From IMG/VR virus record IMGVR_UViG_3300032240_001157, positions 1 to 31,142 of that record: a stretch of DNA of 31,142 nt. The stretch is one strand, 5' to 3'. The DNA is from a virus. A program made the translations under genes and the position numbers. Of this stretch, positions 1-31,142 are shown piece by piece. The notes beneath the pieces were generated by a model. It saw only the letters and a list, made by a program, of their open reading frames with translations, did no database searches and had not been told where the DNA came from. How positions within the stretch are numbered: position 1 is the stretch's first letter; every line of letters starts with the position of its first letter.

Positions 1-162
1 ACTAGCATACACATAGGCGTTGTACACACAGGTGGTGACGAGAGCTGGCGTATATACACAGACAGCGGCTTTGAAGCGGCTGTTAGCGAGCTATTAGGGA
101 CTGATGTATGCTTTACGGAGCAGGGAATGCAAGACGACGGCTACGCGAGTATGGAACTGTAG
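1..162 (+). CDS. Partial unknown protein, C-terminal end only
   Basis: An open frame runs in from the left edge (frame 1) and stops at TAG 160-162, leaving 53 visible residues that include GGDESWRIYTDSGFEAAV and end in YASMEL. The start lies outside the window. I do not recognise the family. The visible part is acidic and soluble, with no membrane segment. It points the same way as the small early-type genes that follow, and the next gene has its own strong promoter, so this may be the last gene of a preceding unit. Coding status rests on the long stop-free stretch and the position of the next promoter just after it. Confidence 0.5.
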   Translation, partial: TSIHIGVVHTGGDESWRIYTDSGFEAAVSELLGTDVCFTEQGMQDDGYASMEL

Positions 163-198
163 AAGTTGAGTAACTTGTAGGGTTATTAGCACAGCAGG

Positions 199-227
199 TT
201 GACAATTTGGACAGGCTGTGCTATAAT
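199..227 (+). promoter_or_regulatory. Consensus sigma70-type early promoter
   Basis: TTGACA (199-204), 17 bp spacer, TATAAT (222-227), with an extended -10 TGC just before it. This is a perfect match to the bacterial housekeeping consensus. Transcription should start near 234, leaving a leader of about 20 bases with AAGGAG at 243-248 before the ATG at 254. Confidence 0.9.
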
Positions 228-253
228 GTACACTTAGCAACAAAGGAGCAGAT

Positions 254-529
254 ATGTTAGCAACTACATTACAAATGCGTACAATTTTACGCAGTGTTTT
301 TAACGTAAGTAAAATTTACACAGACAAGTGTGCAGACAAAAAAATGCGTAGACTTGCGTGTGCTGTTACTTACAGCGCAGACTTAGAATACAGGCAAGCA
401 TTGCAAAAGCGTGTACAAGACGCTGTATTTTTAGCAGGCTTTGCAAACAGTGTAAAAGTTACACAAAGTGCAGTATACGGCAGAGAAGGCGGCATTGTGT
501 ATGTGCGTGTAAAAGCCCTAGCAGCGTAA
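254..529 (+). CDS. Small early protein of unknown function
   Basis: A 91-residue protein starting MLATTLQMRTILRSVF and ending VYVRVKALAA. The start is well supported by AAGGAG five bases upstream and a consensus promoter at 199-227. It is basic, with several Lys/Arg clusters around KCADKKMRRLACAV, and has no clear membrane segment or signal peptide. I recognise no family. The pattern of a short, promoter-proximal, strongly transcribed gene fits phage host-takeover proteins made by unmodified host RNA polymerase, but that is inference from position and promoter only. The next gene has its own promoter, so this may be a one-gene unit. Confidence 0.75.
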   Translation: MLATTLQMRTILRSVFNVSKIYTDKCADKKMRRLACAVTYSADLEYRQALQKRVQDAVFLAGFANSVKVTQSAVYGREGGIVYVRVKALAA

Positions 530-548
530 GGGTTATTGTGTAGCACAC

Positions 549-577
549 TTGCATTTTGTATGTAAGTGTGCTATAAT
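549..577 (+). promoter_or_regulatory. Extended -10 early promoter
   Basis: TTGCAT (549-554), 17 bp spacer, TATAAT (572-577) preceded by TGC, giving the extended -10 form TGnTATAAT. The block GTGTGCTATAAT is shared with the promoter at 952-980. The same TTGCAT -35 with 17 bp spacing recurs on the minus strand before the helicase gene. Confidence 0.8.
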
Positions 578-599
578 ACATTTTTAACAGGAGCACACA

Positions 600-914
600 A
601 TGCGTAAATTAAAGCAAGCGGACATTTTGCAAATTAATATGCTAGTACTTAACACTACGCAGGACTATATTAGTTTTAGCACTACGCAACACTGCATACA
701 CACGCCCGTTACAGCAGACAATTTAAAGTACTGCGCACTAGACGTGCAAAAAAATATTAATGCACTTGTACAGTTTAACGCGGATTTAAATGTGCAACAG
801 TTACACGACAGCATTATGTTGCAGGACACATTTGTACGCGAATATTATATTGCAACACTACAGTACATAGAGGAAAATAATTTAATTAAAAGCAATATGT
901 TCTGTTGCATATAA
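600..914 (+). CDS. Small early protein of unknown function
   Basis: A 104-residue protein beginning MRKLKQADILQINMLV and ending SNMFCCI. AGGAG at 589-593 sits six bases before the ATG and the promoter at 549-577 lies just upstream, so the start is secure. It is mostly polar with an amphipathic central part; the C-terminal CC pair is notable but no metal-binding motif is complete. No family recognised. It is followed at once by a hairpin (922-950) that could end the transcript. Likely an early gene by its promoter type. Confidence 0.75.
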   Translation: MRKLKQADILQINMLVLNTTQDYISFSTTQHCIHTPVTADNLKYCALDVQKNINALVQFNADLNVQQLHDSIMLQDTFVREYYIATLQYIEENNLIKSNMFCCI

Positions 915-921
915 AGTAACA

Positions 922-950
922 CAAAGGCCCTACTAACACTAGGGTCTTTG
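922..950 (+). terminator. Stem-loop, possible terminator
   Basis: Arms 922-932 and 940-950 pair over 11 positions with one G-U, around a 7-base loop. The stem begins CAAAGG and ends TCTTTG. It follows the stop at 914 by 7 bases and precedes the next promoter's -35. The T-rich tail is weak (CTTGTCC), so termination may be inefficient, or the stem may protect the 3' end. Confidence 0.55.
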
Positions 951-951
951 C

Positions 952-980
952 TTGTCCAAAATGCACTTGTGTGCTATAAT
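952..980 (+). promoter_or_regulatory. Extended -10 early promoter
   Basis: TTGTCC (952-957), 17 bp spacer, TATAAT (975-980) preceded by TGC. The -35 matches consensus at four of six positions. Its position decides the start of the next gene: an in-frame ATG at 948 lies upstream of the promoter, so the ATG at 1002 must be used by this transcript. Confidence 0.8.
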
Positions 981-1001
981 AAGTTTTTAAGGAGTTCAAA
1001 A

Positions 1002-1232
1002 ATGGGTCAATACGCAAACACAGTTAACGCATACGCAATGTCTGCCGCTCGTGCAGTTGTGTACACACAGCAAAACAAATTGCAAAGCTACGGACAAACA
1101 GCTCAACAGCTAAATGTTAGCACAGCAAAGTTCCGCAGAGATATCGAAGCTAAAAAAGCTAAGTTTATTGCAAAACTAGAAAAAGAACGTGTTGTAAAAT
1201 TACAACAAGAATTAGCACGTTTAACAGCATAA
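1002..1232 (+). CDS. Small lysine-rich coiled-coil protein
   Basis: A 76-residue protein starting MGQYANTVNAYAMSAARAVV. An in-frame ATG at 948 exists but lies before the promoter at 952-980; AAGGAG at 989-994 points to 1002. The second half is strongly helical and charged (KFRRDIEAKKAKF, then KLEKERVVKLQQELARL) and should form a coiled coil or a nucleic-acid-binding helix. No family recognised. A hairpin with GACCCTAG arms follows the stop. By promoter type it is an early gene. Confidence 0.75.
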   Translation: MGQYANTVNAYAMSAARAVVYTQQNKLQSYGQTAQQLNVSTAKFRRDIEAKKAKFIAKLEKERVVKLQQELARLTA

Positions 1233-1239
1233 CAACAAA

Positions 1240-1260
1240 GACCCTAGGGGGTCTAGGGTC
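1240..1260 (+). terminator. Stem-loop, possible terminator
   Basis: Perfect 8-bp arms GACCCTAG (1240-1247) and CTAGGGTC (1253-1260) around a 5-base loop, eight bases after the stop at 1232. No T-run follows; instead the next promoter's TTGACA begins at 1263. The arms resemble those at 922-950 (CCCTA/TAGGG), suggesting a reused element. Confidence 0.5.
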
Positions 1261-1262
1261 GG

Positions 1263-1291
1263 TTGACAGTTTGGCGAAACGACAGTATAAT
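1263..1291 (+). promoter_or_regulatory. Consensus early promoter with ATG at +1
   Basis: TTGACA (1263-1268), 17 bp, TATAAT (1286-1291), a perfect consensus. Only six bases (TAACAC) separate the -10 box from the ATG at 1298, so transcription should begin at or next to the A of the start codon, giving a leaderless mRNA. Bases 1281-1299 are repeated exactly at 1608-1626 in the next promoter. Confidence 0.85.
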
Positions 1292-1297
1292 TAACAC

Positions 1298-1603
1298 ATG
1301 AACACAGCAAACACAATTCTTAAGTGGACCGCAACAGCGATCTTGATCCTAGGCACAGCAGTCAACGGCCTAGGCATGTATCCAGAAGGTCCTGCACTGT
1401 TGGTCTTAGGTGGCTTCATTTGGTTGATAGTCGCAGTAAGGATCAAAGACGCTCCCCTGATCGTTACCAACTTGGTAATGGCCACAGTGGGACTGGCCGC
1501 TATCCTTTACACTCTGAACAAAGAACCTGAGTTCGAAGTTCATCAGAGTGGCATTGATAGACAGATAGAATGTGAGAGACTTTTAGGTCTTGACAAAGAA
1601 TGA
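1298..1603 (+). CDS. Small three-helix membrane protein, SemiSWEET-like pattern
   Basis: A 101-residue protein with three hydrophobic segments at about residues 9-26, 31-47 and 53-70, then a charged tail (EFEVHQSGIDRQIECERL). The stretch GGFIWLIVAVRIKDAPLIV followed by TNLV and ILYTL resembles the second and third helices of small three-helix MtN3/SemiSWEET proteins (W, then K/R-D-x-P-L-I, then N), but the usual PQ motif is absent, so this is only a weak fold suggestion. No Shine-Dalgarno precedes the ATG, which lies six bases after a consensus -10 box, so translation is probably leaderless. Likely an early inner-membrane protein. Confidence 0.75.
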   Translation: MNTANTILKWTATAILILGTAVNGLGMYPEGPALLVLGGFIWLIVAVRIKDAPLIVTNLVMATVGLAAILYTLNKEPEFEVHQSGIDRQIECERLLGLDKE

Positions 1604-1618
1604 TTTTGACAGTATAAT
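1590..1618 (+). promoter_or_regulatory. Consensus early promoter
   Basis: TTGACA (1590-1595), 17 bp, TATAAT (1613-1618), with the -35 inside the 3' end of the preceding gene. It shares the 19-bp block 1608-1626 with 1281-1299, but here the leader is about 26 bases and carries AGGAG at 1640-1644. Confidence 0.88.
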
Positions 1619-1650
1619 TAACACATACACAAACACACTAGGAGCTAGAT

Positions 1651-1842
1651 ATGACACTACATCAAAAGGCATTGTTCTGCTTGTATACAGGTTTAATCTT
1701 GTTGTTGGGCACACTAGGCGGCGTTGAACAATGCCCAGACCTTGCTACCTACGATGGCGTATACTTGGGCACATTCGCCCTAGTAGGCATTGCACTTATG
1801 GCCTTGGGTGCCAGCTATGCTAACGAGGCTGTAAGCCAATGA
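1651..1842 (+). CDS. Small two-helix membrane protein
   Basis: A 63-residue protein with two hydrophobic segments, about residues 8-24 (ALFCLYTGLILLLGTLGG) and 38-55 (LGTFALVGIALMALGAS). AGGAG lies six bases before the ATG and a consensus promoter lies at 1590-1618. No family recognised. It overlaps the next gene in ATGA form, so the two are translationally coupled. A small phage membrane protein of the early region; possible roles such as envelope modification or superinfection exclusion are guesses. Confidence 0.75.
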   Translation: MTLHQKALFCLYTGLILLLGTLGGVEQCPDLATYDGVYLGTFALVGIALMALGASYANEAVSQ

Positions 1843-2063
1843 TCCGGCTAGAAGGACTCACGGACAAGGATGTACAGATCTGTAAGCTGTTATGGAACTG
1901 TGATACCATAGAAGCTGTGGACGCTATGGTACAAGCCATGCCGCCCGCATACAAGAAGCGAGCAGTTGTCATGCGTGAGCTTATGACAGCAGCACAACTA
2001 GACACTGTAGAGGATATAGATGCTAATATCACAGCGTATTTGCACAGTATTGCTAGCCGCTAG
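1839..2063 (+). CDS. Small conserved-looking phage protein, unknown function
   Basis: A 74-residue soluble, helical, acidic protein starting MIRLEGLTDKDVQICKLLW. Its ATG overlaps the stop of the previous gene (ATGA), so it is read from the same transcript. The pattern (helix with a W, then CDTIEAVDAMV, then YKKRAVVMRELM) resembles short hypothetical proteins I associate with T4-like cyanophages; that is memory of a pattern, not a search result. No function proposed. Its 3' end overlaps the start of the lipoprotein gene by 44 bases in another frame. Confidence 0.7.
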   Translation: MIRLEGLTDKDVQICKLLWNCDTIEAVDAMVQAMPPAYKKRAVVMRELMTAAQLDTVEDIDANITAYLHSIASR

Positions 2064-2241
2064 CACAGTGCTAGCAGCTACAGGCTGCGCTACACACGAT
2101 CGCAGGGACGCACCTTGGGATCCTAGACCGGGATACACACTACTAGATGTTGTGCCAAACTGGGATGGCAAGGCGGTGATCCAATGTGGTCATCACCTCC
2201 CACCAGAGAGGCGACGGCCGGGCATGACCACTCGGTGCTGA
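2020..2241 (+). CDS. Probable small lipoprotein
   Basis: A 73-residue protein whose first 23 residues look like a lipoprotein signal peptide: basic start (MLISQR), hydrophobic core (CTVLLAASTVLAA), then a lipobox-like ATGC with Cys23 as the lipidated residue. The -3 residue is Ala rather than Leu, which is less common. The mature part is about 50 residues, proline- and charge-rich (HDRRDAPWDPRPGYTLL). AGAGGA (2009-2014) supports the start, although the first 44 bases overlap the preceding gene. Overlapping small lipoprotein genes occur in phages as outer spanins, but no inner spanin partner is seen here, so that role is not claimed. Confidence 0.6.
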   Translation: MLISQRICTVLLAASTVLAATGCATHDRRDAPWDPRPGYTLLDVVPNWDGKAVIQCGHHLPPERRRPGMTTRC

Positions 2242-2274
2242 GGGCTAGGGTGGTGGCATGGTGGGGTGGTGGGG
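2242..2274 (+). other. G-rich stretch with G-quadruplex potential
   Basis: Runs GGG (2242-2244), GGG (2248-2250), GGGG (2263-2266) and GGGG (2271-2274), with several GG pairs between, in an otherwise AT-rich genome. Four G-runs on one strand meet the minimal quadruplex pattern, though one loop is 12 bases long. It begins directly after the lipoprotein stop codon. Confidence 0.5.
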
Positions 2275-2338
2275 TGGTTGGTGTATACGCTATACTGTTG
2301 TATAATAACAACACTATGGTAGCAAATCACCACCCTAG
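2245..2338. repeat. Long-range 11-bp inverted repeat around a nested palindrome
   Basis: CTAGGGTGGTG (2245-2255) is perfectly complementary to CACCACCCTAG (2328-2338), with 72 bases between. Inside lies a smaller inverted repeat, TGTTGT/ACAACA (about 2296-2313) around ATAATA, flanked by GCTA and TAGC. A TATAAT (2301-2306) sits in the loop. This could be an operator region, or an RNA fold that sequesters the G-rich stretch. Confidence 0.55.
2278..2306 (+). promoter_or_regulatory. Possible promoter inside the palindromic region
   Basis: TTGGTG (2278-2283), 17 bp, TATAAT (2301-2306). The -10 is consensus but the -35 matches at only three of six positions. The start point would be near 2313, about 100 bases before the next gene. 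It lies within the inverted repeat, so it could be controlled by it. Confidence 0.4.
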
Positions 2339-2404
2339 AAACATAAGTACTCCACCCAAATTTTTTGCGCGGCCAAAATTTTACCCCTCTGTACCCTTTT
2401 TTCT

Positions 2405-2411
2405 CTAAATA
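2405..2411 (+). promoter_or_regulatory. T4 late-type box CTAAATA
   Basis: CTAAATA lies seven bases before the ATG at 2419, with no Shine-Dalgarno between. It resembles the T4 late -10 element (TATAAATA) and the CTAAATA form I recall from cyanophages. If used, the start point falls almost on the start codon. Confidence 0.5.
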
Positions 2412-2418
2412 GATCACT

Positions 2419-2628
2419 ATGCTTATCTTTATTCCCACTCTTATCATCTGTGTTAATCTACAGTGCGAATTCCAACAGGCCAAGACCTACTATCTAAAAG
2501 AGCAGGAATGCCGAGAACAGATTGACCTGCAAAAGGCCTTAATGGCTCAAATTGCCAGCCGCGATCGTATCCTGCCCATTATAGAAGGCACCTGTATTAG
2601 TGCTGATGTGCGCCTGCTCACATCATAA
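2419..2628 (+). CDS. Small protein with hydrophobic N-terminus, unknown
   Basis: A 69-residue protein starting MLIFIPTLIICVNLQCEF, a short hydrophobic N-terminus that could be a signal anchor, followed by a charged helical part (YYLKEQECREQIDLQKALMAQ) and three cysteines besides the one in the anchor. No family recognised. There is no Shine-Dalgarno; a late-type CTAAATA lies seven bases before the ATG. The stop overlaps the next late-type box. Possibly a small secreted or membrane-anchored virion or lysis accessory, but this is a guess. Confidence 0.6.
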   Translation: MLIFIPTLIICVNLQCEFQQAKTYYLKEQECREQIDLQKALMAQIASRDRILPIIEGTCISADVRLLTS

Positions 2629-2631
2629 ATA
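2624..2631 (+). promoter_or_regulatory. T4 late-type box CATAAATA
   Basis: CATAAATA differs from the T4 late consensus TATAAATA at the first base. It overlaps the stop codon of the preceding gene, and exactly five bases (CTCTT) separate it from the ATG at 2637, with no Shine-Dalgarno. Confidence 0.55.
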
Positions 2632-2636
2632 CTCTT

Positions 2637-2837
2637 ATGAAAATATGGTACACAGTAGTCACACTCTCCCCAACTCCCTTGTTCTTACTAGGCTTTGTCT
2701 ATAGCCTATTCACGCACACACCGCAGTGTGGCACAGCAGATTATTCAATGTCTGCCATGTGGTTAATTATGGCTCTAGCGCATACACCACCTTGGATTCT
2801 ACGTGTTCAGCAACACTACCTTTCCAGGAACACTTAG
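2637..2837 (+). CDS. Small two-helix membrane protein
   Basis: A 66-residue protein with hydrophobic segments at about residues 11-26 (SPTPLFLLGFVYSLF) and 39-56 (MSAMWLIMALAHTPPWIL). The second contains a M-x-x-M-A-x-A-H-T-P-x-W-like pattern. I do not recognise the family with confidence. Nothing resembling a ribosome site precedes the ATG; a late-type box ends five bases upstream. The 3' end overlaps a convergent minus-strand gene by 39 bases. Confidence 0.65.
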   Translation: MKIWYTVVTLSPTPLFLLGFVYSLFTHTPQCGTADYSMSAMWLIMALAHTPPWILRVQQHYLSRNT

Positions 2838-3014
2838 ACAACAGTGATAGCCACCGTCTAAGACCATAACAGCTTCCCAGTAGTAGATCTCAAGTAGATC
2901 CTGTCTATCCACAACCCATACTAGATCATGTATAGCGATACGGCCACGACGGCCTTGTATTTCACAGTAGTAGAGTCGATCAGCGCCTTGACGCACAGTT
3001 ACCAGAGTCAGCAT
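2799..3014 (-). CDS. Small hypothetical protein on the opposite strand
   Basis: A 71-residue reading frame from the ATG at 3014 (a TTG at 3050 would add 12 residues). It reads MLTLVTVRQGADRLYYC and later RGRIAIHDLVWVVDRQDLLE, a plausible beta-rich soluble protein with aromatic residues, ending in VPGKVVLLNT. No Shine-Dalgarno and no convincing promoter is seen, and it is the only minus-strand gene among plus-strand neighbours, overlapping the previous gene tail to tail. Amino-acid composition looks protein-like, but coding status is uncertain. No family recognised. Confidence 0.42.
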   Translation of the reverse strand: MLTLVTVRQGADRLYYCEIQGRRGRIAIHDLVWVVDRQDLLEIYYWEAVMVLDGGYHCCLSVPGKVVLLNT

Positions 3015-3064
3015 ACAGTATATAGTGGTTTCCCCATTGGCACGGTCCAAACTCTAGGCAAGCA

Positions 3065-3092
3065 TTGGCCTAGAAACCTAAAGCACTATAAT
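3065..3092 (+). promoter_or_regulatory. Possible sigma70-type promoter
   Basis: TTGGCC (3065-3070), 16 bp, TATAAT (3087-3092). The -10 is consensus and the -35 is weak. The predicted RNA would run through the T-run at 3124-3129 and the hairpin cluster at 3133-3184 toward the gene at 3199. Confidence 0.4.
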
Positions 3093-3132
3093 TAACTACT
3101 CAGTTAATCCACTCTAAATCTGCTTTTTTACC

Positions 3133-3184
3133 GCTAGCTTCGCTTGCGCTTCGCGCTCTCTTAATTGAGCTTTCCGCTTCGCGG
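3133..3184 (+). repeat. Cluster of GC-rich hairpins with TTC loops
   Basis: Three small hairpins share the core GC-TTC-GC: 3133-3147 (GCTAGC/GCTTGC, one mismatch), 3146-3156 (GCGC/GCGC) and 3174-3184 (CCGC/GCGG). A further pairing, GCTC 3155-3158 with GAGC 3167-3170, can compete. The block is much more GC-rich than its surroundings and lies in the 184-bp gap between genes at 3014 and 3199, which otherwise shows only the possible promoter and a late box. No T-run follows, so it is not a standard terminator. It could be a structured RNA. Confidence 0.5.
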
Positions 3185-3185
3185 C

Positions 3186-3193
3186 ATTAAATA
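3186..3193 (+). promoter_or_regulatory. T4 late-type box ATTAAATA
   Basis: ATTAAATA ends five bases before the ATG at 3199, the same spacing as at 2637, 3435 and (minus strand) 29825. No Shine-Dalgarno is present. Confidence 0.5.
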
Positions 3194-3198
3194 ATCAC

Positions 3199-3426
3199 AT
3201 GCTGATGATTTATCTAGAGCCATTTCAGGATGCACAAAGGCAGTTACTTGACAGTTGGGCTAGGGCTGTTCACTATTGGCCTAGAAGTCATGTTACCTGT
3301 ATTCAATACGACTACGGTATAGTAACAGATTGGTGGTTGTTGTTCAGTGACCATCGTTATGCGGATATATGGCTGTTAAAGTACAGTGATCACACACGCA
3401 TAGTCAAAACCCTTTTTGATGAATAA
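3199..3426 (+). CDS. Small tryptophan- and tyrosine-rich protein, unknown
   Basis: A 75-residue protein beginning MLMIYLEPFQDAQRQLLDSW and ending VKTLFDE. A second ATG lies two codons in. It is rich in aromatic residues (W at about 20, 27, 45, 46 and 58), with a pattern of short beta-like stretches such as IQYDYGIVTDWWLLFSD. It has no membrane segment and no recognised family. A late-type box lies five bases before the ATG and replaces a ribosome site. It precedes another small aromatic protein that starts the same way, suggesting a run of late-type mini-genes. Confidence 0.6.
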   Translation: MLMIYLEPFQDAQRQLLDSWARAVHYWPRSHVTCIQYDYGIVTDWWLLFSDHRYADIWLLKYSDHTRIVKTLFDE

Positions 3427-3429
3427 ATA
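3422..3429 (+). promoter_or_regulatory. T4 late-type box AATAAATA
   Basis: AATAAATA overlaps the stop of the preceding gene and ends five bases (CACTT) before the ATG at 3435. The arrangement closely matches 2624-2639. Confidence 0.55.
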
Positions 3430-3434
3430 CACTT

Positions 3435-3617
3435 ATGAAATACACAAAACCTTGGCATGTAGAAAGTGAACTGGCGCAGGATCCCTGGCATCAGTGGCTG
3501 TTGATCAATGCACACACAGGCCTAGACTATAACCTAATATTCTGGGAAGATCGCATTGAAGTGGAATTCTATGACACAGAGTGTTCAGTGGAATTTGCAC
3601 AGGAATTTGGACTCTAA
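3435..3617 (+). CDS. Small acidic protein, unknown
   Basis: A 60-residue protein, MKYTKPWHVESELAQDPWHQ and on to a C-terminal EFAQEFGL. It is acidic and aromatic, with no membrane segment. The pattern 'PW...WLLINAHTGLDYNLIFW' suggests a small beta-sheet protein. No family recognised. No Shine-Dalgarno is present; a late-type box precedes it. The next gene begins one base after the stop, so they are probably co-translated. Confidence 0.6.
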   Translation: MKYTKPWHVESELAQDPWHQWLLINAHTGLDYNLIFWEDRIEVEFYDTECSVEFAQEFGL

Positions 3618-3618
3618 T

Positions 3619-3828
3619 ATGACACAACAATACTTGATGGTTAAAGCACGTAATCTAGTCACTGGACAGACTGTAAAGAATCAAGATCTCACAGGGGGCC
3701 GTCTGGAACTGCGTCAACGTGCCATTGCTCAAGAACTGGCTGATCAACTGGCTGCTAAAATGTCTGATCGCAGTGGCGAAGCTTGGCAGGGCTTTGTGGA
3801 AGTCTATACGCCAACTTCACGAAGCTAA
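3619..3828 (+). CDS. Small conserved-looking phage protein
   Basis: A 69-residue protein, MTQQYLMVKARNLVTGQTVK to YTPTSRS. The frame is open from an ATG at 3556, but that lies inside the preceding gene; the ATG at 3619 follows the preceding stop by one base and is preferred. The N-terminal strand-like VKARNLVTGQ and the helix around ELRQRAIAQELADQLAAKMS, then GFVEVYTP, give an alpha/beta look. It reminds me of hypothetical proteins of T4-like marine phages. No function known. Confidence 0.65.
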   Translation: MTQQYLMVKARNLVTGQTVKNQDLTGGRLELRQRAIAQELADQLAAKMSDRSGEAWQGFVEVYTPTSRS

Positions 3829-3887
3829 AGTTCTGCCTACCTTGATAGGATTCAACACCATTTGGATATTCATATCTATTATGGTAC

Positions 3888-3916
3888 TTGCTCAAAACCT
3901 CGTTAAATAGTATAAT
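3888..3916 (+). promoter_or_regulatory. Promoter of the BI-1 gene
   Basis: TTGCTC (3888-3893), 17 bp, TATAAT (3911-3916). The leader is about 23 bases and carries AGGAGA (3935-3940) five bases before the ATG. A TAAATA (3904-3909) overlaps the spacer and could be a late element for the same gene. Confidence 0.78.
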
Positions 3917-3945
3917 AACATATCTATAACTTCTAGGAGATTTTT

Positions 3946-4629
3946 ATGTTTTACACCGAATCAGTTGCTTATCGTTCAGCAGATCAAATCAATAGTGCCA
4001 TGGGTCGTGTCTACGGCCATATGAGTCTAGCAGTTTTGGTTTCAATGATAGTCAGCTACTTTGTGGGCACCAGCCCAGAATTGCTACAGTTCTTCTTTAC
4101 AGGTGTGACTAAATGGATTGTGATCTTTGCACCATTGGTGGCCATATTTGCCTTGGCCTTTGCCGCTGACAACTTTAACAAGAGTCAACTACAGCTATTC
4201 TTGCATGGCTTTGCCGCTCTAATGGGTCTGAGCATGGCCACAATCTTTGCTGTGTTTACCATGGGGTCGATTGTTAGTGCGTTCATGGGAGCAGCCATAC
4301 TGTTTGGCACAATGAGCTTTTATGGTTACTTTACCAAACGCAGTCTAGAAAGCCTAGGCCAGTTTATGATGATTGGCCTGATTGCCATCTGCATTGCGTC
4401 AATTGTCAACATCTTTATTGGCAGCACTGTGATGCAGACTGTGATTTCAGCATTGGCCATTATCATCTTCTTGGGCCTAACTGCCTATGACACACAGCAG
4501 ATTCGTGAAATGGTTTCAGTGGGTGAAGATACTGGTAGAGAAGAAGTTCTAGGTGCTTTGACCTTGTACATGGACTTTATCAATCTGTTCATTAACCTAC
4601 TACAGTTGTTTGGCATAAAGAAAGACTGA
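3946..4629 (+). CDS. Bax inhibitor-1 / YccA-YbhL family membrane protein
   Basis: A 227-residue integral membrane protein of the BI-1 (TMBIM) family, close to the normal length of bacterial members (about 220-235). A short soluble start (MFYTESVAYRSADQINSAMG) is followed by about seven hydrophobic segments between residues 25 and 225. Family hallmarks are the late motif GLTAYDTQQIREM and the C-terminal segment LGALTLYMDFINLFINLL. The two Asp residues (YDTQQ and LYMDF) match the conserved pair proposed to control a pH-dependent calcium leak in bacterial relatives. Bacterial YccA modulates the FtsH protease; a phage copy could protect phage or host membrane proteins, which is inference. It has its own promoter and a good ribosome site, and is coupled to a 43-residue gene. 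Confidence 0.92.
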   Translation: MFYTESVAYRSADQINSAMGRVYGHMSLAVLVSMIVSYFVGTSPELLQFFFTGVTKWIVIFAPLVAIFALAFAADNFNKSQLQLFLHGFAALMGLSMATIFAVFTMGSIVSAFMGAAILFGTMSFYGYFTKRSLESLGQFMMIGLIAICIASIVNIFIGSTVMQTVISALAIIIFLGLTAYDTQQIREMVSVGEDTGREEVLGALTLYMDFINLFINLLQLFGIKKD

Positions 4630-4760
4630 TGTGGCGTGTGGGCTACTATCAAATCGGCATACGATTTACCAAGACCTTTCCTAGCCTGGATGCTGCCACT
4701 AGATTTATGGTTTATGAAATTTCTAGCTGGGATGTCTACGAGTGCTATCGCGTAGATTAG
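4629..4760 (+). CDS. 43-residue protein coupled to BI-1
   Basis: The BI-1 stop and this start overlap as TGATG, so reinitiation is likely. The protein reads MWRVGYYQIGIRFTKTFPSL, then DAATRFMVYEISSWDVYECY and RVD. It is aromatic, soluble and beta-like, and of no recognised family. It ends with a TAG overlapping the last codon of the convergent nucleotidyltransferase gene by four bases, and a rho-independent terminator follows at once. Good start coupling and a neat fit between BI-1 and the terminator support it being real. Confidence 0.65.
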   Translation: MWRVGYYQIGIRFTKTFPSLDAATRFMVYEISSWDVYECYRVD

Positions 4761-5464
4761 TCTAATACCTGAGCTTGTTCTAGGCTCAGGTTTTTGTCTT
4801 CTAGCTCGCGAATACGATCTGCGAGTTCATCAATCAAACCTAGATTTCTTAGTATTTTGAAAGCTAGGTTTTCCACTGACCATTCACCCGCACGTTCCAA
4901 TCCTGATTGACGCATCTTGGTGATCTTTTCTTTGACTGCACGAATCTTGTCTAGATCCTGACTTTTTAACACAGTTTTAGCATCGTGTGCTAGACTGTCT
5001 GATTTAGCACGTACAGCGGCATCATCAATTTTAGGTTTGACTTTCTTGGGTTCTACCAGCCATTTATTCTTGCTAAGGCTGTAAACACCTGTGCTATGAT
5101 GCGGTTCGCCACTGCCCTGTACATAACATTCTACAGGCATGCCCCTGATGGTGATGTCGTGTTGCTCGCCCCAGAGTGCCTTTTTGGCAGAATATAATTC
5201 ACGATCTGCATCGTTGGGAACGCCAGGAACAATAAGGTGTAGATCTAGGTCACTGTAGCGTGTCCAGGTGTAATTAGCATTACTGCCTGTTATTGTGTAA
5301 TCTTGTACATCTAGCTCAACACCGATAAACTCTTGAAATGCTTCGGCAATTTCCAAGAGCTTGGCTCTTACTGCGGAATCTAATTCGGCATCATTCCATA
5401 TCTTGGGATTAAGTCTACGATTGACTGTTACTAGATCTGTGACTGTTACTTCCCTTAGGCGCAT
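4757..5464 (-). CDS. Pol-beta superfamily nucleotidyltransferase
   Basis: A 235-residue protein from the ATG at 5464; upstream in-frame ATGs lie inside the preceding gene, and GGAG in that gene's last codons serves as ribosome site. The signature is TGSNANYTWTRYSDLDLHLI (about residues 59-78): the GS pair, then SDLDLH with two metal-binding Asp (72 and 74). A third acidic residue fits at VECYV (Glu112). This is the minimal nucleotidyltransferase core of the DNA polymerase beta superfamily, which includes tRNA-, protein- and antibiotic-modifying enzymes. The C-terminal half is helical (KIRAVKEKITKMRQS). Substrate is unknown. It follows the two MRAKEFI genes in the same unit. Confidence 0.8.
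   Translation of the reverse strand: MRLREVTVTDLVTVNRRLNPKIWNDAELDSAVRAKLLEIAEAFQEFIGVELDVQDYTITGSNANYTWTRYSDLDLHLIVPGVPNDADRELYSAKKALWGEQHDITIRGMPVECYVQGSGEPHHSTGVYSLSKNKWLVEPKKVKPKIDDAAVRAKSDSLAHDAKTVLKSQDLDKIRAVKEKITKMRQSGLERAGEWSVENLAFKILRNLGLIDELADRIRELEDKNLSLEQAQVLD
4767..4795 (+). terminator. Rho-independent terminator of the rightward region
   Basis: CCTGAGC (4768-4774) pairs with GCTCAGG (4784-4790) around a 9-base loop, followed by TTTTT (4791-4795), seven bases after the 43-residue gene. It lies within the 3' end of the convergent nucleotidyltransferase gene, so one sequence serves as code on one strand and terminator on the other. Confidence 0.88.
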
Positions 5465-5465
5465 G

Positions 5466-5810
5466 TCAAACTCCGTATTTGTTGCGCTTGGGTTTGGCAG
5501 TTGGGCTAACAGTATTGGTGCCTTTAGGTTCGTTTGCACCTTTGGGTGTAAGGCGTGTGCCTATTTTGCCCTGTGATTTTTCTGCGGCTCTTACTATGTC
5601 TTCATCGCCTTTGCTGTAGGGAAATATCATAGGTACGTCACCTATTGTACCTTTGGGAGCTTTGATGTCAGGTTGGCCGGCCATGCTAACCCCAAATCTA
5701 TAGAGATCATAGCCATTGTCCATTTGCTTGTAGATTTTACCACCATCGATTACTGATGCAGAATCTTTGTCAATGCCGTGTGCTTCGTTGATAAATTCTT
5801 TAGCTCTCAT
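5466..5810 (-). CDS. MRAKEFI-family protein, paralogue B (capsid-targeted candidate)
   Basis: A 114-residue protein beginning MRAKEFINEAHGI and ending SPTAKPKRNKYGV. It is a paralogue of the next gene upstream (5811-6203): both start MRAKEFI and end with nearly the same tail, and the middle also aligns (YRFGVSMAG with YRYGLAVAA, then DEDIV with DEETIQ, and GTRLT with PTRIT). The N-terminus resembles the T4 capsid-targeting sequence MKTYQEFIAE, and FINE followed by A fits the gp21 protease cleavage pattern after I-x-E. A role as an internal head protein is inferred. The start is immediately after the previous stop, with GGAG in the last codons upstream. Confidence 0.78.
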   Translation of the reverse strand: MRAKEFINEAHGIDKDSASVIDGGKIYKQMDNGYDLYRFGVSMAGQPDIKAPKGTIGDVPMIFPYSKGDEDIVRAAEKSQGKIGTRLTPKGANEPKGTNTVSPTAKPKRNKYGV

Positions 5811-6203
5811 TTAAACTCCGTACTTGTTTCTCTTGGCTTTGGCCACAGGACTTGTTGTTTCAACTGCCTTGGTTTCTCTGCTGGCGTTGTCTGTAATTCG
5901 TGTAGGTTTTACACCCATTAATTTACTGGCCAATTGTATAGTTTCTTCATCTTCGGGGGCGTACATTACCTGCACTAGATTTTCTGCCCAGGCACTTTCT
6001 TGTTCAAAATCTACATCGTGGGCGTTGATAGCTCTAGCTGCTGCAACTGCTAGACCGTATCTGTACTGCATATAAGGATCGGTGTTTCGTAATTGCTTTT
6101 GTACAAAAACACCAGGGAGGGCCGCATCTTTAGACGCTGAAATCTTAGACGCCTTTCCGTGGGCCTTGGCTGTATATTCTACAATAAATTCTTTTGCTCG
6201 CAT
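5811..6203 (-). CDS. MRAKEFI-family protein, paralogue A (capsid-targeted candidate)
   Basis: A 130-residue protein beginning MRAKEFIVEYTAKAHGK and ending SPVAKAKRNKYGV. The core holds QYRYGLAVAAARAINAHDVD and a helical APEDEETIQLASKLMG, a pattern I associate with recurrent short proteins of T4-like cyanophages. As in its paralogue, the first nine residues look like a T4 capsid-targeting peptide (M-basic-x-x-E-F-I-x-E). Function is not known; packaging in the head is inferred. A CTAAATA late-type box lies four bases before the ATG and no Shine-Dalgarno is seen, which fits late expression of a virion component. Its last codons (TAC GGA GTT) supply the ribosome site of the next gene. Confidence 0.78.
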   Translation of the reverse strand: MRAKEFIVEYTAKAHGKASKISASKDAALPGVFVQKQLRNTDPYMQYRYGLAVAAARAINAHDVDFEQESAWAENLVQVMYAPEDEETIQLASKLMGVKPTRITDNASRETKAVETTSPVAKAKRNKYGV

Positions 6204-6206
6204 TCA

Positions 6207-6443
6207 TTATTTAGCCCACATTAAGTGGTAATGCGTCAAAGTTTGTTCATGGTAAAACTCTGCTACTAGTCGGCAATACATATCGTTACGCTCTAGAATT
6301 ACCTGGCAAATTTCATGCGGTTGTTTAAGTAACCACTGTAAATGATCGCTGCCTATGGTTTTATGCACCTTGGGCCAATCTATTTCTATTGTTTCGCCTT
6401 CATCAGGAAGCCATTTTAACAATTCTACTTTATTCGTCTTCAT
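6207..6443 (-). CDS. Small phage protein downstream of helicase, unknown
   Basis: A 78-residue protein, MKTNKVELLKWLPDEGETIE to HYHLMWAK. It overlaps the end of the helicase gene by 14 bases and is therefore translated from the helicase transcript. It is soluble, with a helical segment (SDHLQWLLKQPHEICQVILE) and a C-terminal beta-like part rich in His and Tyr. No family recognised. Its stop contains the start of a late-type box for the next gene. Confidence 0.7.
   Translation of the reverse strand: MKTNKVELLKWLPDEGETIEIDWPKVHKTIGSDHLQWLLKQPHEICQVILERNDMYCRLVAEFYHEQTLTHYHLMWAK
6208..6214 (-). promoter_or_regulatory. T4 late-type box CTAAATA on the minus strand
   Basis: CTAAATA (6214 down to 6208) lies four bases before the ATG at 6203 and overlaps the stop of the gene at 6207-6443. 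No ribosome site is present. It is consistent with a late promoter for the MRAKEFI genes. Confidence 0.5.
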
Positions 6444-7869
6444 CGTGCATCTTGTTTAACAACTCCAACAATTTGCTGGATTCTACATTAGCACGTACTT
6501 TGCCAATGCTAGCCCCCTGTGTGGGATCATCGTGGATAACTCCGTCTGCATCTATCTGTGCCTTGACCGTTGTCCTGTTCTTAATGCTTTCAATGATGCT
6601 GCTAGATCCACGGCTAGTAGCACCGTTTGAATCTTGTTCGTCTTCGGGTAAATCGCTGATCTTTAGGCTTTCTATATTAAACTCTAGATCAACTTTCATA
6701 CCAACACCGCTTGAACTACGAGTTTTCATTAGTTGTATTTGATAACGACCTCGCTCACGCATTGCTCTAGAAGTAAAGATACCAAACACATTGTCAGCAG
6801 TTTGAATCTTGCTTAGTCCACCTGAAATGTGACTGTGATCAAACTCTACTTCTTCTACTGCACCACGATTCAACTGTGCCGCAGTTACCAACAGAATCTT
6901 CTTCTCCATTGCTAGATTACGCAGTTCTTCTGATACATATTTGTCTTTGACAAACAGATTTTCTGCTGAAATCTTTTTACCAATGGGCATTAACAAGTCT
7001 AGATAATCCACTAGTAATACATCTACTTTCTTGCCTACTTTGATTTCATATTCTTTGATGTAAGCACGAATATCATTGACTGTCTTGCCCGACGGCATAT
7101 ACTTGATCTGCAACATACCGGCTTTCTTGCCAATCATCTTGACTTTCATTTCAACATCATCAAGATCTTTAAAAATCTCTTTAGTACCAACTCCTGTTAC
7201 CATACTGTCAATACGCATAGATACAAGTGCTTCACTAAGTTCTAAGGTTAGATACACAACATTAAGACCCATTAATGCCCAGTTAACACCTAGGTTAGCC
7301 AAGAACAAACTCTTACCTGCACCCGATCCACCTGCAAAGATATTCAACTCTCCACGATTCATTCCGCCAAACAATTTGCGATCCAGTCCCGGCCATCCAG
7401 TACTAATCTGTCCGTTTTTGTCTTTGAGTCCCATTAGTCGAGCCCTAGGATCAGCAAAATAATCTGTACCCATATCTCGAGCAAGACCAATTTGTACTGC
7501 TTCTTTAATCAGTGTTTCAACTTCACCGTAGTTCTTCTTTTCTAATAGATCCGCCGAGGCAATGATTGCACGTTCAATGGCCTTGTGTCTAGTAAAACTT
7601 TCAAACTCGTCCATGAGCCAATCTAGATGACCTTCTTTTAGGTCTTCTGGTCGTTTCATGTCTGTTCTACAGTTGGCATTAACCATTTCATAGTCTGGCA
7701 ATACACTATATTGTTTGGCATATTCGTTAATGAATTCTGCGGCATCCTGTAGTTTGCGATCAAACAAGGTGTGATCAAAAATACCTTGACAGCGTACAAA
7801 TACTTCAGCATCTGCAAGCATCAATTCAAGATATAATTTCTGTACTTCAATTCCGTAATCTTTTATCAT
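6430..7869 (-). CDS. 41: Replicative DNA helicase, T4 gp41 / DnaB family
   Basis: A 479-residue hexameric helicase, similar in length to T4 gp41 (475). The Walker A motif GGSGAGKS lies at about residues 180-187 after GGMNRGELNIFAG, and Walker B is VDVLLVDYLDLL at 282-293. A conserved H-x-S-G-G-x-x-K-like stretch (HISGGLSKIQTADNVFGIF) and an arginine-finger region (MRERGRYQIQLMKTRSS) follow. The N-terminal 130 residues form the helical domain that meets primase. It unwinds DNA 5' to 3' on the lagging strand and pairs with the primase gene directly upstream. The ATG lies six bases after a -10 box with no Shine-Dalgarno, so leaderless translation is likely, possibly besides read-through from primase. 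Confidence 0.97.
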   Translation of the reverse strand: MIKDYGIEVQKLYLELMLADAEVFVRCQGIFDHTLFDRKLQDAAEFINEYAKQYSVLPDYEMVNANCRTDMKRPEDLKEGHLDWLMDEFESFTRHKAIERAIIASADLLEKKNYGEVETLIKEAVQIGLARDMGTDYFADPRARLMGLKDKNGQISTGWPGLDRKLFGGMNRGELNIFAGGSGAGKSLFLANLGVNWALMGLNVVYLTLELSEALVSMRIDSMVTGVGTKEIFKDLDDVEMKVKMIGKKAGMLQIKYMPSGKTVNDIRAYIKEYEIKVGKKVDVLLVDYLDLLMPIGKKISAENLFVKDKYVSEELRNLAMEKKILLVTAAQLNRGAVEEVEFDHSHISGGLSKIQTADNVFGIFTSRAMRERGRYQIQLMKTRSSSGVGMKVDLEFNIESLKISDLPEDEQDSNGATSRGSSSIIESIKNRTTVKAQIDADGVIHDDPTQGASIGKVRANVESSKLLELLNKMHDEDE

Positions 7870-7875
7870 AGTTAT

Positions 7876-7904
7876 ATTATATTATCTTTCTTCATGTAAT
7901 GCAA
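7876..7904 (-). promoter_or_regulatory. Promoter with helicase ATG at +1
   Basis: On the minus strand TTGCAT (7904-7899), 17 bp, TATAAT (7881-7876), then six bases (ATAACT) and the helicase ATG. The -35 lies in the last codons of primase. No Shine-Dalgarno lies within reach of the ATG. Confidence 0.7.
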
Positions 7905-8895
7905 GGCGGGTTTCGAGATTGTTTCTTGCCACGCTGATTTTGATTTCGCCTCGTTGCGCTGTTTTAATAGCATCTACTATAACAAACAACTTGCCATATC
8001 TCTGTACTGCATCTGCACAGTCTTTGACATCATCTTCCCAGTTAGGAAATGCCACAGCCCAATCATAGTCTATGGCCTGTTTGATCAACATCAATCCAGC
8101 CTTATCTTGATCAGGGATAACAATGACTTCTTTGCCCAATTGATTAATGATGTGTGCCTGTTGCTGTGCTACTTCATTGGTCAGTAATCCAACCCCATCG
8201 ACGGCTAATGCATCAAACTGACCTTCACAGACAAATACATACTTGCTCAAGGGATCCTGTGCATCAATATTATACACAAAGAAAGGATGTTGATCTGATA
8301 GATATTTAGGCTTGCCGTTGGTAATCTTACGTGCCGTATTACCTACAATTTTACCTTCATAGTAATAGGGTAGTAGTACACGATCAATGTAGCCAGGTGC
8401 AGGGCTCCAAAAGAAATTTTTACTCAGAGCATCAAATCCTCGACCGTAAACATAATCTATCACTGGACCAATGTCTGCAGATATATCCGGGAGGTATGTG
8501 GAATTTACCCACTCATTGATAGACATTGCACCTTCAGGTAAATCTTTTTCTGTGAACTTGACCTTTTCAACAAAATGTTCGGCTTCATAGTCTGTTGATT
8601 CTGTTTTAAGTGCTTCAAATACTAATTCTTTGATCTGATCATCGTTAGCACCTAACCAGCGACAGAGACTCTTAAACTTCTCAGATATATTACGCCCAGG
8701 TTGCCAACTGGCTGTGTATTTGCAGTTAAAACAGTTGTAGACAACTCCTTCGCTGAACATAACACCTGCTCGTTTTCGAGTGTCTCTAGCATGTCCTCTA
8801 TGATGACAACAGGGTGCATTGAAACTGATCCAGCCGCTTGGGCTAGACTTTGTCTTTGGAAGCATTGAACGAAATTTGTCTAAGACGAGAGTCAT
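7882..8895 (-). CDS. 61: DNA primase, T4 gp61 type
   Basis: A 337-residue DnaG-like primase, close to T4 gp61 (342). An N-terminal zinc-binding region (residues about 28-62) holds APCCHHRGH and YNCFNCKYTASW. The TOPRIM catalytic core has the invariant Glu in VCEGQFDALAVDG (about 222-234) and the DxD-like PDQDKAG (261-267). It makes the short RNA primers for the lagging strand and works with the gp41 helicase immediately downstream. A strong TTGACA/TATACT promoter ends six bases before the ATG, with no ribosome site, suggesting a leaderless early message. The stop overlaps the helicase promoter spacer. Confidence 0.96.
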   Translation of the reverse strand: MTLVLDKFRSMLPKTKSSPSGWISFNAPCCHHRGHARDTRKRAGVMFSEGVVYNCFNCKYTASWQPGRNISEKFKSLCRWLGANDDQIKELVFEALKTESTDYEAEHFVEKVKFTEKDLPEGAMSINEWVNSTYLPDISADIGPVIDYVYGRGFDALSKNFFWSPAPGYIDRVLLPYYYEGKIVGNTARKITNGKPKYLSDQHPFFVYNIDAQDPLSKYVFVCEGQFDALAVDGVGLLTNEVAQQQAHIINQLGKEVIVIPDQDKAGLMLIKQAIDYDWAVAFPNWEDDVKDCADAVQRYGKLFVIVDAIKTAQRGEIKISVARNNLETRLALHEER

Positions 8896-8901
8896 AGACT
8901 T

Positions 8902-8930
8902 AGTATACTATCTGTATAGTATTTTGTCAA
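8902..8930 (-). promoter_or_regulatory. Primase promoter with ATG at +1
   Basis: Minus strand: TTGACA (8930-8925), 17 bp, TATACT (8907-8902), then AAGTCT and the ATG at 8895. The -35 and spacer overlap the last codons of the upstream structural gene. A perfect inverted repeat (ATACTAT/ATAGTAT, 8905-8922) fills most of the spacer and overlaps the -10 box. Confidence 0.85.
8905..8922. promoter_or_regulatory. Operator-like palindrome in the primase promoter
   Basis: ATACTAT (8905-8911), CTGT, ATAGTAT (8916-8922): seven-base perfect arms, four-base spacer, covering the inner spacer and the upstream part of the -10 box. A dimeric repressor binding here would block the promoter. It may also be chance in AT-rich sequence. 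Confidence 0.45.
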
Positions 8931-9729
8931 CGGTTCCAGGGTTGGTTATGAGCTTATTGGGTGTATGCTTTACTCTAAACCAATTGTATTTTCCAACAAC
9001 GTTTTTAAATTCTACAGTAGAACTAGACAGTGTTAGAGTCTCTAAATCTACCCAAGTTTTTGGTGTAGCACCTTCGGCTATGCTGCCTTGTATCTTTACT
9101 ACACCACTGTAATTGGTACTGCATATTTGAAATGTATGTAGACTCTGCGGAGTACTAATCTGCGGATTAGCATCTATAATACCGCTGGCATAATAGCTGT
9201 CAAATGGCTCTCCGAATGACTTATGAAATGCAAATTCTCTAATCACAGTACTAGGTTGAACATCACCTTGACCGGATTCTAATACTTCTAGGGTAGCGAT
9301 TGTGTCGTATTGTGCATCTATGTATACAGGTGTTCTAGAACTAACAATGTGTGTGCCATCGCCGTTGTCTGTTCTTGATTCTTTGTAGATGCTGTATTGA
9401 TAAAAACCTGTTTCGATATCTATCATTTCGCTTTCTGTTAGAGTTACATAGAACTTGCCTTTGGTTGCATCAACAGCTACACAATCTTTCTTAGCCACTA
9501 ATGTCTGGGTCTCACGCTCAACCAAATTAAATACCAATGTTGAACCTGCGGCATTTGCAGCCTTTTCATCAGAGTTGCGTACCTGAATGTCTATACGATT
9601 GTCTACTCCGCGATATATTTTAATGTTGCGATTATACACTCTACGATACCTCTCTGTTAGCCAGGCCGAATCTGCGTTGGTGAAAACATCTATTTTATTT
9701 TGGTATAAATAAACGGAAATTAATTGCAT
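8908..9729 (-). CDS. Probable virion structural protein, T4-like marine phage type
   Basis: A 273-residue protein beginning MQLISVYLYQNKIDVFTNAD. The N-terminal 130 residues are beta-rich (KIYRGVDNRIDIQVRNSD, then STLVFNLVERETQTLV) and end in a domain with YVTLTESEMIDIETGFYQYS, a pattern that resembles phage baseplate or tail proteins of the BppU N-terminal type. The C-terminal part (residues about 190-273) reads like a jelly-roll that ends GKYNWFRVKHTPN and DKILYR. I recall close relatives in T4-like cyanophages annotated as structural or hypothetical. A minus-strand GATAAATA late box and an AAAGGG ribosome site precede it, supporting late expression. Confidence 0.72.
   Translation of the reverse strand: MQLISVYLYQNKIDVFTNADSAWLTERYRRVYNRNIKIYRGVDNRIDIQVRNSDEKAANAAGSTLVFNLVERETQTLVAKKDCVAVDATKGKFYVTLTESEMIDIETGFYQYSIYKESRTDNGDGTHIVSSRTPVYIDAQYDTIATLEVLESGQGDVQPSTVIREFAFHKSFGEPFDSYYASGIIDANPQISTPQSLHTFQICSTNYSGVVKIQGSIAEGATPKTWVDLETLTLSSSTVEFKNVVGKYNWFRVKHTPNKLITNPGTVDKILYR
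9704..9711 (+). promoter_or_regulatory. Perfect T4 late promoter box TATAAATA
   Basis: TATAAATA is an exact match to the T4 late consensus. It lies inside the minus-strand structural gene and points toward the lone plus-strand gene at 9759, giving a leader of about 40 bases. Confidence 0.65.
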
Positions 9730-9749
9730 AACATACGGACCCTTTGCAG

Positions 9750-9757
9750 TATTTATC
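9750..9757 (-). promoter_or_regulatory. T4 late-type box GATAAATA on the minus strand
   Basis: GATAAATA (9757 down to 9750) lies 20 bases before the ATG at 9729, leaving a short leader with AAAGGG. It abuts the ATG of the plus-strand gene at 9759, so the two late units diverge and overlap. Confidence 0.62.
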
Positions 9758-9758
9758 T

Positions 9759-10130
9759 ATGAGAATAACAGAAAATCTACAAGAAAACTTTCCATTTATA
9801 AGCGTGGTAAATCACGTCAGTCATGAATATGTAGGTGTTGTGATTAATCAAGATGCACAGGTTACCAGTATGTACGACTACAGTCTAATTAAGACTGATG
9901 AAGAAAAGGCACGATTTATAGAGCTTGGCGAAGTATGGTGGTGGGAATCAAATCGACAAATTCCTATCAACATATTCTTGTTAAGAGAAATATTGCCTTT
10001 TAGATATGCAATAAGAAATTTCAGTACAAAAGATACTAAAATACTACTTGGGCCTTGTACTAGTTTAAATGATATTATTGTAAAAAGAATTAAGCGTAGA
10101 AGTATTACGTTAGTTCGTAAAGTTACTTGA
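9759..10130 (+). CDS. Conserved T4-like marine phage protein, unknown function
   Basis: A 123-residue protein from the ATG at 9759 (a TTG at 9744 would add five residues). It reads MRITENLQENFPFISVV, then YVGVVINQDAQVTSMYDYS, WWWESNRQIPINIFL and ends RRSITLVRKVT. The whole pattern closely matches a hypothetical protein I remember from T4-like cyanophages; no function is known. The triple W with ESNR-x-x-P-I-N-I-F looks like a conserved core. It is the only plus-strand gene in this part of the window and has an exact TATAAATA box 47 bases upstream, so it is likely a late gene. Its 3' end overlaps the convergent methyltransferase gene by eight bases. Confidence 0.8.
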   Translation: MRITENLQENFPFISVVNHVSHEYVGVVINQDAQVTSMYDYSLIKTDEEKARFIELGEVWWWESNRQIPINIFLLREILPFRYAIRNFSTKDTKILLGPCTSLNDIIVKRIKRRSITLVRKVT

Positions 10131-10692
10131 CGCCTATAATCATTGAACGATAAAAACCTTTATCTTCAAATTCAAATCTTTTAATGCCTTCATAGAGTAA
10201 TTCTTCTACAGGATAGGCTCTGTATAAATCATGTGCAGATGTAAATTTGTTAACATGGTCCACATCTTCCATATCGCTGGCCTGTAGGCATACAACTGTA
10301 CCTTTAGGTATATTATCCCACCAGAGATTTGAAGTCATGTGCTCAACACTGGAGTTAATAACAATATCTGGTCTAGGAGCATATTCTAATTGATTGATGT
10401 CAGCAGTCTGAGCTTTAAATTCCCAGGCCTTCCATACCCAGAGATTGTTAATAGCATCTGCTATTGCTTCGCAGTTAGGATCAATATCAAAACTACGAAC
10501 CTCCGATACCGGAAGTTGATTTCGAGTTCTAATTAATAAGTTGATTATTCCGTGCCAACCTGCTAATATCCAAATGCGATGCCCTTGCATAGAATCAGCA
10601 GTGACATGCTCATTAACTGTACGTTCTAGAGTTTGCACTAGCCACAGTTTGCTCTGCATTTGAGCAACACTAAAGCTATCACGCATATCCAT
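10123..10692 (-). CDS. Class I SAM-methyltransferase-like protein
   Basis: A 189-residue protein, MDMRDSFSVAQMQSKLWLVQ onward. A Rossmann-like pattern is visible: strand IWILAGWHGIINLLI (motif I position, with G-W-x-G rather than the usual E/D-x-G-x-G), then SFDIDPNCEAIADAIN (the acidic residue after the second strand), then PDIVINSSVEHM (motif IV region). This matches the SAM-dependent methyltransferase fold with an altered glycine loop; a lost or changed activity cannot be excluded. I recall the same protein in T4-like cyanophages next to the DnaE-like gene. It overlaps that gene by 14 bases, so the two are co-translated. Confidence 0.72.
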   Translation of the reverse strand: MDMRDSFSVAQMQSKLWLVQTLERTVNEHVTADSMQGHRIWILAGWHGIINLLIRTRNQLPVSEVRSFDIDPNCEAIADAINNLWVWKAWEFKAQTADINQLEYAPRPDIVINSSVEHMTSNLWWDNIPKGTVVCLQASDMEDVDHVNKFTSAHDLYRAYPVEELLYEGIKRFEFEDKGFYRSMIIGVK

Positions 10693-11257
10693 AACTGATC
10701 TGTTCGCAGATTAAATTCATCTGTACTGTGATAGCAACAGCATAGGCAGTAGCGTGACTTTTCTTAAAATAGTACTCATCATTCTCGGGCTTCGTCCAAA
10801 CTTCCTTCATCACCGTAGTCCATTCTTTCCCAATCAGATAACGTTTGGCTGGTCTGATCATTGCTAGTACCGCAGCCAATTGCTCTATAGACTTTGGTTT
10901 GCTTTGTCTCAGAATAGACCCATGCCCATTCACATGGAACAGGAGTTGGATAAAGTCGTCTTGCTCTAATAGGTCCCATAGTGGCTCGGTCTCCATAAGT
11001 TGATTAAGGTGAGCTTCATCGCGAACACCTTTGTATATTCCAACATTTAGAAAATCTATCTTAAAAAAACTTTGTTCTTCTGCTTGTTCATAAGGCACAG
11101 CACATAGATTAGATACCGCATCAACTGGGACATCATGTAGGTAAACACCGGTGTTGTGTTTAACTAACTTTGCATTGTCAACACGACTAGCCACAGTATG
11201 TTTGAACAACTTTAATGCGGCATCTCTATCTAAAAAGTCTATGTCAATATCAGGCAT
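10679..11257 (-). CDS. Miniature DnaE-like (DNA polymerase III alpha) protein
   Basis: A 192-residue protein that carries, in the right order, several signatures of the roughly 1,160-residue bacterial replicase DnaE: PDIDIDF at residues 2-8 (like PDFDVDF, with two catalytic Asp), FKIDFLNV at 65-72 (like KFDFLGL, third catalytic Asp), KPKSIEQLAAVLAMIRPAK at 120-138 (like KP-x(n)-A-L-x-RPG) and FKKSHATAYA at 164-173 (like FNKSHAAAYA). The PHP, fingers extension and C-terminal domains are absent. I recall similar short proteins in T4-like cyanophages, left as hypothetical. Whether it polymerises is unknown; T4-like phages replicate with a family B polymerase. It begins by TAATG overlap with the previous gene. 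Confidence 0.75.
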   Translation of the reverse strand: MPDIDIDFLDRDAALKLFKHTVASRVDNAKLVKHNTGVYLHDVPVDAVSNLCAVPYEQAEEQSFFKIDFLNVGIYKGVRDEAHLNQLMETEPLWDLLEQDDFIQLLFHVNGHGSILRQSKPKSIEQLAAVLAMIRPAKRYLIGKEWTTVMKEVWTKPENDEYYFKKSHATAYAVAITVQMNLICEQISYGYA

Positions 11258-11496
11258 TAGTTTAATCGTGTACTTTCAAATAACAGTAAAGGCAATGTTT
11301 CTGCTAGAAATTGTGCATATTCTTCTGCATCTTCGTTGTCTTCAAACCCAGAAAATTTTACATACACATCATTAGATTCATCGGCAACAACTACTTCAAT
11401 ATCAATGTCATCCCTAGAGATATGTTCTTCGTTATCTTTTAGTTCTTCTTCAACTATTTCAGGTGTAGCTTCTTCTCGTCGCTTCTTAAAAATCAT
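11257..11496 (-). CDS. Small acidic protein, unknown
   Basis: A 79-residue very acidic protein: a basic start MIFKKRREE, then long Asp/Glu stretches (EEELKDNEEHISRDDIDIEV) and SGFEDNEDAEEYAQFLAETL. It is soluble and has no recognised family; such proteins can mimic DNA or act as adaptors, but nothing here proves that. It is linked to both neighbours: its start overlaps the zinc-finger gene by four bases, and its stop shares a base with the DnaE-like gene's start. Confidence 0.7.
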   Translation of the reverse strand: MIFKKRREEATPEIVEEELKDNEEHISRDDIDIEVVVADESNDVYVKFSGFEDNEDAEEYAQFLAETLPLLLFESTRLN

Positions 11497-12212
11497 AATA
11501 TTTTCGCCTCCTTGATGACGTCTTTAACCAACTCAACATCAGCAGGTAGTGCTTTAAATCTCCGCATCCAGAAGCCAGGATCTACAATGGGACCAACAAT
11601 TGCCAGTTGTTCTTCGTTCATACGTCTAAGCATGTCTTTACCTGACTTGCTATTTAACAAGATCCACGGTGATATCAAACCTTCTTTAATATCGTGTGTG
11701 GATCTGTTTAAATTTACAAAAGCAAAATAGTGTTCCCACGGTGCTGCATTTTTATCTGCCCAGTCCATCATGGTCTGTACAGTTCTCTGTATTGCTCCAT
11801 CGGCAGGTTCAATCTTAATCAGTTCACTGATATAAGCATCATAGAGTTCATCTCTACACCAATGGTCTAACTTAATACCACTTTTAACCACATAGTCCAC
11901 AAACCTTTCCGGATAGATAGGATTAGTATTGCTCATGAAACTGCCAAACTTTATAAAGGCTGTATAATAAGGACTAGATGCAAACTCGTCAAATGTTTTT
12001 GCCTGTTTGGCTTTCTGCGTTAACTCGTAGAAACGCTGATAGGTCATGAGACCTAGCTTAACATGTCGCTCGTCTTTGCTTAGATGTCTGCGTTTTTGTT
12101 CGCAGATGTGTACTACCAAAGTCTTTTCTTTGGCAAAGAGTTTAGAACAATGTTCGCATTTATAGTTTAATGTCTGCAATTTGCTTTTTGTCCCAACCAA
12201 GGTCCTTAGCAT
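11493..12212 (-). CDS. Zinc-finger protein of T4-like marine phages, unknown role
   Basis: A 239-residue protein with an N-terminal zinc-finger-like motif, YKCEHCSKLFAKEKTLVVH followed by C and H (about residues 17-45), a C2H2-like arrangement with an unusually wide H-x7-H gap. The rest is helical (TYQRFYELTQKAKQAKTFDE, DWADKNAAPWEHYFAFV) and ends with GPIVDPGFWMRRFKALP. The exact start is unclear: the ATG at 12212 lies 53 bases inside the preceding gene and no ribosome site is evident, so a downstream TTG may be used. It probably binds DNA or a replication protein, judging from the finger and the neighbouring clamp-loader-like gene; that is inference. Confidence 0.72.
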   Translation of the reverse strand: MLRTLVGTKSKLQTLNYKCEHCSKLFAKEKTLVVHICEQKRRHLSKDERHVKLGLMTYQRFYELTQKAKQAKTFDEFASSPYYTAFIKFGSFMSNTNPIYPERFVDYVVKSGIKLDHWCRDELYDAYISELIKIEPADGAIQRTVQTMMDWADKNAAPWEHYFAFVNLNRSTHDIKEGLISPWILLNSKSGKDMLRRMNEEQLAIVGPIVDPGFWMRRFKALPADVELVKDVIKEAKIL

Positions 12213-12639
12213 ATTCTTTAATCTCTTTGTCTGTGGTTATTGCCGCAAGTGTTGCAACATCATTCATTTTCATGTTTGGGAATAACTCTGCTAGGAACTT
12301 TTCTTTTTTGTTAGCTTCTTTCTTTAAAGGTATGTATTCATGAAAGAATTTCTTTTTACTAGGATGACTGCATAGACATAGAGTTTGCCAGGCCAACTTA
12401 GGGTGCTTTTGAATAGCAGCCCAATTTTTGTTGTAGTACTCATTAACTGCAAGAACAAAAAACTCTTGTTCTTCTCTCTTAGAACTTTTAACATTGCTAA
12501 TGAATCTGTTGAGATTCCAAAGATCGCCTTTTATTTCTTTTTGGCCGTCTTCTGTAACTGCATCCCATAGTTCTTTGATGCCCATGTCAACTGCGGGCAT
12601 CATGTCATTAAAAAGATCTACGTGTTTGTTTTTACCCAT
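12160..12639 (-). CDS. Clamp-loader small subunit, gp62-like (putative)
   Basis: A 159-residue helical protein, MGKNKHVDLFNDMMPAVDMG, with NRFISNVKSSKREEQEFFVL, NEYYNKNWAAIQKHPKLAWQ, FFHEYIPLKKEANKKEKF and a terminal AKDLGWDKKQIADIKL. The order of these blocks matches what I remember of proteins labelled gp62 clamp-loader subunit in T4-like cyanophages. They show little similarity to T4 gp62 itself, so the call rests on pattern memory. gp62 joins gp44 to load the gp45 sliding clamp; neither gp44 nor gp45 is in this window, which is unusual since they commonly sit together. It overlaps both neighbours. Confidence 0.55.
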   Translation of the reverse strand: MGKNKHVDLFNDMMPAVDMGIKELWDAVTEDGQKEIKGDLWNLNRFISNVKSSKREEQEFFVLAVNEYYNKNWAAIQKHPKLAWQTLCLCSHPSKKKFFHEYIPLKKEANKKEKFLAELFPNMKMNDVATLAAITTDKEIKEYAKDLGWDKKQIADIKL

Positions 12640-12877
12640 TTGTATTCTTGCTCAAGTGATATAGTATTTTAACACGATCTAGAGCATTTTGCAAGGCCTC
12701 ATTTGTCCGGCCCTCTCGAACTATTTCTTCCCAAAGTCGTAGTTCATCTTTTAAGAATCGTTGGTAATCTCTACCAATTTCAAATCGATCATTGTGTGGT
12801 GCGCCAAATTCTCTAGCATAGGTTATACCGTCTGCTTTTTCATAGATGTATTTTGCGCCCGGTTTAAGATTTCCCAT
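12632..12877 (-). CDS. Small conserved phage protein, unknown
   Basis: An 81-residue protein, MGNLKPGAKYIYEKADGITY then AREFGAPHNDRFEIGRDYQR, followed by a helical C-terminus with LQNALDRVKILYHL. Proteins of this exact pattern are common in marine myoviruses as hypotheticals. AAGGA about seven bases before the ATG lies in the stop region of the preceding gene. It overlaps the gp62-like gene by eight bases. No function known. Confidence 0.72.
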   Translation of the reverse strand: MGNLKPGAKYIYEKADGITYAREFGAPHNDRFEIGRDYQRFLKDELRLWEEIVREGRTNEALQNALDRVKILYHLSKNTNG

Positions 12878-12880
12878 AGG

Positions 12881-13555
12881 TTATCCTTTTATTTTATATA
12901 TTGCTTCCACAAATGAATACTTGCCTTCCCAGGTATCGGGAATATCTTTCCATGATCCGGATAATTGATCCTCTACCCAGCCTTCGTAGTGCATACGATC
13001 TTTAAACCACCAAAACAAGTTTCCATTGTTCCAATTAGTGAAAAACTTTTTAAAAAATTCTCTAGTTCTAGGTTCATTAAACTGCTCAGGATCATACATA
13101 AACTTTTTGTCTTTTGCAGGTCTTTGATAATTTAAACTAATAAAACAAAATTTATCTGTGTGAGAATTAAGTTTTTCTGCTACCCAAGGTAAATCTTTAT
13201 CTGGAATTGTTTGCAATACCTGACTGCAAATAACTCCGTCAAATTTCATTCCTTCGGGCGGCGGTGTATCTAGTCCTTCTACACAGGGGTCGTATTTGTA
13301 AACTTCAACACCTAACCATTTGTCAAAAGTTGTCCACTCGGGCTCTTCGTCACCCAATGCGTAGGGCAACGGTTCAGTATATTGTAATCCTTTTCCACAG
13401 CCATAGTCAAGTAGTGTTTTGGCATTGTATTTTACAACAAGATTTTTAATTTGTTTTTGATACTTAACAACATCGTATCCTGCCCAAATACTAGGATTGG
13501 CTTTTTGAAATTCTGATCCTAGTCCTACAGATTGATCATAATAGTTTGATTTCAT
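12881..13555 (-). CDS. Class I SAM-dependent methyltransferase
   Basis: A 224-residue protein with a clear motif I, TLLDYGCGKGLQY (about residues 47-59), and motif IV-like FDGVICSQVLQTIPDKDLPW. The first residues, MKSNYYDQSVGLGSEFQKAN, resemble small-molecule or sugar methyltransferases of phages. The C-terminus (EQFNEPRTREFFKKFF, then WNNGNLFWWFKDRMHYEGW) is unusually aromatic. It lies at the 3' end of a chain of glycan genes joined by ATGA overlaps, so a sugar or lipid-linked substrate is likely, though unproven. Confidence 0.85.
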   Translation of the reverse strand: MKSNYYDQSVGLGSEFQKANPSIWAGYDVVKYQKQIKNLVVKYNAKTLLDYGCGKGLQYTEPLPYALGDEEPEWTTFDKWLGVEVYKYDPCVEGLDTPPPEGMKFDGVICSQVLQTIPDKDLPWVAEKLNSHTDKFCFISLNYQRPAKDKKFMYDPEQFNEPRTREFFKKFFTNWNNGNLFWWFKDRMHYEGWVEDQLSGSWKDIPDTWEGKYSFVEAIYKIKG

Positions 13556-14229
13556 AATAATTCCGTTTTCATTGTTGTTGACATTGCTTTTATATTACCG
13601 TCTTTAATGTAGAAATGATGCAATCTTGCAAGACTGGGTTTACATTCATGTAGGGTAACAGCATATGATCCTAGCTGTTGATCTGCAGGCAAGAATCCGT
13701 TTTCATCTATCCATGTAATTAGTTTTTTAGCAGCGTGAGGTTTGATAATATAGGCGTAGGCACCAACAGAATACCAACCTGCTCCATTGTTCATATCTCG
13801 ATAAGGTTCAACTATATTATAAGTTAGATCGTGGTCTTTTATCAATTCCAATCTATTTTCATATTCGGGACTGTAGGGATTTTCTGATTCCAACTTTAAA
13901 ACATCTTCAAACTGATCTAATATATTATCAGGTAAAGGCTTTATCAAAAATCCATCATGCTCTAAAACAAGATATGGTTCGTTAGATTCTGCACACTCTT
14001 TCCAAAGATAATAATGACTTAGGAAACAACCGTATACTCCGGGCTTGCCTTTTTTAAACTTTTTAAGAGGACGAACATTGAGTTTTTCTAAATGCTGTTC
14101 ATAATCTAAACCGTTGATAGCATTAAATATTTCAACAGATATTTCAAACTTTGCAGCCTGTTCTATACAATCTTTAGCTACTCGTTCAGATAGCTCATTG
14201 TTTTTTAATGTTATTATTTTTGCTTTCAT
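13552..14229 (-). CDS. Glycosyltransferase family 25 (LPS-type)
   Basis: A 225-residue protein from the ATG at 14229 (an upstream ATG at 14253 adds eight residues but starts deeper in the previous gene). GT25 features are the start MKAKIITLKNNELSERV, GVYGCFLSHYYLWKECAES (the family's G-x-x-G-C-x-x-S-H-x-x-x-W block) and LVLEHDGFLI, whose E-x-D resembles the family's metal-binding ED. GT25 enzymes transfer galactose or glucose onto lipopolysaccharide in Gram-negative bacteria. Here it probably decorates a host surface glycan or a virion protein. It overlaps both neighbours (35 bases upstream, ATGA downstream). Confidence 0.85.
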   Translation of the reverse strand: MKAKIITLKNNELSERVAKDCIEQAAKFEISVEIFNAINGLDYEQHLEKLNVRPLKKFKKGKPGVYGCFLSHYYLWKECAESNEPYLVLEHDGFLIKPLPDNILDQFEDVLKLESENPYSPEYENRLELIKDHDLTYNIVEPYRDMNNGAGWYSVGAYAYIIKPHAAKKLITWIDENGFLPADQQLGSYAVTLHECKPSLARLHHFYIKDGNIKAMSTTMKTELL

Positions 14230-14851
14230 GTATGTATATTTTATCTGTATCATTCAATTTTTTAACAAACTGATAACCCAATGATGTTAAAAGTTCTTCG
14301 GTTTTATTATTGATGTTTTCGCCGAATCTTGTATCTAGTTGATCCCACATTTCAATAGCAATAACTGGTTTAAACTTTTTAATAGTGTTAACGGCGCCTC
14401 GAAGTGCAAAATATTCATAACCTTCTATATCTAAATGTATTAGACTACAATCAGTAAGACCTAAGTTATCTATTAGATAAACTGGGTAACTGCCTTCACC
14501 GTTAATGAAACTTTTACCCCTACTCCAATGTTTGACTGCAAGTTTAACAAGACCGGGACTATCACCAAGACAAGCCTGTGCCTTGATAATATTATCGTCT
14601 GGACAATTTCTTACTAGGCAATAAAAATTTAACCAATCAGGCTCAAAAGTATATACTGTATCGAATAGTTTTCCGTACTGCTTTGGGTACAGCCCGCAGT
14701 TACCGCCAGCTTGAACTACAACTCTTTTATTAGACACATAATTAGATATTTGTTGAGGTAAATCAAAATGTTTAAGTAAAAATGCCCAGGTGTTGACATC
14801 ATCTTTTGGCCAGCACCAACCGTCTCGATCTTCAACTAATGACTCTATCAT
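14195..14851 (-). CDS. FkbM-family methyltransferase (copy 1)
   Basis: A 218-residue protein with the FkbM/Methyltransf_21 order: RVVVQAGGNCGLYPKQYG (motif I, with QAGGNCG where most have DVGANxG), VYTFEPDWLNFYCLVRN (acidic second-strand motif), LIHLDIEGYEYFALRGA (the diagnostic D-x-E-G-x-E) and KPVIAIEM. FkbM enzymes O-methylate sugars or polyketides. A second, more typical copy lies at 25099-25758. It starts by ATGA overlap with the HAD gene and ends overlapping the GT25 gene, so it belongs to the glycan cassette. Confidence 0.85.
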   Translation of the reverse strand: MIESLVEDRDGWCWPKDDVNTWAFLLKHFDLPQQISNYVSNKRVVVQAGGNCGLYPKQYGKLFDTVYTFEPDWLNFYCLVRNCPDDNIIKAQACLGDSPGLVKLAVKHWSRGKSFINGEGSYPVYLIDNLGLTDCSLIHLDIEGYEYFALRGAVNTIKKFKPVIAIEMWDQLDTRFGENINNKTEELLTSLGYQFVKKLNDTDKIYIHESKNNNIKKQ

Positions 14852-15195
14852 TTAAAACCTTTGTCTCTTTCAACATTCCAAGCGATAGCTGTTTGTAGTC
14901 CACCAGGCTTAGGATCATTAACTACAATACGTTCGCCTAGAGGAAGATCAAATATTGCATGATTGTATCGAAGGCCGTTGTCTTTTAAAATCTTTAGACT
15001 TGATTCTTTGTATTCGTCTGACCTACCTGTGGTAATTATAATACAATCACCTGCAGGTATTGAGTCCCAGAATTCTTTCACTCCAGGTAACAATTCATCA
15101 TTGTTAGTTAGATAACCGTTGTGTTTTAGTATTGTTCCGTCGAGATCAATAAACCAAGTATGTCCAAGGTTTTCAGAAAGACTAAAAGGTATCAT
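14848..15195 (-). CDS. HAD-superfamily phosphatase
   Basis: A compact 115-residue HAD-like protein. Motif I is WFIDLDGTILKHNG (D-x-D-G-T, residues about 14-27), motif II is IIITTGRSDEYKE (Thr/Ser after a strand) and motif III-IV is the region IVVNDPKPGGLQTA. It lacks a large cap domain, as do small sugar-phosphate phosphatases. It sits between the nucleotidyltransferase-kinase fusion and FkbM genes with ATGA overlaps, so its substrate is probably a phosphosugar or phospho-alcohol used to make the activated building block. The precise substrate cannot be read. Confidence 0.85.
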   Translation of the reverse strand: MIPFSLSENLGHTWFIDLDGTILKHNGYLTNNDELLPGVKEFWDSIPAGDCIIITTGRSDEYKESSLKILKDNGLRYNHAIFDLPLGERIVVNDPKPGGLQTAIAWNVERDKGFK

Positions 15196-16703
15196 GCGTT
15201 GTTCGATCCTTGTTCTAGATAATACAGTCCTAGATAGAAACTGCCAATAACACTGTCAATATCATCTTTGGCATAGCCACTAAGTGCTAACCAAATAAGG
15301 CCATGTAAGATTTTTATCTTGTAAAGATCTTTGCCAAAGTAGTCTGTAAATATTTCTTCGCCTGCGCTGGCAAACAATGAATCTTCCATTAGTATCTCAA
15401 CAGTTTCGCTGTCTACATGAAGTTTAAATTTTTTACGATTAAACGCATCGTAACCGCCAATAGCACTGTAATATACTTTAGCAAAGTCATACATAGGATC
15501 GCCCCAGATACCCGGCTTGGCAAAATAACCTCTTGGATCAATGAACCAGGTACGTAAATTTTTATCTACTAGACTGTTACTGAATGTAGGATCTCCATGT
15601 ATTGGTGTAAAGAAACTAGGATTAAGTTCATTGAAGAGTTTGTCCCAAATACCGTCAACGGTAAAAATATTTCTGCATTTTACACCATTGATAGTAAAAG
15701 ATTTTTGATCGTAACCAGGTATGATTGCAGATACACTTTCTACACGTTGTATTGTTTTATTGATATAAGTTTCTTTAACATCGTCATAACTTCCGCCTTG
15801 AACTCCAAGGTCATGTAGGTTAGTTAACGAGTCAAGATAATCAGCCAATACCGCACGTTTTTCACGTTCAGTTAAGTCTGTCATTTGGTAGGCGTGTTGA
15901 CCTTTTACACGTTCCATAACATAAGGCTCAGTGGAAATTATTTTAGGTATACGTCTAAACCCTAGATCACGAACACTCTTATACCAATCTTGTTCTTTGC
16001 CAATAAGATGACTATAGTTAGGATCGATGGCACGTTTTTCTACAGTATTTTCTAATATCTTAACTTCATTAAAAAATCTACTGAACCCTGCACGATCATT
16101 TTGAGTTTCGATAGTTGCAAAATCTCCTAGTTCTTCTAGGTCGTTGCATAACACAGTTTCAAAGACAGGAACATTGCGACTAAACCATTTAACAAATTCT
16201 CCGCTGGCAGGAGGTTCTGGAAAATGTTCGGCTCTTTTTACATAAAAAATTCCAGGTATTCCATTCGGTCCAGGTTGCTCGTGCAGCTTGCCATCTTCGC
16301 CTTGTGTCCATCTACAGGTAAAGGCATTAGAAATGAATACCAAAGGAACATTTCCTTTAACTTCAATTTCAGGCATAGTTCCTATAATTAAATCACTCCA
16401 AGTAATCATTAATTCAGCATCACTAGGTACTGCTTTAAGAGCTTGCGAAATTCCACTGCATGTACCTTTTTCGTTGGTCTGTGTTAGCGTGAATTCAACA
16501 CCTGGAGGATTTACCTGTAGATACTTTTCTAATTGATCAAAGGCATAGTCACCTATGATATGAAAGTGTGCTGTGGGAAATTTTTCAAATAAGTGATAGA
16601 GCAATGGCTTACCGCGAACACTAACCAAACATTTTGGTTTATTCCATGTGTGGTGTCTTAGCCTACTGCCACGGCCACCTGCTTGTACAATAATGTGCAT
16701 CAT
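15192..16703 (-). CDS. Fusion of sugar/choline-type nucleotidyltransferase and APH/choline-kinase-like domain
   Basis: A 503-residue two-domain protein. Residues 1-200 form a nucleotidyltransferase: VQAGGRGSRLR (about 6-16), KPKCLV (22-27), and WSDLI (101-105) giving the metal-binding Asp. Residues about 210-500 form an aminoglycoside-phosphotransferase or choline-kinase-like domain: IHGDPTFSN (367-375, H-G-D-x-x-x-x-N) and WFIDPRG (385-391, D-P-R-G), then GDPMYDFAKVY. Paired kinase and cytidylyltransferase steps make CDP-choline in the LicA/LicC pathway, and similar pairs activate sugars for capsules. Here both steps are in one chain, next to a HAD phosphatase. A product such as a nucleotide-activated sugar or alcohol is likely; which one is unknown. 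Confidence 0.85.
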   Translation of the reverse strand: MMHIIVQAGGRGSRLRHHTWNKPKCLVSVRGKPLLYHLFEKFPTAHFHIIGDYAFDQLEKYLQVNPPGVEFTLTQTNEKGTCSGISQALKAVPSDAELMITWSDLIIGTMPEIEVKGNVPLVFISNAFTCRWTQGEDGKLHEQPGPNGIPGIFYVKRAEHFPEPPASGEFVKWFSRNVPVFETVLCNDLEELGDFATIETQNDRAGFSRFFNEVKILENTVEKRAIDPNYSHLIGKEQDWYKSVRDLGFRRIPKIISTEPYVMERVKGQHAYQMTDLTEREKRAVLADYLDSLTNLHDLGVQGGSYDDVKETYINKTIQRVESVSAIIPGYDQKSFTINGVKCRNIFTVDGIWDKLFNELNPSFFTPIHGDPTFSNSLVDKNLRTWFIDPRGYFAKPGIWGDPMYDFAKVYYSAIGGYDAFNRKKFKLHVDSETVEILMEDSLFASAGEEIFTDYFGKDLYKIKILHGLIWLALSGYAKDDIDSVIGSFYLGLYYLEQGSNNA

Positions 16704-17428
16704 AAAATTATAAAGTCCTCAGGCAACGGTACTCCGTTGAGTTTGTTATCTGACCATTCGTATAATGTATAAGGTAACGTTTTTGTCTTGTGTACATAGT
16801 GTATAAACGAAGTCTTATCTAAAACAAAACTTCTTAGATTTAGTTTATGTTGTCTACGTAATTTGTCGAACCAAATGTCTAAACATCTTGTGTCTTTGGA
16901 ATTCCATTGATCTTCTGGCAGACTGTTTTTAATATCAGCAAAGTCTAAAGCCTGTTTAACTAAACAAATACCAAAGGACCATGTTCCGTTTTGCATACGA
17001 TAAAAATCTAATGCTAAACTATCTAAATTATCATTAACTGCAATTTCTTCAGCTGCCTTTAATTTTTCTTTAATAAGAGTAAAGTTTCTGGTTAAAAACA
17101 TAGTATCGTCTGCATCTACTAACCAAAAAAATGGATCATCTAGATTATGTTTGAAACAGGTAAGATTAGCTGCGGCAGCTCGACGATACCTTTTATCTAA
17201 AATTATATCATCAAACGGAATACTTAATGAATAATCTGTATTAATTATTTCTATAGGGAAAGTATGTTGATCTAGTGTATCTTTGAGAAATTTAGGAACA
17301 GGATCTTTGTTAATATCAAATAAATCACAGACTAAAACAATCTGATATTCTTTATAAATTTCTAACCAAGAAAGCAAACACATATAGCCCACGGTGTCTG
17401 TTTTATTGAATTTCAAATATACTTTCAT
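16700..17428 (-). CDS. Putative GT-A glycosyltransferase, tandem paralogue 2
   Basis: A 242-residue protein, MKVYLKFNKTDTVGYMCLLS onward. FFWLVDADDTMFL holds a D-x-D-D motif after a hydrophobic strand, the nucleotide-sugar metal site of GT-A glycosyltransferases. It is a diverged tandem copy of the next gene upstream: both have K-x-x-L-K-F-N at the start, AANLTCFKH or SANITPFKY, DADDT, the block LDFYR plus W-S/T-F-G, and end in D-x-I/V-I/V-L. The family is unnamed to me; relation to glycosyltransferases is by motif and neighbourhood. It overlaps both neighbours in ATGA form. Confidence 0.68.
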   Translation of the reverse strand: MKVYLKFNKTDTVGYMCLLSWLEIYKEYQIVLVCDLFDINKDPVPKFLKDTLDQHTFPIEIINTDYSLSIPFDDIILDKRYRRAAAANLTCFKHNLDDPFFWLVDADDTMFLTRNFTLIKEKLKAAEEIAVNDNLDSLALDFYRMQNGTWSFGICLVKQALDFADIKNSLPEDQWNSKDTRCLDIWFDKLRRQHKLNLRSFVLDKTSFIHYVHKTKTLPYTLYEWSDNKLNGVPLPEDFIIL

Positions 17429-18147
17429 AGCACCACAACATCTGGTTGTAAGGGTTTATCCCATAATCGGCCTCGATGCCAAATGTAGATCCCATGTGGC
17501 ATTTCTGGATAATTGTTTACTACATGTTGGAAAGCTAGCCCGTCGAATACAAAATTTGCTAATCTAAAAATACCTTTCTTATGTAATAAATCAAATGCCG
17601 TATCTATATTTCTAGCATAACCAGAAGCATTAATTTCTTCATCTGTCAAAGTAGCAATTTTTTCCCAAGGACACTTAGCACTAATTAAACAAACACCAAA
17701 AGTCCATCCATCGTTTAGGTTTCTATAAAAATCTAAACTAAATCCATCAAGATTGTTATTTTTTAAATGTTCTTCTGCTTTCTTTAATTTTTCTCTAACG
17801 GATATAATTGATGCTCCAAGGAATAGTGTGTCGTCTGCATCAATGATCCAAAAAGAGTCAGCGCCATTAAGATATTTAAAAGGTGTAATGTTTGCAGAAG
17901 CCATATTACGTTTTGCCTTTTTCATATTCTGAAACTTAGCACCAATAGAGTAATCACTGTTAATAATTGTAGCAGGATACTCTTTTAGTAGATGTTTAAA
18001 ATAGTCTGGAACTTCATTGTCCTTGAATAGATCGCAAAGAATATATGTTTCATACTCTTTAAATGCTTCTAACCAAAATCTTAAACAAGCAATAGTATAT
18101 GTTTCTGCTCTGTCTCGGTTAAACTTAAGAAAAACTTTAACAGTCAT
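17425..18147 (-). CDS. Putative GT-A glycosyltransferase, tandem paralogue 1
   Basis: A 240-residue protein, MTVKVFLKFNRDRAETYTIA onward, paralogous along its length with the following gene at 16700-17428. The core SFWIIDADDTLFLGAS gives the D-x-D-D site, followed by a helix (VREKLKKAEEHLKNNNLDG) and DFYRNLNDGWTFGVCLI. The C-terminal part (FQHVVNNYPEMPHGIYIWH) is aromatic and may bind the acceptor. Sequence identity between the two copies looks well under half by eye, so the duplication is old or the copies have been pushed apart by selection. Starts by TAATG overlap with the DAD-type glycosyltransferase gene. Confidence 0.68.
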   Translation of the reverse strand: MTVKVFLKFNRDRAETYTIACLRFWLEAFKEYETYILCDLFKDNEVPDYFKHLLKEYPATIINSDYSIGAKFQNMKKAKRNMASANITPFKYLNGADSFWIIDADDTLFLGASIISVREKLKKAEEHLKNNNLDGFSLDFYRNLNDGWTFGVCLISAKCPWEKIATLTDEEINASGYARNIDTAFDLLHKKGIFRLANFVFDGLAFQHVVNNYPEMPHGIYIWHRGRLWDKPLQPDVVVL

Positions 18148-18842
18148 TAATTAATATTCCTTTTGCTTTCGCCTTTGAAATGAATCATATAGTCTTTGAA
18201 CGTTCCGTTGAACGGATGTTTTAATTCGCCTGGTTTGGTAATACTAAGTGCTCTAATTGTACCGTTAGCTTCTAGTTCATTCTTTAATTCTTGGAAGACC
18301 CAAGCATCGTGATATTGTTCTAGCTTGTATACTTCATCAGAATTGTAATACCATTCAAATTTGTCAAAGAAAGGTTTTGCCCCGGCATGTCTTAGATTAA
18401 AAATTAAAAATCCAGTTTCAGGTGCTCCCTTACGTCCTAGGAAACCTACAAAATATTCTCTAGGTAAAAAACTTGTTAGGTATTCGAGAGTTATTGTTCT
18501 AAGCAGTGTAGTATCTGCATCAAGCCATATCAACACATCCACCGACGGATCTTTGGCAGCATGACACATCACGTAAGACTTGTAGCAAAATCTAACGCCG
18601 TCCCATCTAAAATCTTTAAAACCAGTTCTATAACTGTTTCTGTTTTTAAATTCAGTTACATTAGGAATCGACTGTTCTAATTTTAATGCATTAACATGCC
18701 CGGTAGGATTGATATTAACGTCGTCAATATATACAACTACTTCAATCCTAGGGTCAATGAATTGTTTGCAACTTTCTACAAAATTCTTACCGTATTCTTT
18801 AAACCCTTTATCGCTAAAGGTAGATACGATTTTTATTTTCAT
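18147..18842 (-). CDS. Glycosyltransferase-like protein with DAD motif (copy 1)
   Basis: A 231-residue protein, MKIKIVSTFSDKGFKEYGKN, with VLIWLDADTTLLRTI (the D-x-D site), VGFLGRKGAPETGFLIFNLR and LEQYHDAWVFQEL. The same blocks occur in the plus-strand gene at 23673-24476 (LLWMDADM, CFLGRKGKFSECG, LAEWHDSFVF), so they are paralogues. The pattern is typical of short GT-A glycosyltransferases seen in marine T4-like phages. Donor and acceptor are unknown. It starts by ATGA overlap with the cupin gene and ends at the start of the tandem pair, within the glycan operon. Confidence 0.8.
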   Translation of the reverse strand: MKIKIVSTFSDKGFKEYGKNFVESCKQFIDPRIEVVVYIDDVNINPTGHVNALKLEQSIPNVTEFKNRNSYRTGFKDFRWDGVRFCYKSYVMCHAAKDPSVDVLIWLDADTTLLRTITLEYLTSFLPREYFVGFLGRKGAPETGFLIFNLRHAGAKPFFDKFEWYYNSDEVYKLEQYHDAWVFQELKNELEANGTIRALSITKPGELKHPFNGTFKDYMIHFKGESKRNIN

Positions 18843-19183
18843 TTTTTAAATCCGACTGTCTCTCGTTCAATATCTTCGTGATCAAACTCAGCCCAATATA
18901 ATTCAAATGCAATGGTATCTTCTAGAGCTTCAAATTGATGAAATTCTCCAGGTGCTACTTTGGTATATTCTCCAGGCCCAATAACTGTTTCGTCAACTAG
19001 ATCATAGTTGCCTTTCCATACACGAATTAGTAGTTTTCCTTTTTCTACAAAGAAGCCATTCCACTTAAATTTATGTTTATGTTTAGAGCATACTCCACCT
19101 TTTTTAGTTTCAATGCGATGAAACTCTAATACACCATTAGCTTCTAGAAGCTCTGTTTGTCCCCAAATTTTTCCTGCTTTCAT
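18839..19183 (-). CDS. Cupin-fold protein, sugar isomerase or epimerase-like
   Basis: A 114-residue single-domain cupin. Motif 1 reads CSKHKHKFKWNGFFVEKGKL (H-x-H and a downstream E) and motif 2 reads GPGEYTKVAPGEFHQFEAL (P-G-x-x-H). Metal ligands are therefore present. The tail EFDHEDIERETVGFKK resembles the end of the cupin domain of the fusion protein at 29055-29825 (EEDIERK). Such cupins act on nucleotide sugars or hexose phosphates. AAGGTG lies about seven bases before the ATG. It is the first gene of the ATGA-linked glycan cassette. Confidence 0.83.
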   Translation of the reverse strand: MKAGKIWGQTELLEANGVLEFHRIETKKGGVCSKHKHKFKWNGFFVEKGKLLIRVWKGNYDLVDETVIGPGEYTKVAPGEFHQFEALEDTIAFELYWAEFDHEDIERETVGFKK

Positions 19184-19216
19184 AATGCACCTTTTCAGTT
19201 TAGCTTTTTACTTATC

Positions 19217-19723
19217 TCACAATACTTTGTCTAGTTGTAAAACTTCACTTTGACGGCTAACTTCTTTGACAAAATATGCACAAGGAGGATTTTCTCCGTC
19301 ATGTAGAGGTACTGTTAGTAACTGCCCATTTTTCATCTTGGGGAAATACCATTTAACATCTTGATAGATATTAACAATTTCAATAGACATGTATTCCATT
19401 TTAAATCCTTTTATAGGATTAAAAATAAATGCATCAAAACCACGTTCGTTTAAACTGGTTAACGGCAGCACCTCTGGATCCATGCCGCAGTCTTTATCTC
19501 CAACTACCATACACCAGTCTAAGGGCATCTGTACTTCATAACCGCCAATGTTTAGTAAAATTGCAGGAGAATTAAATGACTCTAAAAATATAAGAGGCAT
19601 AAAAAAGAAATCTGGTTCGAATGGATTGCTGTTATCTAATACACTAAATCTAACATCCTCCTCTATCTCATCTGGTAGATCGTTTAGATCAAATGCTGTG
19701 TTATTCAATGTGAGTATTTTCAT
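19217..19723 (-). CDS. Conserved T4-like phage protein next to UvsW, unknown
   Basis: A 168-residue protein, MKILTLNNTAFDLNDLPDEI onward, with DFFFMPLIFLESFNSPAIL, MPLDWCMVVGDKDCG, PLTSLNERGFDAFIFNPIKG and VKWYFPKMKNGQLLTVPL. I recognise the whole pattern from T4-like cyanophages, where it is a core hypothetical gene. No enzymatic motif is clear. It overlaps the end of uvsW in ATGA form, so it is made from the same message. Being kept with a recombination helicase and having strong conservation suggest a DNA or late-transcription role, but this is inference. Confidence 0.82.
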   Translation of the reverse strand: MKILTLNNTAFDLNDLPDEIEEDVRFSVLDNSNPFEPDFFFMPLIFLESFNSPAILLNIGGYEVQMPLDWCMVVGDKDCGMDPEVLPLTSLNERGFDAFIFNPIKGFKMEYMSIEIVNIYQDVKWYFPKMKNGQLLTVPLHDGENPPCAYFVKEVSRQSEVLQLDKVL

Positions 19724-21174
19724 ATAGTGACCTTTGTGACTGCGAACGGATATTTCGCTTCCTTATAATATTTCTTCCTCTCAGTGAGATGGCGCTTGGC
19801 GTACTTGCAGGCAGATGTGATATCCCAGATCTCAACGTGGTCCTTGTCTTCGGCTTTTCGAATACCCCGGCCAATGCTTTGTATAACTCGAACAAAGCTC
19901 TTTCCGGGCTCAATAAGAACCAGATTAAAAATACGGGGGATATTAATACCCACAGCGGCCACACCATAAGTCGCCACAATAATCTTGCCATCACTAGTTT
20001 TAATTTCGTCATACTCTTCTTTTCTTTCTGTAAGTTTCATACCTCCGCTGACAAACACAGCTTCAGGAATTAATTCAATTAATTTATTTCCTGTGTCAAT
20101 TCTATTGATTAACACTAAGGTATTTCCAGTAAGACTAAAATCTTTTATCTTACCAGCGATCCATTTTAGTCTAGTTGGATCAGTTACCAAAAAGCTGTAC
20201 TCGTCTTGAAAACTGCGGAATACTTGAACATCAGTTGTTTGAAGAATATTAATGTTAAGTTGTGCTAATACATCTTTCTGTTGTAGATCATGTGCAGTTA
20301 CTTGATTAATAACAGGACCAATGCTGGCAAGAATGCCTTGAAATTCCCAAGCTTCTTTAGGTATGGTTCCGGTTAATCCCCAACGTATTGCACAATGATT
20401 AAAGTTTTGCGTAAGGAGTTTTGTCAATACTTCGGCCTTGGCCTGATGTACTTCGTCGACAATAATTGCGGCAACACCTTCACAGAATTCCGCTAAAGAT
20501 AGTGTGGCATCATCGTGGCTTTTCTTGTCTAGGATATTAAGACTCTGCCATGTACATATAGTGTGTGTACGGTTTAATTCTTTTCTATCGCCAAAGTATA
20601 CACCAACATCAAGTCCTAGGTTCTTGTAATCTTCTTCAGTTTGCACCACCAGCGACTTGTTAGGAACAATGACCATAGTGCGGCCAAACGGCTCACAAAG
20701 ATGGCTAAGTGTAGCAGTGGTAATTGTTTTGCCTGCGCCTGTTGCTACTTCCTGTAATGCCTGTGGAGTTTCTAAAAACTTGTTAACAACGTCATACTGA
20801 TAGTCACGTAAAATAATAGGTTTTCCTGCTTCGGGATGACCTTTGGGCCATGTCTTGCCTTTGTCTGCCCAGTAGTTTTCTGTGACTGCTGTAAATTCTA
20901 ACTTGCTATGAACACGTAGATCTTCTATCTCAATTTCATAACCGCTGTCTTCTATGATAGGCAATATAACATCTAAATGTGCAAGATATCCTGTACCACC
21001 GATACCAAAATAAGTTTTAGTACCATCCCAGCGGCCTAATTTATATGCAGGCATGTGTCGTGCGTAAGGCAAGTCAAACTTTAATTTGTTGACAATTTTA
21101 CGTCTTGTTTCTACAGCAAGACCTTCAATCTTAATGTTGACTTCATCTCTAATAATGAGCTTACAACTCGACAA
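19720..21174 (-). CDS. uvsW: UvsW-type DNA/RNA helicase
   Basis: A 484-residue superfamily 2 helicase, near the length of T4 UvsW (about 500). Motif Q/I region is LRDYQYDVV with VATGAGKT at about 143-150, motif II is VDEVHQ (239-244), motif III is LTGT (267-270), and the second RecA-like domain ends in SIGRGIRKAED (motif VI). The first 90 residues are a small DNA-binding domain. UvsW unwinds branched recombination and replication-fork structures and R-loops, and drives the switch from origin-dependent to recombination-dependent replication in T4. It begins 14 bases inside the preceding conserved gene. Confidence 0.96.
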   Translation of the reverse strand: MSSCKLIIRDEVNIKIEGLAVETRRKIVNKLKFDLPYARHMPAYKLGRWDGTKTYFGIGGTGYLAHLDVILPIIEDSGYEIEIEDLRVHSKLEFTAVTENYWADKGKTWPKGHPEAGKPIILRDYQYDVVNKFLETPQALQEVATGAGKTITTATLSHLCEPFGRTMVIVPNKSLVVQTEEDYKNLGLDVGVYFGDRKELNRTHTICTWQSLNILDKKSHDDATLSLAEFCEGVAAIIVDEVHQAKAEVLTKLLTQNFNHCAIRWGLTGTIPKEAWEFQGILASIGPVINQVTAHDLQQKDVLAQLNINILQTTDVQVFRSFQDEYSFLVTDPTRLKWIAGKIKDFSLTGNTLVLINRIDTGNKLIELIPEAVFVSGGMKLTERKEEYDEIKTSDGKIIVATYGVAAVGINIPRIFNLVLIEPGKSFVRVIQSIGRGIRKAEDKDHVEIWDITSACKYAKRHLTERKKYYKEAKYPFAVTKVTI

Positions 21175-22351
21175 TTTTCTTTTCCTTAACGTGTGATGCT
21201 TTGATGTCTCCTACGAAACATACGCAGGTATGTGTATCCATCCAAGCCTGTGTTGTAGTACTTGGCACTGGATATAAACTATTTGTTAGTATTATTTTAA
21301 CATCTATGTTCTCAGAAAACAACCACTTAGGCGGTTTATTTTGAAATATAAAAATCTTGCCGCCTTCGACTTTCCCACCATAGCCACTGTCTTTGACCCA
21401 TTGATTAAATCCTCGATCCTCGTCTTTGTCTAGTCTAAAACAAACACGGATTTCTGTGGTATCCATCTGATTTCGTTCGGCTTCTATACAAAACTCTTTA
21501 ACCCAGGACTGCGAAGCATCGCCCTTGTTTAAAATAACAGCAACAACGCCGTTGACAGACTTCTGTATTTCAAAAAACTGATTTAAACTTTTTAACCAAA
21601 ACTGCGTGGCAGTAGAACCGGCAATCTTTTCTACCAAATTTTCTGGGGTTTCTTTAAGAGGATATCCCATGGCCTTGGCTGTTAACAAATCATGGCCTTG
21701 TTCACAGGTTCTGTGTTCTTCCCACCACTGAACTACCTCTTCACTGGCATTACATAGGTCTACTGTGGTACCAAAGTGCTTGACACAGTAGGGAGCAATT
21801 TCATCCTCATTTTGCCAGATTTCTTCAACCTCGCCTAGGGCAATCATGAATGTGTCGTCAATGTCAAAATTATGTCTAGTGGCGAATTCAAATATTTCAA
21901 TGAGATTGAAATTATAAAATTTCAGTCGACGAATTTTTTTGTCAGCGTCCCACATGCTGGAACTGTAGTCTTTAGTGACCGGTGAAATTTCCTTCTCAAA
22001 CACCTCTTTTAAGGCAAACGGAAACTTGACACAGATCCACATTTCCCCTAGCTCATCTTTTTCAACAAAAATTTTCTTAGTAAGATCCAGCAACCTAAAA
22101 TCAGTTCTCCACTCGGGATTAACTAGTGCATCTTCAAAATCAAGTCCTGCCATTTTTGCATAGAGCTTGTATTTTTGAAGGATTTTTATGAGAAAATTTG
22201 CCTGATTTTTAGTCAGCTGGCCAGCAGTTGATATTACAACATAGAAACTGTTGGCAGCTGATTGATCCTGGTGCTGGAGTTCGATATTTTTATTATCGCA
22301 TAGGTCCATGAACTCAAGAAACAGATCTTCGACATATCGTGATTTTAGCAT
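21161..22351 (-). CDS. Conserved T4-like marine phage protein upstream of uvsW
   Basis: A 396-residue protein, MLKSRYVEDLFLEFMDLCDN onward. It has TAGQLTKNQANFLIKILQKY, WICVKFPFALKEVF, a middle part with EEVVQWWEEHRTC and a C-terminal alpha/beta part (GGKVEGGKIFIFQNKPPKW, then IILTNSLYPVPSTT and CVCFVGD). I recall close relatives next to uvsW in T4-like cyanophages, without a function. No Walker motif or nuclease motif is clear; the C-terminal half could be a degenerate helicase-like or Rossmann domain. The ATG lies six bases after a TATACT box with no ribosome site, so it probably heads a leaderless early mRNA that includes uvsW. Confidence 0.82.
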   Translation of the reverse strand: MLKSRYVEDLFLEFMDLCDNKNIELQHQDQSAANSFYVVISTAGQLTKNQANFLIKILQKYKLYAKMAGLDFEDALVNPEWRTDFRLLDLTKKIFVEKDELGEMWICVKFPFALKEVFEKEISPVTKDYSSSMWDADKKIRRLKFYNFNLIEIFEFATRHNFDIDDTFMIALGEVEEIWQNEDEIAPYCVKHFGTTVDLCNASEEVVQWWEEHRTCEQGHDLLTAKAMGYPLKETPENLVEKIAGSTATQFWLKSLNQFFEIQKSVNGVVAVILNKGDASQSWVKEFCIEAERNQMDTTEIRVCFRLDKDEDRGFNQWVKDSGYGGKVEGGKIFIFQNKPPKWLFSENIDVKIILTNSLYPVPSTTTQAWMDTHTCVCFVGDIKASHVKEKKIVEL

Positions 22352-22357
22352 CTATAT

Positions 22358-22386
22358 AGTATAGCACCTAAAAAAGTGAAAATCAA
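22358..22386 (-). promoter_or_regulatory. Promoter of the UvsW module, ATG at +1
   Basis: Minus strand: TTGATT (22386-22381), 17 bp, TATACT (22363-22358) preceded by TGC, then ATATAG and the ATG at 22351. The -35 overlaps the stop of the upstream gene. A weak AT hairpin (AAAATC/GATTTT) followed by a T-run overlaps it and could end the upstream transcript. Confidence 0.78.
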
Positions 22387-23237
22387 GTGATTTTTTTCAG
22401 TTTTTCTTCAAGGTGGTTTTCAAGACGTTTAAGAGGTATGCCTTGACTGATTTCATCAACGGTCCATTCGGTGTGACAGAGTTTTAAGAACCAGTCTTCA
22501 CGATCGGGCAATTGTGGATTTTCTAAATTTTCCCATTTTTCACTCATAGAAAACGCCAAACTTGACTGGTCACAGATCACTGGGGTTCCTTCAATTGCAG
22601 CCTGTACTGCTGGACCACTATTATGATTGATAACACAATGATAGCCATAGTCAATGTCAAACTCGTCGTAGCTACCTTCAATTTTTCTTGGAAGCTCAAT
22701 TACCGCATCAACAAATTTTTCACGGATTTGTGACCTAGGATGAGGTCTAACCACAATTCTTCGACTGGAATATTTTTTAATTTTGACTATGGTATCCTTT
22801 ATCCATTGTTCCATCGTAGGCTGGCCTTCCCATTGAAGACTTCGAGCATGTTGGGTGGCAATTAAGATTTCGCTGCGTCTTCGAAGGTTTGGTGGTCTTA
22901 GAGAAATTCCTAATTTTTGTGGTCTCAAGGGGTCTAAATTTTCAATATTTCCAAAAAACCCAAGTCCATTGATATGTCCTTGACAGATTCTCCACGTTAG
23001 ACCTCTTTTAAGATTTCCTACTTCGATCACAACCACAGGCTTGTTATTCTTTATGCACTGATTGTAAATTTGTTGATTAGCAGCCATTCGGCCATTCCAT
23101 AAAACTGACCAAATTACAGCCACATCTTCACTATTTTCCACAATTTCATGGCCAAGAGTTTTAACACCATTTTCAAAGGCGTCAAATACCGGCGGACTGT
23201 TGAGTGCGCCAAAAGTTCTGTAAAGTTTGAATTTCAT
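22383..23237 (-). CDS. Capsule-synthesis/glycosyltransferase-like protein (paralogue 1 of 4)
   Basis: A 284-residue protein, MKFKLYRTFGALNSPPVFDA. Core blocks are SSRRIVVRPHPRSQIREKF, YHCVINHNSGPAVQAAIEG, then TPVICDQSSLAFS and LENPQLPDREDWFLKLCHTEW. These recur in the genes at 25715-26629, 26589-28238 (C-terminal half) and 28246-29058. The R-P-H-P-R and N-x-x-S/G-P-x-x-Q-A-A-x-x-G-x-P-V blocks resemble the second domain of KpsC/KpsS and other capsule GT-B-like transferases. ATG 23237 is preferred over TTG 23243. No ribosome site is seen; a TTAAATA box lies 18 bases upstream. It diverges from the plus-strand block that starts at 23272. Confidence 0.75.
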   Translation of the reverse strand: MKFKLYRTFGALNSPPVFDAFENGVKTLGHEIVENSEDVAVIWSVLWNGRMAANQQIYNQCIKNNKPVVVIEVGNLKRGLTWRICQGHINGLGFFGNIENLDPLRPQKLGISLRPPNLRRRSEILIATQHARSLQWEGQPTMEQWIKDTIVKIKKYSSRRIVVRPHPRSQIREKFVDAVIELPRKIEGSYDEFDIDYGYHCVINHNSGPAVQAAIEGTPVICDQSSLAFSMSEKWENLENPQLPDREDWFLKLCHTEWTVDEISQGIPLKRLENHLEEKLKKIT

Positions 23238-23241
23238 AAGC

Positions 23242-23263
23242 AATAAATAACTGAGTATTTAAT
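23242..23263. promoter_or_regulatory. Divergent late-type boxes
   Basis: AATAAATA on the plus strand (23242-23249) points to the gene at 23272; ATTAAATA on the minus strand (23263-23256) points to the gene starting at 23237. Both lie in a 34-bp AT-rich gap between divergent genes. Both depart from TATAAATA by one or two bases. Confidence 0.42.
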
Positions 23264-23271
23264 TAAATCAT

Positions 23272-23676
23272 ATGTCTAAGTTTATAAAACGTGTTCTAAA
23301 AACCAGTGGAGTTAAAGTATCTAATGTAATTCTTGTTGGAAATAATCCCGAACACTTTGATGCCCTTGTAGAAGGAATGAATACTATATTTTATGTTGAT
23401 AGCATTCCAGTTCCTAGGATTAAAAATGTTATTCATATAAAAGATCTTGGATTTCTCAATGAGTTACATGACATCCAGGTTGTTTTTATAAATCAAGGAT
23501 TTGATAATAACATATTACAATTTTTAGTGCCACTTACCCGTCGATGTTCTCCGGTAATTTTTCTAAATCAGGCTTACCCTATCAACAAAGACTATTATGA
23601 TTTATTTAAACGCATCCACTACGAACAGATAACTATAGTTGAGCCATACCAAATTTGGAAAGTCATAAGAAAATGA
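23272..23676 (+). CDS. Small Rossmann-like protein at the head of the plus-strand glycan block
   Basis: A 134-residue protein, MSKFIKRVLKTSGVKVSNVI, with strand-turn patterns VILVGNNPEHFDALVEG, DIQVVFINQGFDNNIL and PVIFLNQAYPINKDYYDLF. The alternating strands and helices suggest a small Rossmann-like or methyltransferase-like fold, but no catalytic signature is visible. I do not recognise it. It ends in ATGA overlap with the glycosyltransferase gene, so it is in that operon. No ribosome site is obvious. Confidence 0.68.
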   Translation: MSKFIKRVLKTSGVKVSNVILVGNNPEHFDALVEGMNTIFYVDSIPVPRIKNVIHIKDLGFLNELHDIQVVFINQGFDNNILQFLVPLTRRCSPVIFLNQAYPINKDYYDLFKRIHYEQITIVEPYQIWKVIRK

Positions 23677-24476
23677 AAATTGCTGTTGTTACTACCTTCC
23701 ACCCCGAAGGTTTAAAAAAATATGCACAAAAGATGATTGATAGCTTTTGTGAGAATTGGCCAGAAGAAGTTACTTTACACATCTATCCAGAAGAATGTAA
23801 CCCTGCAATTCAAAATCATAATCATGTTACACTAAAAAGATTAGAAGAAGTCCCAGAATTAATACAATTTAAGAATCGTTGGAAAGATGTTCCAAAAGCC
23901 AACGGTGACGTTAGTGATGATCCTGTAAGATCAAAACGCAAGGATATGGGTAAAGGATTTAAGTGGGATGCTGTGAGATTTGCTCATAAAGTTTATGCTA
24001 TTTTTGATTGTGCAAGGACTACAGATGCAGATATTTTGTTATGGATGGATGCTGACATGATCTGTCACAGTCCTATTACAAAAGAAACTATTCTACGTCT
24101 ATGCCCGCCTGAAAAAGATTTGTGTTTCCTAGGAAGAAAAGGAAAGTTCAGTGAGTGTGGCCTATATTCTATGAATCTTAGATCGCCGGCTGTGCAAGAA
24201 TTCTTAAAACGTTTTCAGGCAATGTATGATAACGCAGAAGATGGTATTTTTAAATTAGCTGAATGGCACGATAGTTTTGTATTCGATGCTGTAAGGAATT
24301 ATGCTAGAACAAATGAATTAGATTGGAGCGGACATCTTATTACCGGTGAAGGTCATCCATTGATCAATAGCGAATGGGGTGCTTATCTTGATCACCTAAA
24401 AGGTAAACGTAAAGAATATGGCAAGAGCCTTGCCGCTGATTTAAAAGTTAAAAGAAAAGAAGGTTATTGGCAATGA
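23673..24476 (+). CDS. Glycosyltransferase-like protein with DAD motif (copy 2)
   Basis: A 267-residue protein from the ATG at 23673, which overlaps the preceding stop (ATGA). It starts MKIAVVTTFHPEGLKKYAQK and has LQ/ELIQFKNRW, GFKWDAVRFAHKVYAIF, ILLWMDADMICHSPI (D-x-D), CFLGRKGKFSECGLYSMNLR and LAEWHDSFVFDAVRNYA. It is a paralogue of 18147-18842, with an insert of about 20 charged residues (DVSDDPVRSKRKDMG) before the FKWD block and a longer C-terminus (HLKGKRKEYG). Probably transfers a sugar to a glycan; substrates unknown. Coupled to the methyltransferase downstream by ATGA. Confidence 0.82.
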   Translation: MKIAVVTTFHPEGLKKYAQKMIDSFCENWPEEVTLHIYPEECNPAIQNHNHVTLKRLEEVPELIQFKNRWKDVPKANGDVSDDPVRSKRKDMGKGFKWDAVRFAHKVYAIFDCARTTDADILLWMDADMICHSPITKETILRLCPPEKDLCFLGRKGKFSECGLYSMNLRSPAVQEFLKRFQAMYDNAEDGIFKLAEWHDSFVFDAVRNYARTNELDWSGHLITGEGHPLINSEWGAYLDHLKGKRKEYGKSLAADLKVKRKEGYWQ

Positions 24477-25090
24477 ATGAACATCGAACAGATGGTGAAG
24501 ATAGTCTAGCATGGTCTAGAAAATGGACCACAACTGAATATGTTGAAAAACGTAGACGAGATTTTGAAGCGTTAGATGCTTATCTCAACAAACCTATTAG
24601 ACGTATCCTAGATATTGGATGTGGATTTGCATGGCAGTCTAGATTCTTTGCAGAAAAATATAATACTGAACTTTGGTTATTAGACGGAGATAACTCGGCT
24701 AATACTAACAAAACAGAAACTGCATCATACGGAAACTGGAATCAAGATAGTGATGGATTATTGTTTTATCACTCGTTGGATTTCCTTGATCAAGAGTTAA
24801 AAAGACTAGGAACTACAAACTATCATTTAGTTGATGCCAACAATATTAATATTCCTGAAGATGTTAAGTTTGATGTTATTACTTCTTGGTTGTCATGTGG
24901 TCATCACTATCCTGTTAGTGTTTATAGAGATCTAATGTTAAAACATTCTCACAAAGATACACGAATTATTTTAGATATTAGAAGAAAAGGCAAGGCTAAA
25001 ACACCTGTTGGTGTTGAGGGTTTTGAAATAGTTGACATTGTTGTCGACGGCGGCAAAAAACGTTGTACCGCAGAAATTAAGTTAATATAA
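24473..25090 (+). CDS. Class I SAM-dependent methyltransferase
   Basis: A 205-residue protein from the ATG at 24473 (ATGA overlap; GAAGG upstream). Motif I is RRILDIGCGFAWQSRFF (about residues 42-58), followed by ELWLLDGDNS (acidic second motif) and FDVITSWLSCGHHYPVSV (motif IV region). The C-terminus (TPVGVEGFEIVDIVVDGG) is typical of small-molecule methyltransferases. Placed between a glycosyltransferase and an FkbM methyltransferase, it probably methylates a sugar or a sugar precursor. Confidence 0.85.
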   Translation: MNEHRTDGEDSLAWSRKWTTTEYVEKRRRDFEALDAYLNKPIRRILDIGCGFAWQSRFFAEKYNTELWLLDGDNSANTNKTETASYGNWNQDSDGLLFYHSLDFLDQELKRLGTTNYHLVDANNINIPEDVKFDVITSWLSCGHHYPVSVYRDLMLKHSHKDTRIILDIRRKGKAKTPVGVEGFEIVDIVVDGGKKRCTAEIKLI

Positions 25091-25098
25091 GGACATAT

Positions 25099-25758
25099 AT
25101 GAAAGAGTCACACGGCTTCTGGTTTCCAGATTACGACGATCATTTTCCAAAGATGCTCAACAAGAGTATGTTAAAAGATGGAGTTGCAAGATATCAATAC
25201 AGAGCAAGAGATGCCGCAGTTGCAGCCTGCGATCAAAAAAGAGTCTGTATAGATATTGGTGCAAACGTGGGACTATGGGCTTGCGATCTTGTTAAATCTT
25301 TTGAATATGTCATTGCTTTTGAACCAGTCAGTGAGTTTATTGAATGTTTTAAAAAGAATGTTCCTGGATCAAATTATACAATGCATCAAATGGCATTAGG
25401 TAGGGCCGAAAGTTTCATTGAGATGAATATTGTTCAAGGAAATACTGGACATACACATATTGATCAAAAATCAATAGGTAAAGGTACTATTCCACTAAAG
25501 ACTTTAGACAGTTTTAACCTAACAAATGTTGACATGATTAAAATTGATGTCGAAGGATTTGAAGGAGAGATTCTTGCAGGTGCATTAAAGACTATAGAGA
25601 TGAATAAACCTGTATTAGTTATAGAACAACAGAAACACGAATATCAAAACGACATGCAAGAAACTCCGGCGATCAAAATACTAGAAGGCTGGGGCTATCG
25701 TGTAGTTGAACAGTTTAACAAAGACTGGGTCTTAAAATACCAAGGCGCTCCCGCATAA
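25099..25758 (+). CDS. FkbM-family methyltransferase (copy 2)
   Basis: A 219-residue protein, MKESHGFWFPDYDDHFPKML, with the classical FkbM set: VCIDIGANVGLWACDLVK (motif I), YVIAFEPVSEFIECFKKN (F-E-P), VDMIKIDVEGFEGEILAGA (D-V-E-G-x-E) and KPVLVIEQQ. A SAM-dependent O-methyltransferase for sugars, more canonical than copy 1 at 14195-14851. AAGGA lies before the ATG. Its last 44 bases overlap the convergent gene 25715-26629, so both coding ends share sequence. Confidence 0.9.
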   Translation: MKESHGFWFPDYDDHFPKMLNKSMLKDGVARYQYRARDAAVAACDQKRVCIDIGANVGLWACDLVKSFEYVIAFEPVSEFIECFKKNVPGSNYTMHQMALGRAESFIEMNIVQGNTGHTHIDQKSIGKGTIPLKTLDSFNLTNVDMIKIDVEGFEGEILAGALKTIEMNKPVLVIEQQKHEYQNDMQETPAIKILEGWGYRVVEQFNKDWVLKYQGAPA

Positions 25759-26629
25759 ACCGCCATGCTTCTCCGGAAGCAATTTCGTCATCGTTCCAAT
25801 GACTTTGACATAATCTATCAATCCACTCTTGTCTATCAGGCATCAGTGGATTTTCTATTTGTGATAAGTCTGTATTACATATTGGCCATGTTTGACTTTG
25901 TTGAGGAACTGGGTCTGTTACAAATACAGGAACACCGTTTATAAGACTAGCGACTCCTGGACTACTATTGTAGGTGACTGTTGCCCAACAATTTTTAAAA
26001 TCGTCTAGTATGCTAGGTGATGTACTAATTACATAATCTTTAGAAAAAGTTAAACTATTTTGTCTACGGTCGCCGGGATGTTTTCTCACCACAATAGGTC
26101 TATTGCTGTAACTTTTGATACGTTTGATAGTTTTATCCAACCATCTTTGAACATCTGCTCCACACATGCTCCAGCCATCTACACGTTGCAGGCATACTAA
26201 TATATGACTACCATTAGGTCTATAAGGAACTAAATTAATTCCTAGTCGTTGGCTAATAGACTGCCAACGTTTGGGATCTAGCTTATTGTCAAAGTAAAAT
26301 CCTGTGGTTGGAAATATACCATTAAGGCTGTATCTTAGGTAATAATTCTGCAATTCAGAATTTGAAAACTGAAATAAATTGCTATCAATAACAATGGTGT
26401 TTGGATTGTTATCTAAGATTTGTCTTCTTAGTGCAAGGTGAGGTCTAGAAATATCTTGATGAACATAACCTTGTATCACTGCTACGTCACTTTGAACGTA
26501 GCGATGATCATTAACAAATTCTACACTATCTCCGGATAGAGACACACCTTGTCCAAATCTTCTTAAGACGGCCAGTTTTATTTCGTTTTTATTTGCCGGA
26601 ACTGCTGCTAGGTAAATTGCTAGTTTCAT
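25715..26629 (-). CDS. Capsule-synthesis/glycosyltransferase-like protein (paralogue 2 of 4)
   Basis: A 304-residue protein, MKLAIYLAAVPANKNEIKLA. The second half has the shared domain: SNRPIVVRKHPGDRRQNSL, CWATVTYNSSPGVASLING, VPVFVTDPVPQQSQTWP and IENPLMPDRQEWIDRLCQSHW, then DDEIASGEAW. The closest look-alike in the window by eye is 22383-23237 (LENPQLPDREDWFLKLCHTEW). It resembles GT-B-type or capsule (KpsS-like) transferases. It begins 41 bases inside the end of the preceding fusion gene. Confidence 0.75.
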   Translation of the reverse strand: MKLAIYLAAVPANKNEIKLAVLRRFGQGVSLSGDSVEFVNDHRYVQSDVAVIQGYVHQDISRPHLALRRQILDNNPNTIVIDSNLFQFSNSELQNYYLRYSLNGIFPTTGFYFDNKLDPKRWQSISQRLGINLVPYRPNGSHILVCLQRVDGWSMCGADVQRWLDKTIKRIKSYSNRPIVVRKHPGDRRQNSLTFSKDYVISTSPSILDDFKNCWATVTYNSSPGVASLINGVPVFVTDPVPQQSQTWPICNTDLSQIENPLMPDRQEWIDRLCQSHWNDDEIASGEAWRFMRERLGILRPSLC

Positions 26630-28238
26630 TTAATATTGCCCATGCATAACCACTTCTCATTTCTTCTTCAGTAAATTGTGAATAAGCTAGGTGTGCTGCC
26701 CATTCTTCAACTTCATCCAGAGTTGGAACATACGGTGTTTCAATTTCCGATAAAGATTGTTTACACAGATTTTGTGCAGCATTGGGTCCCAATGTGATTG
26801 CAGGTTTACCCAACAACAATGCTTCTGTTGCGGCAATACTATTAAATGTGACCAAGCAATGAACATCATTTGATAGCGCCATTGCTAGTGTATCATCGTT
26901 TTGTCTAACTGATCTACTTTGTTTTAATCTTGTAATGATTGGTCTATCGGTATAAGATTTTAATGTTGTTAGTGTTTCTTCCATCCATTGATCTAAATCT
27001 AAATCAAAGAATTTCATAACTTTGGCACTAGGAGGACACAATAATACATTCCTTCCTCGTCTAAATTTAGTTGGTTGCCAACCAGTGGCTGCTAGTCTAT
27101 CTCTAGGTCTATGTACTGTTGGATAAATGTTTTGCAAATGATTTTTTGTTATTCTATGATAGATTTTACGTTTACCATTTCCAAAGTATCCAGTATCGAT
27201 GTAATAAAAATCTCTGCCTTTTTCCCAGCAAGAGTGTATTTGCTTACGCTTGGCAATACCTCTTATAGCTACAGGAGTCATTTGATTTTCTATCATGTCC
27301 CAGGTTGTTATTTGGCCACCTGCGCCGAGTATAAAGTTTTCTAACATAGGATCGTATATATTTCCTTTTCTTGCATATCTAAATTCACTATCAACAGCAT
27401 ATACTCTGTTAGGAGCTACATTGTCTAATTGATCGATTAGATCTTGTTTAGTTACTGGATAGTATTCATTATTTGGATCAATTCGGTATTGACACATCAT
27501 ATCAACCACTCTATTGATTTCATTAGGCAGTGACTCGTACTTGTGTTTGGGAGGAGGTGAAGTTCTACTTTGAACATACTCAGCTCTCATTCTTTCCCAG
27601 TGGTATCCGTACTCGCAATGTTGATAATTTTCAAACCACGGGCCGCCTTCTGTATAATGTATTAACTTAGGTTTACCGTCTTTTGGTTCGTGATAGTGAT
27701 TAACCAGCCAGTTGTATTGACAATTGAGTTCACCAATCATATCATCTTTTAACCAAGAAAATCTATGCAAGAATTGACCTGTTTCTTTATTAACTAGATC
27801 AGTAGTTAATTTTTGATTATTAGTATGACCGCAATTCCACAGGATCATCGAGCTCCAGTTTTTTCTAGGATAGGCCAATTGTTTTTGCCCGTCCATCTTT
27901 ATACCTTCCGGTGGATTATAATCGTGTTTGACAACCATAGCAGCATATCTATCATCTGCAAGGGCAAATATTTCTTCTATGTTAATTTGGAATAAAAAGT
28001 CGCAGTCAACAAACAATGCCCAACCTTTGTAATCACATAGGTGTGGTACAAGAAATCTAGTAAATGTAAATTCTGTGCTAGATAAAGGATCGTTATCTCT
28101 CCAATATAACTTTTGTTCTCGCAATTCATCTTGTTTTAAAGGAATTACCCGAGCATTTCTGTTATATTTTAAGATACTATACTCACACACATCGTATGCA
28201 ATTTGTTCTCTAGAATCGTAGCCAACAAAGACTTTCAT
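26589..28238 (-). CDS. Fusion of GT8-like glycosyltransferase and capsule-synthesis-like domain (paralogue 3 of 4)
   Basis: A 549-residue protein. Residues 1-240 are a GT-A domain of the glycogenin/GT8-like kind: MKVFVGYDSREQIAYDVCEY, STEFTFTRFLVP, ALFVDCDFLF (D-x-D), then NWSSMILWNCGHTN and LIHYTEGGPWFENY. Residues about 260-549 are the repeated domain: VAIRGIAKRKQIHSCWEKGR, FYYIDTGYFGNG, CLVTFNSIAATEALLLGKPA and ETPYVPTLDEVEEWAAHLAY. That half is near-identical in layout to 28246-29058. In T4-like cyanophages I recall these two parts as separate genes; the fusion would couple two transfer steps. The start is ATG 28238, seven bases after the previous stop. Confidence 0.82.
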   Translation of the reverse strand: MKVFVGYDSREQIAYDVCEYSILKYNRNARVIPLKQDELREQKLYWRDNDPLSSTEFTFTRFLVPHLCDYKGWALFVDCDFLFQINIEEIFALADDRYAAMVVKHDYNPPEGIKMDGQKQLAYPRKNWSSMILWNCGHTNNQKLTTDLVNKETGQFLHRFSWLKDDMIGELNCQYNWLVNHYHEPKDGKPKLIHYTEGGPWFENYQHCEYGYHWERMRAEYVQSRTSPPPKHKYESLPNEINRVVDMMCQYRIDPNNEYYPVTKQDLIDQLDNVAPNRVYAVDSEFRYARKGNIYDPMLENFILGAGGQITTWDMIENQMTPVAIRGIAKRKQIHSCWEKGRDFYYIDTGYFGNGKRKIYHRITKNHLQNIYPTVHRPRDRLAATGWQPTKFRRGRNVLLCPPSAKVMKFFDLDLDQWMEETLTTLKSYTDRPIITRLKQSRSVRQNDDTLAMALSNDVHCLVTFNSIAATEALLLGKPAITLGPNAAQNLCKQSLSEIETPYVPTLDEVEEWAAHLAYSQFTEEEMRSGYAWAILNETSNLPSSSSGK

Positions 28239-28245
28239 ATTTTTT

Positions 28246-29058
28246 TTACTCTTTAATTTGTTCTAACATTTCTTTCGCACGACCCGAAACTAGTTCTTCG
28301 TTATGGAATTGTCCGTAGGCCAGATGACTAGCCCATGCATATATTTTATCTTGGTCCGGGTAATATGGGGTCGCAATTTGGCTAAGATCTTGGCTGGTTA
28401 CAGGCTTGGCTGCACTACATGGTGCTAGGACAAATGCGGGAATTCCATACATAACAGACTCTGTAGCGGCATTGGAATTAAATGTAACCAATGCAAATAC
28501 ATCATCGTCTAGTGCTTGTTTTAGTGTATTGCTTATTGTTCTATCTGCTCTTAATTTAGACCTTGCCCGTATTTCTACAGGCCTATCTGTATATTTTCTA
28601 ATAGTATCGATAGTTTCAACAGTCCATTTATCTAGATCTATATCGTAAAATTTACAAGGCTTTTCGTCGGGCAATGCTAACAAAATTTTCCTACCGTCTT
28701 TTTTCCAAGGTTCAATTTTCTTTTTAAATCGTTCCCATCTGTCACCGGGTCTAGGAATAATCTCATTGTCGTGTTGCAGATTATTTTTTACAATCCTATG
28801 CCAATATTTCCATCCGTTGGGATTTTGCATACTAACTTCATTGCCAAAATAACCAGTATCCATATAGTAAAATGTTCGACCTTCGGCCCAACATCTTTTC
28901 ATTATTTTATGTTTTAGTATGCCTCTTAAAATAATTGGATCGGTAGAGTCTTCGTAGACAAAGTCTTCAGTTGAAACTATAGGGCTGTTACAACCTTTGG
29001 CAAATTTATTAATATATTCGTCAGTGCCGTCTTTGCTTAGAAATACCCAGTTTGTCAT
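28246..29058 (-). CDS. Capsule-synthesis/glycosyltransferase-like protein (paralogue 4 of 4)
   Basis: A 270-residue protein starting MTNWVFLSKDGTDEYINKF at 29058, where the ATG overlaps the preceding stop (ATGA); an upstream start is not needed. Blocks are IILRGILKHKIMKRCWAEGR, FYYMDTGYFGNEV, YWHRIVKNNLQ, TDRPVEIRARSKLRADRT, FALVTFNSNAATESVMYG and IATPYYPDQDKIYAWASHLAY. It is the stand-alone form of the C-terminal half of 26589-28238. I recall close relatives in T4-like cyanophages, usually beside a cytidylyltransferase gene as here. Probable transferase for a nucleotide-activated substrate; not proven. Confidence 0.8.
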   Translation of the reverse strand: MTNWVFLSKDGTDEYINKFAKGCNSPIVSTEDFVYEDSTDPIILRGILKHKIMKRCWAEGRTFYYMDTGYFGNEVSMQNPNGWKYWHRIVKNNLQHDNEIIPRPGDRWERFKKKIEPWKKDGRKILLALPDEKPCKFYDIDLDKWTVETIDTIRKYTDRPVEIRARSKLRADRTISNTLKQALDDDVFALVTFNSNAATESVMYGIPAFVLAPCSAAKPVTSQDLSQIATPYYPDQDKIYAWASHLAYGQFHNEELVSGRAKEMLEQIKE

Positions 29059-29825
29059 TTGCGTTCTATATCCTCTTCGATGCATTTTTCACCGAATTGA
29101 ATTTCGATAACTTTTAATGGACCGTTGCCTTTGTTGACCAATTGATGCCATTCTTCTCTGTTGATGTAGGTCTGCATGTTTTTCATTACAAAAATTTTCA
29201 TCACGGTATTATCATCTGCATCTAGAGTGTTAATCGTTGCCGTACCTTCAGTTACAAACCAATGCTCAAATCTATGCTTGTGTCTTTGCATTGATAAACT
29301 CTTGCCAGGATCAACTGTGAGTTCTTTTACTTTTACATGAGGACCGTCTTCATGTAGTACTCGGTAATAACCCCATTGACGTTCGGTCTTGGGAGACTTC
29401 CACTCTTGCAGAATCCAGCTGCTAGAATTTTTTTTGTCTTCTCCGCCTACACCAAAGACAAACTCCAAGTGAAGCATTTCTTCAAGTAGATCCATCTCTG
29501 GAATATTTTCTTTAGTGCGATCGCCGCCGTTGGCAAAGACTATTTGAGCCATTGGATGTATTGCTCTAACTTTTCTAATAGCGTCTTTGGCGCTATTATC
29601 GCTGTCGTCAAAGTTAATAACTCTGTCAACATTATGAAGTGCTGCGATGATAGTTGCACGTTCTTCCCAGGGCATAAATTCCTGCCCTTTCTTTCTGCGT
29701 AACCATTCATCGGAATTAACTCCGACGATCAACGAATCGCCGAGTTCTCTAGCTGCCTTAATATAGGCAATGTGCCCAGAATGAAGGGGGTCGAAACCCC
29801 CTGTGATTAATACAATGCGTTTCAT
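29055..29825 (-). CDS. Fusion of cytidylyltransferase and cupin (mannose-6-P isomerase-like)
   Basis: A 256-residue protein. Residues 1-145 are a nucleotidyltransferase of the HxGH superfamily (TagD, HldE type): ITGGFDPLHSGHIAYIKAA (H15-S-G-H18), VGVNSDEWL, FANGGDRTKENIPE and NSSSWIL (like ISSTxI). Residues about 150-256 are a cupin of the type II phosphomannose isomerase kind: ELTVDPGKSLSMQRHKHRFE and INREEWHQLVNKG. One chain would therefore activate a phosphorylated sugar or glycerol and modify a hexose or its nucleotide. Its ATG lies five bases after a GATAAATA late-type box, with no Shine-Dalgarno. It overlaps the next glycan gene in ATGA form. Confidence 0.88.
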   Translation of the reverse strand: MKRIVLITGGFDPLHSGHIAYIKAARELGDSLIVGVNSDEWLRRKKGQEFMPWEERATIIAALHNVDRVINFDDSDNSAKDAIRKVRAIHPMAQIVFANGGDRTKENIPEMDLLEEMLHLEFVFGVGGEDKKNSSSWILQEWKSPKTERQWGYYRVLHEDGPHVKVKELTVDPGKSLSMQRHKHRFEHWFVTEGTATINTLDADDNTVMKIFVMKNMQTYINREEWHQLVNKGNGPLKVIEIQFGEKCIEEDIERK

Positions 29826-29830
29826 ACAGA

Positions 29831-29838
29831 TATTTATC
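29831..29838 (-). promoter_or_regulatory. T4 late-type box GATAAATA, ATG at +1
   Basis: GATAAATA (29838 down to 29831) lies exactly five bases (TCTGT) before the ATG at 29825. A TATAAT also lies upstream (29851-29846) but has no -35 at 17 bp. The arrangement mirrors the plus-strand cases at 2637, 3199 and 3435. Confidence 0.52.
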
Positions 29839-29857
29839 TGCGCATATTATAATGAAT

Positions 29858-30313
29858 TTAAAGAGTGGCGTCTTCAAGTCCTGCTGTACGCAGTTTGACA
29901 ATATTAGATACTTGCCACTGTTTAATGTCAAGTGCTTTAATTATGCCTAACCATTTATTGCGTAGTAGGGCAAAGTCGTTGATGATTTTTTCAAAGTCAA
30001 CTACATCGGCCTCGCCTTCTACAAACTTTTCACAGTCTCTAGAAGACAAGGACCTTTGGTAGTTTTCTAAGTATTTACGAAAATGTTGACTACGAAGTCT
30101 GCGGAGTTCAATGTTAAGGTATTCTAAGATTCCTTCAATTTCTTGAAGCTGGTTAAAACGATTCTCAACAATGCCGGGCATATTGGCAGCGGCTCTTTCA
30201 AGGTTTCCCGCTATGCGAACATCATTCTTTGCTGCCAGTAATTCGGCCTCATAGTATGCCACGGCATCTGGTATATGAGAAATGTCTTTACTAACCTTGT
30301 CATACCAATTCAT
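29858..30313 (-). CDS. uvsY: UvsY-like recombination mediator (putative)
   Basis: A 151-residue, strongly helical protein (T4 UvsY is 137). MNWYDKVSKDISHIPDAVAY is followed by ENRFNQLQEIEGILEYLNIE, a central YLENYQRSLSSRDCEKFVEG and a terminal KWLGIIKALDIKQWQVSNIV followed by KLR. The end matches the spacing of T4 UvsY's W-G-I-x-x-x-(n)-A-L-D-x(n)-I-x-x-x-R. I recall the same protein beside uvsX in T4-like cyanophages. UvsY loads UvsX onto gp32-coated single-stranded DNA. It directly follows the small acidic gene after uvsX, stop and start adjacent. The label is by similarity of pattern and by position, not by search. Confidence 0.62.
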   Translation of the reverse strand: MNWYDKVSKDISHIPDAVAYYEAELLAAKNDVRIAGNLERAAANMPGIVENRFNQLQEIEGILEYLNIELRRLRSQHFRKYLENYQRSLSSRDCEKFVEGEADVVDFEKIINDFALLRNKWLGIIKALDIKQWQVSNIVKLRTAGLEDATL

Positions 30314-30547
30314 TTATTCCTCATCTTCATAAGAGTCATCTTCGTCTTCGATCTCTTCGCCATCGGTAGCATAATCAATCGCATCATCTAGATATCCATC
30401 AACTCCAATTAGGTCTTTTAACACACTTTCTTTAATACCATAATCTAATAGTGTATTAACAAAGTCTGCGGCTAAATCTTTGCGATATTTTTCTGGAATG
30501 TGCTCTATAACTAATGTCCAAATATCTGCGATTAAGTCTTCTTTCAT
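30314..30547 (-). CDS. Small acidic protein between uvsX and uvsY-like genes
   Basis: A 77-residue protein: a helical start (MKEDLIADIWTLVIEHIPEK), a middle with FVNTLLDYGIKESVLKDLIG and a very acidic tail (EEIEDEDDSYEDEE). It overlaps the uvsX stop in ATGA form and abuts the UvsY-like gene, so all three are co-translated. I recall a similar protein in the same place in T4-like cyanophages. The acidic tail could contact a DNA-binding partner such as UvsX or a single-strand-binding protein; inference only. Confidence 0.78.
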   Translation of the reverse strand: MKEDLIADIWTLVIEHIPEKYRKDLAADFVNTLLDYGIKESVLKDLIGVDGYLDDAIDYATDGEEIEDEDDSYEDEE

Positions 30548-31142
30548 TGGTTGACCTCCAAGTCTGATTCAACTGTAGTAGTTATCTCAGAAGTGGATTT
30601 TTCACCATGTTTTGAAATATCTTCCATTGCCTTATCAAGTCCTTGGTTGTCATTGCGTTCCCATGCCTTACGGAACTGTTTAATGATTTCGCCATCACTA
30701 GTTGTATAGACAAGACTGTTTCCTTCTTTCTTGAGCATGCCTTTGGCTTCAAACAAGTCGACCAGTCCACTATATGGATTCATACCTGTTTCATAAGGAA
30801 TCTTAACCTGTACACTTTCAAATGGTTTAGCATAGCGTGTTTTCATTACCTTACAGGCGGCACGAATACCTTTTACTTCGCTAATCTTGTTACCATCTTC
30901 GTCTTCTTTGAGTTTCAATTTGCGCATGGCTACTACGATTGAACTTGCATAGATAAAACCTTGACCGCCACTAATCTTGTCATCTGGATCAAACATATCT
31001 TGTGAAGCGTAGGTGTGATTGGTAGCAACAAGGCCAATGTTATGACTGCCAAACATATTAACACAGTTACGAACAAGTGCGGTCAATGCCTTAGGCTTAC
31101 GGCCCATATCACCTTTCAAGTCACCTGCTTCAAACTGATTAA
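30544..31142 (-). CDS. uvsX: UvsX RecA-like recombinase, 5' end cut by window edge
   Basis: The frame is open to the right edge (visible residues start NQFEAGDLKGDMGRKPKA), so the N-terminal Walker A part lies outside. About 199 residues are seen. Recognisable RecA/UvsX features are GLVATNHTYAS (strand after Walker B), KISGGQGFIYASSIVVAMRK (DNA-binding loop region L2 neighbourhood), then VMKTRYAKPFESVQVKIPYE and MNPYSGLVDLFEAKGML, as in T4 UvsX (GIDPYSGLLD). It forms filaments on single-stranded DNA and pairs homologues for recombination-dependent replication. The C-terminus is acidic-rich and overlaps the next gene by four bases. Confidence 0.93.
   Translation of the reverse strand, partial: NQFEAGDLKGDMGRKPKALTALVRNCVNMFGSHNIGLVATNHTYASQDMFDPDDKISGGQGFIYASSIVVAMRKLKLKEDEDGNKISEVKGIRAACKVMKTRYAKPFESVQVKIPYETGMNPYSGLVDLFEAKGMLKKEGNSLVYTTSDGEIIKQFRKAWERNDNQGLDKAMEDISKHGEKSTSEITTTVESDLEVNQ

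Follow-up and report, generated by a model that had tools for sequence, protein, structure and literature searches.

Sequence comparison across our window, the 31-kb linear virus record analyzed here in its entirety, and its relatives indicated that a set of phage genes, including the replicative primase, is very probably driven by host-sigma70-type promoters that are fused directly to start codons and would yield leaderless mRNAs. Leaderless use is strongly supported by these comparisons and is by far the best reading of the layout. In the mechanism that we propose, RNA polymerase would initiate at the A of the ATG (or the G of a GTG), seven bases past the -10 box, and the resulting message would be translated via recognition of its 5′-terminal start codon, without a Shine-Dalgarno (SD) sequence. 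We infer the 5′ end and the leaderless translation from sigma70 start-site geometry together with 70S binding by a 5′-terminal AUG, which is able to bind 70S ribosomes (PMC9031893).

Promoter and start codon layout in the window

The minus strand of the window carries T4-type replication genes (UvsX-like recombinase, DNA helicase, primase, and DnaB-like helicase in Pfam and PHROG), and small genes with strong promoters cluster on the plus strand. Among cultured phages, the nearest relatives are the Pseudomonas jumbo phages PA5oct and Paride, followed at a greater distance by Atu_ph07, Phosso, and the GAP32/CBB group; the best cultured matches to this 31-kb fragment are below 60% identity. A host scan of a genome collection returned matches only in a few MAG contigs from various phyla. 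The features considered below are as follows.

8908..9729, minus strand: upstream gene (BppU_N-like/virion structural), with weak phrog_14467 and BppU_N matches
8925..8930, minus strand: primase -35 box TTGACA, within the V-D-K codons that end the upstream structural-type gene
8902..8907, minus strand: primase -10 box TATACT, immediately 3′ of the TAG stop of the upstream gene
8896..8901, minus strand: six-base gap AAGTCT between the -10 box and the primase ATG; predicted transcript start at 8895
7882..8895, minus strand: DNA primase (T4 gp61/DnaG-type), 337 aa, predicted leaderless (phrog_47, E = 3.5e-32)
7876..7904, minus strand: helicase promoter TTGCAT-17-TATAAT with a weak -35 box, in the primase end and the 12-nt gap
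6430..7869, minus strand: DnaB-like replicative helicase (T4 gp41-type), predicted leaderless or nearly so (phrog_19, E = 1.9e-69; DnaB_C)
1263..1291, plus strand: promoter of the 1298 gene, TTGACA-17-TATAAT, followed by TAACAC and ATG (12/12 consensus)
1298..1603, plus strand: small DUF6552 protein, 101 aa, predicted leaderless (Pfam PF20189, E = 5.3e-7)
1590..1651, plus strand: leadered sister promoter TTGACA-17-TATAAT-TAACAC-ATA, with AGGAG before the ATG at 1651
22358..22386, minus strand: promoter of the 22351 gene, TTGATT-17-TATACT, with an extended -10 (TGC) and the TGA stop of the upstream gene inside the -35 box
21161..22351, minus strand: 396-aa protein, predicted leaderless or with a 1-2 nt leader

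The first-pass annotation had placed the end of a -10 box exactly six bases before the ATGs at 8895, 7869, 1298, and 22351 and had noted no SD at the first two, while assigning normal ribosome sites to the genes at 254, 600, 1002, 1651, and 3946. The spacing was found at all four ATGs, none of the four has an SD, and AGGAG-type SDs are present at the five other genes. The description of sigma70-type promoters with a 17-bp spacer stood for the primase (TTGACA-17-TATACT-AAGTCT-ATG, 11/12 consensus), but the -35 box of the helicase is weak. The idea that the replication machinery is made from leaderless messages would likewise apply to the primase and, less firmly, to the helicase, but not every member of the set is a replication gene, and the early timing assigned to these genes is conjectural.

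The primase provides the clearest pattern. Among 54 distinct primase upstream regions, mostly from relatives with 45-91% protein identity, a TANNNT box ends six bases before the ATG in every case, and TTGACA is located at 17 bp in 53 (the sole exception is TTGACT at 16 bp). The gap itself occurs in 29 sequence versions, always six bases long, and base -1 of the ATG is a pyrimidine (T or C) in 54/54. The -35 box lies inside the coding end of the upstream gene in most relatives, as it does at the 3′ end of gene 8908..9729 in the window. The Asp codon overlapping it is GAC in 44/44, compared with 208/705 (30%) in the body of the gene, and the third base of the preceding codon is T in 44/44 versus 38% in the gene body; third positions flanking the box vary. 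These codon counts indicate that the upstream gene preserves the primase -35 through its silent positions. Depending on the lineage, the stop of that gene lies either 5′ of the -10 box or inside it, and the promoter and gene boundary are packed into as few as 12 non-coding bases. From codon 2 onward, the primase evolves as a coding sequence, with silent third-position variation and codons 2-10 conserved as protein, and translation therefore begins at this ATG.

The message made from the primase's own promoter would carry a 5′-terminal AUG and be translated, whereas in read-through messages of the structural gene the same AUG would be internal, lack an SD, and be poorly translated. Since an AUG without an SD should be weak when it lies inside a long message, the layout may also uncouple the primase from upstream structural-gene read-through, a benefit that we propose tentatively. 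It would amount to a regulatory idea in which a start codon works only from its own promoter.

The other three genes differ in strength. The SD-less ATG at 1298 has orthologs with the same six-base distance in 5/5 cases, including those in contigs G003 and G015; the 1298 protein had no matches in IMG/VR or cultured phages, and its orthologs turned up only within the fetched genomes. The 22351 promoter (ATATAG gap, no SD) scores 9/12, and its six-base distance is retained in 10/10 IMG/VR relatives and in the larger contigs G001, G003, G015, and G019, with identity of the 396-aa protein down to 33%; this protein has no Pfam or PHROG match. The helicase is the weaker case: its TTGCAT box (7904-7899) matches the -35 consensus at only 3/6 positions, ahead of TATAAT (7881-7876), ATAACT, and an SD-less ATG at 7869, and the promoter is absent from the consensus-scan listing of the window. 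A near -10 box was found 3-8 bases before the start in 44/69 distinct helicase upstream regions, with an SD in 0/44, compared with 6/25 upstream regions lacking a near -10 box; the distance in relatives varies from five to eight bases.

Distance statistics and the predicted transcript start

The distance d was taken as the number of bases between the end of the -10 box and the start codon. In the pooled distance scan, strong promoters were those with at least 11/12 consensus, and an ATG was counted when it opened an open reading frame (ORF) of at least 40 codons. Within the window, promoters of this strength have ATG-led ORFs at d = 0-15 only at d = 6 (n = 2). When the window was pooled with four relatives, d = 6 reached 27 against a background of ~2.5 per distance (Poisson p ~4e-19), with seven at d = 5, one at d = 7, and then almost none until a second hump at ~25-33 bases. 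Eight held-out relatives, fetched only once the hypothesis was set, gave 24 at d = 6 versus ~2.1 expected (p ~2e-17), with the peak in 8/8, no more than four at each remaining distance under 16, and the second hump repeated. A comparison of promoter-to-start distances with shuffled controls, suggested in the first-pass annotation, returned the same peak: counting any ATG in the held-out relatives, 30 real sites stood against ~1.3 in dinucleotide shuffles. The strong sigma70-type promoters of 13 related genomes or contigs are bimodal, lying at d = 6 or at ~25-33 bases with an SD, with almost nothing between. The reversed-pattern control had no d = 6 peak. In an exact-match search of 26 contigs, 48 perfect promoters had an ATG 4-8 bases on, versus one in the reversed control, and 39 of the 48 were at exactly d = 6. 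An SD was absent at all 49 sites with d = 5-7; a clear SD is also missing at about half of all called genes, and SD absence alone therefore proves little.

The bases around the predicted start agree with this spacing. A pyrimidine precedes the ATG at 31/35 sites with d = 6 and at 38/39 perfect promoters, versus 194/424 SD-led starts. In 91 leadered sister promoters, in which position 7 is free of start-codon constraint, base 6 after the -10 box is C or T, base 7 is A, base 8 is T, and base 9 is A, and an SD follows downstream in 78/92. The C before ATA at these sisters matches the pyrimidine before ATG at the predicted leaderless genes; this match puts transcript initiation at the A of the ATG. 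The initially transcribed bases would be A-U-A in leadered genes, followed by an SD leader, and A-U-G in leaderless genes. The simplest reading of these alignments would be a single promoter family starting at a pyrimidine-A step at base 7, in which a leaderless gene arises when AUA becomes AUG. The promoters of the 1651 and 1298 genes have identical -10 boxes and six following bases and differ in ATA (1651) versus ATG (1298). The leaderless mRNAs put forward in the first-pass annotation are accordingly favored by four lines of comparison, namely the fixed distance over a drifting gap, coding from codon 2, the pyrimidine-A step in the sister promoters, and the distant relatives, all of which would fit a transcript beginning at the start codon.

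The layout at d = 5-7 recurs in orthologs of the helicase, 396-aa, DUF6552, exonuclease, QueE-like, HAD-like, SbcD-like, DnaJ-like, and 112-aa families, the exonuclease, QueE-like, HAD-like, SbcD-like, DnaJ-like, and 112-aa families having it in two or three genomes each.

Alternative explanations

Very short leaders, in which transcription starts a few bases upstream and the fixed distance reflects only promoter geometry and gene compaction, are an unlikely general explanation. Start-site selection can move by 1-2 bases. The spread of d = 5-8 at the helicase and the purines at -1 and -2 in the 396-aa family are in line with such leaders, and because base -1 is a purine in all 396-aa orthologs, a leader of 1-2 nt is possible at 22351; leaders of one or two bases are possible for the helicase and 396-aa families alike. 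For most genes, however, the exact peak at six and the pyrimidine-A step at the ATG, which is common to the unconstrained leadered promoters, put the start on the A.

Stop-start coupling, in which the promoters are real but ribosomes ending the upstream gene reinitiate at the SD-less ATG on a polycistronic mRNA, is less probable still. The primase and helicase ATGs lie 12 nt past the upstream stop, where coupling could contribute, and several other sites lie 31 nt past a TGA embedded in the -35 box. This TGA within TTGA(CA) occurs at window 22351 and at G003:56689, G015:109421, G003:158290, G015:195635, and G019:292210; the spacing between the upstream gene end and the following ATG is therefore exactly 31 nt at each of these sites. 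Coupling nevertheless needs neither a promoter at a fixed distance nor a pyrimidine-A initiator, and at least six sites lack any codirectional ORF of 60 aa or more that ends within 200 nt upstream. It is unlikely at 1298 because the upstream gene ends 65 nt before the ATG, and in PA5oct the stop is shifted relative to the start while d = 6 is retained.

We consider it very improbable that the true starts are generally internal, SD-led codons and that the ATG at +1 is incidental. Such starts do hold for some early small genes: an in-frame SD-led internal start is found at 7/49 candidate sites, which may therefore be leadered, and four families have AGGAG and an in-frame start within 14 codons. 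The MLTKER, SRES, 376-aa, and 48-aa genes were dropped from the leaderless candidates on account of in-frame internal SD starts. No such start is present in the primase, helicase, DUF6552, 396-aa, or SbcD-like genes, and the protein-level conservation of primase codons 2-10 also stands against this explanation. At G015:70549, G015:71528, G015:73595, and G001:46921, an ATG at +1 is followed 7-9 codons later by an SD-led ATG in the same frame; small genes of this kind may possibly be two-start genes (short/long protein) or evolutionary intermediates.

Chance matches in AT-rich DNA have a negligible probability: promoter-like sites at 9/12 are abundant in the genome, near the shuffled expectation, but the peak reaches p ~1e-17 or lower in two independent sets, the reversed control is flat, and the layout is conserved in 54 relatives, so that distance peak and conservation rule out a chance origin for the primase, DUF6552, and 396-aa families.

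Cultured relatives, known systems, and possible physiology

PA5oct and Paride (Arenbergviridae, Wroclawvirus) have the same promoter-start fusion at the primase, with 37% identity to the window in the primase and 53% in the helicase. These T4-related jumbo phages share the order structural gene-primase-helicase with homologous primase and helicase, and the syntenic upstream gene of PA5oct is structural by MS detection. The primase of both phages reads TTGACA-17-TATAAT-GTGCGC-GTG; its promoter lies entirely 3′ of the stop of the preceding gene, and here too six bases separate the -10 box from the start. Unlike in the window, this start is a GTG, and the helicase start region differs. In PA5oct the genome-wide d = 6 peak is missing, indicating that a leaderless gene set is not a general trait of the family. 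The peak is also missing in T4, S-PM2, and GAP32. A GTG at distance six recurs in a second primase subclade (L143-L158). In E. coli, GTG serves poorly as a leaderless start, and its use in PA5oct and one primase subclade counts against the leaderless reading. The annotated primase start is the GTG right after the -10 box in PA5oct (NC_071039.1, 145884) and lies ~100 nt downstream in Paride (OR805295.1, 17280). Both are probably wrong, with promoter and alignment favoring the GTG six bases past the -10 box, and the layout would thus correct the primase start annotation of the two phages. Our literature search found no paper on PA5oct transcript starts.

To our knowledge, phage leaderless mRNAs are known mainly as single cases, such as lambda cI. 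Our genes resemble lambda cI (PRM) and the bacterial TA-led genes (Zheng et al. 2011, PMC3160421) in having a -10 box ~12 bp before the start, no SD, and an mRNA expected to begin at the AUG; TANNNT ~12 bp upstream, the lack of an SD, and translation from that start, as judged by conservation, were all found here. In contrast to those cases, the layout involves at least 10 conserved genes, primase and helicase among them, and it occurs in lytic-type jumbo phages that elsewhere rely on strong SDs; the strict six-base distance persists across deep divergence. Leaderless genes are thus already known, but a conserved leaderless replication set in a jumbo-phage lineage looks new, and no report of leaderless transcripts in jumbo or T4-like phages was found in the open-access literature.

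T4 early and middle promoters provide host sigma70 -10 boxes for replication genes, and in the middle promoters a MotA box at about -30 replaces the -35 hexamer. The window likewise has sigma70 -10 boxes at replication genes, but the primase has a TTGACA -35 in place of a MotA box, and the T4 helicase, unlike ours, has an AGGAG leader. A T4 middle (MotA) promoter was rejected on account of TTGACA at 17 bp in 53/54, and a T4 late promoter, with a TATAAATA -10 box and no -35, on account of the hexamers TATACT/TATAAT with TTGACA. The jumbo phages phiKZ and AR9 also have start sites near motifs, such as the phiKZ late TATG motif (PMC5312081), but their promoters belong to phage polymerases and AR9 leaders span 26-491 nt.

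The proposal of the first-pass annotation that the layout could withstand or take advantage of altered host initiation is speculation. One version, which we consider unlikely, is a physiological switch in which replication genes would be translated when SD-dependent initiation of the host drops, for instance during starvation or dormancy at high (p)ppGpp, perhaps with ribosomes carrying phage bS21. Leaderless translation is reportedly activated by (p)ppGpp (PMC9031893), and replication of Paride in dormant P. aeruginosa depends on the capacity to make (p)ppGpp (PMC10761892). Genes for bS21 were found in three of 20 related records scanned (G015:15466-15624, G019:292290-292445, and PA5oct 170985-171143); in G015 and G019, the gene immediately downstream of bS21 is an exonuclease gene predicted to be leaderless. 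The bS21-encoding PA5oct is a close relative of Paride. Genes for IF3 and S1-domain proteins, as signs of altered initiation, were absent from the 20 records. A conserved leaderless set that includes the replicative primase, with exact spacing in a globally distributed lineage, would be a natural model for Gram-negative leaderless initiation, and the prediction is testable in the cultured Pseudomonas phages Paride or PA5oct on PAO1.

Several other features of the window were recorded. The gene at 3946-4629, which has its own SD, encodes a BI-1/Bax inhibitor-1 family membrane protein (Pfam PF01027, E = 1e-52) and is an unusual phage cargo. The gene at 15192-16703 (phrog_4098) fuses a MobA-like nucleotidyltransferase domain with an APH-type phosphotransferase domain, and an FkbM-type methyltransferase gene lies at 25099-25758. 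At 2220-2310, amid small ORFs, a G-rich tract (ggtggggtggtggggtgg) is located directly 5′ of a TATAAT-like element.
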